Assembly (NCBI RefSeq): GCF_015557435.1
Contig: NZ_JADNOH010000090.1
Span: forward strand, 1 to 59,904
Direction of reading: 5' to 3'
Source of the DNA: Collinsella aerofaciens
Lineage (GTDB): Bacteria > Actinomycetota > Coriobacteriia > Coriobacteriales > Coriobacteriaceae
DNA length: 59,904 nucleotides
Every line of letters begins with the position of its first letter. Position 1 is the first letter of the stretch. Below, piece after piece: positions 1 to 59,904 of the stretch. The notes below the pieces were generated by a model, which had not been told where the DNA came from, did no database searches, and was given only the letters and a program-made list of their open reading frames with translations. The position numbers were made by a program, and so were the translations under genes.

Positions 1-38
1 CTGCGGGAACGGCCTATCCGCTCAATGTGTTCGGCTGA
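1..38 (+). CDS. Possible C-terminal tail of an upstream gene (partial)
   Basis: Frame 3 reads eleven sense codons (A-G-T-A-Y-P-L-N-V-F-G) and then TGA at 36-38. The reading is short and cannot be assigned to a family. It would end just before the conserved N-terminal coding sequence of the next gene, which is a normal operon spacing, so I read it as the end of a truncated upstream gene. Confidence 0.3.
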   Translation, partial: AGTAYPLNVFG

Positions 39-80
39 GATCGGAAATCAACCTTCAAATTACCGCATGTCTATACGATC

Positions 81-1475
81 ATGTTCTTGCTGATCGTTGT
101 CTTTGCGGTCCTGACTTGGATCGTTCCCTCTGGTCAGTATCAGCGCAAGACGATTTCGACAGCGGCGGGCGAGCGTGAAGTCGCCGTTGCTGGAACCTAT
201 GAACAGGTCGATAAGAACTACACCGATTCCGAGACCGGCGAGACCATCAATCTGGGTCAGGATATCTTCGCGGTCCTGCAAGCGCCCACTAAGGGCATCC
301 AAGAGGCTGCCGACGTCGTTGCGTTCGTCTTATTGATTGGCGGATCGTTCGCAATCATCACCAAGACCAACGCTTTGAATGCCGGCATGAGCCGTGTGAT
401 TAAAAAGCTCAAGAACAAGGACATCCTCATCATTCCCATCACGATGACGTTGCTGTCCATTTGCGGCACTACGTTTGGTATGTCTGAGGAAGCCCTGCCG
501 TTCTATGCCATCTTCATTCCCATCATGATGGGTATCGGTTATGACTCGATGACGGCATTCATCATCTGCTTCCTTGGTCCTAACCTGGGATATTGTGCTT
601 CGACCATCGACCCGTTTAACGTCTTGATCGCACAGGGCATTATCGGCATCGAGGGCAATCCGCAACTGTGGCTGCGCGCCGTTTCTTGGGTCATCTTCAC
701 TGCCGTCGGTATCGCATGGGCCATGCGCTACGCCATGCGCGTCAAGAAAAACCCCGAGTCGTCCATTACGTACGAGGACGATAAGCTCAAGCGTATCGAG
801 TTTTCCGTGACCGATGCCTCCATCGAGGAAGAGTTCACTATCCGTCAGAAGCTCGTGCTTATCGATTTTGCTTGCGGTATGGGCATTATCGTCTGGGGTC
901 TTGTTACCCAGGGTTGGTACATGAATGAGATTTCCGCCGTGTTCCTTGGCATGGGCTTGCTTGCCGGTATCCTGGGCGGTCTTGACCAGCAGACGATTGC
1001 TGAGGAGTTCGTTAAAGGTCTCGCCGACTTTGCGTACGCCGCCATCGTTATTGGTATCGCTCGCGGTATTCTGGTCATCGCCGAGGGCGGCATGATCATC
1101 GACACCATTCTCCAGGCGCTCGCTACTGCGCTCGCCGGTGCACCCGCCGCCGTCTACACCACGTTTATGTATATCGTCCTTGGCCTGCTCTCTTTGCTGG
1201 TTCCCTCGAGTTCTGGCCTGGCGGCGCTCACCATGCCTGTTATGGGCCCCCTGACCGAGCTTATGGGCCTCAATCCCGAGGCAGCCGTTACCGCGCTCCA
1301 GTTTGCTAATCAGACCATCAACACCATCAGTCCCGTGGCGGGCATGACGGTCGCCGGCCTTGCCGTGGCAAAGATCTCGTTTGGCCAATGGTGGAAGACC
1401 ATTTGGAAGTTCTTCATTTTCATGGTCGTCTTTGGCCTGATCGTAACGGCAATCTCTGGCATGCTTCCGGTGTAG
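81..1475 (+). CDS. YfcC-family (DcuC/ArsB-like) membrane transporter
   Basis: The protein is almost entirely hydrophobic, with about eleven membrane segments, and resembles the YfcC family of ion-coupled transporters related to DcuC and basic-amino-acid antiporters. The family's N-terminal F-K-x-P-H-x-Y-x-I motif is encoded in the same frame upstream, at 54-80. No ATG, GTG or TTG lies between the in-frame stop at 36-38 and the ATG at 81, and that ATG has no ribosome binding site. The true start is therefore unclear. It is the first gene of the catabolic cluster and ends 9 bases before the next start, so it probably imports the cluster's substrate. The substrate is inferred only. Confidence 0.75.
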   Translation: MFLLIVVFAVLTWIVPSGQYQRKTISTAAGEREVAVAGTYEQVDKNYTDSETGETINLGQDIFAVLQAPTKGIQEAADVVAFVLLIGGSFAIITKTNALNAGMSRVIKKLKNKDILIIPITMTLLSICGTTFGMSEEALPFYAIFIPIMMGIGYDSMTAFIICFLGPNLGYCASTIDPFNVLIAQGIIGIEGNPQLWLRAVSWVIFTAVGIAWAMRYAMRVKKNPESSITYEDDKLKRIEFSVTDASIEEEFTIRQKLVLIDFACGMGIIVWGLVTQGWYMNEISAVFLGMGLLAGILGGLDQQTIAEEFVKGLADFAYAAIVIGIARGILVIAEGGMIIDTILQALATALAGAPAAVYTTFMYIVLGLLSLLVPSSSGLAALTMPVMGPLTELMGLNPEAAVTALQFANQTINTISPVAGMTVAGLAVAKISFGQWWKTIWKFFIFMVVFGLIVTAISGMLPV

Positions 1476-1484
1476 GTGGTTGTG

Positions 1485-3068
1485 ATGTCTGATCGTTTGA
1501 CGGTCCTGACGTCTAAGAGCGTCTTTACCGGTACGGGGGACCTGCCGTTTGAAGGTTTCGTAGCGGTCCGTGGCAATCGAATTGAGGCTGTTGGCACCAA
1601 GTGTGAGGTAGCTTCGTATTTGACCCAAGCGGACGAGGTAGTTGACCTGGGCGACCGCACCGTCATGCCTGGCCTGATCGATGTGCATACCTTCTATACG
1701 GGCTGGGCGCTGCGGACGTTGGGGTCTGATCTGTCCGGCGTCGCCGATGCCAAAGAGGCCGTGTCGCTCTTGCGTGCATGGAAAGAAGATCATCCGGATT
1801 GCGCGGCGGCTTTTGGCCACAACCTACCCGAAACGCTGGCATCGGATGCCGAGAACGCAAATACGGCGGCTGTGTTTGACGATTGTTTTGGCGATATCCC
1901 TGTCGTCTGCTTTACACCGGGTGCGGAGACCTGCGTTCTCAATGCTGCCGCCAGTGCGCGATACGGCTTTACACCGCAGGCGTGCTATGCCGAGAAGATC
2001 TGGCGCATGATGAGCGATTTCCTCGCGCTGCCCGAGGTACGTGCGGGGTATTCGGACTACATGAGCATGCTTAACGAGCGCGGCGTTACCGCCATCAAGG
2101 AGATGGCGTTTGATGACTACTACGGCTTTGCCGACGAAATGGCTCGCCGTGAGGAATCTGGTGAGCTGACGGTTCGCGTCTCTATGATGTCGCAGCCGGT
2201 GGGCGCTGGTGCAAATCTGGCATATGCCCGCGAGGCACGAGAGCGCTTCCGGGGACCGTTCGTTCGTTTTTCTGGCTTCAACCGTATGACCGATCGCGGC
2301 GTATGGGCGGGGCTTGCCGAGATGATTGACCCCTATGAGGACACGGCCGATGCGGGAGCCGCCGGCAAGACGGTCGTCGAGGAGCCCGAGTGGGATCTGA
2401 TTGAGAACGAGCTACGTGCAATTGATGCTGACGGCTTCCGATATTCCTTGCATTGCCAGGGAGATGGCGCCGTTCGTCGCACCGTGGCGCTCTATGCCTC
2501 GCTGCCTCGAGACGAACATGGACGGATGCTTCGCCGCCATGCGATTACCGATCTCGAGAACTCTGACCCGACCGATCTTATCGAGTTTGGCAAGTTAGGT
2601 GGAATTTGCGAGGTCTATCCGCAGATTCTGACGCTGGACCGGCGCGAGGATTGCCTATCGATGATGCGTCGACAAATTGGCGAGACGCGACTTTTACACA
2701 GCTGGAATCGCCGCGGCATGGAAGATTCCGGATGCACGGTGTGCTGTGGTACGGATTTGCCGCTGCTGATTCCGAGCCTGGGCGAGTCAATCTACAGCGC
2801 GTGCGGCGGATACTTCGACGATGGACTGCCCGTGAATGAGGCCAACGTGCTGACGCTTGTCGAGCTCTTGCGCGCTTGGACTGCCGGGGGCGCGTACGAT
2901 CTGATGCGCGAAGACGAGCTGGGTACGCTTGAGGTTGGCAAGCTTGCCGATATCTGCGTGCTCGATCGGGATGTGTTCGACCTCGATTATCGCGACGCAC
3001 GCGATCTTGCGGTTGATATGACGATGTCGGACGGACAAATCGTGTTCGATCGAAATAAGGAGGCATAA
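1485..3068 (+). CDS. YtcJ-like amidohydrolase with an altered metal motif
   Basis: This 527-residue protein has the amidohydrolase_3 (YtcJ-like) fold signature: P-G-L-I-D at about 63-67, H-C-Q-G-D-G near 322, R-H-A-I-T-D near 350 and G-T-D-L-P near 421. The usual H-x-H metal motif after P-G-x-x-D is H68-T-F70, so the second histidine is missing. Family members hydrolyse or deaminate cyclic or acyl amide substrates, but the substrate here is unknown. ATG 1485 is preferred over GTG 1476 because AGGTGG sits 5 bases upstream. It lies between the transporter and the epimerase in a tight operon. Confidence 0.75.
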   Translation: MSDRLTVLTSKSVFTGTGDLPFEGFVAVRGNRIEAVGTKCEVASYLTQADEVVDLGDRTVMPGLIDVHTFYTGWALRTLGSDLSGVADAKEAVSLLRAWKEDHPDCAAAFGHNLPETLASDAENANTAAVFDDCFGDIPVVCFTPGAETCVLNAAASARYGFTPQACYAEKIWRMMSDFLALPEVRAGYSDYMSMLNERGVTAIKEMAFDDYYGFADEMARREESGELTVRVSMMSQPVGAGANLAYAREARERFRGPFVRFSGFNRMTDRGVWAGLAEMIDPYEDTADAGAAGKTVVEEPEWDLIENELRAIDADGFRYSLHCQGDGAVRRTVALYASLPRDEHGRMLRRHAITDLENSDPTDLIEFGKLGGICEVYPQILTLDRREDCLSMMRRQIGETRLLHSWNRRGMEDSGCTVCCGTDLPLLIPSLGESIYSACGGYFDDGLPVNEANVLTLVELLRAWTAGGAYDLMREDELGTLEVGKLADICVLDRDVFDLDYRDARDLAVDMTMSDGQIVFDRNKEA

Positions 3069-3069
3069 G

Positions 3070-3921
3070 GTGTCTGAATCCAAACCGACGCTGCGCCGCG
3101 AACAGATTGCGGGCATGAATATCCACTACATCATGTGGTCGCTCGATTACTTCCTTGACGCGCAGCAGCGTTTGGGCTTTGAGTCCATTGAGCTGTGGTG
3201 TGCGGAGCCGCATGTGACGCTCGACCACACGGGCTACTTTGAGGCTGAGGTCCTGGCGAAAAAGGCTGCAGACCGTGGGCTTAGGTATCGTACTCTGTGC
3301 CCCGAGAATGTTGTCTATCCTTGGCAATACTGCGCACGCAAGCCGCTGCATGAACAGCGCAGCCTGGCGTACTTTAAGCACGGCATTGAGCTTGCTGAGG
3401 TACTTGGGTGCGACCGTATGTCCGTCAACTCGGGCTGGGGCGACTGGGACGAGGATCGCGAGGAAGCCTGGAAGCGCAGCCGCGAGCACTTGTCCATTCT
3501 GGCGGAGTATGCCGGCGAGCACGGTCTGGTGCTTACGATGGAAAGCCTGCGTCCCGAGGAGAGCAACCTTGTGACGACGGTTTCCGATGCGAAGCGCATG
3601 ATTGACGAGGTCGCGAGCCCGTACTTACAGCCCATGGTTGATACAACCGCGATGGGCGTTGCAGGCGAGACGCTCGAGGACTGGTTTGCCGCCTTTGGTG
3701 ATGGGGCAATTCACGAGATGCACTTTATCGACGGTGACCCGTATGGCCATCTGGTGTGGGGCGATGGCAAGCACGATATGGACGCCTTCGTCGCCACGCT
3801 CAACGCCCATGGTTTTGACGGCATGCTGGGCCAGGAAATCACGGACGGTCGTTACTACGATGACCCGGCGGCGGCAGATGCCAAGAACATGGCCGCATTC
3901 GAGAAATATCTGATTGACTAA
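3070..3921 (+). CDS. FrlC-like sugar isomerase/epimerase (AP endonuclease 2 TIM barrel)
   Basis: The 283-residue protein has the xylose-isomerase-like TIM-barrel pattern of FrlC (fructoselysine 3-epimerase). M-E-S-L-R-P-E-E-S-N lies near 157, M-V-D-T near 189, and H-F-I-D-G-D followed by G-D-G-K near 218-230. The conserved acidic residues and histidines fit a metal-bound epimerase site. The start is GTG 3070 with AAGGAGG 7 bases upstream, one base after the previous stop. The following deglycase and kinases support a role in epimerising a glycated amino acid or related sugar derivative. General sugar-phosphate isomerase activity is the alternative. Confidence 0.75.
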   Translation: MSESKPTLRREQIAGMNIHYIMWSLDYFLDAQQRLGFESIELWCAEPHVTLDHTGYFEAEVLAKKAADRGLRYRTLCPENVVYPWQYCARKPLHEQRSLAYFKHGIELAEVLGCDRMSVNSGWGDWDEDREEAWKRSREHLSILAEYAGEHGLVLTMESLRPEESNLVTTVSDAKRMIDEVASPYLQPMVDTTAMGVAGETLEDWFAAFGDGAIHEMHFIDGDPYGHLVWGDGKHDMDAFVATLNAHGFDGMLGQEITDGRYYDDPAAADAKNMAAFEKYLID

Positions 3922-3983
3922 AACAACTATCGGCCACGCAGCCAATCTCATTGATTGCGGACCAAACAAGAAAGGAACTGGAT

Positions 3984-4952
3984 ATGAACGCACACGATCT
4001 GATCAAAGAGGCAATTGCCGAGAAGGGCAAGTTCGACAGCGTCTACTGGATTGCTTGCGGTGGCTCCATGATCGATTTGATCCCGGCTCATGAGCTTCTG
4101 CAGCGCGAGGCAACCACCTTCACTTCGTATATCTATACCGCGCGTGAATTCGACATTATGCGTCCGCGTCGTCTGGGCGAGAAGTCCCTGGTCATCGCTT
4201 GTAGCCACAGTGGCAACACCCCCGAGGTCGTCGAGGGCTGCGAGATTGCCCTTGCTGCCGGCGCTACGGTGATCGCCCAGACCGACAATGCTGGATCTAA
4301 GATCGACTCCGGCAAGTGGACCACGTGGGTCTACCCGTGGGGCGAGGGTGTGCCGCAGGCCGAGGTCCCCGCTGGTATTTCGCTGTCGCTTGCGGCAGAG
4401 CTGCTCGATCAGCAGGAGGGCTACGCCGATCTTGCCGATATGTATGCCGGTATCGCCGAGATGGATAAGATTCTTCCCCCGGCACGCGAGAAGGTAAATG
4501 CCGAGCTGGGCGATCGCTTTGCCAAGCTTTGCCAGGAGCACGAGTTCTTCTATATTCTGGGCAGCGGTCCCAACTTTAGCCAGACCTACGGTTTCGCTAT
4601 CTGCTCTCTTATGGAGATGCAGTGGCAGCACTGCAGCTACATCCACTCTGCCGAGTACTTCCATGGCCCCTTCGAGGCTACTCAGGATGGCGTTTTTTAC
4701 TTCCTGCAGATGGGCTCCAGCGAGTGCCGTGCTATGGACGAGCGCGCCCTGGCGTTCCTTAAGACGCATACCGATACGCTGATGGTGCTCGATGCCAAGG
4801 AGTACGGTATGGAAGCCGTGCCGGCGAGCGTCCGTGCCTATCTGGACCCGGTGCTGTTCTATGCCATGAACTGCGAGCTGCGTGCTGCACGCGGCAAGGT
4901 GTTTGATCACGATCCCGATTTCCGTCGCTATATGGGTGTTGTCGAGTACTAG
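3984..4952 (+). CDS. SIS-domain Amadori-product 6-phosphate deglycase (FrlB/FraB type)
   Basis: The 322-residue protein carries two SIS (sugar isomerase) domains. Hallmarks are A-C-G-G-S near residue 24, S-H-S-G-N-T-P-E near 74, H-S-A-E-Y-F-H-G-P-F-E near 222-232 and a C-terminal R-R-Y-M-x-x-V-E-Y. From memory these match FraB (fructose-asparagine 6-phosphate deglycase) more closely than FrlB. The glutamate and histidine of the E-Y-F-H-G-P-F-E segment correspond to the catalytic positions of that family. Such enzymes split phosphorylated Amadori products into glucose 6-phosphate and an amino acid. ATG 3984 follows an AAAGGA site. Two PfkB kinases downstream would supply its phosphorylated substrate. 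Confidence 0.8.
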   Translation: MNAHDLIKEAIAEKGKFDSVYWIACGGSMIDLIPAHELLQREATTFTSYIYTAREFDIMRPRRLGEKSLVIACSHSGNTPEVVEGCEIALAAGATVIAQTDNAGSKIDSGKWTTWVYPWGEGVPQAEVPAGISLSLAAELLDQQEGYADLADMYAGIAEMDKILPPAREKVNAELGDRFAKLCQEHEFFYILGSGPNFSQTYGFAICSLMEMQWQHCSYIHSAEYFHGPFEATQDGVFYFLQMGSSECRAMDERALAFLKTHTDTLMVLDAKEYGMEAVPASVRAYLDPVLFYAMNCELRAARGKVFDHDPDFRRYMGVVEY

Positions 4953-4966
4953 AAGGGACAAAGGCC

Positions 4967-5830
4967 ATGGCATTTAACGTTAACGCGCTCGGATTTGGCG
5001 ACAACGTCGTCGATCGCTACGAGCATATCCATACCATGTATCCTGGCGGCAATGCGGTGAACTTCGCCGTTTATGCCAAGAAATGCGGTGCCGCACGCTC
5101 CGCATACATGGGCATTTTTGGCAATGACGCCGCTGCCGAGCATGTCATTGCAAGCCTCGAGGATGAGGGTATCGAGCTTGACAAGTGCGAGCAGATGATT
5201 GGCGAGAACGGAGCGGCTCGCGTCACCGTCGTTGACGGTGACCGTGTCTTCCTTGGCTCCAACGAGGGCGGTATCCGTGGCGATGCGCGCTATGTCCTCG
5301 ATCGCTTTGACCTTTCGTACATGAAGCAGTTCGATGTGGTTCATTCGGGCAACTATTGCTTTACCGAGCGCGAGCTGCCCAAGCTGAAGGCTGCGGGCGT
5401 CACGGTCTCTTTTGACTTTTCGGACGACTCCACCGACGAGTACTACGAGCAGATTGCGCCCTACGTCGATTTCGCTTTCTTTAGTGCGGCGGATGCCGCG
5501 AGTGAGGACGAGATTCGCGAGCGTCTGGCATGGGTGAAGGGCTTGGGTCCGCGTTTTGTGTCGGCTACGGCGGGCGCCGAGGGCTGCATTGCTTACGACG
5601 GCGAGCGTTATTACCGCCAGCTGGCTAAACCGGTAACGGACATGAAGGACACCATGGGGGCGGGCGACTCGTTCCTCACCTCGTTTTTGATGTGCTATCT
5701 CGATTCCGCCAAGCGTGGTGAAGATGGCGCCGAGGCCATCGAGCGTGCGCTCGACTTTGCTGCCGGGTTTGCCTCGACCGTGTGCGGCATGGAAGGTTCT
5801 TGGGGCCACGGAGCACCAATCGTCGAATAG
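4967..5830 (+). CDS. PfkB-family carbohydrate kinase, FrlD-like (first copy)
   Basis: The 287-residue ribokinase-fold protein has the substrate loop P-G-G-N-A-V-N at about 26-32 and the catalytic D-T-M-G-A-G-D-S-F near 228-236. Its layout follows FrlD, the fructoselysine 6-kinase, including F-D-F-S near 146 and a short C-terminus. It starts 14 bases after the deglycase, so the two are probably co-translated. The expected role is C6 phosphorylation of the imported glycated substrate. Closely related PfkB kinases with other substrates cannot be excluded. Confidence 0.8.
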   Translation: MAFNVNALGFGDNVVDRYEHIHTMYPGGNAVNFAVYAKKCGAARSAYMGIFGNDAAAEHVIASLEDEGIELDKCEQMIGENGAARVTVVDGDRVFLGSNEGGIRGDARYVLDRFDLSYMKQFDVVHSGNYCFTERELPKLKAAGVTVSFDFSDDSTDEYYEQIAPYVDFAFFSAADAASEDEIRERLAWVKGLGPRFVSATAGAEGCIAYDGERYYRQLAKPVTDMKDTMGAGDSFLTSFLMCYLDSAKRGEDGAEAIERALDFAAGFASTVCGMEGSWGHGAPIVE

Positions 5831-5900
5831 CTTAAGAAAGCGTACGGCGGTCTGGCTATGAGGCTTTGGACGGCCGATGCAAAACAATAAGCGAAACGCG

Positions 5901-5934
5901 AAAAGGGGGCTCGCCATGTGGTGGGTCCCCTTTT
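5901..5934 (+). terminator. Hairpin between the two kinase genes
   Basis: AAAAGGGGG at 5901-5909 pairs with the CCCCTTTT arm ending at 5934, extended inward by C-G and wobble pairs. The arm ends in four T residues. It lies inside the operon, 17 bases before the next start codon, so it may be a partial terminator or attenuator that lowers expression of the downstream genes. Confidence 0.6.
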
Positions 5935-5951
5935 GAACATTGGAGAAGACC

Positions 5952-6752
5952 ATGGGTATTAAAGCGTGCGCGGCTGGTTTTTGCTGTGCGGACGTCTATC
6001 AAAACATCGGCGTGTTCTATCCGACTGGTAATGGCATTGACTGGGGTATCCATCTTGCACGAATGGGAGTTTCGGTATCCGCCGTGTCGGTTGTCGGCAA
6101 GGACGAGTACGGAGACAAGATGAGAGAGGCGCTGGCCGCTGAGGGGTTCGATATCTCACATCTGCGGGTGGAGGATGGCGACACCTCGGTGATGCTCATG
6201 GCATTGAAAGACGGCGTCGATCGCGTGCATCTCGAGGCAATCGATGGTGTTATGGAGACATATCGACCGAATGAAGATGACCGGGCGTTTATCCTAGAGC
6301 ATGACATCATTCATACCGACCTGTTTGGCAATTGTTTGGACCTCCTGCCCGAATGGCATGATGCGGGCAAGACGGTGGTTATGGACTTCTCGGTGTTCAG
6401 CCAGGATCCCGAATATGCCTGCGAGGCTCATTTTCCTTACGTAGACTATGCGTTTATGTCGTTTGAAGAGGACACTCCGGAGCTGCGTGATTGGGTACGT
6501 CACGTACAGAAGTTGGGGCCGCGGGTGGCAGTTGCCACGCTTGGCGAGAAGGGAAGCATTGCCTTTGACGGCGAACGCTTCTATGAGTGCGGGATCGTAC
6601 CGGCAGAGAAGGTCGTTAACACCGTGGGCGCCGGTGACTCGTATATCGCCGGGTTTACCAAGGGCGTGATTGATGGCCTTGATATTCCGGCGTGTATGAA
6701 GGCGGGCGCCGAGCTTTCGTCCCGCGTCATCGGCTCTTTTGAGCCGTACTAG
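5952..6752 (+). CDS. PfkB-family carbohydrate kinase, FrlD-like (second copy)
   Basis: The 266-residue protein is a second PfkB kinase. It has G-N-G-I-D-W-G-I-H in place of the usual G-G-N-x-x-N substrate loop (about 23-31) and N-T-V-G-A-G-D-S-Y near 223-231. It clearly resembles the kinase at 4967 but is divergent, so the two probably use different substrates or isomers. ATG 5952 is chosen because GGAGAAG lies just upstream. A TTG 12 bases earlier is the alternative start. A hairpin separates it from the preceding gene. Confidence 0.78.
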   Translation: MGIKACAAGFCCADVYQNIGVFYPTGNGIDWGIHLARMGVSVSAVSVVGKDEYGDKMREALAAEGFDISHLRVEDGDTSVMLMALKDGVDRVHLEAIDGVMETYRPNEDDRAFILEHDIIHTDLFGNCLDLLPEWHDAGKTVVMDFSVFSQDPEYACEAHFPYVDYAFMSFEEDTPELRDWVRHVQKLGPRVAVATLGEKGSIAFDGERFYECGIVPAEKVVNTVGAGDSYIAGFTKGVIDGLDIPACMKAGAELSSRVIGSFEPY

Positions 6753-6779
6753 GGTCAAATGCTTGGAAAGGAGTGCGAA

Positions 6780-7640
6780 ATGGTTATCGACATGTTGGTC
6801 CAGCCCATGCTCTACGGCGAGATCTATACGCCGGGTGATGAGCCTGATGGATTCGGTTTTTGGTCACGAGAATTTGGTATGGGGCATATGGGCCCCATGG
6901 ATTGGGATGAGCTTCAAGTCGAGATGGACGTCTGCGATGTGCAGAAGAGCGTGCTCATGCCGCTCGATGTAACCACGGCATGCGGAGGGCATTTTGGCAC
7001 CAATGACCAGATTGCCATGCTGGTTGCCGCGCATCCCGATCGTCTGTGGGGATTTGCGAGCGTAGATCCGCAGGTGAGCGGTGCCGCAGACGAATTGGGG
7101 CGCGCCTTTACCGAGTTGGGGGCAAAGGGGCTTTGCCTGCATCCGGCAAAGCAGGGTTTTGCTCCCGATGATGCCGTGGCCGAGCCGCTTTACGAGCTGT
7201 GCGAGCGCTATAACAAGCCGGTGGTTTTCCATGCCGGTATGTCTTGGGAGCCGGGCGCAGAGCTCTCGCGCAGTAATCCGCTTGAATTTGAGCACACAAT
7301 CGCAACGCATCCAAATGTGCGTTTTAGTTTGACCCACTTTGGCTGGCCCTGGGTGCGCGAGACCGTGGCGATGCTGCTCAAGTATCCCAACTGCTACACG
7401 GACACCTCTATCACTTACATCGATTCGCCCGAGGAGATGATGCAGCGTCTTTTCACGGTCGATATGGGGCCGCTGTGGTATGAGCGCGCGCTATCGCATC
7501 AAGTGATGTTCGCCAGCAATACGCCGCGCTTCCGTGCGTTCAAACTCAAACGGGCGCTCGATACCGTGTCCATGCGCGATGATGCGCGAGAAAGGCTCTA
7601 CTGGGGTAATGCCCTGCGTTTTCTTGAAGGGGATGAGTGA
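6780..7640 (+). CDS. Amidohydrolase-2 family protein with degenerate metal site
   Basis: The 286-residue TIM-barrel protein resembles amidohydrolase family 2 (dihydroorotase/decarboxylase-like). It has G-L-C-L-H-P near 116, V-F-H-A-G-M near 150 and L-T-H-F-G-W-P-W near 186. The N-terminal H-x-H is absent (I-D-M-L-V-Q), and the usual F-G-S-D-x-P reads F-A-S-N-T-P, replacing a metal-ligand aspartate. It may be a weak-metal or non-catalytic relative. ATG 6780 follows AAAGGAG; an in-frame ATG at 6759 lacks such a site. The 3' end meets or overlaps the next gene. Confidence 0.65.
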   Translation: MVIDMLVQPMLYGEIYTPGDEPDGFGFWSREFGMGHMGPMDWDELQVEMDVCDVQKSVLMPLDVTTACGGHFGTNDQIAMLVAAHPDRLWGFASVDPQVSGAADELGRAFTELGAKGLCLHPAKQGFAPDDAVAEPLYELCERYNKPVVFHAGMSWEPGAELSRSNPLEFEHTIATHPNVRFSLTHFGWPWVRETVAMLLKYPNCYTDTSITYIDSPEEMMQRLFTVDMGPLWYERALSHQVMFASNTPRFRAFKLKRALDTVSMRDDARERLYWGNALRFLEGDE

Positions 7641-7642
7641 AC

Positions 7643-8071
7643 ATGGTGGCGCTCGAGACATTGAGCTATCTATCGACTGCTCCGGACCAGTTCATCGATA
7701 TTACCGAAGACGTGCACGCTGCCATTGAACGCAGCTCGGTGACGAATGGCTTGGCAGCGATTATTTTGTCGCATACGACCTGTGGAATCGTGGTAAACGA
7801 GGGGCTGCCCTGCGTGGAGACGGATCTTATGGAGACGCTTGATCGCATCGCCCCGCTAGATGCCCCCTATGCGCATGCACACTTCCTGCCGAGCTATGGA
7901 GCCACCGGCAACAACTCCTGTGGGCATATCAAGAGCATGATTTGTGGAAACAGCTGCTTCTTTCCCGTCCAAGATGGCCACATCGTGTGTGGAGGTGCCC
8001 AGAACATCTATCTTGCGGAGTTTGACGGTCCGCAGAAGCGAAAAGTGTACGTCGAGGTGCTGGGGGAGTAA
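7643..8071 (+). CDS. YjbQ/UPF0047 family protein
   Basis: The protein of about 142 residues has the UPF0047 (YjbQ) pattern: I-L-S-H-T-T-C-G-I-V-V-N-E near 38-50, an acidic middle, G-H-I-K-S near 98 and a G-G-A-Q-x-I-x-L near 116. Some family members show weak thiamine-phosphate synthase activity, but the physiological role is unsettled. ATG 7643 has AGGGGA 8 bases upstream. GTG 7637, overlapping the previous stop as GTGA, is an alternative. Its place in a sugar-derivative operon hints at binding a phosphorylated metabolite. Confidence 0.75.
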   Translation: MVALETLSYLSTAPDQFIDITEDVHAAIERSSVTNGLAAIILSHTTCGIVVNEGLPCVETDLMETLDRIAPLDAPYAHAHFLPSYGATGNNSCGHIKSMICGNSCFFPVQDGHIVCGGAQNIYLAEFDGPQKRKVYVEVLGE

Positions 8072-8104
8072 CGTCCCCGCGATAACCCTATGAAGGAGCA
8101 CTTC

Positions 8105-8914
8105 ATGTCGTTTCTAACTTCGATGTTCAAGACCGAAAAGCCGGTTATCGGAATGCTGCACCTGCGTCCTCTGCCGGGTGATCCACTGTATTACCCGGGC
8201 GGAAGCGTGTCGCAGGTCGTGGAAGCCGCCAAGCGCGATCTCGAAGCGTTGCAACGGGGCGGTGTCGATGGCATTTTGATTACCAATGAGCTCTCGATGC
8301 CCTATGAGCAGCACGTTTCTCCCTCAACCCTTGCATCGATGGGCTATGTAATCGGGGCTCTGTCCCATGATTTGTCGACCCCTTGGGGAGCTGAAGCTAT
8401 TTACGATGGTGATGCCACAATCGAGCTGTGCGCTGCCGTCGATGCGCAGTTCACGCGCTGCAATTTTTGCGGTGTCTGGGCCGGTGATCTCGGGCTGATT
8501 AACCGAGATTTCGCTCACACCATGCGTCGCAAGACGGCGCTGCGCCTGGACGACCTCAAGCTTTTTCACTTCATCACGAGCGAGGGGGAGGTTTATCTCA
8601 ACGACCGCACGACTGCGGACATTGCCGATTCACTTCTCTTTAATTGCCTTCCAGATGCGATGGTCATCGGCGGTTCGGCTGCCGGTCGTGGTGCTTCGGG
8701 CGAGCTTGCCGATGAGGTCCGCGAGCGTGTTGGCGAAGTGCCTGTGGTATGTGGCACCGGTTGTCGCGAAAATACCGTGGCTGACGTATTTGCTCACTAC
8801 GATGGCGCGTTTGTCGGCACCTGCTTAAAGCGCGACGGAAAGCTGGATGCCCCGGTTGATGTTGAGCGGGTAGTTCGTTTTATGGCTGCCGCTCGTACGG
8901 CGCGAGGGGAGTAG
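8105..8914 (+). CDS. BtpA/SgcQ family protein
   Basis: The 269-residue protein begins with the family signature K-P-V-I-G-M-L-H-L-R-P-L-P-G-D-P and continues with G-V-D-G-I-L-I-T-N-E and an end region V-V-C-G-T-G-C-R-E-N-T-V, typical of the BtpA/SgcQ TIM-barrel family. SgcQ occurs in sugar-catabolic operons with PfkB and FGGY kinases, but its reaction is not established to my knowledge. ATG 8105 is preferred over ATG 8090 because AAGGAG sits 6 bases before it. It ends 6 bases before the sugar kinase gene. Confidence 0.8.
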   Translation: MSFLTSMFKTEKPVIGMLHLRPLPGDPLYYPGGSVSQVVEAAKRDLEALQRGGVDGILITNELSMPYEQHVSPSTLASMGYVIGALSHDLSTPWGAEAIYDGDATIELCAAVDAQFTRCNFCGVWAGDLGLINRDFAHTMRRKTALRLDDLKLFHFITSEGEVYLNDRTTADIADSLLFNCLPDAMVIGGSAAGRGASGELADEVRERVGEVPVVCGTGCRENTVADVFAHYDGAFVGTCLKRDGKLDAPVDVERVVRFMAAARTARGE

Positions 8915-8920
8915 GCACCT

Positions 8921-10438
8921 ATGGCGTTCTATCTGGGTATTGATATTGGGACAAGCGCCTCTAAAGGCGTTTTAATCGATAATCGATGCAACATCGTTTG
9001 CCAGGCCTCTTGTGGACACGAGACGGACAACCCGCGTGATGGATGGTACCAGCATGATGCGGAGGCAGTTTGGTGGGGAGATTTTTGCCGCTTGTCGCGC
9101 GAGCTGGTGGTGCGATCGGGGGTTAATGCGGCGCAGATTGGATGCGTGGGCCTTTCCGCATTGGGTTGCGACTGCGTACCGGTCGATACCGAGTGCAACG
9201 CGCTGGCGCCCGCGATCTTATATGGAGTCGATGCACGTTCGAAGCCGCAGATTGATGAGCTTCTTTCCGAATATGGGCCAGATCGCGCACGCGAGCTTTT
9301 CGGGCACGATCCCTGTTCGTCAGATATTGCTCCAAAGATCTTGTGGTTTAAGGAGAATATGCCCGAGGTGCACGAACGTGCCGCGAAGTTCCTGACGGCA
9401 TCATCGTTTCTGTGCGCGAAGTTGACGGGGCGTTTTACGGTGGACCGTTATTTGGCGGAGGATTTTCTTCCCCTATACGATCGCTACACTTGGAAGGTTG
9501 ATGCTCGGGAATGTGATCGTTTCTGCCGGCCTGACCAGATGGCGGAGGTAATGTCGGCTACCGATATTGCCGGGGTGATTACGCAGCGTGCGGCTGAGGC
9601 GACGGGGCTCGTGGCAGGGACACCTGTCTTGGTGGGAACGGGCGACTCTGGTGCCGAGGCCATTTCGACGGGTGTATTCCGTCCCGGCGATATGATGGTT
9701 CAGTTGGGGAGCACGGCGTATTTCATCTACTTAGCTGATCATATGGTCGATGATGCTCGCCTGTGGCCAGGGACGTTTATCATTCCCGGAACTTACGGGA
9801 TCTGCGCGGGGACCAATACAGCGGGTGCACTCACATCGTGGCTGCGCCAAGAGCTGTATCGCGACGCCGTAGAGGCCGAGGGCCACGGTGGCCCCGATGC
9901 ATATTCGGTTATGGCGCATGATGCCGCCGATGTGGCGCCGGGTGCCGATGGGCTCCTGTGTCTGCCGTACTTTGCGGGGGAGCGTACTCCGCTCAACGAT
10001 TCCGAGGCGCGTGGCGTCTTCTTTGGCCTGACCGGAAGGCATACGCGAGCCCATATGGTTCGCGCCGCCTTGGAAGGCGTCGCGTATACCGTTGCATCCC
10101 ATGTCGACATTATCGAGCGAGAGCATGGACTGCCAATTGGGCGCATTATGCTTGTCGGAGGTGGAACCAAGAATCCAATTTGGATGCAAGCTATCGCCGA
10201 CGTATGCGGGCGCGAGGTCTCGGTTGCCAAGGTTACGGTGGGCGCATGCTTCGGTGATGCCATTATGGCAGCTCTCGCAGGTGGCGCCTATGCATCATGG
10301 GATGAACTCGCCCGAGTCCTTGGCGTTGCGCAAACAATCGTGCCCGATATGACTGCCCACGAGCTATATGCGTCGCGCCGTCATATCTTTGACGAATTGT
10401 ATACACGCAACCGTGGTCTCATGCACGAATTGGTGTAA
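8921..10438 (+). CDS. FGGY-family sugar kinase, xylulokinase-like
   Basis: The 505-residue protein has the FGGY kinase ATP-site start G-I-D-I-G-T-S-A-S-K near 5-14, G-W-Y-Q-H-D near 41, G-T-G-D-S-G-A-E near 239 holding the probable catalytic base, and V-G-G-G-T-K-N-P-I-W near 408. Length and motifs resemble XylB. It would phosphorylate a ketose or polyol released by the pathway. It is the last gene of the cluster and is followed by a terminator. The exact sugar cannot be read from the sequence. Confidence 0.8.
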   Translation: MAFYLGIDIGTSASKGVLIDNRCNIVCQASCGHETDNPRDGWYQHDAEAVWWGDFCRLSRELVVRSGVNAAQIGCVGLSALGCDCVPVDTECNALAPAILYGVDARSKPQIDELLSEYGPDRARELFGHDPCSSDIAPKILWFKENMPEVHERAAKFLTASSFLCAKLTGRFTVDRYLAEDFLPLYDRYTWKVDARECDRFCRPDQMAEVMSATDIAGVITQRAAEATGLVAGTPVLVGTGDSGAEAISTGVFRPGDMMVQLGSTAYFIYLADHMVDDARLWPGTFIIPGTYGICAGTNTAGALTSWLRQELYRDAVEAEGHGGPDAYSVMAHDAADVAPGADGLLCLPYFAGERTPLNDSEARGVFFGLTGRHTRAHMVRAALEGVAYTVASHVDIIEREHGLPIGRIMLVGGGTKNPIWMQAIADVCGREVSVAKVTVGACFGDAIMAALAGGAYASWDELARVLGVAQTIVPDMTAHELYASRRHIFDELYTRNRGLMHELV

Positions 10439-10465
10439 TGCCGCCGAACTGTACCGCCTTCCAAT

Positions 10466-10506
10466 AGGGACTGCGTTGTGCGATTCGCATGTCCCTTGGC
10501 ATTTTT
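10466..10506 (+). terminator. Terminator ending the catabolic cluster
   Basis: AGGGAC-TGCG at 10466-10475 pairs with CGCA-T-GTCCCT ending at 10496, with one bulged T. An ATTTTTG run follows. It lies between two convergent genes. Confidence 0.7.
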
Positions 10507-10517
10507 GCCCACAGGGG

Positions 10518-11300
10518 TTAGCGAAGGTCAAAAACAGAGCGCGCATTTGCTAAAACTGCCGATTCGATGCGCTTTATGTCACATTTTTTGAGCGAGGCGA
10601 TGCGTTCTGAGGTCCTTGTGAGCGATCTGATGAGCGATTGCGCGCTTGTTTCTGTGTTTGGCTCGGCCGGCGCATCGGTCTCGAGCAGTAGACGGTCGAG
10701 TGGAATCTGTCGTGCGTATTCGCGTCCTCGTTTAGATGCGAGCATCCGCTCGTTCACGGAAAAATAGCAGCCTGCGTTTCGCGCGCGGACGAACTCGTTC
10801 GAGGTACCGCTAAACCAGTGGAAGATGATGGCGGGGGAGTCGGGGCTTGGGGCGAGCAATTCATGTGACCCGAGGACGTCCAGCACGGTTCCTGTCGAAC
10901 GAACGACGTGAATTGATATCACGCGCCCGGCAAGAGGGTGCTGCACGAGTGTATCGCAGAGCCGGTCAAATGCCTGTACTTGTAGCGGCTCGCTTCCGGC
11001 AAAACGAGCGGAAAAGTCGAGCCCGACCTCGCCGATCAAGCGTTCTTGTGCAGCGACTTCGCAAAGCAGATTGATTTCAGCGTTGTCACATCGTCCGTCG
11101 GCGAGCCACCAGGGATGGAGGCCGATGCCGGCAAAGATATTTGAACGGCCGCAGGCGCGCTTCTTGGCGCGTGCAAAGTCGTGCGGATCGACGCCGCAGT
11201 CAAATAGAATCAGGCCCAGCGCCATTGCCTCATCGGCAACGGCGTCCGGGTGAGCCATTAAATCAAGATGGCAGTGTGCATCAAATAACCGGGGCTCCAT
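10518..11300 (-). CDS. TatD-family metal-dependent hydrolase
   Basis: The 260-residue protein has all the TatD signatures: D-A-H-C-H-L-D at 7-13, G-L-H-P-W-W near 59, G-E-V-G-L-D-F near 90, S-I-H near 128, F-H-W-F-S-G near 160 and L-L-E-T-D-A-P near 207. Members are 3'-5' DNases or related phosphoesterases. The start codon has a GGAG site about 9 bases upstream. The gene lies 14 bases downstream of tcdA on the same strand, so the two form an operon. Confidence 0.85.
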   Translation of the reverse strand: MEPRLFDAHCHLDLMAHPDAVADEAMALGLILFDCGVDPHDFARAKKRACGRSNIFAGIGLHPWWLADGRCDNAEINLLCEVAAQERLIGEVGLDFSARFAGSEPLQVQAFDRLCDTLVQHPLAGRVISIHVVRSTGTVLDVLGSHELLAPSPDSPAIIFHWFSGTSNEFVRARNAGCYFSVNERMLASKRGREYARQIPLDRLLLETDAPAEPNTETSAQSLIRSLTRTSERIASLKKCDIKRIESAVLANARSVFDLR

Positions 11301-11314
11301 CTCGGCGCGCTCCG

Positions 11315-12106
11315 CTAGTCTAGGCGCTGGCCATCGGAGCGCACGTGCTCGGTGCCGCGCCCACTGATCTGGCGGATAACCTCGCCGGCGATCATCTGGC
11401 CCATGATGGGCGGCATAAAGCTGGCGGTTCCCAGCTCGGTGCGCTCGTGGATGTTGGAAGGGTCGCGGGGCTGCGTCTTAACCGATTCCTCGCAGCTAAA
11501 CAGTACATGTAGGCTCTTGATTCCGCGCTTCTTACATTCTTTGCGCATAATGCGGCTCATGGGGTCACGTACCGTATCGAAGATGTCGGCAAAGCGGAGG
11601 CACTCGGGATGGAGCTTGTTGGCCCCGCCCATGGAGCTAACCAAACGAATGCCGTGGTCCTGAGCATATTTGGCAATGGTAAGCTTTGCCGAAATGGTGT
11701 CGATGGCGTCGACGACGTAGTCGAGCTTGCCGCCCGTCTGCTCAAAAACGCTCGTAAAGAACTCGTCGATATTGTCGCTCAGCAGATATTCAGTTCGCTT
11801 GATGACGGTGGTGGCGGGATTGATGTCGTGGATCATGGCTTCCATAACATCGACCTTGCGCTTGCCGACGGTGCTGTGAAAGGCGATGGCCTGGCGATTG
11901 ATATTGCTGGGCGCGATGATGTCCTTGTCCAGAATTACAAAATGACCAATGCCGCCGCGGGCGAGTGCCTCGCAGCAGTTGGAGCCCACACCTCCGCAGC
12001 CGAGTACCAGCACCGTGGCATCGGCGAGCTTGTCGAGTGCCTCGCGGCCCATGATGATCTCGAGCTTGGTATCGCGCGTCTCGACGAGTGCAGCAGTTTC
12101 GGCCAT
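11315..12106 (-). CDS. tcdA: tRNA threonylcarbamoyladenosine dehydratase TcdA
   Basis: The 263-residue E1-like (ThiF-fold) protein has the nucleotide-binding G-C-G-G-V-G-S-N near 36-43, D-x-D-x-I-x-x-S-N-I-N-R-Q near 60-73 and V-V-D-A-I-D near 112. Length and order fit TcdA (CsdL), which cyclises t6A in tRNA to ct6A using ATP. GGAGGA precedes the ATG. It is the first gene of a two-gene operon with the TatD homologue. MoeB/ThiF activity is less likely because no sulphur-carrier genes are nearby. Confidence 0.85.
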   Translation of the reverse strand: MAETAALVETRDTKLEIIMGREALDKLADATVLVLGCGGVGSNCCEALARGGIGHFVILDKDIIAPSNINRQAIAFHSTVGKRKVDVMEAMIHDINPATTVIKRTEYLLSDNIDEFFTSVFEQTGGKLDYVVDAIDTISAKLTIAKYAQDHGIRLVSSMGGANKLHPECLRFADIFDTVRDPMSRIMRKECKKRGIKSLHVLFSCEESVKTQPRDPSNIHERTELGTASFMPPIMGQMIAGEVIRQISGRGTEHVRSDGQRLD

Positions 12107-12313
12107 AGATATCCTCCGATGGGGAAGCGATTCATGTTTTAACTATCGCCATTATAGGTATTATCGCGATTCCATTTGAGCCCTCGGCGTTTGTTGAAAT
12201 GAGGCAGGGATTCGCATAAGATGAAGCAGATGGCACCCGTTGCAGCGGGTTGGCCAACTCCCAAACACGTTTGTAGCGTGAGAAGTGGCCGTCTTCGCAT
12301 TACGCGGGGGCGG

Positions 12314-12400
12314 CTATTTCATTCGACCTCCAATGTGGATGCCGAGCTCCACAGCCGCGATTACAAGCAACAACAACGTCAGGACATCGTTAATACTCAT
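12314..12400 (-). CDS. 28-residue hydrophobic peptide, type I toxin-like
   Basis: A strong AAGGAGA site sits 7 bases before ATG, and the frame encodes M-S-I-N-D-V followed by a leucine-rich membrane segment (about 7-21) and a short basic end with R26 and K28, then TAG. The compact membrane peptide, followed within 100 bases by G+C-rich hairpins, resembles loci annotated as putative holin-like (type I) toxins in Firmicutes. That family link is from memory. It is transcribed away from the SdpR/SdpI-like pair, with a shared regulatory region. It is too short for normal gene finders. Confidence 0.6.
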   Translation of the reverse strand: MSINDVLTLLLLVIAAVELGIHIGGRMK

Positions 12401-12503
12401 AGTCCATCTCCTTCTTGGGAAGAGGGAGCTGGCCCATCTGCTTCTGGACCCATTGTATCTAAAAACGAACGAATGTTCTATACATAACATTGCTATTAGA
12501 TAA

Positions 12504-12533
12504 TTAGACAAACATCTAAATATCGAGTATAGT
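12504..12533 (+). promoter_or_regulatory. Promoter and overlapping palindromic operator of the ArsR-type gene
   Basis: TTAGAC at 12504-12509 and TATAGT at 12528-12533, 18 bases apart, form a plausible promoter. A perfect inverted repeat TTAGA-N6-TCTAA (12504-12519) covers the -35 element and spacer, as expected for autorepression by an ArsR-fold regulator. The same region lies upstream of the divergent small peptide gene. Confidence 0.55.
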
Positions 12534-12567
12534 GTGCACGTCGCGAGAGATAGCGAGAGGAGGTTCT

Positions 12568-12846
12568 ATGCCGGGAGAAGGTTTTAAGGCGCTGGCGGAT
12601 CCAACGCGGCGGCGCATTTTAGAACTGCTGCGCGAGGGCAATTGCACGGCGGGGGAGCTCGCCGAGCATTTCGACATAAGCAAACCGTCGCTCAGCCATC
12701 ATCTGGCAACGCTTAAAAACGCCGGGCTGGTGACCGATGAGCGCCATGGCCAAAACATCGTTTACAGCTTAAATACCACCGTCATGCAGGACTTGATTGG
12801 CTGGTTTATGGGCTTTACAAACACTGAAGGTGATAAGGATGAATAA
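12568..12846 (+). CDS. ArsR-family (SdpR-like) transcriptional regulator
   Basis: The 92-residue winged-helix protein has F-K-A-L-A-D-P-T-R-R-R-I-L-E-L-L near 6-21 and the recognition helix region S-K-P-S-L-S-H-H-L-A-T-L-K near 40-52. No metal-binding cysteine pair is present, which fits SdpR-like autorepressors rather than metal sensors. GAGGAGG precedes ATG 12568. Its stop overlaps the start of the SdpI-like gene by 8 bases, so the two are translationally coupled. It probably represses its own operon. Confidence 0.8.
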   Translation: MPGEGFKALADPTRRRILELLREGNCTAGELAEHFDISKPSLSHHLATLKNAGLVTDERHGQNIVYSLNTTVMQDLIGWFMGFTNTEGDKDE

Positions 12847-13543
12847 CGAAAACAAGGGCATTCACGCCACGGGGGTATCGTCGCGCGTGTGGATTGCACT
12901 GGTCGCTCTGTGCGTTGCCAATGTCGCGGCGCATCTGATAGTGATGCCGAGCCTGCCGGCGCAGATTCCCACGCACTGGGGCGCGAATGGCGCCGTCGAC
13001 GGTTGGGGCCCTAGCTGGATGGCCTCCGCGCTCGGCGTGTTGCCTCTGGCACTTCTCGCGATGTTCTACGTCGTACCACGCATTGACCCCAAGGGCGAGG
13101 CGTATCGGACCTCGGGTAAGTTCTATCAGGGCTTCGTAATCGCCTTCACGCTGCTCATGTGTGCCATAAGCTGGCTGGGGGAGCTAACGGTGTGGGGCAT
13201 CGTGCCGGTGGTAGGAACGGTCAATTTGCTGGTATCAGGCGCTATCGGCTTGCTCTTTATTGGTATGGGCAACTACTTACCGCGCGTAAAGCAGAACTAC
13301 ACGCTCGGTATCAAGACGCCCTGGGCGCTTGCCGATCCCGAGAACTGGCGCCGTACGCAGCGTTTTGGCGGTGCCTGCTTTATGGTGCTGGGCGTTGGCC
13401 TGATTGTGATGGGCGTGGCGGGTAGCGTGCTTTCGAGTGAAGTCGTCGCCGCGGTGATTGCGGTTCTGGCGTTTGGTTCAGCTGGAGCTGCCTACGTCTA
13501 TTCGTATCTGCTGTGGCGCAAATCGCAGCGAGCCGCTCGTTAA
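12839..13543 (+). CDS. SdpI-family membrane protein (DUF1648)
   Basis: The 234-residue protein has about six membrane segments. The DUF1648 motif I-P-T-H-W-G-A-N-G-A-V-D-G-W-G lies near 40, and the SdpI signature G-N-Y-L-P-R-V-K-Q-N-Y-T-L-G-I-K-T-P-W near 143-161. In Bacillus, SdpI gives immunity to the SDP toxin and sequesters SdpR. No sdpABC genes are present here, so the substrate is unknown. The start overlaps the regulator stop as ATGAATAA. A small hydrophobic peptide gene lies divergently upstream. Confidence 0.8.
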   Translation: MNNENKGIHATGVSSRVWIALVALCVANVAAHLIVMPSLPAQIPTHWGANGAVDGWGPSWMASALGVLPLALLAMFYVVPRIDPKGEAYRTSGKFYQGFVIAFTLLMCAISWLGELTVWGIVPVVGTVNLLVSGAIGLLFIGMGNYLPRVKQNYTLGIKTPWALADPENWRRTQRFGGACFMVLGVGLIVMGVAGSVLSSEVVAAVIAVLAFGSAGAAYVYSYLLWRKSQRAAR

Positions 13544-13607
13544 GGTTGCGGAAAACTAGCGTACGCAGTTCATAGTATGTTCCGGGGGATTATTCCCAGG
13601 TAGTATT

Positions 13608-13637
13608 AGGGGGTGTGGGCAACCATGCCCCTTTTTC
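13608..13637 (+). terminator. Terminator after the SdpI-like gene
   Basis: A nine-pair stem GGGGTGTGG / CCATGCCCC (13610-13618 and 13623-13631) closes a GCAA loop and is followed by TTTTT. Confidence 0.85.
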
Positions 13638-13727
13638 GTTTAGTTTCAGAGCTGGTTTCCTCATTTCGTTTCCACTAAAGCGAATCAAGAATAGGGAAAC
13701 AGAAGGTAGAAAGGATAAAACAGGCAA

Positions 13728-15407
13728 ATGGCGGAGTTTATCTACCAGATGTATCAGGCTCGTAAGGCCCATGGCGACAAGGTAATCCTTGACGACGTGA
13801 CCCTGAGCTTCTACCCCGGTGCCAAGATCGGCGTCGTGGGCCCCAACGGCATGGGTAAGTCGACCCTGCTCAAGATCATGGCCGGTATCGAGGAAGTCTC
13901 CAACGGCGATGCCAGGCTTACCCCCGGCTACACCGTGGGCATCCTGCAGCAGGAGCCGCCGCTCGATGACGACAAGACCGTCATCGAGAACGTGCGCATG
14001 GCGTTTGGCGATATGATTGCCAAGGTCGATCGCTTCAACAAGATCGGCGAGGAGATGTGCGACCCGGATTGCGATATGGACGCCCTCATGGCCGAGATGG
14101 GCAAGCTCCAGGACGAGATCGACGCCGCCGACGGCTGGGATATCGATTCCAAGCTCGGTCAGGCCATGGACGCCCTGCAGCTGCCCGATTCCGACATGCC
14201 GGTCAACGTGCTTTCCGGCGGCGAGCGCCGTCGCGTGGCCCTGTGCAAGCTGCTGCTCGAGGCTCCCGACCTGCTGCTGCTCGACGAGCCCACGAACCAC
14301 CTGGACGCCGAATCGATCCTGTGGCTCGAGCACTTCCTGCACAACTATCAGGGCGCGGTGCTTGCCGTCACGCATGATCGCTACTTCCTGGATAACGTTG
14401 CCGAGTGGATCTGCGAGGTCGACCGCGGCCACCTTTATCCCTACAAGGGCAACTACTCCACGTATCTGGAGACCAAGGCCGCCCGTATCGAGGCTCAGGG
14501 CAACCGCGACGCCAAGCTCGCCAAGCGCATGGAGGCCGAGCTCGAGTGGGTACGCAGCTCGCCCAAGGCTCGCCAGGCCAAGAACAAGGCCCGTCTGGCT
14601 CGCTACGAGGAGATGGAGGCCGAGGCCCGCGCCAGCCAGAAACTCGACTGGACCGACATCCGCATCCCTGTGGGCCCGCGTCTGGGCAACAAGGTGCTCG
14701 AGGCCCATCATCTGCACAAGGAGTTCGATGGCCGCGTGCTCATCGATGACCTTTCGTTCACCCTGCCGCGCAACGGCATCGTGGGCGTTATCGGCCCCAA
14801 CGGTGTCGGTAAGACCACGCTGTTCAAGACGATTGTGGGCCTGGAGCCGCTGACTTCGGGCGAGCTCGAGGTGGGCGAGACCGTCAAGATTTCTTACGTC
14901 GACCAGAACCGTTCCGGCATCGACCCCGATAAGAACCTGTGGGAGGTCGTCTCGGACGGCCTGGACCACATGATGGTCGGCGAGACCGAGGTTCCGAGCC
15001 GCGCGTACGTGGCGAGCTTTGGCTTTAAGGGCCAGGACCAGCAGAAGCGCGCTGGCGTGCTCTCCGGTGGCGAGCGCAACCGTCTGAACTTGGCGCTTAC
15101 GCTCAAGCAGGGCGGCAACCTGCTGCTCCTCGACGAGCCCACGAACGACCTCGACGTCGAGACGCTGTCCTCGCTCGAGGCGGCGCTGCTCGAGTTCCCG
15201 GGCTGCTCGGTGGTCATTAGCCACGACCGTATGTTCTTGGACCGCGTCGCCACGCACATCCTGGCGTGGGAAGGCACCGACGAGAACCCGGGCAACTGGT
15301 ATTGGTTTGAGGGCAACTTTGAGGCCTATCAGGCCAACCGTATCGAGCGCCTGGGCGAGGACGCAGCCCAGCCGCATCGTATCCACAGGAAACTTACCAG
15401 GGACTAG
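13728..15407 (+). CDS. ettA: ABC-F ATPase EttA, energy-dependent translational throttle
   Basis: The 559-residue protein has two ABC ATPase domains and no membrane segment: Walker A G-P-N-G-M-G-K-S-T near 38 and G-P-N-G-V-G-K-T-T near 362. Both signature motifs (L-S-G-G-E-R) and both L-L-L-L-D-E-P-T-N Walker B regions are present. The N-terminus Y-Q-M-Y-Q-A-R-K and the length match EttA, which binds the ribosomal E site and gates entry into elongation according to ADP/ATP ratio. A weak AGG lies 3 bases before the ATG and AGAAAGGA further upstream. It is monocistronic, between two terminators. Confidence 0.9.
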   Translation: MAEFIYQMYQARKAHGDKVILDDVTLSFYPGAKIGVVGPNGMGKSTLLKIMAGIEEVSNGDARLTPGYTVGILQQEPPLDDDKTVIENVRMAFGDMIAKVDRFNKIGEEMCDPDCDMDALMAEMGKLQDEIDAADGWDIDSKLGQAMDALQLPDSDMPVNVLSGGERRRVALCKLLLEAPDLLLLDEPTNHLDAESILWLEHFLHNYQGAVLAVTHDRYFLDNVAEWICEVDRGHLYPYKGNYSTYLETKAARIEAQGNRDAKLAKRMEAELEWVRSSPKARQAKNKARLARYEEMEAEARASQKLDWTDIRIPVGPRLGNKVLEAHHLHKEFDGRVLIDDLSFTLPRNGIVGVIGPNGVGKTTLFKTIVGLEPLTSGELEVGETVKISYVDQNRSGIDPDKNLWEVVSDGLDHMMVGETEVPSRAYVASFGFKGQDQQKRAGVLSGGERNRLNLALTLKQGGNLLLLDEPTNDLDVETLSSLEAALLEFPGCSVVISHDRMFLDRVATHILAWEGTDENPGNWYWFEGNFEAYQANRIERLGEDAAQPHRIHRKLTRD

Positions 15408-15412
15408 TTTGA

Positions 15413-15441
15413 TGTGGCAAAGGGACAGCCCCTTTGTCACA
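15413..15441. repeat. REP-like palindrome with a GGGACAG core
   Basis: TGTGGCAAAGGG at 15413-15424 pairs with CCCTTTGTCACA ending at 15441, with one wobble. It lies just after the ettA stop and before the terminator. It is one of four elements of similar style in this window. Confidence 0.6.
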
Positions 15442-15470
15442 CGAACTTATGCTCAACCTGGGAAAATAAA

Positions 15471-15510
15471 AAAATGCGGCGAACGTTTTTGTGACGTTCG
15501 CCGCATTTTG
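15471..15510. terminator. Bidirectional terminator between convergent genes
   Basis: AAAATGCGGCGAACG (15471-15485) is perfectly complementary to the arm at 15495-15509. Runs of A and T on both sides allow use from either strand. Confidence 0.9.
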
Positions 15511-16824
15511 CTATTCGTTGGATTCTTCAACCTTGTCGACGGTCCAGGTGGCTCCGAGGCCTCCGGTGGTGTTGCGGCGGATGCGCACGGTGACTTCGTG
15601 GCGCTCGCCGGCCTGCGTGTAGCGCAGGGGGAAGATTGCGCGGTTTCGCGCGGCCTCGATGGTGCCGCGTTCGCGGGCGATCCAGTAGTACTCGCCGACG
15701 ATGCCGAGCGTGTCGGCGCCGTAGGGGAGATAGGTCGACAGCTGGTGTAGCAACGGGCCGGGGCAGAAGACCTCGGTTGCGAAATCGACGGGGAAGTCCT
15801 CGGGGATGGTCGGTGCTGTGGGTGCGGGGGCCGGTGCTGCTGCGGGTACCGAAGCCGGTACCGGTGCGGGAATTTGGTCATAGACAGGTGCGGATGCGGA
15901 CTCGATGACGGGTGCAGACTCGGGCGCCGGTTCTGGCTTAACTGCGGAATCTGTCGGTTCCACGGAGACGGATGTGTCTTCAGTCTCGGTTTTGGCGTCG
16001 GCTTGCGGGGCGTCCTCTGCCTCGACAGACGGCTTTGCCTCGATCGGTGTGGAGGCCATGGTGGTGATGCCGGCGTTGGCGTTCTCGGGGTCATAGACGA
16101 CCGTGAGCGAGATGGCGGGCAGCGGCGTCTCGGGCTCCGGTGCCGATTCGGTAGCGCCTTGATCGGCGGGCTCGTCGGACTGATCGTCCTCGGCCTCGTT
16201 GCCAAAGACATCGCTGTTTTGGAACGCAGGCGTCTCGGGTTGGTTGGCGGCTTCTTCGGTTGTCGACTTGGGGGTCTCGTTGAGCTCCGCAGCGGCTTCC
16301 TGCTTTGACATGGCTTTGGGATCGGTCGTGGCGGCGATTTCGGTTTCGGCTTCTGCTGCTACCTCAATAGCGACTTCGATCTCTGTCTCGGGCTCGGGCT
16401 CGGGCTCCGGAGCGACTTCGGCCACGGACTCGGGCTCGGGAAGCTTAACGTGCTTGGGACGCACGGCCTTCAGGTCCTTCTCGCCGCGCTTTTTCTTTTT
16501 GTAGGACTGCTTGGCGCCCTTGGTGGCCTTGGGCTTGTCCTCGCCCTTGGCAAGTGCGGCATCCCATGCCTCGTTGGCGATGACCGTGGCATACAGGCGA
16601 CCGCCCTTAAAGACAGTCAGCTTAATGCAGTCGTCGAGTTCCTCGAGCAACTCGCGCGTGGACTCGAAGCCCAGGTCATAAGCGGCCATGTCGCCGGCGG
16701 CGAGCGCCTCCTCGACCTGCGTCATAAACGTTTGCTTACCGCACCCAATCGCGTCGCGCAGCAGGCGATACAGATAGATGTGGTTGCCCAGCGATAGCGT
16801 GGGCTTAACTATTGTCTTGCTCAT
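15511..16824 (-). CDS. Lineage-specific protein with long Glu/Pro/Ala-rich linker
   Basis: This protein of about 437 residues is not recognised as a known family. Residues 1-100 form a compact helical region (L-G-F-E-S-T-R-E-L-L-E-E-L-D-D and V-F-K-G-G-R-L-Y-A-T-V) that faintly recalls a LOTUS-type RNA-binding fold. Next come a lysine-rich patch near 110, about 230 residues of acidic, proline- and alanine-rich low-complexity sequence, and a compact C-terminal domain of about 95 residues ending in W-T-V-D-K-V-E-E-S. No signal peptide is seen. ATG 16824 follows AGGAGA; an upstream in-frame start at 16896 lacks support. Confidence 0.65.
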   Translation of the reverse strand: MSKTIVKPTLSLGNHIYLYRLLRDAIGCGKQTFMTQVEEALAAGDMAAYDLGFESTRELLEELDDCIKLTVFKGGRLYATVIANEAWDAALAKGEDKPKATKGAKQSYKKKKRGEKDLKAVRPKHVKLPEPESVAEVAPEPEPEPETEIEVAIEVAAEAETEIAATTDPKAMSKQEAAAELNETPKSTTEEAANQPETPAFQNSDVFGNEAEDDQSDEPADQGATESAPEPETPLPAISLTVVYDPENANAGITTMASTPIEAKPSVEAEDAPQADAKTETEDTSVSVEPTDSAVKPEPAPESAPVIESASAPVYDQIPAPVPASVPAAAPAPAPTAPTIPEDFPVDFATEVFCPGPLLHQLSTYLPYGADTLGIVGEYYWIARERGTIEAARNRAIFPLRYTQAGERHEVTVRIRRNTTGGLGATWTVDKVEESNE

Positions 16825-16895
16825 GGCAAATCTCCTCTTTACACACCAAAGCATCTTACCATCGCACAGGGCTTGCCATCTCGTCGCCCAAGGCA

Positions 16896-16929
16896 AACGG
16901 GCGCGAACCGCTATCGATTCGCGCCCGTT
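16896..16929 (-). terminator. Hairpin after the Ser/Thr-rich membrane protein gene
   Basis: AACGGGCGCGAA (16896-16907) pairs perfectly with TTCGCGCCCGTT (16918-16929). On the minus strand only a short T run follows, so termination may be partial. Confidence 0.6.
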
Positions 16930-16963
16930 GTACAGGTCGGTTATCTATGAGAGGCAAATGTGC

Positions 16964-17914
16964 CTAGTTGCCCGATGTCGTGCCTTGGCTTGAACTGTCA
17001 GATGTCGTGCCCGATGTGGTGCCACTCGAATTGCTGTTGCTGCTGTTTGCTGTGCCCGTTCCCGACGTGGTGTCGCTCGTCTGGTCGCCCGTGCTCGGTT
17101 GAGAGCCGTCAGTCGTTTGGCTTGAGTCGGTCGTGCCGGACGGCGAGCTACTGTTGGCCGTAGAGGAATCGGTGCCCTGCGATTGGTTTTGGGTGTTCGA
17201 GGACGAATTGGCAGAGGCAGAGCTGTCTTGCGTGTCGTCCGTCTGTGCCTGCTGATCCTGCGACTGGGTGTTGCCATTTGCATCGCTCTCGGTCGTGCGC
17301 GACGACAGGATTGGCTCGGGACGCTCGCCCAGACCCTCACCGGCAGTGGTGATAAGGATGGCACCGGCGCAGGCGATGACCGCGACGATGGCGATGGCGA
17401 TCGAGAAGATGATGACCTTCTTTTGCGTCTGGCTGCGCTCTGCCGCCGCCTTGGCGCGCAGGCTGTTGGGGGCGACGCGCGCCGTGGTCGCGCGCCCCGC
17501 AATCTGGCGCATCTCCTGCGTGGTCGCGGCGCCACCCAGGCGCTCCTCGACATTGGGCTCAACGGGCTCGTAGACGCCGGCAGGGTAGTCGACAGCGGCA
17601 TGCGTGCCCTTGATTGCTTCGGCGCTGGCGGAGATAAAGTGGCGATAGACCTGCGAGGACACAACAGTGATGACTGAGCTCACAGCGGCACCAATCACCG
17701 AGCCGGCAATGCCGATCTTTGAAGCAAGCGCGACGCTCGTGGCGGCAGCTGCGGCGCCGGCGATGATTTGGGGAATGGAAATGTCGTCGAACAGGCCCTT
17801 TTTGGGCGCGATGGCCATGGTTTGTCCGATGGAATGGTTCTCGTGCACGCCGTTGTTGAGCGCGGCCGGTGTCATGACGCGCGTGCGCGGCGCGTCGGTG
17901 TACTTGGTTGTCAT
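16964..17914 (-). CDS. Membrane protein with a long Ser/Thr/Gln-rich tail
   Basis: The 316-residue protein is unrecognised. It has an Ala-rich hydrophobic segment near 50-85, a basic stretch near 150-165, a clear transmembrane helix near 167-190 and then about 120 residues made almost wholly of S, T, G, N, Q and D. The layout suggests a membrane anchor with an extended, perhaps glycosylated, external tail. GGGAGGA lies 7 bases before the ATG. It shares a strand with the Glu/Pro-rich protein gene, with a hairpin between them. Confidence 0.65.
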   Translation of the reverse strand: MTTKYTDAPRTRVMTPAALNNGVHENHSIGQTMAIAPKKGLFDDISIPQIIAGAAAAATSVALASKIGIAGSVIGAAVSSVITVVSSQVYRHFISASAEAIKGTHAAVDYPAGVYEPVEPNVEERLGGAATTQEMRQIAGRATTARVAPNSLRAKAAAERSQTQKKVIIFSIAIAIVAVIACAGAILITTAGEGLGERPEPILSSRTTESDANGNTQSQDQQAQTDDTQDSSASANSSSNTQNQSQGTDSSTANSSSPSGTTDSSQTTDGSQPSTGDQTSDTTSGTGTANSSNSNSSGTTSGTTSDSSSQGTTSGN

Positions 17915-18117
17915 ACGGGGTCCTCCCGGTGTAAATCTGCTTCGTTTCGTTTAGCCATCAGGGTACCCACCAGATGTGAATCGTACATGACATTTAACAG
18001 ATACCATCAACTCATCAATAGCTCACCAAGTTGGTGGGATGCGGTTACACCCGGCGGTTGAACTACAATAGGGCTTGCTAATTGTTGTGAATGGCGTCTA
18101 CGCACGGGAGCATTCTT

Positions 18118-20097
18118 ATGAATCTTCACCTTTCTCAGTCTGATGGCTTTTTGCGTGTGGCGGCGGCGTCGCCGCAGATTCGCGTTGCCGATGTCGAGGG
18201 CAATGCCGAGGTTGCGCTGGCGGCTGTTCGCGATGCTGCCGAGCGCGGCGTTCGTGCGTTGGTATTGCCCGAGCTTAATCTGACTGGCTATACCGCAGCC
18301 GATCTGTTCCATAACCGTACATTGCTGCATGCCTGCGAGGCTGCTCTGGTGCATATCCTCGATGAAACCCGCGAGCTGCCGATTGTCTTTACCGTCGGCC
18401 TTCCCGTTGCGGTGGCCGAAAACATCTACAACTGCGCGGCCGTGTGCTGTGCGGGCGAGCTTTTGGGCCTTACGGCTAAGAAGTATCTGCCCAACTATGG
18501 CGAGTTCTACGAGCGCCGCTGGTTTGCCCCGGCGCCTGCCGATCCCGTGTGGGTTGAATTTGCCGGTCAGGGTCCGGTGCCGCTTGGCTCGGGGCTTGTC
18601 TACCGCTGCTGTGATGAGGGCGCCGAGGACCTGGTGCTGGGCGTTGAGGTCTGTGAGGACCTGTGGGTGCCGGCGCCCCCTTCGACCGAGATGGCGCTTG
18701 CCGGTGCGACGGTGATTCTCAACCCGTCGGCCTCGGACGAGATTATCGGTAAGGCAGATTACCGCCGCAGCCTTATCTCTAACCAAAGCGCGCGCCTGTA
18801 CTGCGCCTATGCCTACGCGGACGCGAGTGAGGGCGAGTCCACGACTGACATGGTCTTTGCGGGGGAGAACCTCGTCTACGAAAACGGCTCCAAGCTCGCC
18901 GCGACCAAACTGCTTACCTGCGATACGGCCGTCGCCGACGTTGACCTTGACCGCCTGGTTGCCGAGCGCCGTCGCTCGACGACGTGGACCCGCGCGGACG
19001 ATGCGCCGGAGGCCACGACCGTTGAGTTCTCTTTTGAGGGCACGCTCTCCGAGGCTCCCGTCCTGCGCAACGCCTGCGGCATCGACCGTGTCTTCCCCCG
19101 CGCGCCCTTTGTGCCGGCCGACCACGGTGATCTGGCCGAGCGCTGCGAGACCATTCTCGACCTGCAGACCGCCGGCCTCAAGACCCGCCTGGCCCATACA
19201 GGCACCAAGGCTGCAGCCATCGGTCTTTCGGGCGGCCTGGACTCCACGCTGGCACTGCTTGTGACCGTGCGCGCCTTCGATGCACTGGGGCTGCCGCGCA
19301 CCGGTATCACGGCCGTGTCCATGCCCGGCTTTGGCACGACGCATCGCACCAAGTCGAATGCCGAGTCGCTCGCTCGCGACCTTGGCGTGAGCTTCCGCGA
19401 GGTTTCGATCCACGCGGCCGTGGAGCAGCACTTCAAGGACATTGAGCACGATCCGGCCGTGCAGGACGTGACCTACGAGAACAGCCAGGCCCGCGAGCGC
19501 ACGCAGATTCTGATGGATCTGGCCAACCAGGCTGGCGGTTTTGTCATCGGCACGGGCGACCTGTCGGAGCTGGCGCTCGGTTGGGCTACCTATAACGGCG
19601 ACCACATGAGCATGTACGCCGTCAACGCGAGCGTGCCCAAGACGCTTGTGCGCCATCTGGTGCGCTATGCGGCCGATGTCTTTGGCGGGCATATTGCCGA
19701 GGTCTTGCTCGACATCCTCGACACGCCGGTGTCGCCCGAGCTTCTGCCGCCGACGGGCGATGGCGAGATCGCTCAGAAAACCGAGGATCTGGTGGGCCCG
19801 TACGAGCTGCACGACTATTTCCTCTATTACCTGCTGCGCTTTGGCTTTGAGCCGGGCAAGATCTACCGCATGGCGCTTAAGAGCTTTGAGGGCGTCTACG
19901 ACGAGACCACCATCCACACGTGGCTGCGCACGTTCTATCGTCGCTTCTTCGCTCAGCAGTTTAAGCGCAGCTGTCTACCCGACGGTCCCAAGGTGGGCTC
20001 GGTCACGCTCAGCCCGCGCGGCGATTGGCGCATGCCGAGCGATGCCAGCTCGCGTCTGTGGCTCGCGCAGATTGACGCGCTGCGCCCAGTCGACTAG
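18118..20097 (+). CDS. nadE: Glutamine-dependent NAD+ synthetase
   Basis: The protein of about 659 residues joins an N-terminal nitrilase-type amidase to a C-terminal NAD synthase. The amidase triad is visible as E52 in L-P-E-L-N-L, a lysine near 122 in A-K-K-Y-L-P-N-Y-G-E and a cysteine near 179 in V-E-V-C-E-D-L. The synthase P-loop S-G-G-L-D-S-T is near 368. It converts nicotinate adenine dinucleotide to NAD+ with glutamine and ATP. ATG 18118 is chosen because GGGAG lies 7 bases upstream; ATG 18091 has no such site. Confidence 0.92.
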   Translation: MNLHLSQSDGFLRVAAASPQIRVADVEGNAEVALAAVRDAAERGVRALVLPELNLTGYTAADLFHNRTLLHACEAALVHILDETRELPIVFTVGLPVAVAENIYNCAAVCCAGELLGLTAKKYLPNYGEFYERRWFAPAPADPVWVEFAGQGPVPLGSGLVYRCCDEGAEDLVLGVEVCEDLWVPAPPSTEMALAGATVILNPSASDEIIGKADYRRSLISNQSARLYCAYAYADASEGESTTDMVFAGENLVYENGSKLAATKLLTCDTAVADVDLDRLVAERRRSTTWTRADDAPEATTVEFSFEGTLSEAPVLRNACGIDRVFPRAPFVPADHGDLAERCETILDLQTAGLKTRLAHTGTKAAAIGLSGGLDSTLALLVTVRAFDALGLPRTGITAVSMPGFGTTHRTKSNAESLARDLGVSFREVSIHAAVEQHFKDIEHDPAVQDVTYENSQARERTQILMDLANQAGGFVIGTGDLSELALGWATYNGDHMSMYAVNASVPKTLVRHLVRYAADVFGGHIAEVLLDILDTPVSPELLPPTGDGEIAQKTEDLVGPYELHDYFLYYLLRFGFEPGKIYRMALKSFEGVYDETTIHTWLRTFYRRFFAQQFKRSCLPDGPKVGSVTLSPRGDWRMPSDASSRLWLAQIDALRPVD

Positions 20098-20186
20098 CAC
20101 CGCGCTCCGATTGGCTCAGGTTGGCTAAATTGAACCAAAACAGGGGATGCAAGCGTTACACTTTTGCAATCTGATGGCCCGTGTCG

Positions 20187-20217
20187 CGCGGCGCTCTTGT
20201 CGGAGCGCCGCGTTTTT
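20187..20217 (+). terminator. Terminator between nadE and the aminotransferase gene
   Basis: CGCGGCGCTC (20187-20196) pairs perfectly with GAGCGCCGCG (20203-20212) and is followed by TTTTT. It ends 18 bases before the aminotransferase start, so it could also act as a leader attenuator. Confidence 0.8.
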
Positions 20218-20235
20218 GTATCGAAAGGTGGCACC

Positions 20236-21399
20236 ATGCAGGCATCGCAGCGTCTCGACCGCTTTGGCGCGGAGGTCTTCGCCTCGCTCAACAACAAGCT
20301 TCTTGCGCTTAAGGCCCAGGGCAAGACCATTTACAACATGAGCGTGGGCACGCCCGACTTTAAGCCATACGATCACGTGGTCGAGGCGTTGACCCAGGCT
20401 GCGCAGGATCCGGAGATGTGGAAGTATGCTTTGCGCGATCTGCCCGAGCTCAAGCAGGCTGTGTGCGATTATTACGAGCGCCGTTTTGGGGTTTCGGGCA
20501 TTACGCCGTCCATGGTGCAGTCGTGCAACGGCACGCAGGAGGGCGTGGGCCACTTGGGCCTGGCGCTGCTCGACCCGGGCGACACCATCCTGGTGCCCGA
20601 TCCGTGCTACCCGGTCTTTGAGGCAGGCGCCAAGATCGCCGACGCCAAGCTCGAGTACTACCCGCTGGTCGCCGAGCACAACTACCTGCCCTATGTGGCA
20701 GGCATCGACCCCGAGGTCGCCGACCGCGCCAAGTACATGATCGTGTCGCTGCCCGCCAACCCGGTGGGCTCGGTGGGCATGCCCGAGGTCTACGAGGAGA
20801 TCATCGCCTTCGCCCGCGAGCACGACCTGTTGATCGTCCACGACAACGCCTACTCGGACATCGTGTTCGACGGCGAGCCGGGCGGCAGCTTCCTGCAGTA
20901 TCCTGGCGCGCTCGAGGTGGGCGTGGAGTTCTTCTCGCTCTCCAAGTCGTTTAACGTCACCGGCGCCCGCATCGGCTTTTTGGTCGGTCGCGAGGACGTG
21001 GTATCGGCCTTCGCCAAGCTGCGCAGCCAGATCGACTTTGGCATGTTCTTCCCGATCCAGAAGGCTGCCATCGCCTGCCTCAACGGCCCGCGCGATGAGG
21101 TCGAGGCGCAGCGCCTGAAGTACCAGGAGCGCCGCGATGCCCTGTGCGACGGTCTTGAGGATCTGGGCTGGGAGCGCCCCAACGCGCATGGTTCCATGTT
21201 CGTGTGGGCCAAGCTCCCCGGTGGTCGTACCGACTCGATGGCGTTTTGCGAGGAGCTCATGGAGAAGGCGGGTGTCGTCGTGACGCCGGGCGCGAGCTTT
21301 GGCCCTTCGGGCGAGGGGCACGTGCGCATGGCGCTGGTGCTTCCGCCCGATCAGATCGCTCTGGCTGTCGAGGCTATTCGCGAAGCGGGTCTGTATTAG
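20236..21399 (+). CDS. Class I/II pyridoxal-phosphate aminotransferase (LL-DAP aminotransferase-like)
   Basis: The 387-residue fold-type I enzyme has N-G-T-Q-E-G near 98, D-P-C-Y-P near 119, a V-S-L-P-A-N-P-V-G stretch near 172 and the PLP lysine in S-L-S-K-S-F-N-V-T-G-A-R near 236. The pattern resembles the LL-diaminopimelate aminotransferase/MalY group. With dapH and an M20 deacetylase nearby, an N-acetyl-DAP aminotransferase role is possible but not proven. ATG 20236 follows AAAGGTGG; a frame start 24 codons earlier would run through the terminator. Confidence 0.78.
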   Translation: MQASQRLDRFGAEVFASLNNKLLALKAQGKTIYNMSVGTPDFKPYDHVVEALTQAAQDPEMWKYALRDLPELKQAVCDYYERRFGVSGITPSMVQSCNGTQEGVGHLGLALLDPGDTILVPDPCYPVFEAGAKIADAKLEYYPLVAEHNYLPYVAGIDPEVADRAKYMIVSLPANPVGSVGMPEVYEEIIAFAREHDLLIVHDNAYSDIVFDGEPGGSFLQYPGALEVGVEFFSLSKSFNVTGARIGFLVGREDVVSAFAKLRSQIDFGMFFPIQKAAIACLNGPRDEVEAQRLKYQERRDALCDGLEDLGWERPNAHGSMFVWAKLPGGRTDSMAFCEELMEKAGVVVTPGASFGPSGEGHVRMALVLPPDQIALAVEAIREAGLY

Positions 21400-21598
21400 G
21401 GATTCGTTTCCATGAGTCAATAGCTCGAAACCGATTTCGTGCAGTTATTATACGAATTCTGCAAACAATTTCGGTAAACGGTCGATATTTGGCTGTAATA
21501 GGAGCATAATCAAAGTCCCGATTGGATGTATTGGGATTACGGCAAGCCGCTCGGGACGCCCTGGGCGGTTTGTTTGTGGAGAGAGATGGGAGTTTGTA

Positions 21599-22549
21599 AT
21601 GGTTAACGAGAAGAAGGTCGCTATTGTCGGCTGCGGTTTCGTCGGTTCGTCTTCGGCGTTCGCACTGATGCAGAGCGGTCTGTTCTCCGAGATGGTCCTC
21701 ATCGACGTGGACAAGAACCGCGCCGAGGGCGAGGCCCTGGACATCGCGCACGGCATGACGTTTGCCGAGCCGATGAAGATCTACGCCGGCGATTATTCCG
21801 ATGTCGCCGATGCCGCTATGATCGTCGTCACCGCTGGTGCTGCTCAGAAGCCCGGTGAGACCCGCCTGGACCTGGTCAACAAGAACGTCAACATCTTTAA
21901 GTCCATCATCCCCGAGATTAAGAAGTCCGGCTTTGACGGCATCCTGCTGATCGTCTCCAACCCGGTTGACGTTCTGACCTATGCCGCCATCAAGATGTCC
22001 GGCCTGCCCGAGGGCCACGTTATCGGTTCCGGCACCGTGCTCGACACTGGTCGTCTGCAGCAGATGCTCGGCGCACACGTCGAGGTCGACCCGCGCGACG
22101 TCCAGGCTTACGTCATGGGTGAGCACGGCGACTCCGAGTTCGTCGCCTGGTCCAGCGCTCAGGTTGCCGGCGTGCCGCTGAGCACCTTCTGCGAGCTTCA
22201 CGGCCATCTGGAGCACGAGGCTGCCGAGAAGCGTATCGCCGAGGACGTCAAGAACTCCGCTTACACCATCATCGAGAAGAAGCACGCAACCTACTATGGC
22301 GTTGCCATGGCCGTTAAGCGTATCTGCACCGCTGTTATGCGTGACGAGCAGACCGTTCTGCCCGTTTCCTCGCTCATGGTGGGCGAGTATGGCCTGTCCG
22401 ATCTGGCCATCTCCATGCCGACCGTCGTCGGTCGCGACGGCGTCGTCTGCCGCGTCCCTGTGCCGCTGAACGAGTCCGAGCAGAGCGAGCTCACCGCTTC
22501 TGCCAAGGCCCTCAAGGACATCATCGACAGCGTCGATTTCTCCTGCTAA
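21599..22549 (+). CDS. ldh: L-lactate dehydrogenase
   Basis: The 316-residue NAD-dependent enzyme has the Rossmann G-C-G-F-V-G near 12 and the active-site loop A-A-Q-K-P-G-E-T-R near 80-88. The glutamine there selects pyruvate, where malate dehydrogenases have arginine. It also has S-N-P-V-D-V near 121 and the catalytic histidine in G-E-H-G-D-S-E near 177. It reduces pyruvate to lactate and regenerates NAD+. I saw no clear Rex site in the 199-bp upstream gap. A terminator follows. Confidence 0.9.
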   Translation: MVNEKKVAIVGCGFVGSSSAFALMQSGLFSEMVLIDVDKNRAEGEALDIAHGMTFAEPMKIYAGDYSDVADAAMIVVTAGAAQKPGETRLDLVNKNVNIFKSIIPEIKKSGFDGILLIVSNPVDVLTYAAIKMSGLPEGHVIGSGTVLDTGRLQQMLGAHVEVDPRDVQAYVMGEHGDSEFVAWSSAQVAGVPLSTFCELHGHLEHEAAEKRIAEDVKNSAYTIIEKKHATYYGVAMAVKRICTAVMRDEQTVLPVSSLMVGEYGLSDLAISMPTVVGRDGVVCRVPVPLNESEQSELTASAKALKDIIDSVDFSC

Positions 22550-22580
22550 ATCCGGCTCGTTTGCCAGCAAGCTACAATGA

Positions 22581-22614
22581 AGGCGTCCAGGCCCCACGGC
22601 CCGGGCGCCTTTTT
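22581..22614 (+). terminator. Terminator of ldh
   Basis: AGGCGTCC (22581-22588) pairs with GGGCGCCT, with an inner GGCC/GGCC helix, and TTTTT follows. Confidence 0.85.
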
Positions 22615-22687
22615 GGTGCAAGGGGGTCAGGTTTGTTTGCACCAAATGGGGCGCGATTGGTGCAAACAAACCTGACCCCAATGCACC
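22615..22687. repeat. 73-bp REP-like palindrome
   Basis: GGTGCA plus GGGGTCAGG at 22615-22631 and the following GTTTGTTTGCACCAA are mirrored by TTGGTGCAAACAAACC and TGACCCC plus TGCACC up to 22687. The loop is about 11 bases. It directly abuts the ldh terminator. Confidence 0.7.
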
Positions 22688-22705
22688 ATTGTTGATGGGA
22701 GAGGC

Positions 22706-23866
22706 ATGTCGGATTCGCCTAACTTTTTGAGTTATGCCCAGACGGCGTTCGATTCGTTTGAGGAGCGGCCGTTTTGCGCGGTGGACAGCCTGGTGTTTGC
22801 ATGGCTGTCGTATTTGCGCTTGCCGGGGGATATGCCGGAGCTTGCCGGCTGGCAGGGACTGGACGTGCGTGAGCTACTGCGCGCCGAGTGCTACCGGGAC
22901 ATGATTGGCGACCTGTGGGATCCGGAGGAGAGCCGCGCCTTGTTGGAGGCTGTTGCGGCAAGTCCGCGCTACCGCGGCGTGCGCGTGTGCGGATATCGTG
23001 CCGTGAGCGACGTGGCAACGACGGAGCAGTTTGCGGCCATGACGTTCCGATTCCCGGCAGGATTTTCCTATCTTGCCTTCCGGGGGACCGACAGCACGAT
23101 CGTGGGCTGGAAAGAGGACTTTAACATGGCTTTCCGGTGTCCTGTGCCGGCCCAGGAATCTGCGGCGCGCTATGTGGACGAGGCGGTGGCCGCGATTGAT
23201 GGTCCGCTCTTGTGCGGAGGCCATTCCAAGGGCGGAAACTTGGCGGTGTATGGCGCGGCGATGTGCTCTGACGCTGCTGGCGACCGGATCGAACGGGCCT
23301 TCTCCCACGATGGCCCCGGCTTTGTCGAGGAGTTCCTGAGCGGTGACGCCTTCGCAGGTCTTTCCGGCCGCATCGACAAGACCCTGCCCCAGTCTTCGAT
23401 TTTCGGCATGATGTTCGAGACGCAGGAAGATTACGCCATTGTCGAGAGCACCGAATTCAGTCTGCTGCAGCACAATCCCTTTAGCTGGGTCGTTGACGGC
23501 TACGACTTTGTGTATTGCGAGCGTCTGTCTGCCGGCGCTCGATACGTCGATAGCTCTATTCGCGAGATGCTGCTTGCAGTGGGGCCTGCCGAGCGCGAGC
23601 GCTTTGTAGATGCGTTGTTCTCCGTGTTTGAAGCCACAGGGGCCGAACGGTTCGCAGATATCGCAGGGAATTTGCGCGAGAGCCTGCCGGTGATGCTCCA
23701 GGCTGCTCAGAGCTTCGACAAAGATACGCGCCGTTTCATCTCGCAGACCGTCGTCGCAATTCTTAAATGCGCCCTGCTGCCCAAGCGTTCCGAGCTCAAC
23801 GTTCCTGCTGCCGGCAAGAGCCTGGCAGAGCAGCTCGAGGCGTGGCAGTCCGAGCTCCTGCGCTAA
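22706..23866 (+). CDS. Mbeg1-like (DUF2974) alpha/beta-hydrolase
   Basis: The 386-residue protein has the lipase-like nucleophile elbow G-G-H-S-K-G-G-N near 171-178, preceded by Y-L-A-F-R-G-T-D near 120, as in the Mbeg1-like/DUF2974 family. A later H-N-P-F-S-W near 257 could hold the catalytic histidine. No signal peptide is visible, so it is probably cytosolic. Family members are found widely in gut anaerobes, but the substrate is unknown. The gene starts 19 bases after the REP-like element and stands alone. Confidence 0.75.
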   Translation: MSDSPNFLSYAQTAFDSFEERPFCAVDSLVFAWLSYLRLPGDMPELAGWQGLDVRELLRAECYRDMIGDLWDPEESRALLEAVAASPRYRGVRVCGYRAVSDVATTEQFAAMTFRFPAGFSYLAFRGTDSTIVGWKEDFNMAFRCPVPAQESAARYVDEAVAAIDGPLLCGGHSKGGNLAVYGAAMCSDAAGDRIERAFSHDGPGFVEEFLSGDAFAGLSGRIDKTLPQSSIFGMMFETQEDYAIVESTEFSLLQHNPFSWVVDGYDFVYCERLSAGARYVDSSIREMLLAVGPAERERFVDALFSVFEATGAERFADIAGNLRESLPVMLQAAQSFDKDTRRFISQTVVAILKCALLPKRSELNVPAAGKSLAEQLEAWQSELLR

Positions 23867-23903
23867 CGCTGGTGCAAAGGGGCATGTTGGTGCATTGGGG
23901 CGG

Positions 23904-23928
23904 GCACGACCGCTATACTGATTCGTGC
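23904..23928 (+). promoter_or_regulatory. Inverted repeat flanking a -10-like element
   Basis: GCACGA (23904-23909) and TCGTGC (23923-23928) flank TATACT (23914-23919), 30 bases before the next gene. The layout suggests a promoter covered by an operator. Confidence 0.4.
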
Positions 23929-23957
23929 TGAAATCGATCTAGAACGGAATGCCGTAT

Positions 23958-24962
23958 ATGAAAATCAATCACGCGATCTTGCATATCCTGGACTTTGACT
24001 CGGCCGTCAACGTCATGAGCCAGCGCGAGCTCGATATCGAGAGCCGTACCGTGCGCAACTTTGTGACCACGCATCTGCGCCGTGCCCGCACTTCGGCCGA
24101 CAATAAGCGCGCCACGTTTGCCGAAAACTCCGCATTCGGCGGCGAGCTCAAGGGCTATTTCTTTGGCGAGCGCGAGTTCGTGGACCTGTCGCAGCAGATT
24201 GCGGAGTTCATCTCCTCCGAGCTCACCAAGGCCGAAAAGGCCGAGTCCACCGATGTGCTCGTGGCGGACTTTGACGATGACGAGGATGCTCGCTGGTTTG
24301 CCGTCATGCTGTTGGGCTCCAAGCAGGCCTTTATGCACGAGGTAGGCCGCGAGGAGGGCGAGGTGCGCAACGACATCGCGCGCCACTATGCTATTCTGCC
24401 GAATCCTTCCCAAAAGGTGCCGAGCTACGCCATCGTGCGCGCGAGCACTATGGAGATCGGCTATGTGGACAAGAAGCGCAAGATCGCCGGCGAGGACCGT
24501 ATGCTTATTCCCGACGGGCTGCTGCAGTGCGATACGGGCGTGTCGGGCAAGGAGATTATCGACACCGTGACGCGTGTGGTCGAGGAGGTCGCCGAGGAGC
24601 ACGGCGCGAACACGGCTGTGGCGCTCGCCAAGGTCAAAGCCGCTGTTGCCGAGAAGGTCGAAGACGATGAGGAACTGCCGCCTTGGGATATCGTCGACGA
24701 GGTCTTTGAGGACGAACCGGTCATCAAGGAGAGCGTGCGTGCGGCGCTGACCGAAGAGAAGGTGCCTGAGCGTGTGCCCGTGGAGCGTAAGCAGGTTGAA
24801 CGCGCGGCCGTGCGCAATCACAAGATTCGTACCGATACGGGCATCGAGATCAGCTTCCCGGCCGAAATGGGCTCGAACTCCGAGTACATCGAGTTCGTTA
24901 ACGAGCCCAACGGCCTCATCTCCATCGAGCTCAAGAACATCGGAAGTATTGAGAATCGATAG
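23958..24962 (+). CDS. 37-kDa nucleoid-associated protein (NdpA/YejK family)
   Basis: The 334-residue protein begins M-K-I-N-H-A-I-L-H-I-L-D-F, as in the Firmicutes branch of the NdpA/YejK family. It continues with V-L-V-A-D-F-D-D-D-E-D-A-R-W-F near 94 and A-I-L-P-N-P-S-Q near 135. The last 60 residues are charged, with a short conserved end. NdpA proteins bind nucleoid DNA, but their role is poorly defined. ATG 23958 fits family starts and a GGA at moderate spacing; ATG 23949 is the alternative. Confidence 0.8.
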   Translation: MKINHAILHILDFDSAVNVMSQRELDIESRTVRNFVTTHLRRARTSADNKRATFAENSAFGGELKGYFFGEREFVDLSQQIAEFISSELTKAEKAESTDVLVADFDDDEDARWFAVMLLGSKQAFMHEVGREEGEVRNDIARHYAILPNPSQKVPSYAIVRASTMEIGYVDKKRKIAGEDRMLIPDGLLQCDTGVSGKEIIDTVTRVVEEVAEEHGANTAVALAKVKAAVAEKVEDDEELPPWDIVDEVFEDEPVIKESVRAALTEEKVPERVPVERKQVERAAVRNHKIRTDTGIEISFPAEMGSNSEYIEFVNEPNGLISIELKNIGSIENR

Positions 24963-24985
24963 GGCAATAGTTTCTTCCGAAGAGA

Positions 24986-25031
24986 AATCTGGATTATATT
25001 TTGAAGTATACTTTGAAATATAATCCAGATT
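24986..25031 (+). promoter_or_regulatory. 46-bp inverted repeat in the antitoxin promoter
   Basis: AATCTGGATTATATTT (24986-25001) is repeated as its perfect complement AAATATAATCCAGATT (25016-25031). The right arm contains TATAAT. The repeat ends 18 bases before the antitoxin start, as expected for an autoregulatory operator. Confidence 0.7.
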
Positions 25032-25048
25032 ATTTTTTGGAGGTACAA

Positions 25049-25390
25049 ATGTCCCCACTTGTTCTGGAAAAGCCGGTGTTTACAAAAGATCAGGTAGTTT
25101 CTGCTACCGAAGCGAGCAAGTCCTTATCTGCCGTTCGCAAGCGTGCTAAGCGCGCGCCGCAGTTTATCGCCGATCATAACGACATCGATACTGTGATTAT
25201 CGACTACGCCGCCTATGAGGAAATGTACGGCGCCCTACAGTACCTTCGCGAACTTGAGATTGATCGCATTGCGGCGGATCGAATCAAAAACGGACCACAT
25301 GAGTTTATTCCGTTTGAAGATGCTTTAACCCCGGAGGAATCCTTGCCAAAGCAACTCACCATGGTTGAATACGACGGAACCCTGAGATAA
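25049..25390 (+). CDS. Phd/YefM-like antitoxin without an adjacent toxin
   Basis: The 113-residue protein has the prevent-host-death pattern: V-S-A-T-E-A-S-K-S-L-S-A-V-R-K-R-A near 17-33, V-I-I-D-Y-A-A-Y-E-E-M near 49-59 and a flexible acidic C-terminus. Such proteins dimerise on DNA and neutralise a RelE/Fic-type toxin. Here the next gene is on the opposite strand after a terminator, so no partner toxin is adjacent. TTGGAGG lies 6 bases before ATG 25049. The promoter carries a long palindrome. A stand-alone regulator is the other possibility. Confidence 0.75.
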   Translation: MSPLVLEKPVFTKDQVVSATEASKSLSAVRKRAKRAPQFIADHNDIDTVIIDYAAYEEMYGALQYLRELEIDRIAADRIKNGPHEFIPFEDALTPEESLPKQLTMVEYDGTLR

Positions 25391-25428
25391 AGAAAGGCCG
25401 AAGTCCCGGATTGGGCTTCGGCCTTCTT
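25390..25428. terminator. Bidirectional terminator
   Basis: AAAGGCCGAAG and CTTCGGCCTT (25393-25403 and 25416-25425) form a strong stem, with A and T runs on both flanks, between the antitoxin and dapH stop codons. Confidence 0.85.
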
Positions 25429-25464
25429 GCTTGGGATTGAATTGCGCTGCAGACTGACACGTCT

Positions 25465-26184
25465 CTACAGCTGGCGCAGGTCTTCTTCCAGGCCCGTCTT
25501 GCTGTCGGTTTTTTCGTCGCGCATCTTGATGACGCGGGCGGGGACGCCGGCCACGACGGCGCCGGCGGGGACGTCCTCGACGCATACGGCGCCGGCAGCC
25601 ACAACGGCGCCCTTGCCCACACGCACGCCCTCCAGGACCACGGCGTTGGCGCCAATCATGACATCGTCCTCGATGATGACGGGCGTGGCGCTCGCGGGCT
25701 CAACGACGCCCGCAAGCACGGTGCCGGCGCCGATGTGGCAGTTCTTGCCCACGGTGGCGCGGCCGCCCAGCACGGCGCCCATATCGATCATGGAACCCTC
25801 GCCGATAACGGAGCCGATGTTGATGATGGCGCCCATCATGATGACGGCGCGGTCGCCGATCTCGACGCGGTCGCGGATAATCGCGCCAGGCTCGATGCGG
25901 GCGTTGATGCCCTTAAGGTCGAGCATGGGGACGGCGGAATTGCGGCAATCGTTCTCGACGTCGTAGTAGTCGATGGAATCGGCATTGGCGTCGAGGATGG
26001 CCTTGAGCTCGTCCCAGTCGCCAAAGACGGTCTTGCCGCGGCGGCCGCCGTAGACGTGTGCGTCGCCCCACTGGACCTTCATGCCGGGCTTCTCGCGGAC
26101 ATATAGCTTGACGGGCGTCTTCTTGGGCGCGGTGGCGATGTAATTGATAATCTCCTGTGCATCCATCTCGGCTGCGTTGCTCAT
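25465..26184 (-). CDS. dapH: Tetrahydrodipicolinate N-acetyltransferase DapH
   Basis: The 239-residue enzyme has an N-terminal helical domain and a left-handed beta-helix of hexapeptide repeats from about 90 to 215 ([23 protein letters not shown]). The ending [11 protein letters not shown] is typical. It belongs to the acetyl-CoA-dependent DapH type rather than the longer succinyl-type DapD. It makes N-acetyl-2-amino-6-oxopimelate for lysine and peptidoglycan. AAAGGAG precedes ATG. It is the last gene of the lysA-dapA-dapB-dapH operon. Confidence 0.9.
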
Positions 26185-26223
26185 ATACTGTTTCTCCTTT
26201 ACGTGGGCTTGGTTAATGATTGG

Positions 26224-26964
26224 TTAGGCAAACATGACCTGGTCGAAGGTGTAGAAGCCGGGGTCGCGGACGACGAGCTTCTGGGCGGCCGCCAGGGCGC
26301 CGTTGACGAAGATTTGTCGGCTCGTGGCGCGGTGCGTGAGTGTGACCTCTTCGTCCTGGCCAAAGAAACCAACCTCGTGCACGCCGGCGACGGTACCGCC
26401 GCGCAGCGAGTGCATGCCGATTTCCTTGGGGTCACGCGCGCCACACATGCCCTCGCGACCGTAGACGGGGTGATAGCCAGCCTCGGGCTCGGCCTCGACA
26501 ACGGCGTCAAGCAGCAGCTTGGCGGTGCCGCTGGGGGCGTCGACCTTTTGGTTGTGGTGTGTCTCGACGATCTCACAGTCAAAGCCGGGCAGCTCGCGTG
26601 TGGCCTGGGCCACCAGGTGACGCAGGGCGGCGATGCCGATGGAGTAGTTGCCCGAGTGCATGACGCGGGCGTTCTGGCCCAGCTCGCGCAGGCGGTCCAT
26701 CTGCTCGGGCGTATATCCCGTGGTGCCGGAAACGAGTGCGGCGCCCGTGCGCTCGACATAGGTGACAACGGCGTCAAAGGTCACGACGTTCGAGAAGTCG
26801 ATGATCACATCGGCCGCCGGGGCGCTCTCGAGCTCGGTCAGATCAAAGCCGATCTGGGCGACGATATCAAAGACGGGCTGACCGGCGGCATCGACAATGC
26901 CCTCCGCGGTGGTGCGGATGAGCGAGCCCATGCGGCCCGTTCCCATAATGACGGTCTTAATCAA
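26224..26964 (-). CDS. dapB: 4-hydroxy-tetrahydrodipicolinate reductase DapB
   Basis: The 246-residue protein has the NAD(P)-binding M-G-T-G-R-M-G near 7-13, D-F-S near 57, a G-T-T-G-Y motif near 82, H-S-G-N-Y-S-I-G near 106 and the catalytic E-T-H-H-N-Q-K-V-D-A-P-S-G-T-A near 136-150. It reduces the DapA product. The start is probably TTG at 26964, overlapping the dapA stop by 8 bases (TTGATTAA), with AGGGAG about 9 bases upstream. That arrangement implies translational coupling. Confidence 0.9.
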   Translation of the reverse strand: MIKTVIMGTGRMGSLIRTTAEGIVDAAGQPVFDIVAQIGFDLTELESAPAADVIIDFSNVVTFDAVVTYVERTGAALVSGTTGYTPEQMDRLRELGQNARVMHSGNYSIGIAALRHLVAQATRELPGFDCEIVETHHNQKVDAPSGTAKLLLDAVVEAEPEAGYHPVYGREGMCGARDPKEIGMHSLRGGTVAGVHEVGFFGQDEEVTLTHRATSRQIFVNGALAAAQKLVVRDPGFYTFDQVMFA

Positions 26965-27847
26965 GCAGACCAGCTCCCTTCAGAGCATCGGTGAGTGTGG
27001 CACGTGTATCGTCGGCCATGGGGCACAGCGGCATGCGATAGTTTGCCTCGATCATACCCATCTGGGCGAGCGCTTCCTTAACGGGGATGGGGTTGACTTC
27101 GCTAAAGAGGGCGTTGATGAGCGGCTGACCGGCAATCTGGATCTCGCGGGCGCGCTCCACGTCACCGTCCAGGTAGGCGCGGCACATGTCGTGTACGAGC
27201 TGCGGCTGCACGTCGGCCCACACGCTGATGGTGCCCGAGGCGCCCAGGCTCATGAGCGGCACGGTAAGCGCGTCTTCGCCCGAATACATACGGAAGTCGT
27301 CGGACAGCAGGTGCGCGATCTTGGCGGCATAGGCGACATTCCCCGAGGCCTCCTTGATGCCCATGATGTTGGGATGTGCTGCCAGGCGCTCGACATTGCG
27401 CTCGCTGATACCGCAGCCGCAACGGCCGGGGATATTGTACAGGATGCAGGGGATGTCCACGGCATCTGCCACAGTTTTAAAGTGCTGGTAGATGCCCTCC
27501 TCGTTGGACTTGTTGTAGTAGGGGGTGATGAGCAGCAGACCGTCGGCGCCCAGGCCCTGGTAGGTGAGCGACTTGGTGAGCATCGTCTGCGTGGAGTTGG
27601 AGCCCGAGCCGGCGATGACGGGGATGCGGCCTGCGACCTGCTTGACCACGGCGGCAACGACGGAGTTGTCCTCGTCATCGGTCATCGTGGCGCTCTCGCC
27701 GGTGGTGCCCAAGGTGAGGATGGCGTCGGTGCCATTCTGCAGGTGGAAATCGACCAGGCGTTCAAGAGCATCAAAGTCGACGCTGCCGTCCTTCTTAAAC
27801 GGGGTGACGAGGGCGACGATTGAGCCCTCGAGGTTACGGACATCCAT
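26957..27847 (-). CDS. dapA: 4-hydroxy-tetrahydrodipicolinate synthase DapA (domain or internally started protein)
   Basis: This 296-residue segment is a full-length DapA. It has A-L-V-T-P-F near 12, the substrate motif G-T-T-G-E-S-A-T near 44, Y-Y-N-K near 107, Y-N-I-P-G-R near 133 and the Schiff-base lysine in G-I-K-E-A-S-G near 161. It condenses pyruvate with aspartate semialdehyde. ATG 27847 has GAAGGAG 7 bases upstream, so a free enzyme could be made from the internal start of the fused frame. It is listed separately because either product may exist. Confidence 0.8.
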   Translation of the reverse strand: MDVRNLEGSIVALVTPFKKDGSVDFDALERLVDFHLQNGTDAILTLGTTGESATMTDDEDNSVVAAVVKQVAGRIPVIAGSGSNSTQTMLTKSLTYQGLGADGLLLITPYYNKSNEEGIYQHFKTVADAVDIPCILYNIPGRCGCGISERNVERLAAHPNIMGIKEASGNVAYAAKIAHLLSDDFRMYSGEDALTVPLMSLGASGTISVWADVQPQLVHDMCRAYLDGDVERAREIQIAGQPLINALFSEVNPIPVKEALAQMGMIEANYRMPLCPMADDTRATLTDALKGAGLLD

Positions 27848-29266
27848 ATTCTTCTCCTTCGCTTCCGCGATCTGGATGCGTTTATTCCATTGGGCGGCGA
27901 CGGCCAGGCGCTCGCCCTGGGCGCGACGGCGGGCGCTTTCGGCGCGTGACTTGGCCAGCAGCTCGCGGCCGCACGGAAGGACGTCGAGCGTGGCAAAGTA
28001 GTCGCCCGGGCGCTCAGCGCGTCGAATGAGGTCGGCGGATCCGTCGGGGCGCAGCAATACCTCGGCAGAACGCAGGCGTCCATTGTAGTTATAGCCCATG
28101 GAGTAGCCGTGCGCGCCGGTATCGTGGATCACGAGCAAGTCGCCCATATCGATCTGCGGCAGCTCGCGGTCGATGGAGAACTTGTCGTTGTTCTCGCACA
28201 GGTTGCCCGTGATATCGTACGTGTTCGTGACGGGGGCTGCGGTCTTGTCGGCGCCACCCGGCTGGCCCATCACCGTGATGTGGTGGTAAGCGCCATACAT
28301 GGCGGGACGAATCAGGTCGACGGCACTTGCGTCCACGCCGATATAGTCCTTGTAGATCTGCTTTTCGTGGATGGCCTTGGTGACCAGGCATCCGTAGGGG
28401 CCCATCATAAAGCGGCCCATCTCGGTGCAGATCGCCACATCGCCCATGCCGGCGGGAACCAGAATCTCGTCGTAGGCTGCGTGCACGCCCTCGCCGATGG
28501 CGTGGATGTCGTTGGCCTGCTGCTCGGGCAGATAGGGGATGCCCACGCCACCGGACAGGTTAATGAAGGCGACATGAGCGCCCGTCTCGCGCTCCAAGCG
28601 CACGGCAAGCTCAAAGAGGATGCGTGCGAGCTTGGGGTAGTAGTCGTTAGTGACGGTGTTGCTGGCAAGGAAGGCGTGGATGCCAAAATTCTCGGCGCCC
28701 TTGGCCTTGAGTACGCGGAAGGCTTCGAAGAGCTGCTCGGTGGTCATGCCGTACTTGGAGTCGCCGGGGTTGTCCATAATGCCATTGGAAAGCTGGAACA
28801 GACCGCCCGGGTTAAAGCGGCAGCTGACCGTCTTGGGAATGGGGCCCGCGACGCGCTCGTAGAACTCGATGTGGCTGATGTCGTCGAAGTTGACGATGGC
28901 GCCCAACTTGTCGGCAAGCTCAAAGTCGGCCGCTGGCGTATCGTTGGACGAGAACATGATGTCGTGTCCCGTGATGCCCAGTGAGCGGGCGATCATGAGC
29001 TCGGTATAGCTCGAGCAATCGCAGCCGCAGCCGTATTCGTTGAGAATGGAGATAAGTGCTGGGTTGGGGTTGGCCTTGACGGCAAAGTACTCCTTAAACC
29101 CCGGGTTCCATGCAAAGGCGTCGCGCACCTCTTGCATGTTGCGGCGGATGCCCGCCTCGTCGTATAGATGAAACGGCGTGGGGAACTGCTCGACGATGTG
29201 CTCTAGCGTCTCCTTGTCCACAAACGGCTGCTTTGCCGCATATGCCTCGTTGGGGGTCAATGCCAT
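26957..29266 (-). CDS. lysA: Continuous LysA-DapA fusion frame (diaminopimelate decarboxylase plus dihydrodipicolinate synthase)
   Basis: One uninterrupted frame of 769 residues covers two enzymes. Residues 1 to about 430 are PLP-dependent diaminopimelate decarboxylase: the PLP lysine is in Y-F-A-V-K-A-N-P-N-P near 60, with S-G-G-V-G-I near 236 and G-A-H-G-Y-S near 394. A charged linker of about 45 residues follows. Residues 474-769 are complete DapA. No stop codon separates them. A good internal AAGGAG before residue 474 means separate DapA synthesis is also possible. A lysine riboswitch lies upstream. Confidence 0.8.
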   Translation of the reverse strand: MALTPNEAYAAKQPFVDKETLEHIVEQFPTPFHLYDEAGIRRNMQEVRDAFAWNPGFKEYFAVKANPNPALISILNEYGCGCDCSSYTELMIARSLGITGHDIMFSSNDTPAADFELADKLGAIVNFDDISHIEFYERVAGPIPKTVSCRFNPGGLFQLSNGIMDNPGDSKYGMTTEQLFEAFRVLKAKGAENFGIHAFLASNTVTNDYYPKLARILFELAVRLERETGAHVAFINLSGGVGIPYLPEQQANDIHAIGEGVHAAYDEILVPAGMGDVAICTEMGRFMMGPYGCLVTKAIHEKQIYKDYIGVDASAVDLIRPAMYGAYHHITVMGQPGGADKTAAPVTNTYDITGNLCENNDKFSIDRELPQIDMGDLLVIHDTGAHGYSMGYNYNGRLRSAEVLLRPDGSADLIRRAERPGDYFATLDVLPCGRELLAKSRAESARRRAQGERLAVAAQWNKRIQIAEAKEKNMDVRNLEGSIVALVTPFKKDGSVDFDALERLVDFHLQNGTDAILTLGTTGESATMTDDEDNSVVAAVVKQVAGRIPVIAGSGSNSTQTMLTKSLTYQGLGADGLLLITPYYNKSNEEGIYQHFKTVADAVDIPCILYNIPGRCGCGISERNVERLAAHPNIMGIKEASGNVAYAAKIAHLLSDDFRMYSGEDALTVPLMSLGASGTISVWADVQPQLVHDMCRAYLDGDVERAREIQIAGQPLINALFSEVNPIPVKEALAQMGMIEANYRMPLCPMADDTRATLTDALKGAGLLD

Positions 29267-29334
29267 GTCCCGTAAACCTCGCTATCCAGACGGCGCCATC
29301 GGCGCATCGAATCCGCATAGCGTGGACCCAATGT

Positions 29335-29496
29335 CCGGATAGCGCTCCCGCATTGCTGCAGACAGTCCTGCGGGTGTTTCCCGCAGGCCCACCAGGTCGT
29401 TCGTGCCCGAAAAACCCAGTTCGGCGGGTTTCGCCTCCCCGCAGGGTCAAAGTCTGCCGACTCGCCCGCGGCTCTTCGTGCCCGCGCCTCTATCAA
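29335..29496 (-). ncRNA. Lysine riboswitch (L-box) upstream of lysA
   Basis: Read on the minus strand, the segment opens with GATAGAGGCGCG and has AAGAG soon after. It continues with GGGGAGGCGAAACCCGCCGAA and closes with GGACTGTC and GGGAGCGCTATCC. These match the order of conserved blocks in the lysine riboswitch, including the P1 pairing GATAG/CTATC. The aptamer ends about 70 bases before the lysA start. Its 3' CGCTATCC, a second CGCTATGC at 29315-29322 and GGATAGCG beside the SD (29280-29287) can pair in exclusive ways, suggesting translational control. Confidence 0.85.
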
Positions 29497-29645
29497 GTGG
29501 TAAAGACCCTACCACGTTGCACTTTACCAAACAAGAGTATTCGTATATAACGTTTAAAAAATGCAGGGATATGCTGGAAATAAGGGTGCGACAATCTTGC
29601 GGCACAATAAATAACAACCGACGTGCACCTATGAAAGGAACCTTT

Positions 29646-30833
29646 ATGACCGAGCTCCAAGAACTCCGTCGTTATCGTCGCGACTTGCATCGCATTCCGG
29701 AGCTCGACTTCGATCTTCCGCAAACTATCGCCTATATCGAGGGTGTGCTCGATTCGCTTGCCTGCGAGGTGACCCATCCGTGTCCGAGCTGCGTCTGCGC
29801 CTTCTTCGATGCCGGTGTAGGCGCTGCGCACGCCACGGCGATTCGTGCCGACATGGACGCCCTGCCCATCGCGGAGGCAACGGGTGTGGATTTCGCCTCG
29901 ACGCATCCCGCCCAGATGCACGCTTGCGGCCACGACGGCCACATGGCCATGGCGCTCGCGGCAGCAACTTATGTCGATCGTACGATTCGTGAGCAGCCGG
30001 GCGCCATCGGGCGCAACGTGCTCTTTGTGTTTCAGCCTGCCGAGGAGACGACCGGTGGCGCTAAGACGGTATGCGAGAGCGGCGTGTTCGAGCGTTACGG
30101 GGCCGATCACATCTTCGGCTTCCATGTGTGGCCCGATTTGCCTGCCGGCACGTTGGCGAGCTGCTCCGGTCCGCTGCTGGCGCGCTCGAGCGAGACGCAC
30201 ATTCATATCCATGGCGCGAGCATCCATATCGCCAAGACCTTCGGCGTTCCGGTCGAGGAGTCGCACGATGCCGCGCTGGCGGCGGCCAAGTTCTTTGTTG
30301 CCGAACGCGAGCTGATGGACGAGCTGGGTGCCGACGAGCCCTGCATCGGCAAGTTCGGTCTGCTCCAGGCCGGCACCGTCTGCAATGCGGTGGCGGGGGA
30401 GGCCCATGTCGCCGGCAGCTTGCGCGTGTTTACGGACGACATGTTCGACCGTGCGCGCGAGGGTGTGCGCCGCGTGCTGGACGAGGCCTGCGCCGCAACG
30501 GGTTGCACGTACGATCTCGACTTTGCCGAGGGCTACCCGCCAGTCGATAACGACCCCGAGCTGTTTGCCGGCGTCGCGCCGGCCCTGCCCGAGCTGCAGC
30601 TTGTGAACGAGCCACTGCTCATTGCCGAGGATTTCGCGTTCTACCAGCGCCATCTGCCGGGCGTGTTCTTCTTATTGGGCACGGGCGTGCCGGAGGGCCA
30701 AGACAATCCGAGTGACGCCGAGGGTTGTCCCGCCTATGCCACCAGCGCCCTGCATACCGACACCATGCTCTTTGACGAGGAAATCCTGCTCAAAGGGCTC
30801 GATGTCTACAAACGATTGCTTTCGCTTAGCTAA
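29646..30833 (+). CDS. M20-family amidohydrolase, probable N-acetyl-diaminopimelate deacetylase
   Basis: The 395-residue protein has the M20D pattern: R-R-D-L-H-R-I-P-E near 11, R-A-D-M-D-A-L-P near 68-75, the metal motif H-A-C-G-H-D-G-H near 94-101 and P-A-E-E-T-T-G-G-A near 134. Relatives include hippurate hydrolases and N-acetyl-DAP deacetylase. Its position divergent from lysA and close to dapH favours the deacetylase, which the acetylase branch requires. ATG 29646 follows AAAGGAA. A generic N-acyl amino acid hydrolase is the alternative. Confidence 0.78.
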   Translation: MTELQELRRYRRDLHRIPELDFDLPQTIAYIEGVLDSLACEVTHPCPSCVCAFFDAGVGAAHATAIRADMDALPIAEATGVDFASTHPAQMHACGHDGHMAMALAAATYVDRTIREQPGAIGRNVLFVFQPAEETTGGAKTVCESGVFERYGADHIFGFHVWPDLPAGTLASCSGPLLARSSETHIHIHGASIHIAKTFGVPVEESHDAALAAAKFFVAERELMDELGADEPCIGKFGLLQAGTVCNAVAGEAHVAGSLRVFTDDMFDRAREGVRRVLDEACAATGCTYDLDFAEGYPPVDNDPELFAGVAPALPELQLVNEPLLIAEDFAFYQRHLPGVFFLLGTGVPEGQDNPSDAEGCPAYATSALHTDTMLFDEEILLKGLDVYKRLLSLS

Positions 30834-30877
30834 TTCTTAGAGGAGCGTCCTCTCTGGAAACACGAACAAATGTACGA

Positions 30878-30923
30878 TATAATAGAGATGTAAGTCTATA
30901 GAAACGTTTGACGTTATTAACGT
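30878..30923 (+). promoter_or_regulatory. higBA promoter and nested operators
   Basis: TATAAT at 30878-30883 is a good -10 element. Downstream, AACGT-TTG-ACGTT (30903-30915) and ACGTTA-T-TAACGT (30911-30923) are two overlapping perfect palindromes, typical of a toxin-antitoxin autoregulatory operator. Confidence 0.6.
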
Positions 30924-30934
30924 AAGGCGATACT

Positions 30935-31216
30935 ATGATTGCATCCTATAAAGATGAAGATACCGAACGCTTTGCCATGGGTACGCGGGTCAGGAAGTTC
31001 ATTCCTTTTGAGCGGGTCGCATTGAGGAAGATCCGCCAACTGCAGGTCTGCGCTTCGCTTGATGATCTTCGCATTCCGCCAGGCAACCGCCTTGAAGCAT
31101 TGAAGGGCGATCGCGCCGGTCAATACAGTATTCGCGTTAACGAACGCTATCGGGTCTGCTTTGAGTGGAGACAGGGGATGGCTTGGAATGTCGAAATCGT
31201 CGATTATCACAAATGA
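30935..31216 (+). CDS. higB: HigB-type toxin (RelE/ParE superfamily)
   Basis: The 93-residue protein has the HigB (PF05015-type) pattern: I-P-F-E-R-V-A-L-R-K-I-R-Q-L near 23, L-R-I-P-P-G-N-R-L-E-A-L-K-G near 45-58 and Q-Y-S-I-R-V-N-E-R-Y-R-V-C-F near 63-76. Such toxins are ribosome-dependent mRNA nucleases. The site before the ATG is weak. The toxin gene comes first and the antitoxin gene overlaps its end by 29 bases, the usual HigBA order. Confidence 0.85.
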   Translation: MIASYKDEDTERFAMGTRVRKFIPFERVALRKIRQLQVCASLDDLRIPPGNRLEALKGDRAGQYSIRVNERYRVCFEWRQGMAWNVEIVDYHK

Positions 31217-31529
31217 GGAGGCTGTGGCCGATTTGCTGTCACCGGTGACTCCTGGCGAGCTTCTCAAAGAGGAATTTCTTGTTCCTATGGGTATTTCTCA
31301 ATATCGTCTTGCGAAAGAGACCGGGATTCCGGCTCAGCGTATCGGGCAGATTGTCTTGGGAAGACGTCGTGTGACGGCTGACACCGATCTTCGTCTTTGC
31401 CGCTACTTTGGCCTGACGGATGGTTATTGGCTGCGCGCGCAGATGGCGTTTGATCTGGAGGCCGAGAAAAGGCGGATTAAACCTGAGCTCGACAAGATTG
31501 TTCCTGTCCAGCAGGCCATCGCATTGTAG
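31188..31529 (+). CDS. higA: HigA-type antitoxin (XRE/HTH)
   Basis: The 113-residue protein has T-P-G-E-L-L-K-E-E-F near 21 and an HTH region I-S-Q-Y-R-L-A-K-E-T-G-I-P-A-Q-R-I-G-Q near 36-54. R-R-V-T-A-D-T-D-L-R-L-C-R-Y-F-G-L follows, a classic HigA (VapI-like) sequence. It should neutralise HigB and repress the operon through the palindromes upstream of higB. ATG 31188 lies inside the end of higB. An upstream in-frame TTG at 31161 is less likely. Confidence 0.87.
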   Translation: MSKSSIITNEEAVADLLSPVTPGELLKEEFLVPMGISQYRLAKETGIPAQRIGQIVLGRRRVTADTDLRLCRYFGLTDGYWLRAQMAFDLEAEKRRIKPELDKIVPVQQAIAL

Positions 31530-31558
31530 AGCCCAAAGACGCTGAGAATGGAGTGGCG

Positions 31559-31882
31559 ATGAGGCGACGTCGGCAATCTGCCGTATATAGTCCGGGTGGT
31601 TGCGGGTGTGGTTTGCTACTGCTCCCGGTTGTTGTGCTGAGTATTGGCATGATGTTTGCGCTTGCCGGTTTGGCTGCAGCGGCGCTCGTGTTGCTGATTG
31701 TCGCCATTGGCGTAACGATCTGGCTCTATCACCGTCGCGAACAACGCCGCGCCGACGGCAAGACCAATGTGGGATGGATTGTCTTTTTGGTTATCGCCTA
31801 TCTGCTGAGCATCAGTTACCTGGCGTTCTTTGTCCTGTTGATGATCAGCGCCTTTACCGGGGAATCTGTCACAGTGGGCTGA
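31559..31882 (+). CDS. Small membrane protein of unknown function
   Basis: The protein of about 107 residues begins with a basic head, then a Gly/Cys-containing stretch and two or three hydrophobic helices near 20-55 and 75-102, separated by a charged loop R-R-E-Q-R-R-A-D-G-K. I do not recognise the family. GGAG lies about 5 bases before ATG 31559. It follows higA on the same strand after 29 bases but shows no toxin-antitoxin features. Confidence 0.6.
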   Translation: MRRRRQSAVYSPGGCGCGLLLLPVVVLSIGMMFALAGLAAAALVLLIVAIGVTIWLYHRREQRRADGKTNVGWIVFLVIAYLLSISYLAFFVLLMISAFTGESVTVG

Positions 31883-31985
31883 TCCTGCCTGCTGACGGTC
31901 GCGTAAAGGGCGTTTGTTCGGGGCTTGGACAACTACATTGGCCGTTTACCGCTGCCTTAGCTCTGAGCTAATGAATTTAAGTTCA

Positions 31986-32039
31986 ATCCTTCCTACGATG
32001 GGCTGTGTGCCGGCACGGTAGCCGGATCGTAGGAAGGAT
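31986..32039 (+). promoter_or_regulatory. Hairpin burying the SD of the next gene
   Basis: ATCCTTCCTACGAT (31986-31999) is perfectly complementary to ATCGTAGGAAGGAT (32026-32039). The right arm contains the SD sequence AGGAAGGA, 6 bases before ATG 32045. An inner GTGCCGGCAC palindrome could extend the stem. There is no T run, so translation control is more likely than termination. Confidence 0.65.
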
Positions 32040-32044
32040 GCATA

Positions 32045-32488
32045 ATGGCAAAAGAGGGAAAGAAACCGATTGGTAAGATCGTCCTGGGCATCATCGTGGT
32101 GCTGGCTATCGTCGGTGCCGTAGGCTCTATGGGAGGAAACTCCTCCAACTCCTCTGCGGGCGATACGGCAAAACCGGCCGAGGCTACGCAACAGGCCGAA
32201 GAGCAACAAGAGCCGCAGGAGCCTTATACGATTGCCGATGAGGTCGAGGATACGTCCAATCAGTTTGCCTATAAGATCACGGGTACGCTGACCAATAACA
32301 CGGACAAGGAAAAGAGCTACATTCAGATTGAGTACGTCCTGTATGATGCCGATGGCAATCAGGTCGGAACTGCTTTTGCGAACACCAATCATCTGAAGGC
32401 CGGCGGTACTTGGAAGTTTGAGGCGACGGGAACTGCGTCGCCCGACCAGGTCGCTAGCTGGGAGCGTTCGGACGTGAGCGGTTTTTAG
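32045..32488 (+). CDS. FxLYD-domain membrane-anchored protein
   Basis: The 147-residue protein has a lysine-rich head, one transmembrane segment near 12-29, a Ser/Gln/Glu-rich linker and a beta-sandwich domain with Y-I-Q-I-E-Y-V-L-Y-D-A-D-G-N-Q-V-G near 91-107, followed by G-G-T-W-K-F-E-A. This is the FxLYD pattern. These domains are extracellular and of unknown function. Its SD lies wholly within a 14-pair hairpin, which suggests conditional expression. Confidence 0.8.
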   Translation: MAKEGKKPIGKIVLGIIVVLAIVGAVGSMGGNSSNSSAGDTAKPAEATQQAEEQQEPQEPYTIADEVEDTSNQFAYKITGTLTNNTDKEKSYIQIEYVLYDADGNQVGTAFANTNHLKAGGTWKFEATGTASPDQVASWERSDVSGF

Positions 32489-32520
32489 CATGTTGCATAT
32501 GCTGGGGGAGGTGAGGCCGT

Positions 32521-32943
32521 ATGCCCGATAAAAAGTTGACGGAGGAGCTGCTCAATGAGTTGCTCGATGCGCCGAGCATCGATGGCTATATCAAGGAACA
32601 CGACTTTGCTGCCCCTTCGCTTTCGGACTACCTCAAGCAGTTGCTGCAAGAGAAGGGTTTGGAGCGCTCTCGCGTGGTGCGTATGGCCGACCTCAACGAG
32701 ACGTTTGGCTATCAGATCTTTACCGGTGCGCGCCATCCAAGTCGCAATAAGGTGCTGCAGATTGCCTTTGCTATGGCGTTGTCGATGAAGGAGACCAACC
32801 GCGCACTGACGGCTGCCGGAGTGAGCGTCCTCAACTGCAAAGACCGCCGCGACGCGATTATCATTTTTTGCATCGATCGCGGGTGTAGTCTCCAAAAGGT
32901 CAACGAAGAGCTGTATCGCTTTGGCGAGGAAACGGTGAGTTAG
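32521..32943 (+). CDS. HTH (XRE-like) protein paired with a Ser/Thr kinase
   Basis: The 140-residue protein has an acidic head (L-L-N-E-L-L-D-A-P), then an HTH-like region: L-S-D-Y-L-K-Q-L-L-Q-E-K-G-L-E-R-S-R-V-V-R-M-A near 34, and S-R-N-K-V-L-Q-I-A-F-A-M near 74. A C-terminal helical stretch follows. It resembles XRE-like proteins next to protein kinases in gut anaerobes, from memory. GGAGGTGAGG precedes the ATG. The kinase gene follows about 100 bases later, separated by a hairpin. Confidence 0.65.
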   Translation: MPDKKLTEELLNELLDAPSIDGYIKEHDFAAPSLSDYLKQLLQEKGLERSRVVRMADLNETFGYQIFTGARHPSRNKVLQIAFAMALSMKETNRALTAAGVSVLNCKDRRDAIIIFCIDRGCSLQKVNEELYRFGEETVS

Positions 32944-32992
32944 CGGCTGACGGCTGAGCCGGCGGTACTGCTACGGCAACGATGTAAACGAA

Positions 32993-33026
32993 CAGGGCGC
33001 GGATGCCATGAGGTGTCTGCGCCCTG
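32993..33026 (+). promoter_or_regulatory. Hairpin between the HTH and kinase genes
   Basis: CAGGGCGC (32993-33000) is mirrored by GCGCCCTG (33019-33026), directly before the kinase start region. No T run follows, so it may modulate readthrough or translation rather than terminate. Confidence 0.4.
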
Positions 33027-33042
33027 CGCTATGATGGACGCT

Positions 33043-34431
33043 ATGGATACTCAAGACCCAACATATTCCGACGACGAACTGACCGCCGCGCTTGCCGAGC
33101 ACCTGGCATCGCTCGATCGCGACGACAGCTATCGCGTGGATCGCGTACTTAAGCGCTCTGGCGTCGAAGCGACCGAGCTCGTGTACTTTGAAGGCTCCAG
33201 CGGTGGGTCGCTTGGCCCCTTCGTCCGTAAGCGCATTGACGCATCGGCCCAGATTGGCGGGGCGTATGAGCGCCTGTTTGAGGCCCAGCGTGCCGGGCGC
33301 CGTTTTGAACACTTTCCTCGGATCGTCGATTGTCGCCGTGCGGGCGATGAACTCGACGTAGTGATGGAGTATGTCGAGGGCGAGACGCTCGAGGCCTTAG
33401 TGGGGCGCTTGGGCGCGACGCCCGATTATGCGCATGGGTTATTTCCTGCTCTCTGCGATGCGGTGGGAGAGCTCCATGCTGGTTTTGCGACAGCGGGGGA
33501 GCCGGCGGTGCCGGTGATTCACCGCGACCTTAAACCTTCGAACATCATCGTGTCGGGCGTGCGGTATGCACCCAATGCCGGTATGAGCTTTTCGTCGCTG
33601 GTGATTATCGATTTGGGGATCGCGCGCGTATGGCGCGACGGTGCCGATGCCGACACCGTTAAGTTTGGCACGCGGCCCTATGCGCCGCCCGAGCAATATG
33701 GGTTTGGGCAGACGAGCGTGCGCAGTGATGTGTATGCACTTGGCGCTCTTCTCTTCTTTTGCCTGACGGGGGCTGATCCTAAGCCGGGACGTGACATGCG
33801 CGAGCAGTGCGAGACGGGCGCTATCCCCGTTCCGTTGGCCGATGCCATCTGCATGGCGATGGCGCTCGATCCGGCCAAGCGCTTTGCCAATGCGAAGGCG
33901 CTGGGACATGCTGTGTGCGCGGCATTTGAGCTGTGCCGTCCCGCGTTTTCGGTACCGGGCGCAATGCCACCCGTGGCGGCACAAGCCGCATCGACTGCCT
34001 CGCCATCGCCATCGCCTTCCACGCAACAGCCTCAGAACATCTTATCGCCGGCGCCCGCCCGTCAAAGCCTGCTTTCTCGCGTTCCGGAGCCTTTGGGGCG
34101 CGCTTGGAACATACTTATCTGCCTCTCGCTTCTCGTCTTTTTTGCCGGGAGCCATTTCGCTGTCTTTCATCCAACGGGCGCCAACCAAAACTACCCGACG
34201 TGGTTCCTTGCGGTTGAGTACTTCTTTTTTGTCGACGGTCTCACGGTGCTTTTCCACTTCGCCGTGCTCGACAAGCGCCGACTTCGCCGGCGATTCGCGC
34301 TGCTCGACAGCTATCGCGGCAAGAAACTCGCGAAACTCTGGCTCAAGGCGCTGGGCGTGCTGCTTATATGCATGATCGTCATAGTTGCGGTTGCCAATGC
34401 GACCGGTGTCGTTGACACCTCTGCCAGCTAA
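33043..34431 (+). CDS. Ser/Thr protein kinase with two C-terminal membrane helices
   Basis: The protein of about 462 residues has a Hanks-type kinase domain: M-E-Y-V-E-G-E-T near 108, catalytic V-I-H-R-D-L-K-P-S-N near 157-166, I-I-D-L-G-I-A near 188 with DLG for DFG, and G-T-R-P-Y-A-P-P-E near 209. The glycine-rich loop is weak. A Pro/Ser linker precedes two hydrophobic segments near 352 and 385 and a further one at the end. Start candidates are GTG 33013, ATG 33031, ATG 33034 and ATG 33043, none with a strong SD. TATGAT 7 bases before 33043 raises a leaderless transcript. Confidence 0.8.
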   Translation: MDTQDPTYSDDELTAALAEHLASLDRDDSYRVDRVLKRSGVEATELVYFEGSSGGSLGPFVRKRIDASAQIGGAYERLFEAQRAGRRFEHFPRIVDCRRAGDELDVVMEYVEGETLEALVGRLGATPDYAHGLFPALCDAVGELHAGFATAGEPAVPVIHRDLKPSNIIVSGVRYAPNAGMSFSSLVIIDLGIARVWRDGADADTVKFGTRPYAPPEQYGFGQTSVRSDVYALGALLFFCLTGADPKPGRDMREQCETGAIPVPLADAICMAMALDPAKRFANAKALGHAVCAAFELCRPAFSVPGAMPPVAAQAASTASPSPSPSTQQPQNILSPAPARQSLLSRVPEPLGRAWNILICLSLLVFFAGSHFAVFHPTGANQNYPTWFLAVEYFFFVDGLTVLFHFAVLDKRRLRRRFALLDSYRGKKLAKLWLKALGVLLICMIVIVAVANATGVVDTSAS

Positions 34432-34435
34432 AAGA

Positions 34436-34459
34436 AAAGGGCCCCGTTTGGGGCCCTTT
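34436..34459. terminator. Bidirectional terminator
   Basis: AAAGGGCCCC and GGGGCCCTTT are perfect complements around a GTTT loop, between convergent genes. Confidence 0.85.
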
Positions 34460-34469
34460 GCAGTTGCGC

Positions 34470-35603
34470 TTAGATGCGGTTCATCTGAGCGGCGACCTTG
34501 TTGTACCAGTCCTGCCACGTGGGCGGGCAGTACTTTTTGGCCGCTGCCGGGGTAAGGGTGGAGCCGTAGTTGGCGCCCAGGTAGGCAACATGAGCGGAGA
34601 TGCCCTCGCTCCAGCTGCCAAAGCTGCGCCAACCGCCGCCACGAGCGCTCCAGCCCCAGGCGTTGTAGGAATTGGCGCAATAAGTGCCCTTGGTGCTCTC
34701 GATGCAGGCGATGGCGGGGGACCAACGGGGGTCGACGCCGGTATTCCAAGCGGCGACGGCAAAGTTGTAGCCCTGGCCTGCCATGGGGGAGCCGGCAAGA
34801 TAATTATCGATGCGGCTCGTCCACTCGTTGATGAACGAATCGTAATCGGAGTTACCGGTATTGGCGTTGTTCACCGTGGTATCGATGGTGGTGTTGGTGT
34901 TGGTGGCCTGGCTGCTGGAATTGCTGCCGCTAACGCCCTCGCCTGAGAGCTTCTCGGCGGCAGCGGCCTTGTCGGCCTCAAGCTTGGCAAGCTCGGCGGC
35001 ATTTTCCTGCTCGGCTTTTGCCTGCGCCTCGCTGCGGAGCTGCTGGGCCTGTGCCAGCGCATCCTCGGCGTTTTTCTGCTCTGCCTCAAGCTGGGACTTG
35101 GCCTGCTGAAGCTCGGCCTTGTTCTGCTCGAGTTCGGTTTGCATGTTGTTGAGCTCTTCGATCTCGTCGACGCTCGAGCTCGTGATCTGGTTGGTGTATT
35201 TGCAGGTGGTGATGAACTCACCCAGGCTCTGCGCGTTGACCAGGAAGCTCACGATGGGATTGGTGCCCTTCTGGTACTTGTACAGATCGCGCATAGCGGA
35301 GCTTGCCTTGGCCTGCTGCTCGGGAAGCTTGGCCTCGATTTCCTCGATGCTTGCCTCATTGGAGTCGATCTGCTTTTGCAGGTCGTCGAGTTTGGCGCGG
35401 GCATCGTTGTAGGCGCTCGTGGCGGCTTCAATTTTTTGCTGCGCGGCGGAAAGCTGATCCTGCGTTGCCTGCGAGGCGGCATACGCCGCAACGGGGGAGA
35501 GCATCGGCGTGGCAGTCAGTGCGACAGCGAGTGCCGCGCTCGTGATGATACGAGCCGGCTTCGACGCGATGAGCGCTGCGACGCGATGATTCGAATGCTG
35601 CAT
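34470..35603 (-). CDS. Secreted coiled-coil protein with a lysozyme/glucosaminidase-like domain
   Basis: The protein of about 377 residues has a signal peptide ending near V-A-A-Y-A-A at about 41. A coiled coil rich in Q, E, K and A runs from about 45 to 220, as in PcsB-type hydrolase partners. A Ser/Thr/Asn linker leads to a C-terminal domain with W-T-S-R-I-D near 275, A-C-I-E-S-T-K-G near 310 and N-A-W-G-W-S near 324. That domain resembles cell-wall glycan hydrolases. ATG 35603 follows AGAGGG; an upstream TTG is less likely. A role in cell separation is inferred. Confidence 0.78.
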   Translation of the reverse strand: MQHSNHRVAALIASKPARIITSAALAVALTATPMLSPVAAYAASQATQDQLSAAQQKIEAATSAYNDARAKLDDLQKQIDSNEASIEEIEAKLPEQQAKASSAMRDLYKYQKGTNPIVSFLVNAQSLGEFITTCKYTNQITSSSVDEIEELNNMQTELEQNKAELQQAKSQLEAEQKNAEDALAQAQQLRSEAQAKAEQENAAELAKLEADKAAAAEKLSGEGVSGSNSSSQATNTNTTIDTTVNNANTGNSDYDSFINEWTSRIDNYLAGSPMAGQGYNFAVAAWNTGVDPRWSPAIACIESTKGTYCANSYNAWGWSARGGGWRSFGSWSEGISAHVAYLGANYGSTLTPAAAKKYCPPTWQDWYNKVAAQMNRI

Positions 35604-35664
35604 CCAATCCCTCTGCAATCAATCGTAGGTTATGGTTCGAACGGTATTCTACTACTGCTTTCGA

Positions 35665-35712
35665 CCTCAACTTGAACCTTAAAGGTTCCAAAGGGTCAAG
35701 TTGAACTTGAGG
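35665..35712 (-). promoter_or_regulatory. Nested inverted repeats upstream of the secreted wall protein
   Basis: GAACCTT-A-AAGGTTC (35674-35688) is a perfect palindrome. It is flanked by TCAACTTGA on the left and TCAAGTTGA within 35696-35704, themselves complementary. A related TTCAACTT occurs again near 35762. This is a likely operator region for the minus-strand gene. Confidence 0.45.
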
Positions 35713-35837
35713 CTTTGGCTTTGACCTGCAGTTATAGTGAATTGTTGAGAAACCATAGAGTTCAACTTTAACGTTACGGAACTCGGTCTGATCGCAGATT
35801 CACGCCTTAAGGGCTACTCCAACATGGGGTTTTGCAC

Positions 35838-36470
35838 CTATAGGGCTCCCTCGCGGCGTGCCTGCTCAATTTCTTCGAGCGCCTCGGCTGGGGTGAAGGA
35901 ACACGTGCCGTCGCCGAGCTTGACTGTTTGGATATCGTCTCCGACATGCACCTCTCCGCCTCGAAGCACCACACCGAAAATGCCCTCGTGGGGAAAGATG
36001 CAATCACCGGCGAGATAGTAGATGGCGCAGCGGGTGTGGCAGACCTTGCCGATCTGGCTGATCTCGACCAGAACGTCGTTGCCGATCTTGAGCTGTGTGC
36101 CCAAGGGGAGCGAAAGCAGGTTGATGCCTTGTGTGGTGAAGTTCTCCCCAAAGTCGCCTTTGTGTACATCGAGCCCGCGATGCTGCGCCGTCCGGATTGA
36201 TTCTGCGGCCAAAAACGAGACTTGGCGGTGCCAGTGCCCGGCGTGCGCATCGGAAGCGAGGCCAAACTGCTCAATGACGGTATCGTGCCCATCGGCGACG
36301 GGAGACTTGCGTGTGCCTTTGTGCGCCGACGTGTTAATCGAGACGATGCGGGCGGGTCCTTCGTAGGCGTTGCTGGCGGTGCGTAGGGGAGCGGTTGTCT
36401 GTGAGCGTTCCGCTAGCACGCGTTTTGCGGCGTCAAGGATGGGGTTGTCGGCTAGATGTTCTTGGGGCAC
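35838..36470 (-). CDS. MOSC-domain protein
   Basis: The 210-residue protein has the MOSC layout: I-V-S-I-N-T-S near 43, G-L-A-S-D-A-H-A-G-H-W-H-R-Q-V near 70-84, G-D-F-G-E-N-F near 105, and the conserved cysteine in I-G-K-V-C-H-T-R-C near 140-148. MOSC domains act in molybdenum-cofactor sulphuration or in resistance to N-hydroxylated compounds. The start is GTG at 36470 with GAAAGG upstream. No molybdenum genes are adjacent, so the substrate is open. Confidence 0.8.
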   Translation of the reverse strand: MPQEHLADNPILDAAKRVLAERSQTTAPLRTASNAYEGPARIVSINTSAHKGTRKSPVADGHDTVIEQFGLASDAHAGHWHRQVSFLAAESIRTAQHRGLDVHKGDFGENFTTQGINLLSLPLGTQLKIGNDVLVEISQIGKVCHTRCAIYYLAGDCIFPHEGIFGVVLRGGEVHVGDDIQTVKLGDGTCSFTPAEALEEIEQARREGAL

Positions 36471-36512
36471 GCGTGCGCCTTTCGCTTATGGGATTGACAA
36501 TATGTTGAATCC

Positions 36513-36546
36513 TACAACAACGGTAGGTTCATTGCCCGTTGTCGTA
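36513..36546. repeat. Inverted repeat in the MOSC/ATP-grasp intergenic region
   Basis: TACAACAACGG (36513-36523) and CCGTTGTCGTA (36536-36546) are complementary with one mismatch. They lie between divergent genes, so the pair may be an operator. Confidence 0.4.
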
Positions 36547-36609
36547 CAGCGGTGAGCGCTGTCTTTGCGCCGAGTTTGCTCCTCCGATTGCCATAGATAC
36601 GGTGGAGCT

Positions 36610-36639
36610 TTGGGTACTGGCGGTTTGGCACGCTAGAAT
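36610..36639 (+). promoter_or_regulatory. Probable promoter of the ATP-grasp ligase gene
   Basis: TTGGGT (36610-36615) and TAGAAT (36634-36639) are separated by 18 bases, 57 bases before the start codon. Confidence 0.5.
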
Positions 36640-36695
36640 GAACCGGTTGCACTAAGACCGTCCGTTGTGCGGGCAGTTCACGATAGGAAGTTTCC

Positions 36696-37952
36696 ATGGC
36701 ATTGCAGTTTACAGAGCGCGAGTTCATTCCCGTGCTGCTCGGTGGCGACATCAACGCCTATTCGGTGGCGCGCGCCTTCTACGAAGAGTATCAGGTCAAG
36801 AGTCTGGTCTTTGGCAAGTACCAGACGGGCCCTGCGTATCGCAGCCAGATTATCGACTACACGCCCAACGTCGACATCGATACCATGCCCGTGATGCTCA
36901 AGACCGTCAACGGTATCGCTCAGGCGCATGCCGATAAGACGATCGTCCTGATGGGCTGCGGCGATAACTATGTCGCCTTGGTGGCTCAGGCAAAGGATGC
37001 CGATGAGCTGGCGGATAACATCGTCGCTCCCTACGCGCCCTACAGCATGCTCGAGCAGTGCCAGAAGAAGGAGATCTTCTACGAGCTGTGCGAGAAGCAT
37101 GGTGTGCCGTATCCGCACACCTTTACCTTCACTGCGCAGATGCTCAACGCGCAAGGCGAGGCGCCGGCCGAAGTGCTCGACCAGATCGACTTTCCGTTCC
37201 CGATGATCCTGAAGCCGTCCGACGGCATCATGTGGTGGCAGCATGAGTTCGAGGGCCAGAAGAAGGCTTATGAGATTGCCGATCGCGCCGAGCTGGAGCA
37301 GGTTATCCGTGACTCCTATGCCAGCGGCTATACCGACGACCTGATCTTGCAGGATCGCGTGCCCGGCAACGACGAGTACATGCGCGTGCTCACCAGCTAT
37401 TCCGATCGCAACGGTAAAGTGCGCATGATGTGCCTGGGCCACGTGCTGCTCGAGGAGCATCAGCCCCATGGCGTTGGCAACCATGCCTGTATCATTACCG
37501 AGCCCAATGACGAGCTTATGGGCGGCGTGCGCAAACTGCTCGAGGACCTTCACTTTGTGGGCTATTCCAACTTTGACGTCAAGTATGACGAACGCGATGG
37601 CTCGTTTAAGTTCTTCGACTTCAACACCCGCCAGGGCCGCAGCAACTACTATGTCACCAACAGCGGCTTTAATGTTGCCAAGTATGTGGTGGACGAGTAT
37701 GTGTTCAACCGTCCGTTTGAGCCGGAGTTTGTGACGGCGCAGGACGAGGCTCTGTGGATGGTCGTTCCCATGGGTGTCGTCGACAAGTACGTCAAGGATC
37801 CCGAGTTGCGCGCCAAGGTGCATCGCCTGGATAAGGAAGGCAAGGGCGCCGACCCCTCGTTTATGAAGGGCGACTTTGTCTTTAACCGCTGGCTGCGCAT
37901 GTGGCACACCAAGCTGCGCCACTTTAAGCTGTTCAAGACGTATTACAAGTAG
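36696..37952 (+). CDS. ATP-grasp carboxylate-amine ligase, D-aspartate ligase-like
   Basis: The 418-residue protein has the ATP-grasp pattern: P-M-I-L-K-P-S-D-G near 169, L-I-L-Q-D-R-V-P-G-N-D near 219 and F-D-V-K-Y-D-E-R-D-G-S-F-K-F-F-D-F-N-T-R near 293-312 with metal-binding acidic and N residues. It resembles the D-aspartate ligase group that adds D-Asp to peptidoglycan stem peptides. The downstream racemase could supply D-aspartate. AGGAAG precedes ATG 36696. Another amino acid ligase role cannot be excluded. Confidence 0.75.
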   Translation: MALQFTEREFIPVLLGGDINAYSVARAFYEEYQVKSLVFGKYQTGPAYRSQIIDYTPNVDIDTMPVMLKTVNGIAQAHADKTIVLMGCGDNYVALVAQAKDADELADNIVAPYAPYSMLEQCQKKEIFYELCEKHGVPYPHTFTFTAQMLNAQGEAPAEVLDQIDFPFPMILKPSDGIMWWQHEFEGQKKAYEIADRAELEQVIRDSYASGYTDDLILQDRVPGNDEYMRVLTSYSDRNGKVRMMCLGHVLLEEHQPHGVGNHACIITEPNDELMGGVRKLLEDLHFVGYSNFDVKYDERDGSFKFFDFNTRQGRSNYYVTNSGFNVAKYVVDEYVFNRPFEPEFVTAQDEALWMVVPMGVVDKYVKDPELRAKVHRLDKEGKGADPSFMKGDFVFNRWLRMWHTKLRHFKLFKTYYK

Positions 37953-38036
37953 ATGAGTGCGGCGCCCGTCCGGTTTACATCGGGCGGGCGCGGGTATGAT
38001 ACGCGCAATTGCGCAAGCGTCACCAAGGAGGCGGCG

Positions 38037-38783
38037 ATGGAAAAGCTGGGAGTTATCGGCGGCATGGGCGCCGAGGCCACGTCGTATTACTACGACCAGG
38101 TGGTGCGCCATACGGCGGCTACGTGCGACCAGGAGCATATCGACATGGTGGTGCTTTCCAAGTCGACCATGCCCGACCGCACGCTGGCCATCAAGACCGG
38201 CGAGCATGCCGAGCTGCTGGCGACCATGAAGGAGTGCGCCCAGGCGCTCGAGACGCTGGGCTGTGCACACATCGCCATTCCCTGCAATACGTCACACTAC
38301 TTCTACGACCAGATCCAGTCGTTTACGAAGGTGCCGATTATCCACATGCCGCGAGAGTCGGTGCGCTATGCCCTGGCGGGCGCGGTGATGGGGGAGTGCG
38401 AGTTCGATCCCAACCTAAGCATTCCGGCAGAGCCGGTGCGCAAAATCGGCATCATGGGTACCGATGGCACCGTGGGCGCGGGCGTCTATGGGCGCGAGTG
38501 TGAGGCGGCGGGTGTCGAGGTCGTCTACCCCAGCGAGAAGCGTCAGGCCGACGTGATGTCGCTCATCTATGACGACGTGAAGGCCGGACGTGAGCCCGAT
38601 ATGGATAAGTTCGACCGCGTGATGTGGGAGTTTGCCCGTAGCGGCTGCGATCGCGTCATTCTGGCCTGCACGGAGCTCTCGGTGCTGCAGAAGTATCGTG
38701 AGATGCCCGAGATTACCCTCGATGCCATGGACGTCCTGGTGCGTGAATCCATCATTCGCAGCGGCGCCCCCTACCGCCTCTAG
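38037..38783 (+). CDS. Aspartate/glutamate racemase family protein
   Basis: The 248-residue protein has the cofactor-independent racemase pattern: G-V-I-G-G-M-G near 5-11, first cysteine in A-I-P-C-N-T-S-H near 79-86 and second cysteine in I-L-A-C-T-E-L-S near 207-214. Both catalytic cysteines are present. The family interconverts L- and D-aspartate (or glutamate). AAGGAGG lies 5 bases before ATG 38037. It follows the D-aspartate ligase-like gene by 84 bases, which supports aspartate as substrate. Confidence 0.82.
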   Translation: MEKLGVIGGMGAEATSYYYDQVVRHTAATCDQEHIDMVVLSKSTMPDRTLAIKTGEHAELLATMKECAQALETLGCAHIAIPCNTSHYFYDQIQSFTKVPIIHMPRESVRYALAGAVMGECEFDPNLSIPAEPVRKIGIMGTDGTVGAGVYGRECEAAGVEVVYPSEKRQADVMSLIYDDVKAGREPDMDKFDRVMWEFARSGCDRVILACTELSVLQKYREMPEITLDAMDVLVRESIIRSGAPYRL

Positions 38784-38790
38784 TCCCATA

Positions 38791-38823
38791 CCTACCAAAA
38801 AGGGACAGGTTAATTTTGGTAGG
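38791..38823. repeat. REP-like palindrome with a GGGACAG core
   Basis: CCTACCAAAA (38791-38800) pairs with TTTTGGTAGG (38814-38823) around AGGGACAGGTTAA. The core matches the element at 15413. Confidence 0.6.
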
Positions 38824-38841
38824 TTTTATCTGGAGAAACGC

Positions 38842-38880
38842 AAAAGGCCTCGGCTCGTTTGACGCGAGCCGAGGCCTTTT
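38842..38880. terminator. Bidirectional terminator
   Basis: AAAAGGCCTCGGCTCG (38842-38857) is perfectly complementary to 38865-38880. It separates the racemase and ecfT. Confidence 0.88.
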
Positions 38881-38906
38881 GCATGTACCGGTTGCCGCTG
38901 CGAGTG

Positions 38907-39653
38907 CTAGAACAGGAATCCCAGGATGATGAGGGCGACGCTGATGACGAGGACGGCGATATCCAGGCCCTTGATGGGATAGCGCTTGTACGAGCTGGCA
39001 CGCGTGCGCAGGTAAAAGCCGCGCTGCTCGGCTGCAAGCGCGGTGGCGTCGGTCTTGCCCACGCTCGAGATAAGCAGCGGCACGCACAACGGCAGCATGA
39101 GTTTGAGCTTCTTGATGGGGTTCTTGGTGTCGTACTCGACACCGCGTGCGGTCTGCGCCTCCATGATGGCGTTCATCTCCTGGCCGAACACCGGCACAAA
39201 GCGCAGTGCCGTGGTAAAGGTGAAGGCATAGCGATACGGCACGTGCAGCACCTCGACGCAGGCGTTGGCAAGGTCGTTGAGCTTGGTCACCATGAGCATG
39301 AGGATGAGTGGCAACGCCACGCCCAGCAAGCGCAGACAGGCCTTTGATCCGGTGATGAGCCCCGTGTCGGTGATAAAGCCCCATATCACGTTGCCATCGC
39401 GCATAAAGGCCAGCTGGAGCAACAACATGATAAGTGCGAGCGGAATCAGCAGCTTGAGCAGCGAGAACAGGCGATCGACGACGCCGGCGTAGGCGCCCAG
39501 CGCAAGGGTGAGCGCCAAAAAGCCCAACAGCGCTACATAAGTGTCGGACAAAAAAATGCCGATGATGATGGCGGCGGCAAGGCCCAGTTTGACGACCGGG
39601 TTCAGGCGATGCAGCAGCGTATCGCCCGGCATATAGTCGATGACGTTAACCAC
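38907..39653 (-). CDS. ecfT: ECF transporter transmembrane component EcfT
   Basis: The 248-residue membrane protein has about five to six helices and the two EcfT coupling motifs, A-Q-T-A-R-G-V near 165 and A-A-E-Q-R-G-F near 206, which dock on the ATPases. The start is GTG 39653, overlapping the ATPase stop by 8 bases (GTGGTTAA). It is the last gene of an operon S-S-A1A2-T and is therefore expected to move the substrate bound by the two S components. Confidence 0.88.
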   Translation of the reverse strand: MVNVIDYMPGDTLLHRLNPVVKLGLAAAIIIGIFLSDTYVALLGFLALTLALGAYAGVVDRLFSLLKLLIPLALIMLLLQLAFMRDGNVIWGFITDTGLITGSKACLRLLGVALPLILMLMVTKLNDLANACVEVLHVPYRYAFTFTTALRFVPVFGQEMNAIMEAQTARGVEYDTKNPIKKLKLMLPLCVPLLISSVGKTDATALAAEQRGFYLRTRASSYKRYPIKGLDIAVLVISVALIILGFLF

Positions 39654-41397
39654 GGCGGACCATCTCCTTGGTAATGCGAACGATATCGGTGACCTCGCTC
39701 ACCTGCGCAAAAGCGGGGGAGACGGAGGATGCCAAGCGGCGCGAGAGTTCAATGACCTGGGGCGGCTCCACGTAGGCACGCTGCATGAGCTTAATATTCG
39801 AGAACAGCTCGTGCGTGCGTCCGCGGTCGAGGATACGGCCGTCGGCCATCACAACGATGCGCTCGGCAAAGTCGGAAACGACTTCCATATCGTGGCAGAC
39901 CATGATCACGGCGCAGCCGCGCTCTGCCATGGTGCGCACCGTTTCCATGACGGTCATGCACTCACGGTAGTCAAGGCCGCTCGTGGGCTCGTCGAGCACT
40001 ACAATCTTGGGCTCAACCACTACGACGGAGGCGAGCGCCACCATTTGTCGCTGGCCGCGCGAAAGCGAGAAAGGCGCCTCGTCGGCGGGCAGGCCAAAGC
40101 GGTCGATGACGAGCTGGGCACGACGCAGGGCCTCGGCGCGGTCGATGCCGGCAAGCTCCAGGCCAAAAGCGACCTCGTCGAGCACGGTATCCTTGCAGAT
40201 CTGGCGGTCGGGGTTTTGGAAGAGCGTTGCGACCTCGCGGGCGATGCGGCTCGTGGGGACTGCGGCGGTGTCCAAGCCCGTAACGCGCACGCTGCCCGAG
40301 GCGGGTTTAAGCAAGCCCGTGAGCAGTTTGGTAAGCGTGGTCTTGCCGGCGCCGTTTTGGCCGACAATGCCCACGAGCTCGCCAGGGTAGAGCGTCAGAC
40401 TAAGGTCGTGTACGGCGGCGCCGCCATTGGGATAGGCAAACTCAACATGATCGAAGGTGAGCACGGGTTCGGCGTCCTTGGCATGAGGGCGCAACGACGG
40501 GGCATGCGGGGAGCCTGCGGGCGCTTGGGCGTCGCTGGCGGCGTGCGCGGGGTCGACGATGCCCGAAATCAGGTGCTCGGCCTCATCGACATTCAAGCAA
40601 GGGGTGCCGCTTGCCAGGCCATCGGCCTCGAGGCTATTGAAGATGCGTGTGACGCGGGGGCAGTCGACGCCGATGGTGCGGAGCTCGTCGGTGTGCGCAA
40701 AGACCTCGTGCGGCTCGCCCTGTAGCGCGATTTCGCCATGGTTGAGCACGAGCACGCGGTTGCAGTACTCCGAGAGCAGGGCGACCTTTTGTTCAACGAC
40801 CACGATAGTGATGCCAAGTGTGCGGTTTGCCTCGCGTAGGGTCTCGAAGACCAGCGTGGAGCTGGCGGGGTCGAGTGCTGCGGTGGGCTCGTCGAGTACC
40901 AGTACGCGGGGGCGCATGGCGAGGATGGCAGCGATGGCCACCTTTTGCTTCTGTCCGCCCGAGAGGGTGGCGATCTCGCGGTCGCGAAGGTCGCTGATAC
41001 CGACGGTCTCGAGCGTCTCGTTTACACGCTGCTCGATCTGGTCGTGAGGGACGCCAAAGTTCTCCAGGCCAAAAAGCATCTCGTCCTCGACGACCGAGGC
41101 GACCATCTGCGTGTCGATGTCCTGCAGCACGCTGCCGACGATCTGCGACACGTCGGTGAGCGAGACCTCGCAGGTGTCGTGGCCGTCAACCATGACGGAG
41201 CCAAAGAACGTGCCGGTGTAGTGGTGGGGCACAGCGCCCGACAGGCAGGCGGCAAGCGTGGACTTGCCGGCGCCCGAGGGCCCGATGATGCCGATAAAGT
41301 CTCCCTTGTTCACGTCGAGCGAGATGTGCTTAAGCGCCTGCTCGGTCTGCGTACCATAGGAGAACGAGACATCGTCGACGTTGATGATCGTTTTCAT
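39646..41397 (-). CDS. Fused ECF transporter ATPase (EcfA1-EcfA2)
   Basis: The 583-residue protein contains two ABC ATPase domains in one chain. Walker A motifs are G-P-S-G-A-G-K-S-T near 38 and G-Q-N-G-A-G-K-T-T near 344. Signatures are L-S-G-G-Q-K-Q and L-S-R-G-Q-R-Q; Walker B motifs are L-V-L-D-E-P-T and I-V-V-L-D-E-P-T-S. The second signature has S-R-G in place of S-G-G. In many ECF systems the two ATPases are separate. It powers substrate import with EcfT and the S components encoded just upstream. Confidence 0.88.
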   Translation of the reverse strand: MKTIINVDDVSFSYGTQTEQALKHISLDVNKGDFIGIIGPSGAGKSTLAACLSGAVPHHYTGTFFGSVMVDGHDTCEVSLTDVSQIVGSVLQDIDTQMVASVVEDEMLFGLENFGVPHDQIEQRVNETLETVGISDLRDREIATLSGGQKQKVAIAAILAMRPRVLVLDEPTAALDPASSTLVFETLREANRTLGITIVVVEQKVALLSEYCNRVLVLNHGEIALQGEPHEVFAHTDELRTIGVDCPRVTRIFNSLEADGLASGTPCLNVDEAEHLISGIVDPAHAASDAQAPAGSPHAPSLRPHAKDAEPVLTFDHVEFAYPNGGAAVHDLSLTLYPGELVGIVGQNGAGKTTLTKLLTGLLKPASGSVRVTGLDTAAVPTSRIAREVATLFQNPDRQICKDTVLDEVAFGLELAGIDRAEALRRAQLVIDRFGLPADEAPFSLSRGQRQMVALASVVVVEPKIVVLDEPTSGLDYRECMTVMETVRTMAERGCAVIMVCHDMEVVSDFAERIVVMADGRILDRGRTHELFSNIKLMQRAYVEPPQVIELSRRLASSVSPAFAQVSEVTDIVRITKEMVRRG

Positions 41398-41415
41398 GGA
41401 TACCTTTCATGGTCA

Positions 41416-41459
41416 TTGGGGACGTTCTTAAATGACGAGTCGTTTAAGAACGTCCCCAA
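41416..41459. repeat. REP-like palindrome with a GGGGACGTT core
   Basis: GGGGACGTTCTTAAA (41418-41432) is perfectly complementary to TTTAAGAACGTCCCC (41443-41457), extended by TTGG/CCAA. It lies between the ATPase and S-component genes. Confidence 0.7.
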
Positions 41460-41526
41460 ATGCTAGCTGTTTGGGACAGTCTTTGGTGATGGGGCCGCTA
41501 ACGCGCGGCCCGTCCATCATATCAGG

Positions 41527-42078
41527 CTATTTGTTGAGCACCTTGCGCAGGGGGAAGAAGAGAGCCTGGACCACGACGGCGTTGAAGACGGCGGTGCCGA
41601 GCACGATGGGCACCTTGGCGAGCGCGGTGGGCAGCGCGGCACCCATGATGACGGTGCCCAGGACGGCGAAGAGGGCACCTGAGACCAGGGTGGTGAGCAG
41701 GCCGGCGATGAAGGGGTTGACCTTGTTGCCGCCGATGTTGGACTTGACGAGCGCCGCCATCGTCAGCGCGCCAGCAAGCTCGGTCACAAAGTTGAGGCCG
41801 GGGATTGACGTGGTGATCTGGATGACGGCTGCCGACAGGATGCCAAAGATGGCTGCCTGGGCAAAGCTCGCCTGCGTGAGTGCGATGGCCAGGGCGTAGG
41901 CGGCAATGATGAACTGCGGCTTGATACCCGTTGCGGCAAGCGCGTTGCCCACGGTCATGTTGAGGATAAAGCCGGCGGCAAGGAGGACGGCGAGCAGGAC
42001 GAGCGAGGTGATATCGAGGATGCCTTTGTCGGAAGCGGCGTTGGCAGAAATAGTACGAGCCTGAGTGTCGGTGGCCAT
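41527..42078 (-). CDS. ECF transporter S component, tryptophan-type (second copy)
   Basis: The 183-residue protein has about six hydrophobic helices. Conserved features shared with the neighbouring S component are L-L-A-A-G-F-I-L-N, P-x-F-I-I-x-A, and S-A-A-V-I-Q-I-T-T near 83. It resembles TrpP-type S components from memory. AAGGAG precedes the ATG. Two S components in one operon suggest two related substrates, or a duplication with partial divergence. The Trp-rich leader upstream supports tryptophan or a Trp-related compound. Confidence 0.75.
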   Translation of the reverse strand: MATDTQARTISANAASDKGILDITSLVLLAVLLAAGFILNMTVGNALAATGIKPQFIIAAYALAIALTQASFAQAAIFGILSAAVIQITTSIPGLNFVTELAGALTMAALVKSNIGGNKVNPFIAGLLTTLVSGALFAVLGTVIMGAALPTALAKVPIVLGTAVFNAVVVQALFFPLRKVLNK

Positions 42079-42180
42079 GATGTTCTCCTTAAGGTGGGAT
42101 TTGAGATAAGAGTGTCCTAGACCCCCACGAAAGGGGTTAAATCGAAAAAGGGATTAATTTTGAATAATGGAGCACGGAGA

Positions 42181-42281
42181 CGGCTTTACGAGGGGCCCCA
42201 GGTTGGCGCGAAAGAGGAGCGAAGCGTACTTGGGTACACGAGCGACGAATGAACGCCAAGATGGGGTGGCTCGTAAAGCCG
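42181..42281. repeat. 101-bp imperfect inverted repeat between the two S-component genes
   Basis: CGGCTTTACGAG (42181-42192) pairs with CTCGTAAAGCCG (42270-42281). Inside, CCCCA and TTGGCG pair with CGCCAA and TGGGG. A similar GGCTTTAC string recurs near 59878 at the window end. Confidence 0.65.
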
Positions 42282-42287
42282 AGCAGG

Positions 42288-42860
42288 TTAGTTGAGCCTA
42301 AGGGCCTTCTGGATGGGCAGGTAGAGGGCGCCGACCAGGATGGCGTTAAAGACGGCGGTCATGGCGACGACAGGCAGCATGGCGGCAGCGAGCTCGCCCA
42401 CCACGCCGAGCATAGCCATCTTGATGACCATGAAGATAACGCCCGAGACAAAGGTGGTCACGAAGGTGGCGACAATGGCGACGACAGGCTTAACTTGACC
42501 GTTCTTGCCGGCGGCGTTAACGATGGCGGCCATGAGCATGGCGGCGATGCCCTCGGCGGCAAAATCGATGAACGGCGAAGTGGTGGTGATCTGGATCACG
42601 GCTGCCGAGATAAGACCGATGACGAGTGCCTGGGCAATGTTGGGGCGCACGACCAAGATGGTGAGGCAGAAGGCCGAGATGATGAACTCGGGGCTGATCA
42701 TGCCGCCCGAGATGCCCGAGATGGCCTTACCGACGGTGAAGTTGAGGATAAAGCCGGCGGCAAGCAGAATAGCGAGCAGGACGAGAGCACGGACGTCGAG
42801 TTTGCCGCGGTCGGCGGTCTGGACGGTGCGGGGCTGGGTGGCGGTGGTGTTCTGAGACAT
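42288..42860 (-). CDS. ECF transporter S component, tryptophan-type (first copy)
   Basis: The protein of about 190 residues is a paralogue of the next gene, sharing L-L-A-A-G-F-I-L-N-F-T-V-G near 37, P-E-F-I-I-S-A near 63 and S-A-A-V-I-Q-I-T-T near 92. It has about six membrane helices. ATG 42860 follows AAAGGA; the upstream ATG lacks support. It is the first structural gene behind the Trp-leader attenuator, so its expression should rise when charged tRNA-Trp is low. Substrate specificity is inferred from that control. Confidence 0.78.
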   Translation of the reverse strand: MSQNTTATQPRTVQTADRGKLDVRALVLLAILLAAGFILNFTVGKAISGISGGMISPEFIISAFCLTILVVRPNIAQALVIGLISAAVIQITTTSPFIDFAAEGIAAMLMAAIVNAAGKNGQVKPVVAIVATFVTTFVSGVIFMVIKMAMLGVVGELAAAMLPVVAMTAVFNAILVGALYLPIQKALRLN

Positions 42861-42939
42861 GGTGAAAATCCTTTCGGAAGGGGAGTGCAAGAGAAAGTAA
42901 GCGGAGGCGCGTGATGCGAATGCGATCGGGCTCGAGATA

Positions 42940-42971
42940 GAAAAAGGCCCCCGGTCGAAACCGGAGGCCTT
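42940..42971 (-). terminator. Attenuator terminator downstream of the Trp leader peptide
   Basis: On the minus strand, AAGGCCTCCGGT and ACCGGGGGCCTT (42971-42960 and 42955-42944) pair around a TTCG-type loop and are followed by T residues. It sits 36 bases after the leader stop and 80 bases before the first S-component gene, the layout of a transcription attenuator. Confidence 0.82.
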
Positions 42972-43007
42972 CCAATCACCTAGAGCGCAAAAACAGGCGT
43001 GAGGGAC

Positions 43008-43076
43008 TCACTGTCGACCGATCGTATTCGCATCACGCCACCACCAGTTGTTGAGAGACTTCATCGTGTTCTTCAT
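43008..43076 (-). CDS. 22-residue Trp-leader peptide with three consecutive Trp codons
   Basis: A good AAAGGAG site lies 8 bases before ATG. The peptide reads M-K-N-T-M-K-S-L-N-N and then W-W-W at 11-13, followed by R-D-A-N-T-I-G-R-Q and TGA. The tract of three TGG codons is the hallmark of tryptophan attenuation leaders. GGCGTGA (43039-43033 on the minus strand), which begins within the last Trp codon, pairs with TCACGCC (43002-42996), giving the expected 1:2 stem. Stalling at Trp codons would block that stem. The leader controls the ECF operon. Confidence 0.85.
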   Translation of the reverse strand: MKNTMKSLNNWWWRDANTIGRQ

Positions 43077-43161
43077 GTTGGTGGCTCCTTTCGTGATGCC
43101 GTGGCGCGGTCGCGCCTAATTGCTGTTGCGCTGCACTATAGCACAGCGAAGTGTGTGCTGG

Positions 43162-43184
43162 GAAATCTTTTTTGAAAAGATTTC
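43162..43184. repeat. Perfect 10-bp-arm palindrome upstream of the Trp leader
   Basis: GAAATCTTTT (43162-43171) and AAAAGATTTC (43175-43184) are exact complements around TTG. It lies upstream of the leader, just past a TATAGT-like -10 element on the minus strand (43133-43138). It could be an operator or a terminator for the preceding gene. Confidence 0.5.
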
Positions 43185-43204
43185 AGCGGTGTTTCCCACT
43201 GGTC

Positions 43205-43241
43205 AAAAAGGCAGGCGGGACGAACCGTGCCATCCCGCCCG
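43205..43241 (-). terminator. Terminator of the C69 peptidase gene
   Basis: GGCGGGA (43214-43220) and TCCCGCC (43233-43239) form the stem, and on the minus strand CTTTTT follows. Confidence 0.75.
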
Positions 43242-43254
43242 CACCAGTGAGGGA

Positions 43255-45219
43255 TTACTCCTTGTTGCGGCGATAGAGGATATAACCGCCTGCGGAGATG
43301 ACGGCAACGCCAGCGATGGCGAATGCGGCCACCATGCGGCCATCAAAACGATCGCCAGTGGTGGGCAGGCCGCCCTTGGTGTTCGTCTTGTTGGTGGTTA
43401 CCGTGGTCGTGGTGTTGTCCGACTTGCCAGGCTTCTCAGGCTTGACAGCGGGCTGCTCGGGCTTAGTGGGCTGCTCAGGCTGCTCGGGGGTGCTGGGCTG
43501 TTCGGGCTTACCGGGCTGCTCGGGAGTGCCGGGCTGATCCGGGGTGACCGGGTCGGTGGCAAGGGCGTCCTTGGCGTAGGTGATGGACTCCTTGAGGCCC
43601 TTGGTCTCGGTGTTCAGGTCGCTCGGGGTGAAGCGCTCGTCAAAGTTTCCGGCCTTCTGATAAGCGCGCATCTCCTGGAGCAGGGCCTTGCACTTCTTGT
43701 AGGTGTTCTCGGTGGCAGCCTTGCCTGCCTTGTTGGCCAGAGCGGTGCGACCCTCGGTGGTCGTCTCGGCCAGCATAGCGGCGTCAACTTCCTTGTTCTG
43801 CTCGATGAGCTCGTTCTGGAGCGCGTCGAGGTAGGTGCGGACACTGGTACCAAGGGTGTCAGGGTTCTCAAAGCAGAGCGAGCTGATGTCCATGAGGACG
43901 TAGTTAATGGAGTTCTCGGGCTCCTCGTTGTACACGACGTCTTTCGCATTGCAGTGGTCGAAGGAGACGGTCTGATCGCTGAAGTAGGGGCTAACTTCAG
44001 TTATCAGAGCGGAGTACAGCGGGATGGCGACAGAGTACGCGGCACGGGAGAGCATTTCCCACTGGATGGTAGCGACTTCGGGATCATACCCGCGACGAAT
44101 CTGGAAGAGATTGATCTCGGTGTTGCGCTCGCTGCCGATGCAATAAACGCCATCAGTGTTCGCGTTGAGACCAGGGACGTTCTCTCCGCGGTTGCCGAAG
44201 GCACGAATCAGCTCAAAGGTGCTCCAACCAGACTTGCCAGGCTTGAAGAACAGAGGCTGGATTTCGCTGACCATAGCTCCCTTTTGGACGGGTTTTCCAT
44301 CCTTATCGGTGATAGTTTTAATTTCGTAATCCGTGCCTTCGGTCAGCTGACTAGCAAAATAATGGCGGCCTTGCACATAGCGGGACCATTGGTTAACGCC
44401 AGAATCGGCGAGGCTTTCGCCATACGTTTGGGCGACATCGAATTTACCGTCAGCGGAGTATTTGGCGAAACCCTTCTCCACGGGCATGGACTCGATGTCC
44501 TTGGAGTGCAGGCAGTTCTCAGTATCGTTCAGGTCGACATCGTAGTTGAGGCTGCCGATGTTGGGGTTGAGTGAGGCGACGTCGTCGGCCAGCTTCATGG
44601 CAATCCATTGATGGGCAGAAAGCGTGGCGAACAGCCAGGTCTCGTTGTTGTCGGCGATAATGATCTGGTCGTTAGTGCAAGTGCCCTGCTCGTCGATCAG
44701 GCTGCCGAGGAGCTCGACGCCCTCGCGGGCATTGGCGCTCTGGCCCAGGATGACGCTGCCGTAGCTGTACTCGCCGATGCCGGTAGCCTCATCGATTGGG
44801 TCTGCTGCTTTGGCATCCTCGTTATAGGAGGTGCTCAGCGTAGCGGAGCAAGAGACACCCTTCTCGTTGATACCGGCTTCGGAGTAGGCGTCGGTGTGGC
44901 CCTCCCAATTGGAGGGATGGTCACGTACGTAGCTGTAGCGATATGTAGGCTTATTCGAAGTGTATTCGAAAGCAGACTCATTCGAGCTGTACGTAAAGCC
45001 GGCTTCGTGGGCGGGTTCGATGCCATAGTGCTTGAGATAGCGCTTGCCAAAGTCCTCGGCACGGCCATAGTACGTGTTGCCGTCGGCCGTTAGATCTTTG
45101 CCCATGTACATCTGCGTGCAGGCGAGCGCAGAGGTCGGCATGGACATGATGGTTGCAGCTCCAAAGGCGAGGCCTATGCCCAGCTTTTTGAGCGCGTTGA
45201 CGGGGTGAGTTTTCCTCAT
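43255..45219 (-). CDS. LPXTG-anchored C69-family dipeptidase
   Basis: The 654-residue protein has a signal peptide ending at about A33. The mature chain begins with the catalytic C34 (A-L-A-C-T-Q-M), as in C69 N-terminal nucleophile peptidases. The catalytic domain runs to about 500. A helical segment and a proline-rich P-E-Q-P repeat region (about 555-600) follow, then L-P-T-T-G near 621, a hydrophobic helix and a basic tail. It should be a sortase-anchored surface peptidase cleaving dipeptides. GGGAGGG precedes ATG 45219. Confidence 0.88.
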   Translation of the reverse strand: MRKTHPVNALKKLGIGLAFGAATIMSMPTSALACTQMYMGKDLTADGNTYYGRAEDFGKRYLKHYGIEPAHEAGFTYSSNESAFEYTSNKPTYRYSYVRDHPSNWEGHTDAYSEAGINEKGVSCSATLSTSYNEDAKAADPIDEATGIGEYSYGSVILGQSANAREGVELLGSLIDEQGTCTNDQIIIADNNETWLFATLSAHQWIAMKLADDVASLNPNIGSLNYDVDLNDTENCLHSKDIESMPVEKGFAKYSADGKFDVAQTYGESLADSGVNQWSRYVQGRHYFASQLTEGTDYEIKTITDKDGKPVQKGAMVSEIQPLFFKPGKSGWSTFELIRAFGNRGENVPGLNANTDGVYCIGSERNTEINLFQIRRGYDPEVATIQWEMLSRAAYSVAIPLYSALITEVSPYFSDQTVSFDHCNAKDVVYNEEPENSINYVLMDISSLCFENPDTLGTSVRTYLDALQNELIEQNKEVDAAMLAETTTEGRTALANKAGKAATENTYKKCKALLQEMRAYQKAGNFDERFTPSDLNTETKGLKESITYAKDALATDPVTPDQPGTPEQPGKPEQPSTPEQPEQPTKPEQPAVKPEKPGKSDNTTTTVTTNKTNTKGGLPTTGDRFDGRMVAAFAIAGVAVISAGGYILYRRNKE

Positions 45220-45364
45220 AATCCCTCCCAGCGTGCGAAAGCCCTCTGTCGCCAGAGGGCTTCAGCCAATAAAGACACTCCCTTAGCGTAACGAATCGGA
45301 AACAATATTCATCTATGAAAAATACTTACTCGATAAGCGTAATGAAATATACGATGAGCGGTTA

Positions 45365-45392
45365 ATTATACTCAGTCTGTAGCTTTAGCCAA
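45365..45392 (-). promoter_or_regulatory. Promoter of the C69 peptidase gene
   Basis: On the minus strand TTGGCT (45392-45387) and TATAAT (45370-45365) are 16 bases apart, about 150 bases before the start codon. Confidence 0.55.
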
Positions 45393-45453
45393 ATAAAGAC
45401 GCCCTGCAATTACTGCATCTGGATAAAGCGTCTGGAAATACCGAAATGAAAAA

Positions 45454-45490
45454 TCCCCCGCTGTTTGGCAAATGCATAAACAGCGGGGGA
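45454..45490 (-). terminator. Terminator of the lipid-kinase operon
   Basis: TCCCCCGCTGTTT (45454-45466) is perfectly complementary to 45478-45490. On the minus strand the stem is followed by a run of five T. Confidence 0.85.
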
Positions 45491-45525
45491 GATGATAATC
45501 GGATGAATATCATACCAATGTGGAA

Positions 45526-45618
45526 TTACTTCTTCCGGCGGTGGATCACGTTAATCGCATAGCCGACGAGCATGGCCAGGACGATGACGATAAAACCGAG
45601 CAGGGGATTGTCGTTCAT
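45526..45618 (-). CDS. 30-residue single-pass membrane peptide
   Basis: A TAGGAGG site lies 6 bases before ATG. The peptide has a short polar head (M-N-D-N-P), a membrane helix of about 18 residues and a basic tail H-R-R-K-K. It starts 9 bases after the lipid-kinase stop on the same strand and is followed by a strong terminator, so it is the last gene of that operon. The charge pattern fits a small inner-membrane regulatory peptide. No homologue is known to me. Confidence 0.65.
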   Translation of the reverse strand: MNDNPLLGFIVIVLAMLVGYAINVIHRRKK

Positions 45619-45627
45619 GGGTTCCTC

Positions 45628-46545
45628 CTATTTTCCGAGCGGGGAGAATTCGTCGACGATGAGGTCGAGACATTGCGGAAGCGCGCGGGCGCCAAAGACG
45701 CCGGAGTTGCTGGAGATAATCTCGCCATCGAACTGCATGCCCAGCGACGGTGTACAGGTAATCTTAGCTTCCTTGGTCTGGATGATCTTGAACTGCGGGC
45801 GACCGAGCACCTTGCCGGCGGGGTCGAGCGCAGCGGTGATCACGGTGGGCAGCAACTGCACGGTTTTTACGGGCTCGATGACCGCGATGTCGACCATGCC
45901 GTCGTTCATGCGGCAGTCTGGGAACAGGTTGATGTCGTTTTGGATGACCGAGGTGTTGCCTGCCATGCAGCAGATGCCGTCTAGCTCCTCGACAATGCCG
46001 TCATGCTCAATCGTAAAGTGCGCCACTGTGGGATTGGGCGTAGCAAGCGCCGACAGGAAGTAGGCGATCTCGCCAATGTCGTTTTTGGTGGGGGCTGCCT
46101 TCATCATGATCTCGGCGTCGAAGCCCGAGCCGGCGATGATGATAAAACCATGGCGCTTTTCGTTGCCGTCCTCGTCGAGCCAAAAGAGCTCACCCATGTC
46201 GACCTTGACCGTGCGGCCGGCGCGGCAGGCCTTGGCGAGTGCCGCCGCCTCGGGGGCATTGCCTATGTTGTTGAAGAACAGGCATGCCGTGCCAGAGGGG
46301 AAGACGAGTGTGGGGACGCCGCATCCGCGCATCTGGTCGAGCACGTTGGAGACGGTGCCGTCGCCACCCGAGACTACCACGCGATCGAACTCGCGCACGT
46401 CCGCCACGGCGTCCTCGGGCTCCATGCCATCGCCGATAAAGCGCATCACGACCTCGTCGCCGCCCTGCGCCAGGGCGTGCGTGAATGCGAAGATTTCATC
46501 TGAGCTGGGGCCCGATGCCGGGTTGTGGATGATAAGGCAGCGCAT
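45628..46545 (-). CDS. YegS/diacylglycerol-kinase-like lipid kinase
   Basis: The 305-residue protein has the DAGK catalytic pattern: I-I-H-N-P-A-S-G near 5-12, V-V-V-S-G-G-D-G-T near 56-64, P-S-G-T-A near 83-87 and G-S-G-F-D-A-E near 139. It should phosphorylate diacylglycerol or a related lipid at the membrane. The SD is weak. It precedes the 30-residue membrane peptide, so the pair may work together at the membrane. Confidence 0.82.
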   Translation of the reverse strand: MRCLIIHNPASGPSSDEIFAFTHALAQGGDEVVMRFIGDGMEPEDAVADVREFDRVVVSGGDGTVSNVLDQMRGCGVPTLVFPSGTACLFFNNIGNAPEAAALAKACRAGRTVKVDMGELFWLDEDGNEKRHGFIIIAGSGFDAEIMMKAAPTKNDIGEIAYFLSALATPNPTVAHFTIEHDGIVEELDGICCMAGNTSVIQNDINLFPDCRMNDGMVDIAVIEPVKTVQLLPTVITAALDPAGKVLGRPQFKIIQTKEAKITCTPSLGMQFDGEIISSNSGVFGARALPQCLDLIVDEFSPLGK

Positions 46546-46643
46546 ACTTACGTTCCCGTTCTGTGACTAACCGAGTATAGTTGTAAGACAATGCCGATAT
46601 CCTACCCGTGTTTTTCGGGCCTAACCTTATTCGATGGGTTGAT

Positions 46644-47777
46644 ATGTACATTTCCACACATCAGGCTCTACTCGACTTTTGCCAGCGCGCCAGCGAGTTC
46701 GACGCGATTGCCGTCGATACCGAGTTTTTGCGCGAGCGCACGTTCCATCCTCGTCTGTGCCTGGTCCAGATTGCCACCCCTGCCGAGAGCGTCGTGGTCG
46801 ATCCGTTGGTGATCGACGACCTGTCGCCGCTCGCCGAGCTTATGGCCGACGAGGGCGTGGTCAAGGTATTTCATGCCTGCTCGCAGGATATGGAGGTCAT
46901 GCTCCATACCGTAGGAGTGTTGCCGCGTCCGATTTTTGACACGCAGGTGGCTGCCGCCTTTTTGGGCGAACGCCAGCAGATTTCGTACGGCGCGCTCGTG
47001 CAGACGTTTTGTGGCGTCTCTCTGCCCAAGACCGAGTCACTGACCGACTGGTCGCGCCGTCCGCTGACCGACAAGCAGATCGAGTACGCGATCGATGACG
47101 TCAAGTACCTGATCGTCGCCTATACCGAGATGATGAGCCGCCTGCGCGAGCTGGGCCGCGTGGACTGGGTGCTCGACGAGCTACGCCCACTGGCCGACGA
47201 GTCGCACTATCGCGCTGATCGTCACGAGGCATTCCGTAAGGTCAAGCGCATCAACTCCTGCAGCCGCCATCAACTGGGCATCGCGCGCGAGCTCGCCGCC
47301 TGGCGCGAGGACCGCGCCGAGCGCCGCAACATCCCGCGCAAGTGGGTCATGTCCGACGATACGCTGCTGGCGCTCGTCAAGCGCAATCCCATGCGCGTCG
47401 AGGAGTTCCGCAGTATCCGCGGTACCGATCAGCTGGGGGAGCGCGACGTGGACGGCGCGCTCATGGCCATCAAGCGCGGCGCGAGTTGCCCGCACGATCG
47501 CCTGCCGCTCATGGTGCGCGGACACCGCCAGATCTCGCCGGAGCTGGAGAGCGTGACGGATCTGATGTATGCGCTCATTCGCCTGGTTGCCGAGCGCTCG
47601 GGCGTGGCGACCTCGGTCATTGCCTCGCGCGATGACTTGGCCGACTACATTGAGCATCCCGAGCAGAGCCCCCTGCGCGAAGGCTGGCGCTTTGAGCTCG
47701 TGGGCTCGCGCCTGGACGATCTGCTTTCGGGCAATATGGGACTCACCGTGAAGGACGGAAAGATAGAGCTTTTATAG
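46644..47777 (+). CDS. rnd: Ribonuclease D
   Basis: The protein of about 377 residues has the DEDD exonuclease motifs: V-D-T-E-F near 24-28, A-C-S-Q-D-M-E near 77, and Y-A-I-D-D-V-K-Y-L near 150. An HRDC region follows (S-C-S-R-H-Q-L-G-I-A-R-E-L-A-A-W-R near 204). RNase D trims 3' ends of stable RNAs such as tRNA. ATG 46644 is preferred to GTG 46608 because it fits the family start, although the upstream site is weak. Confidence 0.85.
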   Translation: MYISTHQALLDFCQRASEFDAIAVDTEFLRERTFHPRLCLVQIATPAESVVVDPLVIDDLSPLAELMADEGVVKVFHACSQDMEVMLHTVGVLPRPIFDTQVAAAFLGERQQISYGALVQTFCGVSLPKTESLTDWSRRPLTDKQIEYAIDDVKYLIVAYTEMMSRLRELGRVDWVLDELRPLADESHYRADRHEAFRKVKRINSCSRHQLGIARELAAWREDRAERRNIPRKWVMSDDTLLALVKRNPMRVEEFRSIRGTDQLGERDVDGALMAIKRGASCPHDRLPLMVRGHRQISPELESVTDLMYALIRLVAERSGVATSVIASRDDLADYIEHPEQSPLREGWRFELVGSRLDDLLSGNMGLTVKDGKIELL

Positions 47778-47902
47778 TTACGCGGTTTTGACAGGCACTG
47801 CAAACGTTCGAGAGCGGCAATGCCAAAACATTGATGCTGTCTCTTTGGTTGGGCGAATGGGTAGAATGCCTCCAACGTGTAACTCGATTCGGAGGAATTC
47901 GC

Positions 47903-48607
47903 ATGCCCTATTACTATGGATACGGCTTTGGTATCGACCCGCTGTACCTGCTGGTTGTTCTTGTCTGTACGGTGCTTGGTCTTGCCGCGCAGAGCTATAT
48001 CAACTCGACGTACAAGACGTGGTCCAAGGTACGCTCGGACGGCGACACGGGCGCTGCGGTTGCTCGCCGCATGCTCGACGCCAACGGTTGCAACGCCGTG
48101 GGTATCAAGGGCGTTGCCGGCGAGCTCACCGACCATTACAACCCGCAGGACAACAACCTGTATCTGTCGGACGCCAACCGCTCGGGCGGCTCGGTGGCAA
48201 GCGTTGCCGTCGCCTGCCACGAGGCGGGCCATGCCGCCCAGCGCCAAAGCGGCTATGCCATGATGAAGGTGCGCAGCGCCCTCGTGCCGGTTGTCAACTT
48301 TACCCAGAACACCTGGACGATCGTGCTGCTTATGGGCCTGTTCATGAACATTGCTGGGCTCACGACCCTCGCGTTGATCTTCTTTTCGTTTAGCGTTCTG
48401 TTCCAGCTAGTTACGCTGCCGGTCGAGATCGATGCCAGCCGCCGCGCCGTGGCATACATTGAGCAGTCGGGTATGAGCTCCAAGCAGGTCAACGGTGCCA
48501 AGAAGGTGCTGACGGCGGCTGCGCTTACCTATGTTGCAGCGGCGCTCACCTCGATCATTCAACTGCTCTACCTCATGGCTCGCTACAACAGAAACTCCAA
48601 CCGATAA
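47903..48607 (+). CDS. YugP-family zinc metallopeptidase
   Basis: The 234-residue membrane protein has an N-terminal helix near 13-32, the zinc motif H-E-A-G-H near 104-108 and helices near 123-170 and 200-220, with E-I-D-A-S-R-R near 178 supplying the third ligand. This is the YugP/DUF2268-like membrane zinc peptidase pattern; its substrate is unknown. GGAGGA lies 7 bases before ATG 47903. A G+C-rich hairpin follows. Confidence 0.83.
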   Translation: MPYYYGYGFGIDPLYLLVVLVCTVLGLAAQSYINSTYKTWSKVRSDGDTGAAVARRMLDANGCNAVGIKGVAGELTDHYNPQDNNLYLSDANRSGGSVASVAVACHEAGHAAQRQSGYAMMKVRSALVPVVNFTQNTWTIVLLMGLFMNIAGLTTLALIFFSFSVLFQLVTLPVEIDASRRAVAYIEQSGMSSKQVNGAKKVLTAAALTYVAAALTSIIQLLYLMARYNRNSNR

Positions 48608-48623
48608 CAAATGGGGCTGACGG

Positions 48624-48653
48624 GCGCCGCGGGGATTTGTGTCCCCGCGGCGC
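48624..48653. terminator. G+C-rich hairpin after the metallopeptidase gene
   Basis: GCGCCGCGGGG (48624-48634) is perfectly complementary to CCCCGCGGCGC (48643-48653). There is no T run, so it may stabilise RNA or terminate weakly. Confidence 0.5.
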
Positions 48654-48722
48654 TGTACTATGTGTGGGACTTGAATTTGCACAGGGCCGGAGCCCTGGTG
48701 CGCGATGACGAAAGGAGGCTGC

Positions 48723-50174
48723 GTGGCAGGCTGGAATCTAACCGGCAACAGCGTTTCCGCCGAGTTCGACGGGTCGGACGAGCAGGAGCGCAAAGAGCTC
48801 AGCGTGAGCCAGGCGGTCGAGATCGCCGCTGGTGCGCTCGATGCGATTCCGCAGCTGAGCGTCCTGGGCGAGGTCACCGGCTTTCGTGGCCCCAATGCCC
48901 GAAGCGGCCACTGCTACTTCCAGATCAAGGACGACTCGGCCGTCGTCGATTGCATTATCTGGAAGGGCGCCTATCTCAAGCGCACCTTCGATTTGCGCGA
49001 TGGTATGCAGGTGAGCTTTAAGGGCAGCTTTAACCTCTACAAGCCCACGGGCCGTATGAGCTTTGTCGCTCGCTCGTTCTCGCTGGCGGGGGAGGGCCTG
49101 CTGCGTCAACAGGTGGCACAACTGGCCGAAAAGCTACGCCGCGAGGGCTTGATGGACGAGTCCCGCAAACGTCGCATCCCGGTGTTTTGCTCACGTGTGG
49201 CGGTCGTCACCTCGCTTTCCGGCGCCGTGATCGACGACGTCAAGCGTACGCTGCGCCGTCGCAACCCACTTGTCGAGCTCGTTTGCGTGGGCGCCAAGGT
49301 GCAGGGCGAGGGAGCGTCTGCCGAGCTTATCGACGGCTTGCATCGCGCCGCTGCGATTACGCCTACGCCGGATTGCATTTTGCTCGTGCGTGGCGGCGGT
49401 TCCTTCGAGGACCTCATGACCTTCAACGACGAGGAACTTGCCCGCGCGGTGGCGGCCTGTCCTGTGCCTGTAGTGACAGGTATTGGCCATGAGCCCGATA
49501 CCTCGATCTGCGACATGGTGAGCGACCGTCGCGCCTCCACGCCAACGGCGGCTGCAGAATCGGTGGCACCGGCCATGACGGAGCTGGCTGATGTACTCGA
49601 GGCGCGTCATCAGCGTCTGGGCGCTGCGATGGCATCGATGATCGGTTCGGATCTGGTCGATCTGGAGATGCTCGACCAGCGTGGTCGGCGTGCCTGGGAT
49701 ACCTATACGGCACGCTTGGGCGATGCGCTCGATGCAGCCGCGTGCCGTCCGTGCCTCAACGATCCAACGTTTATGGTCGAGCGTCGCGAGTCGGAGCTCG
49801 CCTTGACGGCCGATCGCCTGTCGGGCGCCATTGCGCGTTCGGTCGGGGCTTTCCGCTCCAACTTCGAGCGTCTGCCCGAGCGCTTGATTGCAAGCACCTC
49901 GGGGCTCGATGGCAAGCGCCATGCACTCACGCTCGCGAGCTCCCGCCTGGAGCATCAGGGGCGCACGATGTTGAACAAGCCCGCGTCCGACTTGGGCCGT
50001 GCGGCAGCCTCGCTCGACGCCCTGTCGCCGCTCAAGGTGCTTGCCCGCGGCTATTCCATCGCGTATAGCGAAGACGGTGTGGCTACAAGCGCCCAGACCT
50101 TTAAGCCCGGCGATGCCATCCGCGTGCGCATGGCGGACGGCAACGTGTCGGCAACCGTCAATACGGTCGAATAG
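48723..50174 (+). CDS. xseA: Exodeoxyribonuclease VII large subunit
   Basis: The protein of about 483 residues has an N-terminal OB-fold (V-L-G-E-V-T-G-F near 41, S-G-H-C-Y-F-Q-I-K-D near 53-62). The catalytic domain has V-V-T-S-L-S-G-A-V-I-D-D near 160, R-G-G-G-S-F-E-D-L near 223 and G-I-G-H-E-P-D near 255. A helical C-terminus ends in L-A-R-G-Y-S-I. It forms exonuclease VII with XseB to degrade single-stranded DNA. GTG 48723 follows AAAGGAGG; an ATG 18 bases earlier is unlikely. Confidence 0.9.
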   Translation: MAGWNLTGNSVSAEFDGSDEQERKELSVSQAVEIAAGALDAIPQLSVLGEVTGFRGPNARSGHCYFQIKDDSAVVDCIIWKGAYLKRTFDLRDGMQVSFKGSFNLYKPTGRMSFVARSFSLAGEGLLRQQVAQLAEKLRREGLMDESRKRRIPVFCSRVAVVTSLSGAVIDDVKRTLRRRNPLVELVCVGAKVQGEGASAELIDGLHRAAAITPTPDCILLVRGGGSFEDLMTFNDEELARAVAACPVPVVTGIGHEPDTSICDMVSDRRASTPTAAAESVAPAMTELADVLEARHQRLGAAMASMIGSDLVDLEMLDQRGRRAWDTYTARLGDALDAAACRPCLNDPTFMVERRESELALTADRLSGAIARSVGAFRSNFERLPERLIASTSGLDGKRHALTLASSRLEHQGRTMLNKPASDLGRAAASLDALSPLKVLARGYSIAYSEDGVATSAQTFKPGDAIRVRMADGNVSATVNTVE

Positions 50175-50216
50175 ACCGCGTTTCACAGTGATAGACCTTT
50201 AGGAAAGGAAACAGAT

Positions 50217-50483
50217 ATGGCAGAGAAGACCCCGGTCGAGCAGCTTACGTACAAGCAGGCCTCGCAGGAGCTGGAACTCATTATCCGCAGCCTGGAGTCG
50301 GGCGACATGGAGCTCGAGGAGTCGCTCGAGAGCTACACCCGCGGCGTCGAGCTTCTCAAGAGCCTGCGTACCCGCCTGGCCGATGCCGAGCAGAAGGTCT
50401 CGGTGCTTCTTAAGGATGTCGACGGCAACGACGTGCTCGCCGACGGCGAAGCCGCCAACACCGACGACAACCTCTCGTTCTAA
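50217..50483 (+). CDS. xseB: Exodeoxyribonuclease VII small subunit
   Basis: The 88-residue protein has the XseB core Q-E-L-E-L-I-I-R-S-L-E-S-G-D-M-E-L-E-E-S-L near 16-36, followed by a helical Y-x-R-G-V-E-L-L-K. An extended acidic tail near 63-88 goes beyond the usual core. It follows xseA by 42 bases with an AAAGGAA site, so both subunits are made together. Confidence 0.9.
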   Translation: MAEKTPVEQLTYKQASQELELIIRSLESGDMELEESLESYTRGVELLKSLRTRLADAEQKVSVLLKDVDGNDVLADGEAANTDDNLSF

Positions 50484-50532
50484 CCATCCCGACCAAATAT
50501 AATTACCTTGGTCTGCGAGAAAGGAACCAACC

Positions 50533-50868
50533 ATGTGTGATTGCATCTTCTGCAAAATCGCCAACCACGAGATTCCCTCAACCGTTATCTATGAGGACGA
50601 CCAGGTCATCGCGTTCGACGACCTTAATCCCCAGGCGCCGGTCCATACGCTCGTGATTCCCAAGAAACACTACAGTGACATCGCCGACAACGTGCCTGCC
50701 GAGACCATGGGTGCCATGGCTCACGCCATCCAGGAGGTCGCCAAGGCCAAGGGTCTGGAGGACGGTTTCCGTGTCATCTCCAACAAGGGCGTCAACGCCG
50801 GCCAGACCGTCATGCACTTCCACATGCACGTCCTCGGCGGCAAGAACCTGGGCGAGAACCTCATCTGA
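50533..50868 (+). CDS. HIT-family nucleotide-binding hydrolase
   Basis: The 111-residue protein begins D-C-I-F-C-K-I and has the HIT triad M-H-F-H-M-H-V-L-G-G near 95-104. It probably hydrolyses nucleoside phosphoramidates or similar substrates. An AAAGGAA site precedes the start. It is the third gene of the xseA-xseB run. Confidence 0.9.
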   Translation: MCDCIFCKIANHEIPSTVIYEDDQVIAFDDLNPQAPVHTLVIPKKHYSDIADNVPAETMGAMAHAIQEVAKAKGLEDGFRVISNKGVNAGQTVMHFHMHVLGGKNLGENLI

Positions 50869-50909
50869 GGGCGCGCAGTCCGTCGCCTTGGCTGCCTTTG
50901 GAGTAATCT

Positions 50910-51800
50910 ATGCAGCTTTCTCAACTCGAATACCTTCAAGCAGTAGCGAACCATGGTGGCGTGCGTAAAGCTGCTCGCGCCGTTCATGTGAGTCCACAGG
51001 CCGTTTCGTCGGCAATTAAGAAGTTGGAATCTGAGTATCAGATTGCTTTGCTCGACCGATCGACGGGGGAGGCTGCTTTGTCTCCTGCGGGCCGGGAGTT
51101 TGCGCGTCGTGCACGCATGGTCTTGACACAAGTCGATGATCTCAAAAAGTACGCTCAATCGATGGGCGACGGCGTTTCGCCCGACGGCCATTTTCGTCTC
51201 TATGCCCCCTGCCTTCACGGACGGGGGCTCCTTTTTTCCGAATACTGGTACGACTCGTTTGAAAGCTTGCACCCCCAGATCCACCTCGATGTGTGGCATC
51301 AACCAACGGCCACATGCTTTGAGTCGCTCATGCTTGGTATTTCGGATGCAGCCATCTCATTTGAGGAACCACGGGACAGCGCCCTTTCTTCGAAATGCTT
51401 GGGCGAAAAGGAGCTCAAGGTTCTTTCGTGCCCGGCGGGCCATCAATCTGTGGAAGCTATGACCATTCGTGAGCTACTGGGCGGCAGGCTTGCTGTTCCA
51501 ATTAATTTGTCACCCTGTCTCAATGCAATCAACCAATGTCCCGAAGCCCAGCTCGTTAATTTCCGTTTCCGTGATGTCGAATACGGAAGCAGGGCTCAGG
51601 TTGAGTTTCTTCAAGCCGGGGGATTGATATTGAGTTTGTCTGGGTCCCCTCTCGCATCGGATGGATCAGAAGTGAGCGAGTGTTCCATTGAAGGATCGCG
51701 TGACGTAACTCTGCCTATCTACTTTTGCTATCGGCAAAATTCCTGGACTGATCGACACCAGACGGTTTTCCTTCACCTATTGCGCCATCTCGCTTCGTGA
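50910..51800 (+). CDS. LysR-family transcriptional regulator
   Basis: The 296-residue protein has an N-terminal winged HTH: L-S-Q-L-E-Y-L-Q-A-V-A near 3-13, V-R-K-A-A-R-A-V-H-V-S-P-Q-A-V-S-S-A-I-K near 18-37 and L-L-D-R-S near 47. A less conserved effector domain follows, ending in an aromatic tail. It is followed by an MFS gene in the same direction, which it may regulate. GGAG precedes ATG 50910. Confidence 0.83.
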   Translation: MQLSQLEYLQAVANHGGVRKAARAVHVSPQAVSSAIKKLESEYQIALLDRSTGEAALSPAGREFARRARMVLTQVDDLKKYAQSMGDGVSPDGHFRLYAPCLHGRGLLFSEYWYDSFESLHPQIHLDVWHQPTATCFESLMLGISDAAISFEEPRDSALSSKCLGEKELKVLSCPAGHQSVEAMTIRELLGGRLAVPINLSPCLNAINQCPEAQLVNFRFRDVEYGSRAQVEFLQAGGLILSLSGSPLASDGSEVSECSIEGSRDVTLPIYFCYRQNSWTDRHQTVFLHLLRHLAS

Positions 51801-51806
51801 GACTAT

Positions 51807-51857
51807 TTGACATCGCGTCGTCAAGTGAATATTGACGCTTCGTAACGCATGGTTGAC
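51807..51857 (+). promoter_or_regulatory. TTGAC-rich regulatory region before the MFS gene
   Basis: TTGAC occurs at 51807, 51832 and 51853. The first forms an inverted pair with GTCAA at 51820-51824. The spacing suits a LysR-type binding region but the promoter itself is not clear. Confidence 0.4.
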
Positions 51858-51919
51858 GGCTTCGCTTTCATACTTTTCCAAGATTTTGGTTTGGATTATT
51901 GACTCTTGGAGGGCGAAGC

Positions 51920-53080
51920 ATGAAAAACCGTATGGTTTTGCTTTATATGGCGTTCGTTTTCCTATCGAACTTCAGCACCATCTTGTATTTTCTGACGGTT
52001 TACCTTGAGTTTGTCGGATTCTCGATGGTGGCGATTTCTGGCATGATGATTGCATACCAAGTGAGCAAGTTTATTCTTGAGGTTCCTACTGGCTATATTG
52101 CAGACAGGTTTGGACGAAAGGCGAGCGGCCTCGTTGGCATCATGGGAATGCTTGTGTACTACGCCGTTCTGCTTCTCGCCCGGTCTCCTCTGCTTTTAAT
52201 CGGCGCGTTTGCTCTCAAAGGTTTTGCCGTCGCATGCGTGAGCGGATCCATCGAAGCGATTTACATCGACAGTGTCTCTCAGGACCAGCTCGTGAGACTT
52301 AATGTGGTTGAGCGATTCGTCTTCTATGCGTCTTATGCCCTTTCTGCTTGTGTAGGCGGTTTCATCTCGTCCGTTGGTGCGTATTACGTCGGTCTTTCGG
52401 CAGATATCTTCGCCATGGTGCTGACACTGGCTGTCGTTGCCTGTATCCCTGAGGAGCGAAGAGAAGGCACTATGACGACGTTCGAGCGTGGAATTAGCCC
52501 AAGGATGATTGGGGCGGCTATTACGAGCAACAGTATTCTTCGCTCAGCGTTTGTTATGGACTGCTCTCAGGCTTTTGCTTTCGTCGCTTTGGAAGACTTT
52601 TTCTCGCTGCTGCTTGCAGACCGCGGAATGAACGCCGTTGCTTCGGGTGTGACCATTGCGGTCCAGCTCCTTGTCTCCGCCTCCATAGGGTTTATCGTGC
52701 CCAGTGTGATTGCTCATGTCGACAAGGGCAGTTTTGCGCGTATTTGCGGCATCGTTCGTCTTTTCTTGACTGCTTTGTTTTTGATCCCCTTTACTCCAGC
52801 CTATTTATTGCCCGTGTTCTATGTGCTGCAGACGGTTGCTTACTCGTTATTTGCTCCGATCAAATACTCGGTTTTTCAAAATGCTGCCGATTCATCGATG
52901 CGCTGTTCACTGATTTCGGTTCAAAGCCAGATGGTGGCGGTGGGCGCCGTTCTTTTCTATCTGCTCAATGCTGTGTTGAGTAGCGTTGTGGGTATTCGGG
53001 TTGTGCTGCTTGTTGCGCTTGGGATTTCTTCTCTGGCGTATGTCCCCGCGCTATTTCGCCTTACAAGTCAAAGGTCATGA
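51920..53080 (+). CDS. Major facilitator superfamily transporter
   Basis: The protein of about 386 residues has twelve predicted hydrophobic helices and the MFS motif A-D-R-F-G-R-K-A-S-G near 61-70. Its closest pattern is the drug/metabolite exporter type seen in Gram-positive gut bacteria. GGAGG lies before ATG 51920; a TTG 21 bases earlier is unlikely. It follows a LysR regulator, suggesting control by that protein. The substrate is unknown. Confidence 0.8.
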   Translation: MKNRMVLLYMAFVFLSNFSTILYFLTVYLEFVGFSMVAISGMMIAYQVSKFILEVPTGYIADRFGRKASGLVGIMGMLVYYAVLLLARSPLLLIGAFALKGFAVACVSGSIEAIYIDSVSQDQLVRLNVVERFVFYASYALSACVGGFISSVGAYYVGLSADIFAMVLTLAVVACIPEERREGTMTTFERGISPRMIGAAITSNSILRSAFVMDCSQAFAFVALEDFFSLLLADRGMNAVASGVTIAVQLLVSASIGFIVPSVIAHVDKGSFARICGIVRLFLTALFLIPFTPAYLLPVFYVLQTVAYSLFAPIKYSVFQNAADSSMRCSLISVQSQMVAVGAVLFYLLNAVLSSVVGIRVVLLVALGISSLAYVPALFRLTSQRS

Positions 53081-53113
53081 GCGACCAGGCATCGATAACT
53101 TATATATCAACGC

Positions 53114-53147
53114 AATAAACCCGAGCGCGAGGGCGTTTGGGTTTATT
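53114..53147 (+). terminator. Terminator after the MFS gene
   Basis: AATAAACCC (53114-53122) is perfectly complementary to GGGTTTATT (53139-53147), followed by an A/T-rich tail. Confidence 0.7.
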
Positions 53148-53200
53148 ATTGAAGCGTATGTAACCTGGCGGCGCCACACCGCCTGTTAGTAGGGAGACAC

Positions 53201-54379
53201 ATGAACGTTCTGGTCGTCAACGCAGGATCTTCGACCCTTAAGTATCAGGTCATCGATACCAAGTCCCACAAGGTGTCCGCAAAGGGCTCCTGCGAGCGCG
53301 TCTGCTTTACCGGCGGTACCTTTACCCACGCTGCCAACGGTTCCAAAAAGGTGACCGAGAACATCGAGTTCCCCGACCACAAGGTCGCCATCGAGGTCGT
53401 CCTGAAGGACCTCGAGGCCAACGGCGTCAAGATCGAGGGCATCGGCCACCGCATCGTTCAGGGCGGTTGGTATTTTGGCGATTCCTCCCTCGTCGACGAG
53501 GACGTTCTCGCCAAGATTCGCGAGGTTGCCCCGCTCGCTCCGCTGCACAACAACCCCGAGGCCAACGTTATCGAGTTCTGCCTGGAGCAGTATCCCGACC
53601 TGCCTAACGTCACGGTCTACGACACCGCCTTCCACTTCAACATGCCCGAGGTCGCCAAGACCTACGCCCTGCCCAAGGACGTTTGCGACAAGCTTCACAT
53701 TCGTAAGTACGGCGCCCACGGTACCAGCTACCGCTACATCTCCAAGAAGGTCGCCGAGATGACCAACGGCGAGGCCCGCAAGGTTGTCGTGTGCCACATC
53801 GGTTCCGGCGCTTCCTTGTGCGCCATCGAGGACGGCAAGTGCATGGACACCACCATGGGCCTCACCCCGCTCGACGGCGTCATGATGGGCACCCGCTGCG
53901 GTTCCATTGACCCGGCTACCGTGTGCTACCTGCAGCGCGAGGGCGGCTACACCTTCGACGAGGTTGACGAGATGATGAACAAGAAGTCCGGCCTCATGGC
54001 TGTGACCGGCGGCAAGACCAACGACTGCCGTAACGTCGAGGAGCTCGCCGCTGCTGGCGACCCCGAGGCTCAGCTCGCCTTCGATATGTTTGTCTACAAG
54101 ATTGCCGCCAAGGCTGCCGAGATGGCAACCTCCATGTGCGGCATGGACACGCTCGTCTTTACCGCCGGCATCGGCGAGCACGCTCCGGCAGTTCGCGCCG
54201 GTGTGGCTGACCGTCTGGCCTTTATGGGCGTCAAGATGGATCACGCTCGCAACGCTCTGCGTGGCGATGGCGCCTGGTGCCTGTCCGCTAAGGATTCCAA
54301 GGTCAAGATCTTCGTCATCCCTACGGACGAGGAGTTCATGATCGCTTCCGACGTCGAGCGCATCGTCAACGGCAAGTAA
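53201..54379 (+). CDS. ackA: Acetate kinase, first of two tandem copies
   Basis: The 392-residue protein has the ASKHA-fold start V-V-N-A-G-S-S-T-L-K-Y near 4-14, L-A-P-L-H-N near 112-117, F-T-A-G-I-G-E near 322 and C-terminal I-P-T-D-E-E-F near 375. It makes acetate and ATP from acetyl phosphate. Two motifs deviate from usual acetate kinases: the H-R-V-V-H-G-G position reads H-R-I-V-Q-G-G-W, and H-G-T-S-H reads H-G-T-S-Y. Comparison is from memory. A GGGAG site precedes the start. Confidence 0.85.
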   Translation: MNVLVVNAGSSTLKYQVIDTKSHKVSAKGSCERVCFTGGTFTHAANGSKKVTENIEFPDHKVAIEVVLKDLEANGVKIEGIGHRIVQGGWYFGDSSLVDEDVLAKIREVAPLAPLHNNPEANVIEFCLEQYPDLPNVTVYDTAFHFNMPEVAKTYALPKDVCDKLHIRKYGAHGTSYRYISKKVAEMTNGEARKVVVCHIGSGASLCAIEDGKCMDTTMGLTPLDGVMMGTRCGSIDPATVCYLQREGGYTFDEVDEMMNKKSGLMAVTGGKTNDCRNVEELAAAGDPEAQLAFDMFVYKIAAKAAEMATSMCGMDTLVFTAGIGEHAPAVRAGVADRLAFMGVKMDHARNALRGDGAWCLSAKDSKVKIFVIPTDEEFMIASDVERIVNGK

Positions 54380-54393
54380 TTGATGCAAGGGGA

Positions 54394-54430
54394 GGGGACT
54401 GGATGGCCTTGTGCCGTTCAGCCCCCTTTT
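54394..54430 (+). terminator. Terminator between the two acetate kinase genes
   Basis: GGGG and CTG at 54394-54401 pair with CAG and CCCC before 54426, with an inner TGGC/GCCG helix, followed by TTTT. Confidence 0.75.
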
Positions 54431-54543
54431 ATGCGCTTTGGGCGAAGAGTTTAATAGATATTTATTGAATTCTGATAACTTCTTATTAAGGATACGGCCG
54501 CCTTATGGGTTTGCCGACCGTACTGTAATCACGAAGGAGTCTC

Positions 54544-55722
54544 ATGAACGTACTTGTTGTCAACGCCGGCAGCTCGAGCCTTAAATATCAGCTTTTGAAT
54601 ACCGATACCCGCGAGGTCTTCGCCAAGGGTAACTGCGAGCGTATCGGCTCGGAGATGGGCATCTTTGGCCATTCCGAGAACGGTGGCGCCAAGCAGACCG
54701 AGGAGATTCCTTTCCCCGACCACCGCTCGGCCATTGCGCGCGTGCTCGAGGAGCTCGAGAAGACCGACTTTACGATCGATGGCATCGGCCACCGCATCGT
54801 TCAGGGCGGCTGGTACTTCGATGATTCCGCGGTCGTCGACGATGAGGTCATGGCTAAGATTCTCGAGGTGGCGCCGCTCGCGCCGCTGCACAACTACGGC
54901 GAGGCCGCAGCGATTGAGTATTGCCGCGAGAAGTATCCGGAGCTGCCCAACGTGGCCGTCTTCGATACGTCGTTCCATATGACCATGCCCGAGGTCGCCT
55001 ACACCTATGCACTGCCCAAGGACGTGTGCGACAAGTATCACGTGCGCAAGTACGGCGCCCACGGCACGAGCCACCGTTACGAGTGGATGATGGCCAAGGA
55101 GATCTTGGGTACGCGCTGCCACCGTCTGCTGTCGTGCCACCTGGGCAACGGCGCCTCGCTCGCCGCCATCGAGGACGGCGTATGCCGCGATACCACGATG
55201 GGCCTCACGCCGCTCGACGGCCTGATGATGGGCACCCGTTGCGGTTCCATCGACCCGGCCACCGTGTGCTACCTGCAACGCGAGGGCGGCTATAGCTATC
55301 AGGAAGTCGACGACATGATGAACAAGCAGTCCGGTCTGCTTGCCATCTCGGGCATCTCCAACGACGCCCGCGACATTCGCACGCGCGCCTCCGAGGGCGA
55401 CGAGCGCTGCCTGCTCGCCTTCGACATGTTCGCCTACAAGGCCATGCAGCAGGCCGGTTCCATGATCGCTTCCATGGCGGGCGTGGATACCATTACCTTC
55501 ACTGCCGGCATCGGCGAGAACGACTGGTCGATCCGCAAGGCCTTCTGCGACTGCTTTGAGTGGCTGGGCGTGCGCATCGACAACAACAAGAACCGCGAGG
55601 CCGTGGGCAACGGCCCGCAGGTCATCAGCGCCGCCGGCTCCGCCGTCACGGTCATGGTCATCCCTACCGACGAGGAATACATGATCGCCCACGACGTCGA
55701 GCGTCTGACCAAGAACAACTAA
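54544..55722 (+). CDS. ackA: Acetate kinase, second of two tandem copies
   Basis: The 392-residue paralogue of the preceding gene has N-A-G-S-S-S-L-K-Y near 6-14, L-A-P-L-H-N near 113 and F-T-A-G-I-G-E near 320. It keeps H-G-T-S-H (near 176) where copy one has tyrosine, but shares the unusual H-R-I-V-Q-G-G-W. An AAGGAG site lies 5 bases before ATG. A terminator between the copies and an A/T-rich upstream region indicate separate control. It is convergent with pta. Confidence 0.87.
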   Translation: MNVLVVNAGSSSLKYQLLNTDTREVFAKGNCERIGSEMGIFGHSENGGAKQTEEIPFPDHRSAIARVLEELEKTDFTIDGIGHRIVQGGWYFDDSAVVDDEVMAKILEVAPLAPLHNYGEAAAIEYCREKYPELPNVAVFDTSFHMTMPEVAYTYALPKDVCDKYHVRKYGAHGTSHRYEWMMAKEILGTRCHRLLSCHLGNGASLAAIEDGVCRDTTMGLTPLDGLMMGTRCGSIDPATVCYLQREGGYSYQEVDDMMNKQSGLLAISGISNDARDIRTRASEGDERCLLAFDMFAYKAMQQAGSMIASMAGVDTITFTAGIGENDWSIRKAFCDCFEWLGVRIDNNKNREAVGNGPQVISAAGSAVTVMVIPTDEEYMIAHDVERLTKNN

Positions 55723-55742
55723 CGTATTCGTCTGTAATTGAC

Positions 55743-55780
55743 AAAAAGGCCTCCAGAGCAACAGCTCCGGAGGCCTTTTT
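55743..55780. terminator. Terminator of the second acetate kinase gene
   Basis: AAAAAGGCCTCC (55743-55754) is perfectly complementary to GGAGGCCTTTTT (55769-55780). Confidence 0.88.
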
Positions 55781-55797
55781 ACTAGCAGGCGGACGGC

Positions 55798-55967
55798 GGA
55801 AACCTCATCCCATTTCGAGCGCAAATTCTGGGACACGCTTTCCGGTTGAGGCACGTTGCGGAAAGTGCGACCCACAATAAAGCAAAATTCCGTCCCGTAG
55901 TTTCCCAAACAGGCCCCAAGGGGAAACTGCATCCCACAATTCGCCTTTAAACTGGGATACGCTTTCC
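55798..55967. repeat. Three 46-bp stem-loop units with an exact 62-bp period
   Basis: Units at 55798-55843, 55860-55905 and 55922-55967 each begin GGAAA and end TTTCC. They are separated by 16-bp spacers. Units 1 and 3 share GGAAAC, CATCCCA, TGGGA and ACGCTTTCC; unit 2 is diverged and partly matches in the reverse orientation. Each unit can fold on itself. Confidence 0.75.
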
Positions 55968-56129
55968 GCCTGAACAGCCGCCGATCCGCACCATGCCTCG
56001 CAGATCCAAAGTGACCATATCCGCAACGCCTGCGCTAGCGACAAAGGCACCCAGCCATCCAGGTCTTCAGCTCCAGCTCGTAGCCAAGCCGCCGTCCACT
56101 CCAGATGCCCTGATTGCTACGTGGCGGCA

Positions 56130-56256
56130 GGGACCCTACAGGGTAAAGCTCTGAAAACTTTCCGCAGGACGGAGGAAGCCCCCGCCGCACGTAGTGCGCA
56201 GCGGGGGCTTCCGACATGTCCGAGGACGTTTTCAGAGGTTTACCCTGTAGGGCCCC
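56130..56256. repeat. 127-bp nested palindrome downstream of pta
   Basis: The outer arms CCCTACAGGGTAAA and TTTACCCTGTAGGG flank middle arms CTCTGAAAAC and GTTTTCAGAG. The inner stem is GGAAGCCCCCGC with GCGGGGGCTTCC around 56174-56212. The inner stem has no T run, so it is a weak intrinsic terminator at best. Confidence 0.75.
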
Positions 56257-56271
56257 GAGGGGATATGTCCG

Positions 56272-57252
56272 CTACTCAGCCATCTGAGCCTGGACGGCGG
56301 TGATGGCCACGACACCCACGATGTCGTCGGCAGAGCAGCCGCGCGAAAGGTCGTTGACCGGCTTGGCGATGCCCTGCAGGATGGGGCCGTAGGCGTCGGC
56401 ACCGGCGAAGCGCTGGACCAGCTTGTAGCCGATGTTGCCGGCCTCGAGGTCGGGGAACACGAGCACGTTGGCCTTACCGGCGACGGAGGAGCCGGGAGCC
56501 TTGAGCTGGGCGACGGTGGGGACGATGGCGGCGTCGAGCTGCAGGTCGCCATCGATGGCGAGCTCGGGAGCCTTCTCCTTGCAGAACTTCACGGCCTCCT
56601 GGACCTTCTTGGCGACCTCGCCACCGGCGGAGCCCATGGTGGAGTAGGAGAGCATGGCCACGTGCGGCTCAACATTGCCCATAAAGGTGGACCAGGAGTG
56701 CGCGGAGGCGATGGCGATCTCGGAGAGCTCGTCAGAGGACGGGTTGATGTTGAGGCCGCAGTCGGCAAAGATCAGCGTGCCGTCGGTGCCAAACTGCGGG
56801 GTGTCGGTGCACATCACGAAGAAGGCCGAGACCAGCTTGGTTCCCGGGGCGGTCTTGAGGATCTGCAACGCGGGGCGCAGGGTGTCGGCGGTGGAGTGGC
56901 AGGCGCCGGAGACCAGGCCGTCGGCATCGCCCATCTTGACCATCATGGTGCCAAAGTAGGTGGCGTCCATCACCTGGGCGCGAGCCTGCTCGATGGTGAC
57001 GCCCTTCTTGGCGCGGAGCTCGGCAAACTTCTGCGCGTACTCCTCGTGCTTCTCGGCGTTGCGCGGGTCGATGACGGTGGCGCCGGGAACGTTGATGTCA
57101 TCGGGATTGCCCAGGATGACGATGTTGGCCAGGCCCTCCTCGATGATCTTGTTCGCCGCGACGATGGTGCGCGGGTCCTCGCCCTCGGGCAGGACGATGG
57201 TCTTAAGGTCGGCCTTGGCGGCAGACTTCATACGGTTTAGGAAATCGCTCAT
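56272..57252 (-). CDS. pta: Phosphate acetyltransferase
   Basis: The 326-residue protein has the short-form Pta pattern: V-L-P-E-G-E-D-P-R-T near 20-29, G-D-A-D-G-L-V-S-G-A near 107-116, F-A-D-C-G-L-N near 160, and P-D-L-E-A-G-N near 269-275. It converts acetyl-CoA to acetyl phosphate, which the convergent acetate kinases use for ATP. AAGGAG lies 5 bases before ATG 57252. The gene pair is convergent, so coordination must be indirect. Confidence 0.92.
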   Translation of the reverse strand: MSDFLNRMKSAAKADLKTIVLPEGEDPRTIVAANKIIEEGLANIVILGNPDDINVPGATVIDPRNAEKHEEYAQKFAELRAKKGVTIEQARAQVMDATYFGTMMVKMGDADGLVSGACHSTADTLRPALQILKTAPGTKLVSAFFVMCTDTPQFGTDGTLIFADCGLNINPSSDELSEIAIASAHSWSTFMGNVEPHVAMLSYSTMGSAGGEVAKKVQEAVKFCKEKAPELAIDGDLQLDAAIVPTVAQLKAPGSSVAGKANVLVFPDLEAGNIGYKLVQRFAGADAYGPILQGIAKPVNDLSRGCSADDIVGVVAITAVQAQMAE

Positions 57253-57484
57253 GTTACTCCTTACAAGCGTTCCGCTAAGCTCCAGGCCCTCGGCTGTACA
57301 CGAATAAACCCGCTGCTAGCGGGTTTACCTTTCAATTATGTACGCCGCGGTGCTTGAGCTTTCCTTGTGTGGCAAGCTCATTATAGGACGCATTAGCGCT
57401 ATAATCGCTCTGATAAATATGTCTCGACGTATGTTCGAGAAAAAGCCCAGTTAAAAAGCGTGTGGCTTTTGACAAGGAGTATCG

Positions 57485-58687
57485 ATGCAGATTACCTCAG
57501 GCCTGCCTGAAGGCTTTAATGCCGGTGCGTACGACATGATCGTTGTCGGTGCCGGGTACGCTGGTGCCGTTTGTGCCCGCCGTCTTGCCGAGACTATCGG
57601 CTATCGCGTTGCCGTTCTGGAGCGTCGTAGCCACATTGCAGGCAATGCCTACGACTGCGCTGACGAGGCTGGAATCCTGATCCACGAGTACGGTCCGCAC
57701 ATCTACCACACCTTTAACGAGCGCGTGCACAACTTCCTGTCGCGCTTTACCAAGTGGACGGACTATCAGCACAAGGTGCTTGCCAACATCAACGGCACTC
57801 TTATGCCCGTGCCCTTCAACCACGCGAGCCTCAAGCTTGCTTTTGGCGATGAGCGCGGCGAGGAGCTGTATCAGAAGCTCGTGGAGACCTTTGGCAAGGA
57901 TGTCAAGGTGCCCATTATGGAGCTGCGCAAGAAGAACGACCCGGATCTTGCCGAGGTCGCCGATTACGTCTACGAGAACGTCTTTTTGCATTACACCATG
58001 AAGCAGTGGGGTCAGACTCCCGACCAGATCGATCCCTCGATCACTGGTCGCGTTCCCGTTTTTGTGGGCGATGACGATCGCTACTTCCCGCAGGCCCCCT
58101 TCCAGGGTATGCCGCAGGACGGCTACACCGCGCTGTTCGAGCATATGCTCGATCATGACTTGATCGACGTGTTCTGCGACGTGGACGCTCGCGATTTGTT
58201 CGAGATTGACGAGACCACCGTTAAAGTTGACGGCAAGGTCTACGGCGGCGAGATCGTCTACACCGGTCCGCTCGATGAGCTGTTCAATCTCGACCTGGGT
58301 GCTCTGCCGTACCGCACGCTCGATATGAAGTTCGAGACGCTCGATATGGATCAGTTCCAGCCCGTGGGCACCGTCAACTACACCACGAGCGAGGACTACA
58401 CGCGCATTACCGAGTTCAAGAACATGACCGGTCAGGTCCTGCCCGGCAAGACCACCATCATGAAGGAATACTCCAAGGCCTATACGCCTGGTTCGGGCGA
58501 GACGCCGTACTACGCCATTCTTGAGCCCGAGAACCGCGAGCTCTATGAGCGCTATCTTGAGCGCGTTCAGAACCTGACGAACTTCCACCCGGTGGGTCGC
58601 CTGGCCGAGTATCGTTACTACGATATGGACGCCGTGACCAATTCCGCCCTCGATCTTTCGGATGAGATTATCGCCTGCCATGCATAA
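57485..58687 (+). CDS. glf: UDP-galactopyranose mutase
   Basis: The 400-residue flavoprotein has the FAD-binding V-V-G-A-G-Y-A-G-A near 20-28, E-R-R-S-H-I-A-G-N-A near 46-55, E-Y-G-P-H-I-Y-H-T near 67-75 and M-K-Q-W-G near 175. It makes UDP-galactofuranose for cell-surface glycans. AAGGAG precedes ATG. TATAAT at 57400-57405 is a likely -10 element in the upstream region. It overlaps the next glycosyltransferase gene by 8 bases. Confidence 0.92.
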   Translation: MQITSGLPEGFNAGAYDMIVVGAGYAGAVCARRLAETIGYRVAVLERRSHIAGNAYDCADEAGILIHEYGPHIYHTFNERVHNFLSRFTKWTDYQHKVLANINGTLMPVPFNHASLKLAFGDERGEELYQKLVETFGKDVKVPIMELRKKNDPDLAEVADYVYENVFLHYTMKQWGQTPDQIDPSITGRVPVFVGDDDRYFPQAPFQGMPQDGYTALFEHMLDHDLIDVFCDVDARDLFEIDETTVKVDGKVYGGEIVYTGPLDELFNLDLGALPYRTLDMKFETLDMDQFQPVGTVNYTTSEDYTRITEFKNMTGQVLPGKTTIMKEYSKAYTPGSGETPYYAILEPENRELYERYLERVQNLTNFHPVGRLAEYRYYDMDAVTNSALDLSDEIIACHA

Positions 58688-59711
58688 AGTCATAACATTC
58701 GGTATTCCCTCGTATAACGCCGCCAAGGACATGGACCATTGCATCACCTCCATCCTGGAGGGAAGCAATTACGCCACCGATATCGAGATTATCGTGGTCG
58801 ACGACGGCTCCAAGGACGAGACGGCCGCCAAGGCCGACGAGTGGGAGGCCCGTTATCCCGGTATCATCCGCGCGGTGCACCAGGAGAATGGCGGCCACGG
58901 TATCGCCGTCCTTTCGGGTCTGCGCGAGGCGCAGGGTACGTACTACAAGGTCGTAGACTCCGACGACTGGCTCGACGGCGCGGCCCTTTCGACCATGCTG
59001 TCGATCCTGCGTGGCTTTGAGGAGCGCGACCAGCGCGTCGACCTGTTTATCTCCAACTACGTGTACGAGAAGGTCTATGAGGGCACGCATACCGCTATCG
59101 GCTACAAGTTTGCCCTGCCGCGCAAAAAGATTTTCACCTGGGATCAGATCGGGCACTTCCGTCTGGACCAGAATCTGCTTATGCACAGTCTGTGCTATCG
59201 CACGGACGTGCTGCGCGAGTCCAACCTGCCTATGCCGCCGCACACCTTCTACGTGGACAACATCTACGCCTACGTGCCGCTGCCGCGCTGCAAGACCATG
59301 TATTACGCCGACATCGACCTCTACCGTTACTTCATTGGTCGCGAGGGCCAGAGCGTCAACGAGGCTACGATGGTCAAGCGTCTGGACCAGCAGTTCCGCG
59401 TTACGCGCATTATGATGGAGTCGTTCCACCTGTTCCAGGACGTTGAGTCTTCGCGCCTGCGCTCGTACATGATGGGCTACTTCACCATGATGATGGCGAT
59501 CTGCTCGGTGCTCACCAAGCTTTCCGAGGAAGAATGCGCCGATGAGCGCCTGAAGACGCTGTGGAATGATCTGAAGGCCTACGACGAGCGCATGTATCGT
59601 CGCGCCCGCTACGGCGTGGTGGGCTTCTTTACCAATCTGCACGGTCGGGCGGGAGACAAAACCACACTCGGCCTATACCGTCTTGCCTCAAAGATCTTCA
59701 AATTCAACTAG
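58680..59711 (+). CDS. Family 2 glycosyltransferase
   Basis: The 343-residue protein has the GT-A start F-G-I-P-S-Y-N near 7-13, I-I-V-V-D-D-G-S near 35-42 and the metal-binding V-V-D-S-D-D-W near 92-98. The C-terminal half is helical and basic. It overlaps glf as ATGCATAA, suggesting translational coupling and a role in transferring galactofuranose or a neighbouring sugar to a surface polymer. The acceptor is unknown. Confidence 0.85.
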   Translation: MHKVITFGIPSYNAAKDMDHCITSILEGSNYATDIEIIVVDDGSKDETAAKADEWEARYPGIIRAVHQENGGHGIAVLSGLREAQGTYYKVVDSDDWLDGAALSTMLSILRGFEERDQRVDLFISNYVYEKVYEGTHTAIGYKFALPRKKIFTWDQIGHFRLDQNLLMHSLCYRTDVLRESNLPMPPHTFYVDNIYAYVPLPRCKTMYYADIDLYRYFIGREGQSVNEATMVKRLDQQFRVTRIMMESFHLFQDVESSRLRSYMMGYFTMMMAICSVLTKLSEEECADERLKTLWNDLKAYDERMYRRARYGVVGFFTNLHGRAGDKTTLGLYRLASKIFKFN

Positions 59712-59904
59712 CACAGAAACGCTCGGGTAACGGGGACCCCTGGTCCTTAACTTGCTACTTCGAACAGTCCTGCGCAAGACGGAGGCGCCACTGGCGCCTC
59801 CTTTGCGTCAAGACTTTAGTCTGCTGGGCGCGCAGCGGCCAGCTTTAAACCACCCGCTACGCGGGTGGAGACAAACGGCTTTACAAAGCCACCCCTCCGA
59901 CCGA
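59712..59904. other. Window end: terminator and small hairpins
   Basis: The stretch contains the terminator at 59781-59806, a CCACCCGC/GCGGGTGG hairpin near 59853-59870 and a CGGCTTTAC string near 59877 also seen at 42181. No gene is seen. Confidence 0.5.
59781..59806 (+). terminator. Terminator of the glf-glycosyltransferase operon
   Basis: GGAGGCGCC and GGCGCCTCC pair around a 3-base loop, followed by TTTG. Confidence 0.7.

Follow-up and report, generated by a model that had tools for sequence, protein, structure and literature searches.

A LysA-DapA fusion of the Collinsella aerofaciens clade, probably made together with a nested free DapA

DapA and LysA are the first and last enzymes of the branch leading from aspartate-semialdehyde to lysine, and in Collinsella aerofaciens both appear to be encoded without a stop codon between them. 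We asked whether this locus makes a bifunctional LysA-DapA protein, both a fusion and a free DapA, or neither, the missing stop being an error. In the window (the whole 59,904-nt stretch analyzed, contig NZ_JADNOH010000090.1), the minus strand from 29266 to 26957 reads as 769 sense codons and a stop, in a single uninterrupted frame that begins with the ATG at 29266. Pfam and NCBIfam assign a pyridoxal-decarboxylase/LysA domain to residues 15 to 424 and a DHDPS/DapA domain to residues 479 to 763, which confirms the original prediction of one LysA-DapA frame of this length and places it on the minus strand. The fusion has a calculated mass of 83.8 kDa and residues 474 to 769 one of 31.7 kDa, which match the 84- and 32-kDa products anticipated there. 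The closest named matches to the gene are in Collinsella aerofaciens strains (97 to 98%).

The frame is the first gene of an operon. Its leader holds a lysine riboswitch (RF00168; 29332 to 29500, minus strand) some 65 nt ahead of the lysA start, dapB (26224 to 26964, minus strand) follows from a TTG start that overlaps the dapA stop, and the next operon gene is dapD/dapH (25465 to 26184, minus strand), for tetrahydrodipicolinate N-acetyltransferase. We found no second LysA in the host genome, where the LysA half of the fusion is the sole LysA-like gene, and only one other DapA-like gene, a 25% identical paralogue. Divergent from the operon lies a gene for an M20-type amidohydrolase (29403 to 30833, plus strand), which may serve the same acetylase pathway as N-acetyl-DAP deacetylase; its longest frame begins within the opposite-strand riboswitch region, so the true start is probably further in. 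Two adjoining small genes at 30935 to 31529 (plus strand) resemble, in translated sequence, a HigB/HigA toxin-antitoxin pair.

Both halves keep their active-site residues. In an alignment (A2) in which in-frame relatives were read through their stops for alignment purposes only, the LysA part comprises residues 1 to 425 (27992 to 29266, minus strand). It scored 270.2 bits against TIGR01048, under the curated cut-off of 297.9, and we count this shortfall against our overall explanation; TIGR01048 is the best-scoring equivalog over this half, and the best relatives of solved structure are DAP decarboxylases. Residues K64, H197, E282-x-G284-R285, R320/P321/Y324, C357-E358, and N393-Y394-N395 are invariant in A2; we take K64 to be the PLP lysine and ExGR, RPxxY, CE, and NYN to be DAP decarboxylase motifs. 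The LysA half is thereby predicted to be a diaminopimelate decarboxylase with its PLP and substrate motifs kept. Outside Coriobacteriia, its nearest relatives are LysA proteins of Lachnospiraceae (70 to 75%), whose matched loci have no dapA nearby; with its score below the cut-off, this suggests a divergent gut LysA subgroup, perhaps moved by horizontal transfer. The DapA part (26957 to 27847, minus strand, stop included; residues 474 to 769), whose start at Met474 was set by alignment, has its own ATG at 27847 to 27845 and scored 337.4 bits against TIGR00674, over the curated cut-off of 206.15. The catalytic residues, T44, Y107, Y133, R138, and K161 in Escherichia coli DapA (PMC5109050), are present as T521, Y584, Y610, R615, and K638 and are invariant in A2. 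Strong purifying selection acts on both halves (omega, 0.06 to 0.10).

Comparison of the junction across related genomes, which the original prediction had proposed, revealed an open frame in 22 of 23 genomes of the C. aerofaciens clade, sampled at one genome per species. All 22 have an identical spacing of 210 nt, and one of them (G002) is a one-contig assembly. At fourfold sites, the median pairwise difference among the clade genomes is 18%. In all non-clade relatives that were read (other Collinsella, Enorma, Olsenella, and Thermophilibacter), a stop closes lysA and a separate dapA comes after it, as is the case in distant Kiritimatiellales/Verrucomicrobia, and the separate dapA stands in any of the three frames relative to lysA. 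In the nearest non-clade relative (G014, locus L105), lysA ends "...GRQLLNSLKNNS*", five codons follow, and the dapA ATG is in frame. No fused frame was found outside the clade in 298 Coriobacteriia genomes, where each match to both halves contains at least one stop, or in 296 sampled Actinomycetota genomes at a strict E-value that divergent fusions would escape. By these searches, which covered Coriobacteriia and Actinomycetota and leave room for fusions in other phyla, the LysA-DapA fusion is confined to the C. aerofaciens clade. The unfused lysA-stop-dapA neighbors in Coriobacteriia mark the ancestral arrangement, and the fusion most likely originated when lysA lost its stop in an operon of tightly packed genes.

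Every outgroup carries a stop, as would be seen had a sequencing or assembly error erased one here, but the open frame and the 210-nt spacing are shared by 22 independent assemblies, the one-contig genome included, and the linker is under selection at the protein level (see below). We give an error practically no credence, and these assemblies exclude the sequencing artefact that the prediction had named as a possible refutation. A junction stop in relatives, the other refutation it had named, is present in every relative read outside the clade and in one clade member, G006, and is lacking in the other clade members.

Two side observations concern lysine genes elsewhere in the genus. About 10 of 45 genus genomes, mostly near complete, are without a close LysA-DapA match (among them G016, G018, G023, G024, G026, G028, G029, G039, and G044), which suggests that the lysine pathway has been lost repeatedly in Collinsella. 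Decayed remnants of a second, approximately 67% identical lysA-dapA(-dapD) locus are found in G009 (L117) and G004 (L118); they lie at about 1300 to 5100 of L118, in pieces about 3.2 kb apart with a gene for a PRD/EIIA-type (LevR-like) regulator between them.

The linker (27848 to 27991, minus strand; residues 426 to 473) had been described as a charged segment of about 45 residues. Its charge was borne out (11 K/R and 6 D/E in 48 residues), while alignment with unfused relatives showed that it is in part LysA's own C terminus: the native LysA tail makes up the first 15 or so residues, to about 443, and is followed by about 30 additional ones. Across the 23 genomes, codons 426 to 472 show 34 synonymous changes, 16 nonsynonymous changes, and 1 nonsense change. 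This corresponds to an omega of about 0.2, against an N/S ratio of about 2.3 expected without selection, and with each of three transition/transversion settings the probability of 34 or more synonymous changes is at most 3e-7. For these counts, codons were joined by nearest difference and no tree was used, a simple method set against a large effect. Past the native LysA end, codons 444 to 473 gave 22 synonymous and 13 nonsynonymous changes (omega, 0.23), and the linker DNA read in the two wrong forward frames gave values of 1.25 and 3.0. Synonymous change per codon is alike in the linker (34/47), the LysA core (271/400), and DapA (195/297), so the DNA itself is not frozen, and variation in the untranslated leader is without codon periodicity (variable sites per codon phase: 11, 8, and 8). 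The N:S ratio of the linker exceeds that of the domains (Fisher P = 0.02).

Chance does not account for the open frame, which 22 of 23 species-level genomes have in common and whose linker evolves under purifying selection. A translated linker without a stop means that translation must run on into DapA, and on this pattern of codon change the fusion protein is very probably made. The lack of indels in the linker was dropped as evidence, as the untranslated leader is nearly as indel-free. We also set aside a derivation of the linker from elsewhere in the genome, for which only short chance matches were found. In the predicted structure, the two barrels are mostly confident and residues 431 to 466 form a helix of low confidence; the C-terminal part of LysA and the linker are poorly predicted, so the fold was left out of the argument about assembly.

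A free DapA is the other product that the locus could make. The internal Shine-Dalgarno sequence of dapA, AAGGAG (27854 to 27859, minus strand), ends 6 nt before the DapA ATG, and its strength, noted in the original prediction, was confirmed: at -9.3 kcal/mol it is by far the strongest before any in-frame ATG, the best of the 23 others reaching -5.9 kcal/mol. All 23 clade genomes retain both the ATG and AAGGAG. The invariance of the AAG-GAG codon pair is not significant in itself, as 10 of 26 codons for conserved Lys and 13 of 34 for conserved Glu show the same fixation. Taken together, the strength of this site, the retention of ATG and AAGGAG, and the state of the locus in G006 make a second, 31.7-kDa product likely, and the proposal of a fusion plus free DapA is judged probable: a free 32-kDa DapA would be made beside the 84-kDa protein.

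In G006 (locus L087), a TAG at linker codon 439 leaves a 438-residue LysA of about the ancestral length. The dapA of this genome is intact, its product is 99.3% identical to the DapA of the window, and window-type linker continues downstream of the TAG. In a tree of LysA and DapA codons with the linker left out, G006 is sister to the window genome with 100/100 support. Most simply, the break is a recent loss of the fusion, although a base-calling error in this one assembly could account for the TAG. A stop that is ancestral in G006, with the fusion having arisen more than once, would be compatible with the unresolved backbone of the gene tree, but the sister relationship to a fused genome at 100/100 and the same linker past the TAG make it very improbable. 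With the TAG in place, DapA must be started internally in G006 unless the stop is read through; if real, the TAG shows that the dapA Shine-Dalgarno sequence is able to start translation by itself and, with dapA intact, that the fusion is dispensable, a point we count against our overall explanation. Of the bifunctional enzyme originally proposed, then, a translated fusion is upheld by the frame open in 22 of 23 genomes and by linker constraint, and a requirement for the fusion is not, given the TAG in G006.

Control by lysine probably acts through the riboswitch. The riboswitch scored 77.9 bits with its covariance model, against a gathering threshold of 30 and over the full model length, and a scan of 16 clade loci found it in each, while 4 unfused relatives carry it as well. 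In DapA, His or Glu at position 56 (E. coli numbering) marks lysine-inhibited enzymes, and Lys or Arg marks insensitive ones (PMC5109050). The positions of E. coli His56, His53, and Glu84 are occupied by D533, D530, and T561 in the fusion; the allosteric marker is thus absent, a subtype trait that is not required for membership in the DapA family, and the rule as cited is silent on Asp. With a lysine riboswitch and a DapA that is without the lysine-binding histidines, end-product control is probably exerted on the mRNA, and DapA itself is probably insensitive to lysine. As the marker residues are missing, we discounted feedback of lysine on the fused DapA.

These results are best explained by a lineage-specific LysA-DapA fusion of the C. 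aerofaciens clade, likely with a nested free DapA, that is repressed through the riboswitch and whose join is tolerated or mildly useful; we consider this highly probable. The clade's ancestor would have lost the stop of lysA in a riboswitch-controlled lysA-dapA-dapB-dapD operon, and the frame would have been extended by about 30 codons into the adjoining in-frame dapA. Initiation at lysA would then yield the 84-kDa LysA-DapA protein, initiation at the Shine-Dalgarno sequence and ATG that dapA has kept would most likely yield free 32-kDa DapA too, and lysine would repress both through the leader. We infer that the fusion and free DapA both accumulate, that each half of the fused enzyme is active, with LysA as a dimer and DapA as a tetramer, and that the join, if more than tolerated, is mildly useful in fixing stoichiometry rather than serving as a channeling device. 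One point against this explanation is that LysA dimers and DapA tetramers could cross-link into polymers.

Whether the fusion is selected or merely tolerated divides this explanation into two sub-cases. The fusion may be made and yet be a neutral by-product of stop loss in a compact operon, linker selection merely keeping the protein soluble and harmless while the work falls to free DapA. The one clean reversion, in G006, the linker N:S ratio above that of the domains, the strong internal Shine-Dalgarno sequence, and the nonconsecutive LysA and DapA steps all agree with neutrality, to which we give close to an even chance, whereas retention in 22 of 23 species despite 18% median divergence at fourfold sites and a linker omega not near 1 speak against it. 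Alternatively, the fusion may have a selected function, either a fixed LysA:DapA stoichiometry or a mixed arrangement in which LysA dimers are surrounded by DapA chains both fused and free. Constraint on the linker as protein, clade-wide retention, and the retained internal start argue for such a function, but the fusion was lost in the sister species, there is no consecutive intermediate to channel, and a DapA without lysine-binding His (D530 and D533) is not expected to provide local product feedback; we hold a selected function to be possible, with the balance of chances somewhat against it. That fused and free DapA from one transcript and one frame form a ratio-setting mixed complex that is selectively maintained seems unlikely. 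Substrate channeling was set aside, as the two steps are not consecutive. Constraint and retention speak for a possible advantage of the fusion, reversion and nonconsecutive steps speak against a large one, and the built-in dosage effect suggested in the original prediction is hypothetical.

With an unfused ancestral arrangement, graded relatives, and one natural reversion, this young fusion offers a tractable case for asking whether stop-loss operon fusions are selected or just tolerated. It also poses an annotation risk: pipelines may call the gene LysA only or DapA only, and a single name may wrongly score Collinsella as being without the other enzyme. We found no earlier description of a LysA-DapA fusion in the literature and family libraries searched, a coverage with most subscription journals outside it.

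Among the known systems close to it is the bifunctional aspartate kinase/DAP decarboxylase LysC-LysA (NCBIfam NF006515/PRK08961), which also joins LysA to an enzyme from early in the lysine route and so an early with the last step. In LysC-LysA, however, aspartokinase is N-terminal to LysA, whereas in the present fusion LysA stands at the N terminus with DapA as its partner; the fusion matches NF006515 through its LysA half only (176.8 bits; cut-off, 802), and a Pfam scan found no aspartokinase domain in it. The aspartokinase-homoserine dehydrogenase fusion of ThrA/MetL is old, widespread, and functional, in contrast to the LysA-DapA fusion, which is young and limited to a single clade. ThrA/MetL likewise consists of fused enzymes of aspartate-family biosynthesis (PMC1885841). 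The Coriobacteriales Atopobium parvulum and Slackia heliotrinireducens have an unfused lysA-dapA-dapB(-dapD) operon with a lysine riboswitch (PMC5584792), which shares gene order, host order, and riboswitch with our locus and represents the ancestral arrangement; lysA and dapA are listed there as separate genes and are joined here. For one frame giving two products, the parallels are Cas11b (PMC11899642) and the Ms6 endolysin (PMC3111421), in which an in-frame internal start is reported, on experimental grounds, to yield a second, shorter product; at lysA-dapA, the free DapA is inferred, and the short product would be a complete ancestral gene.
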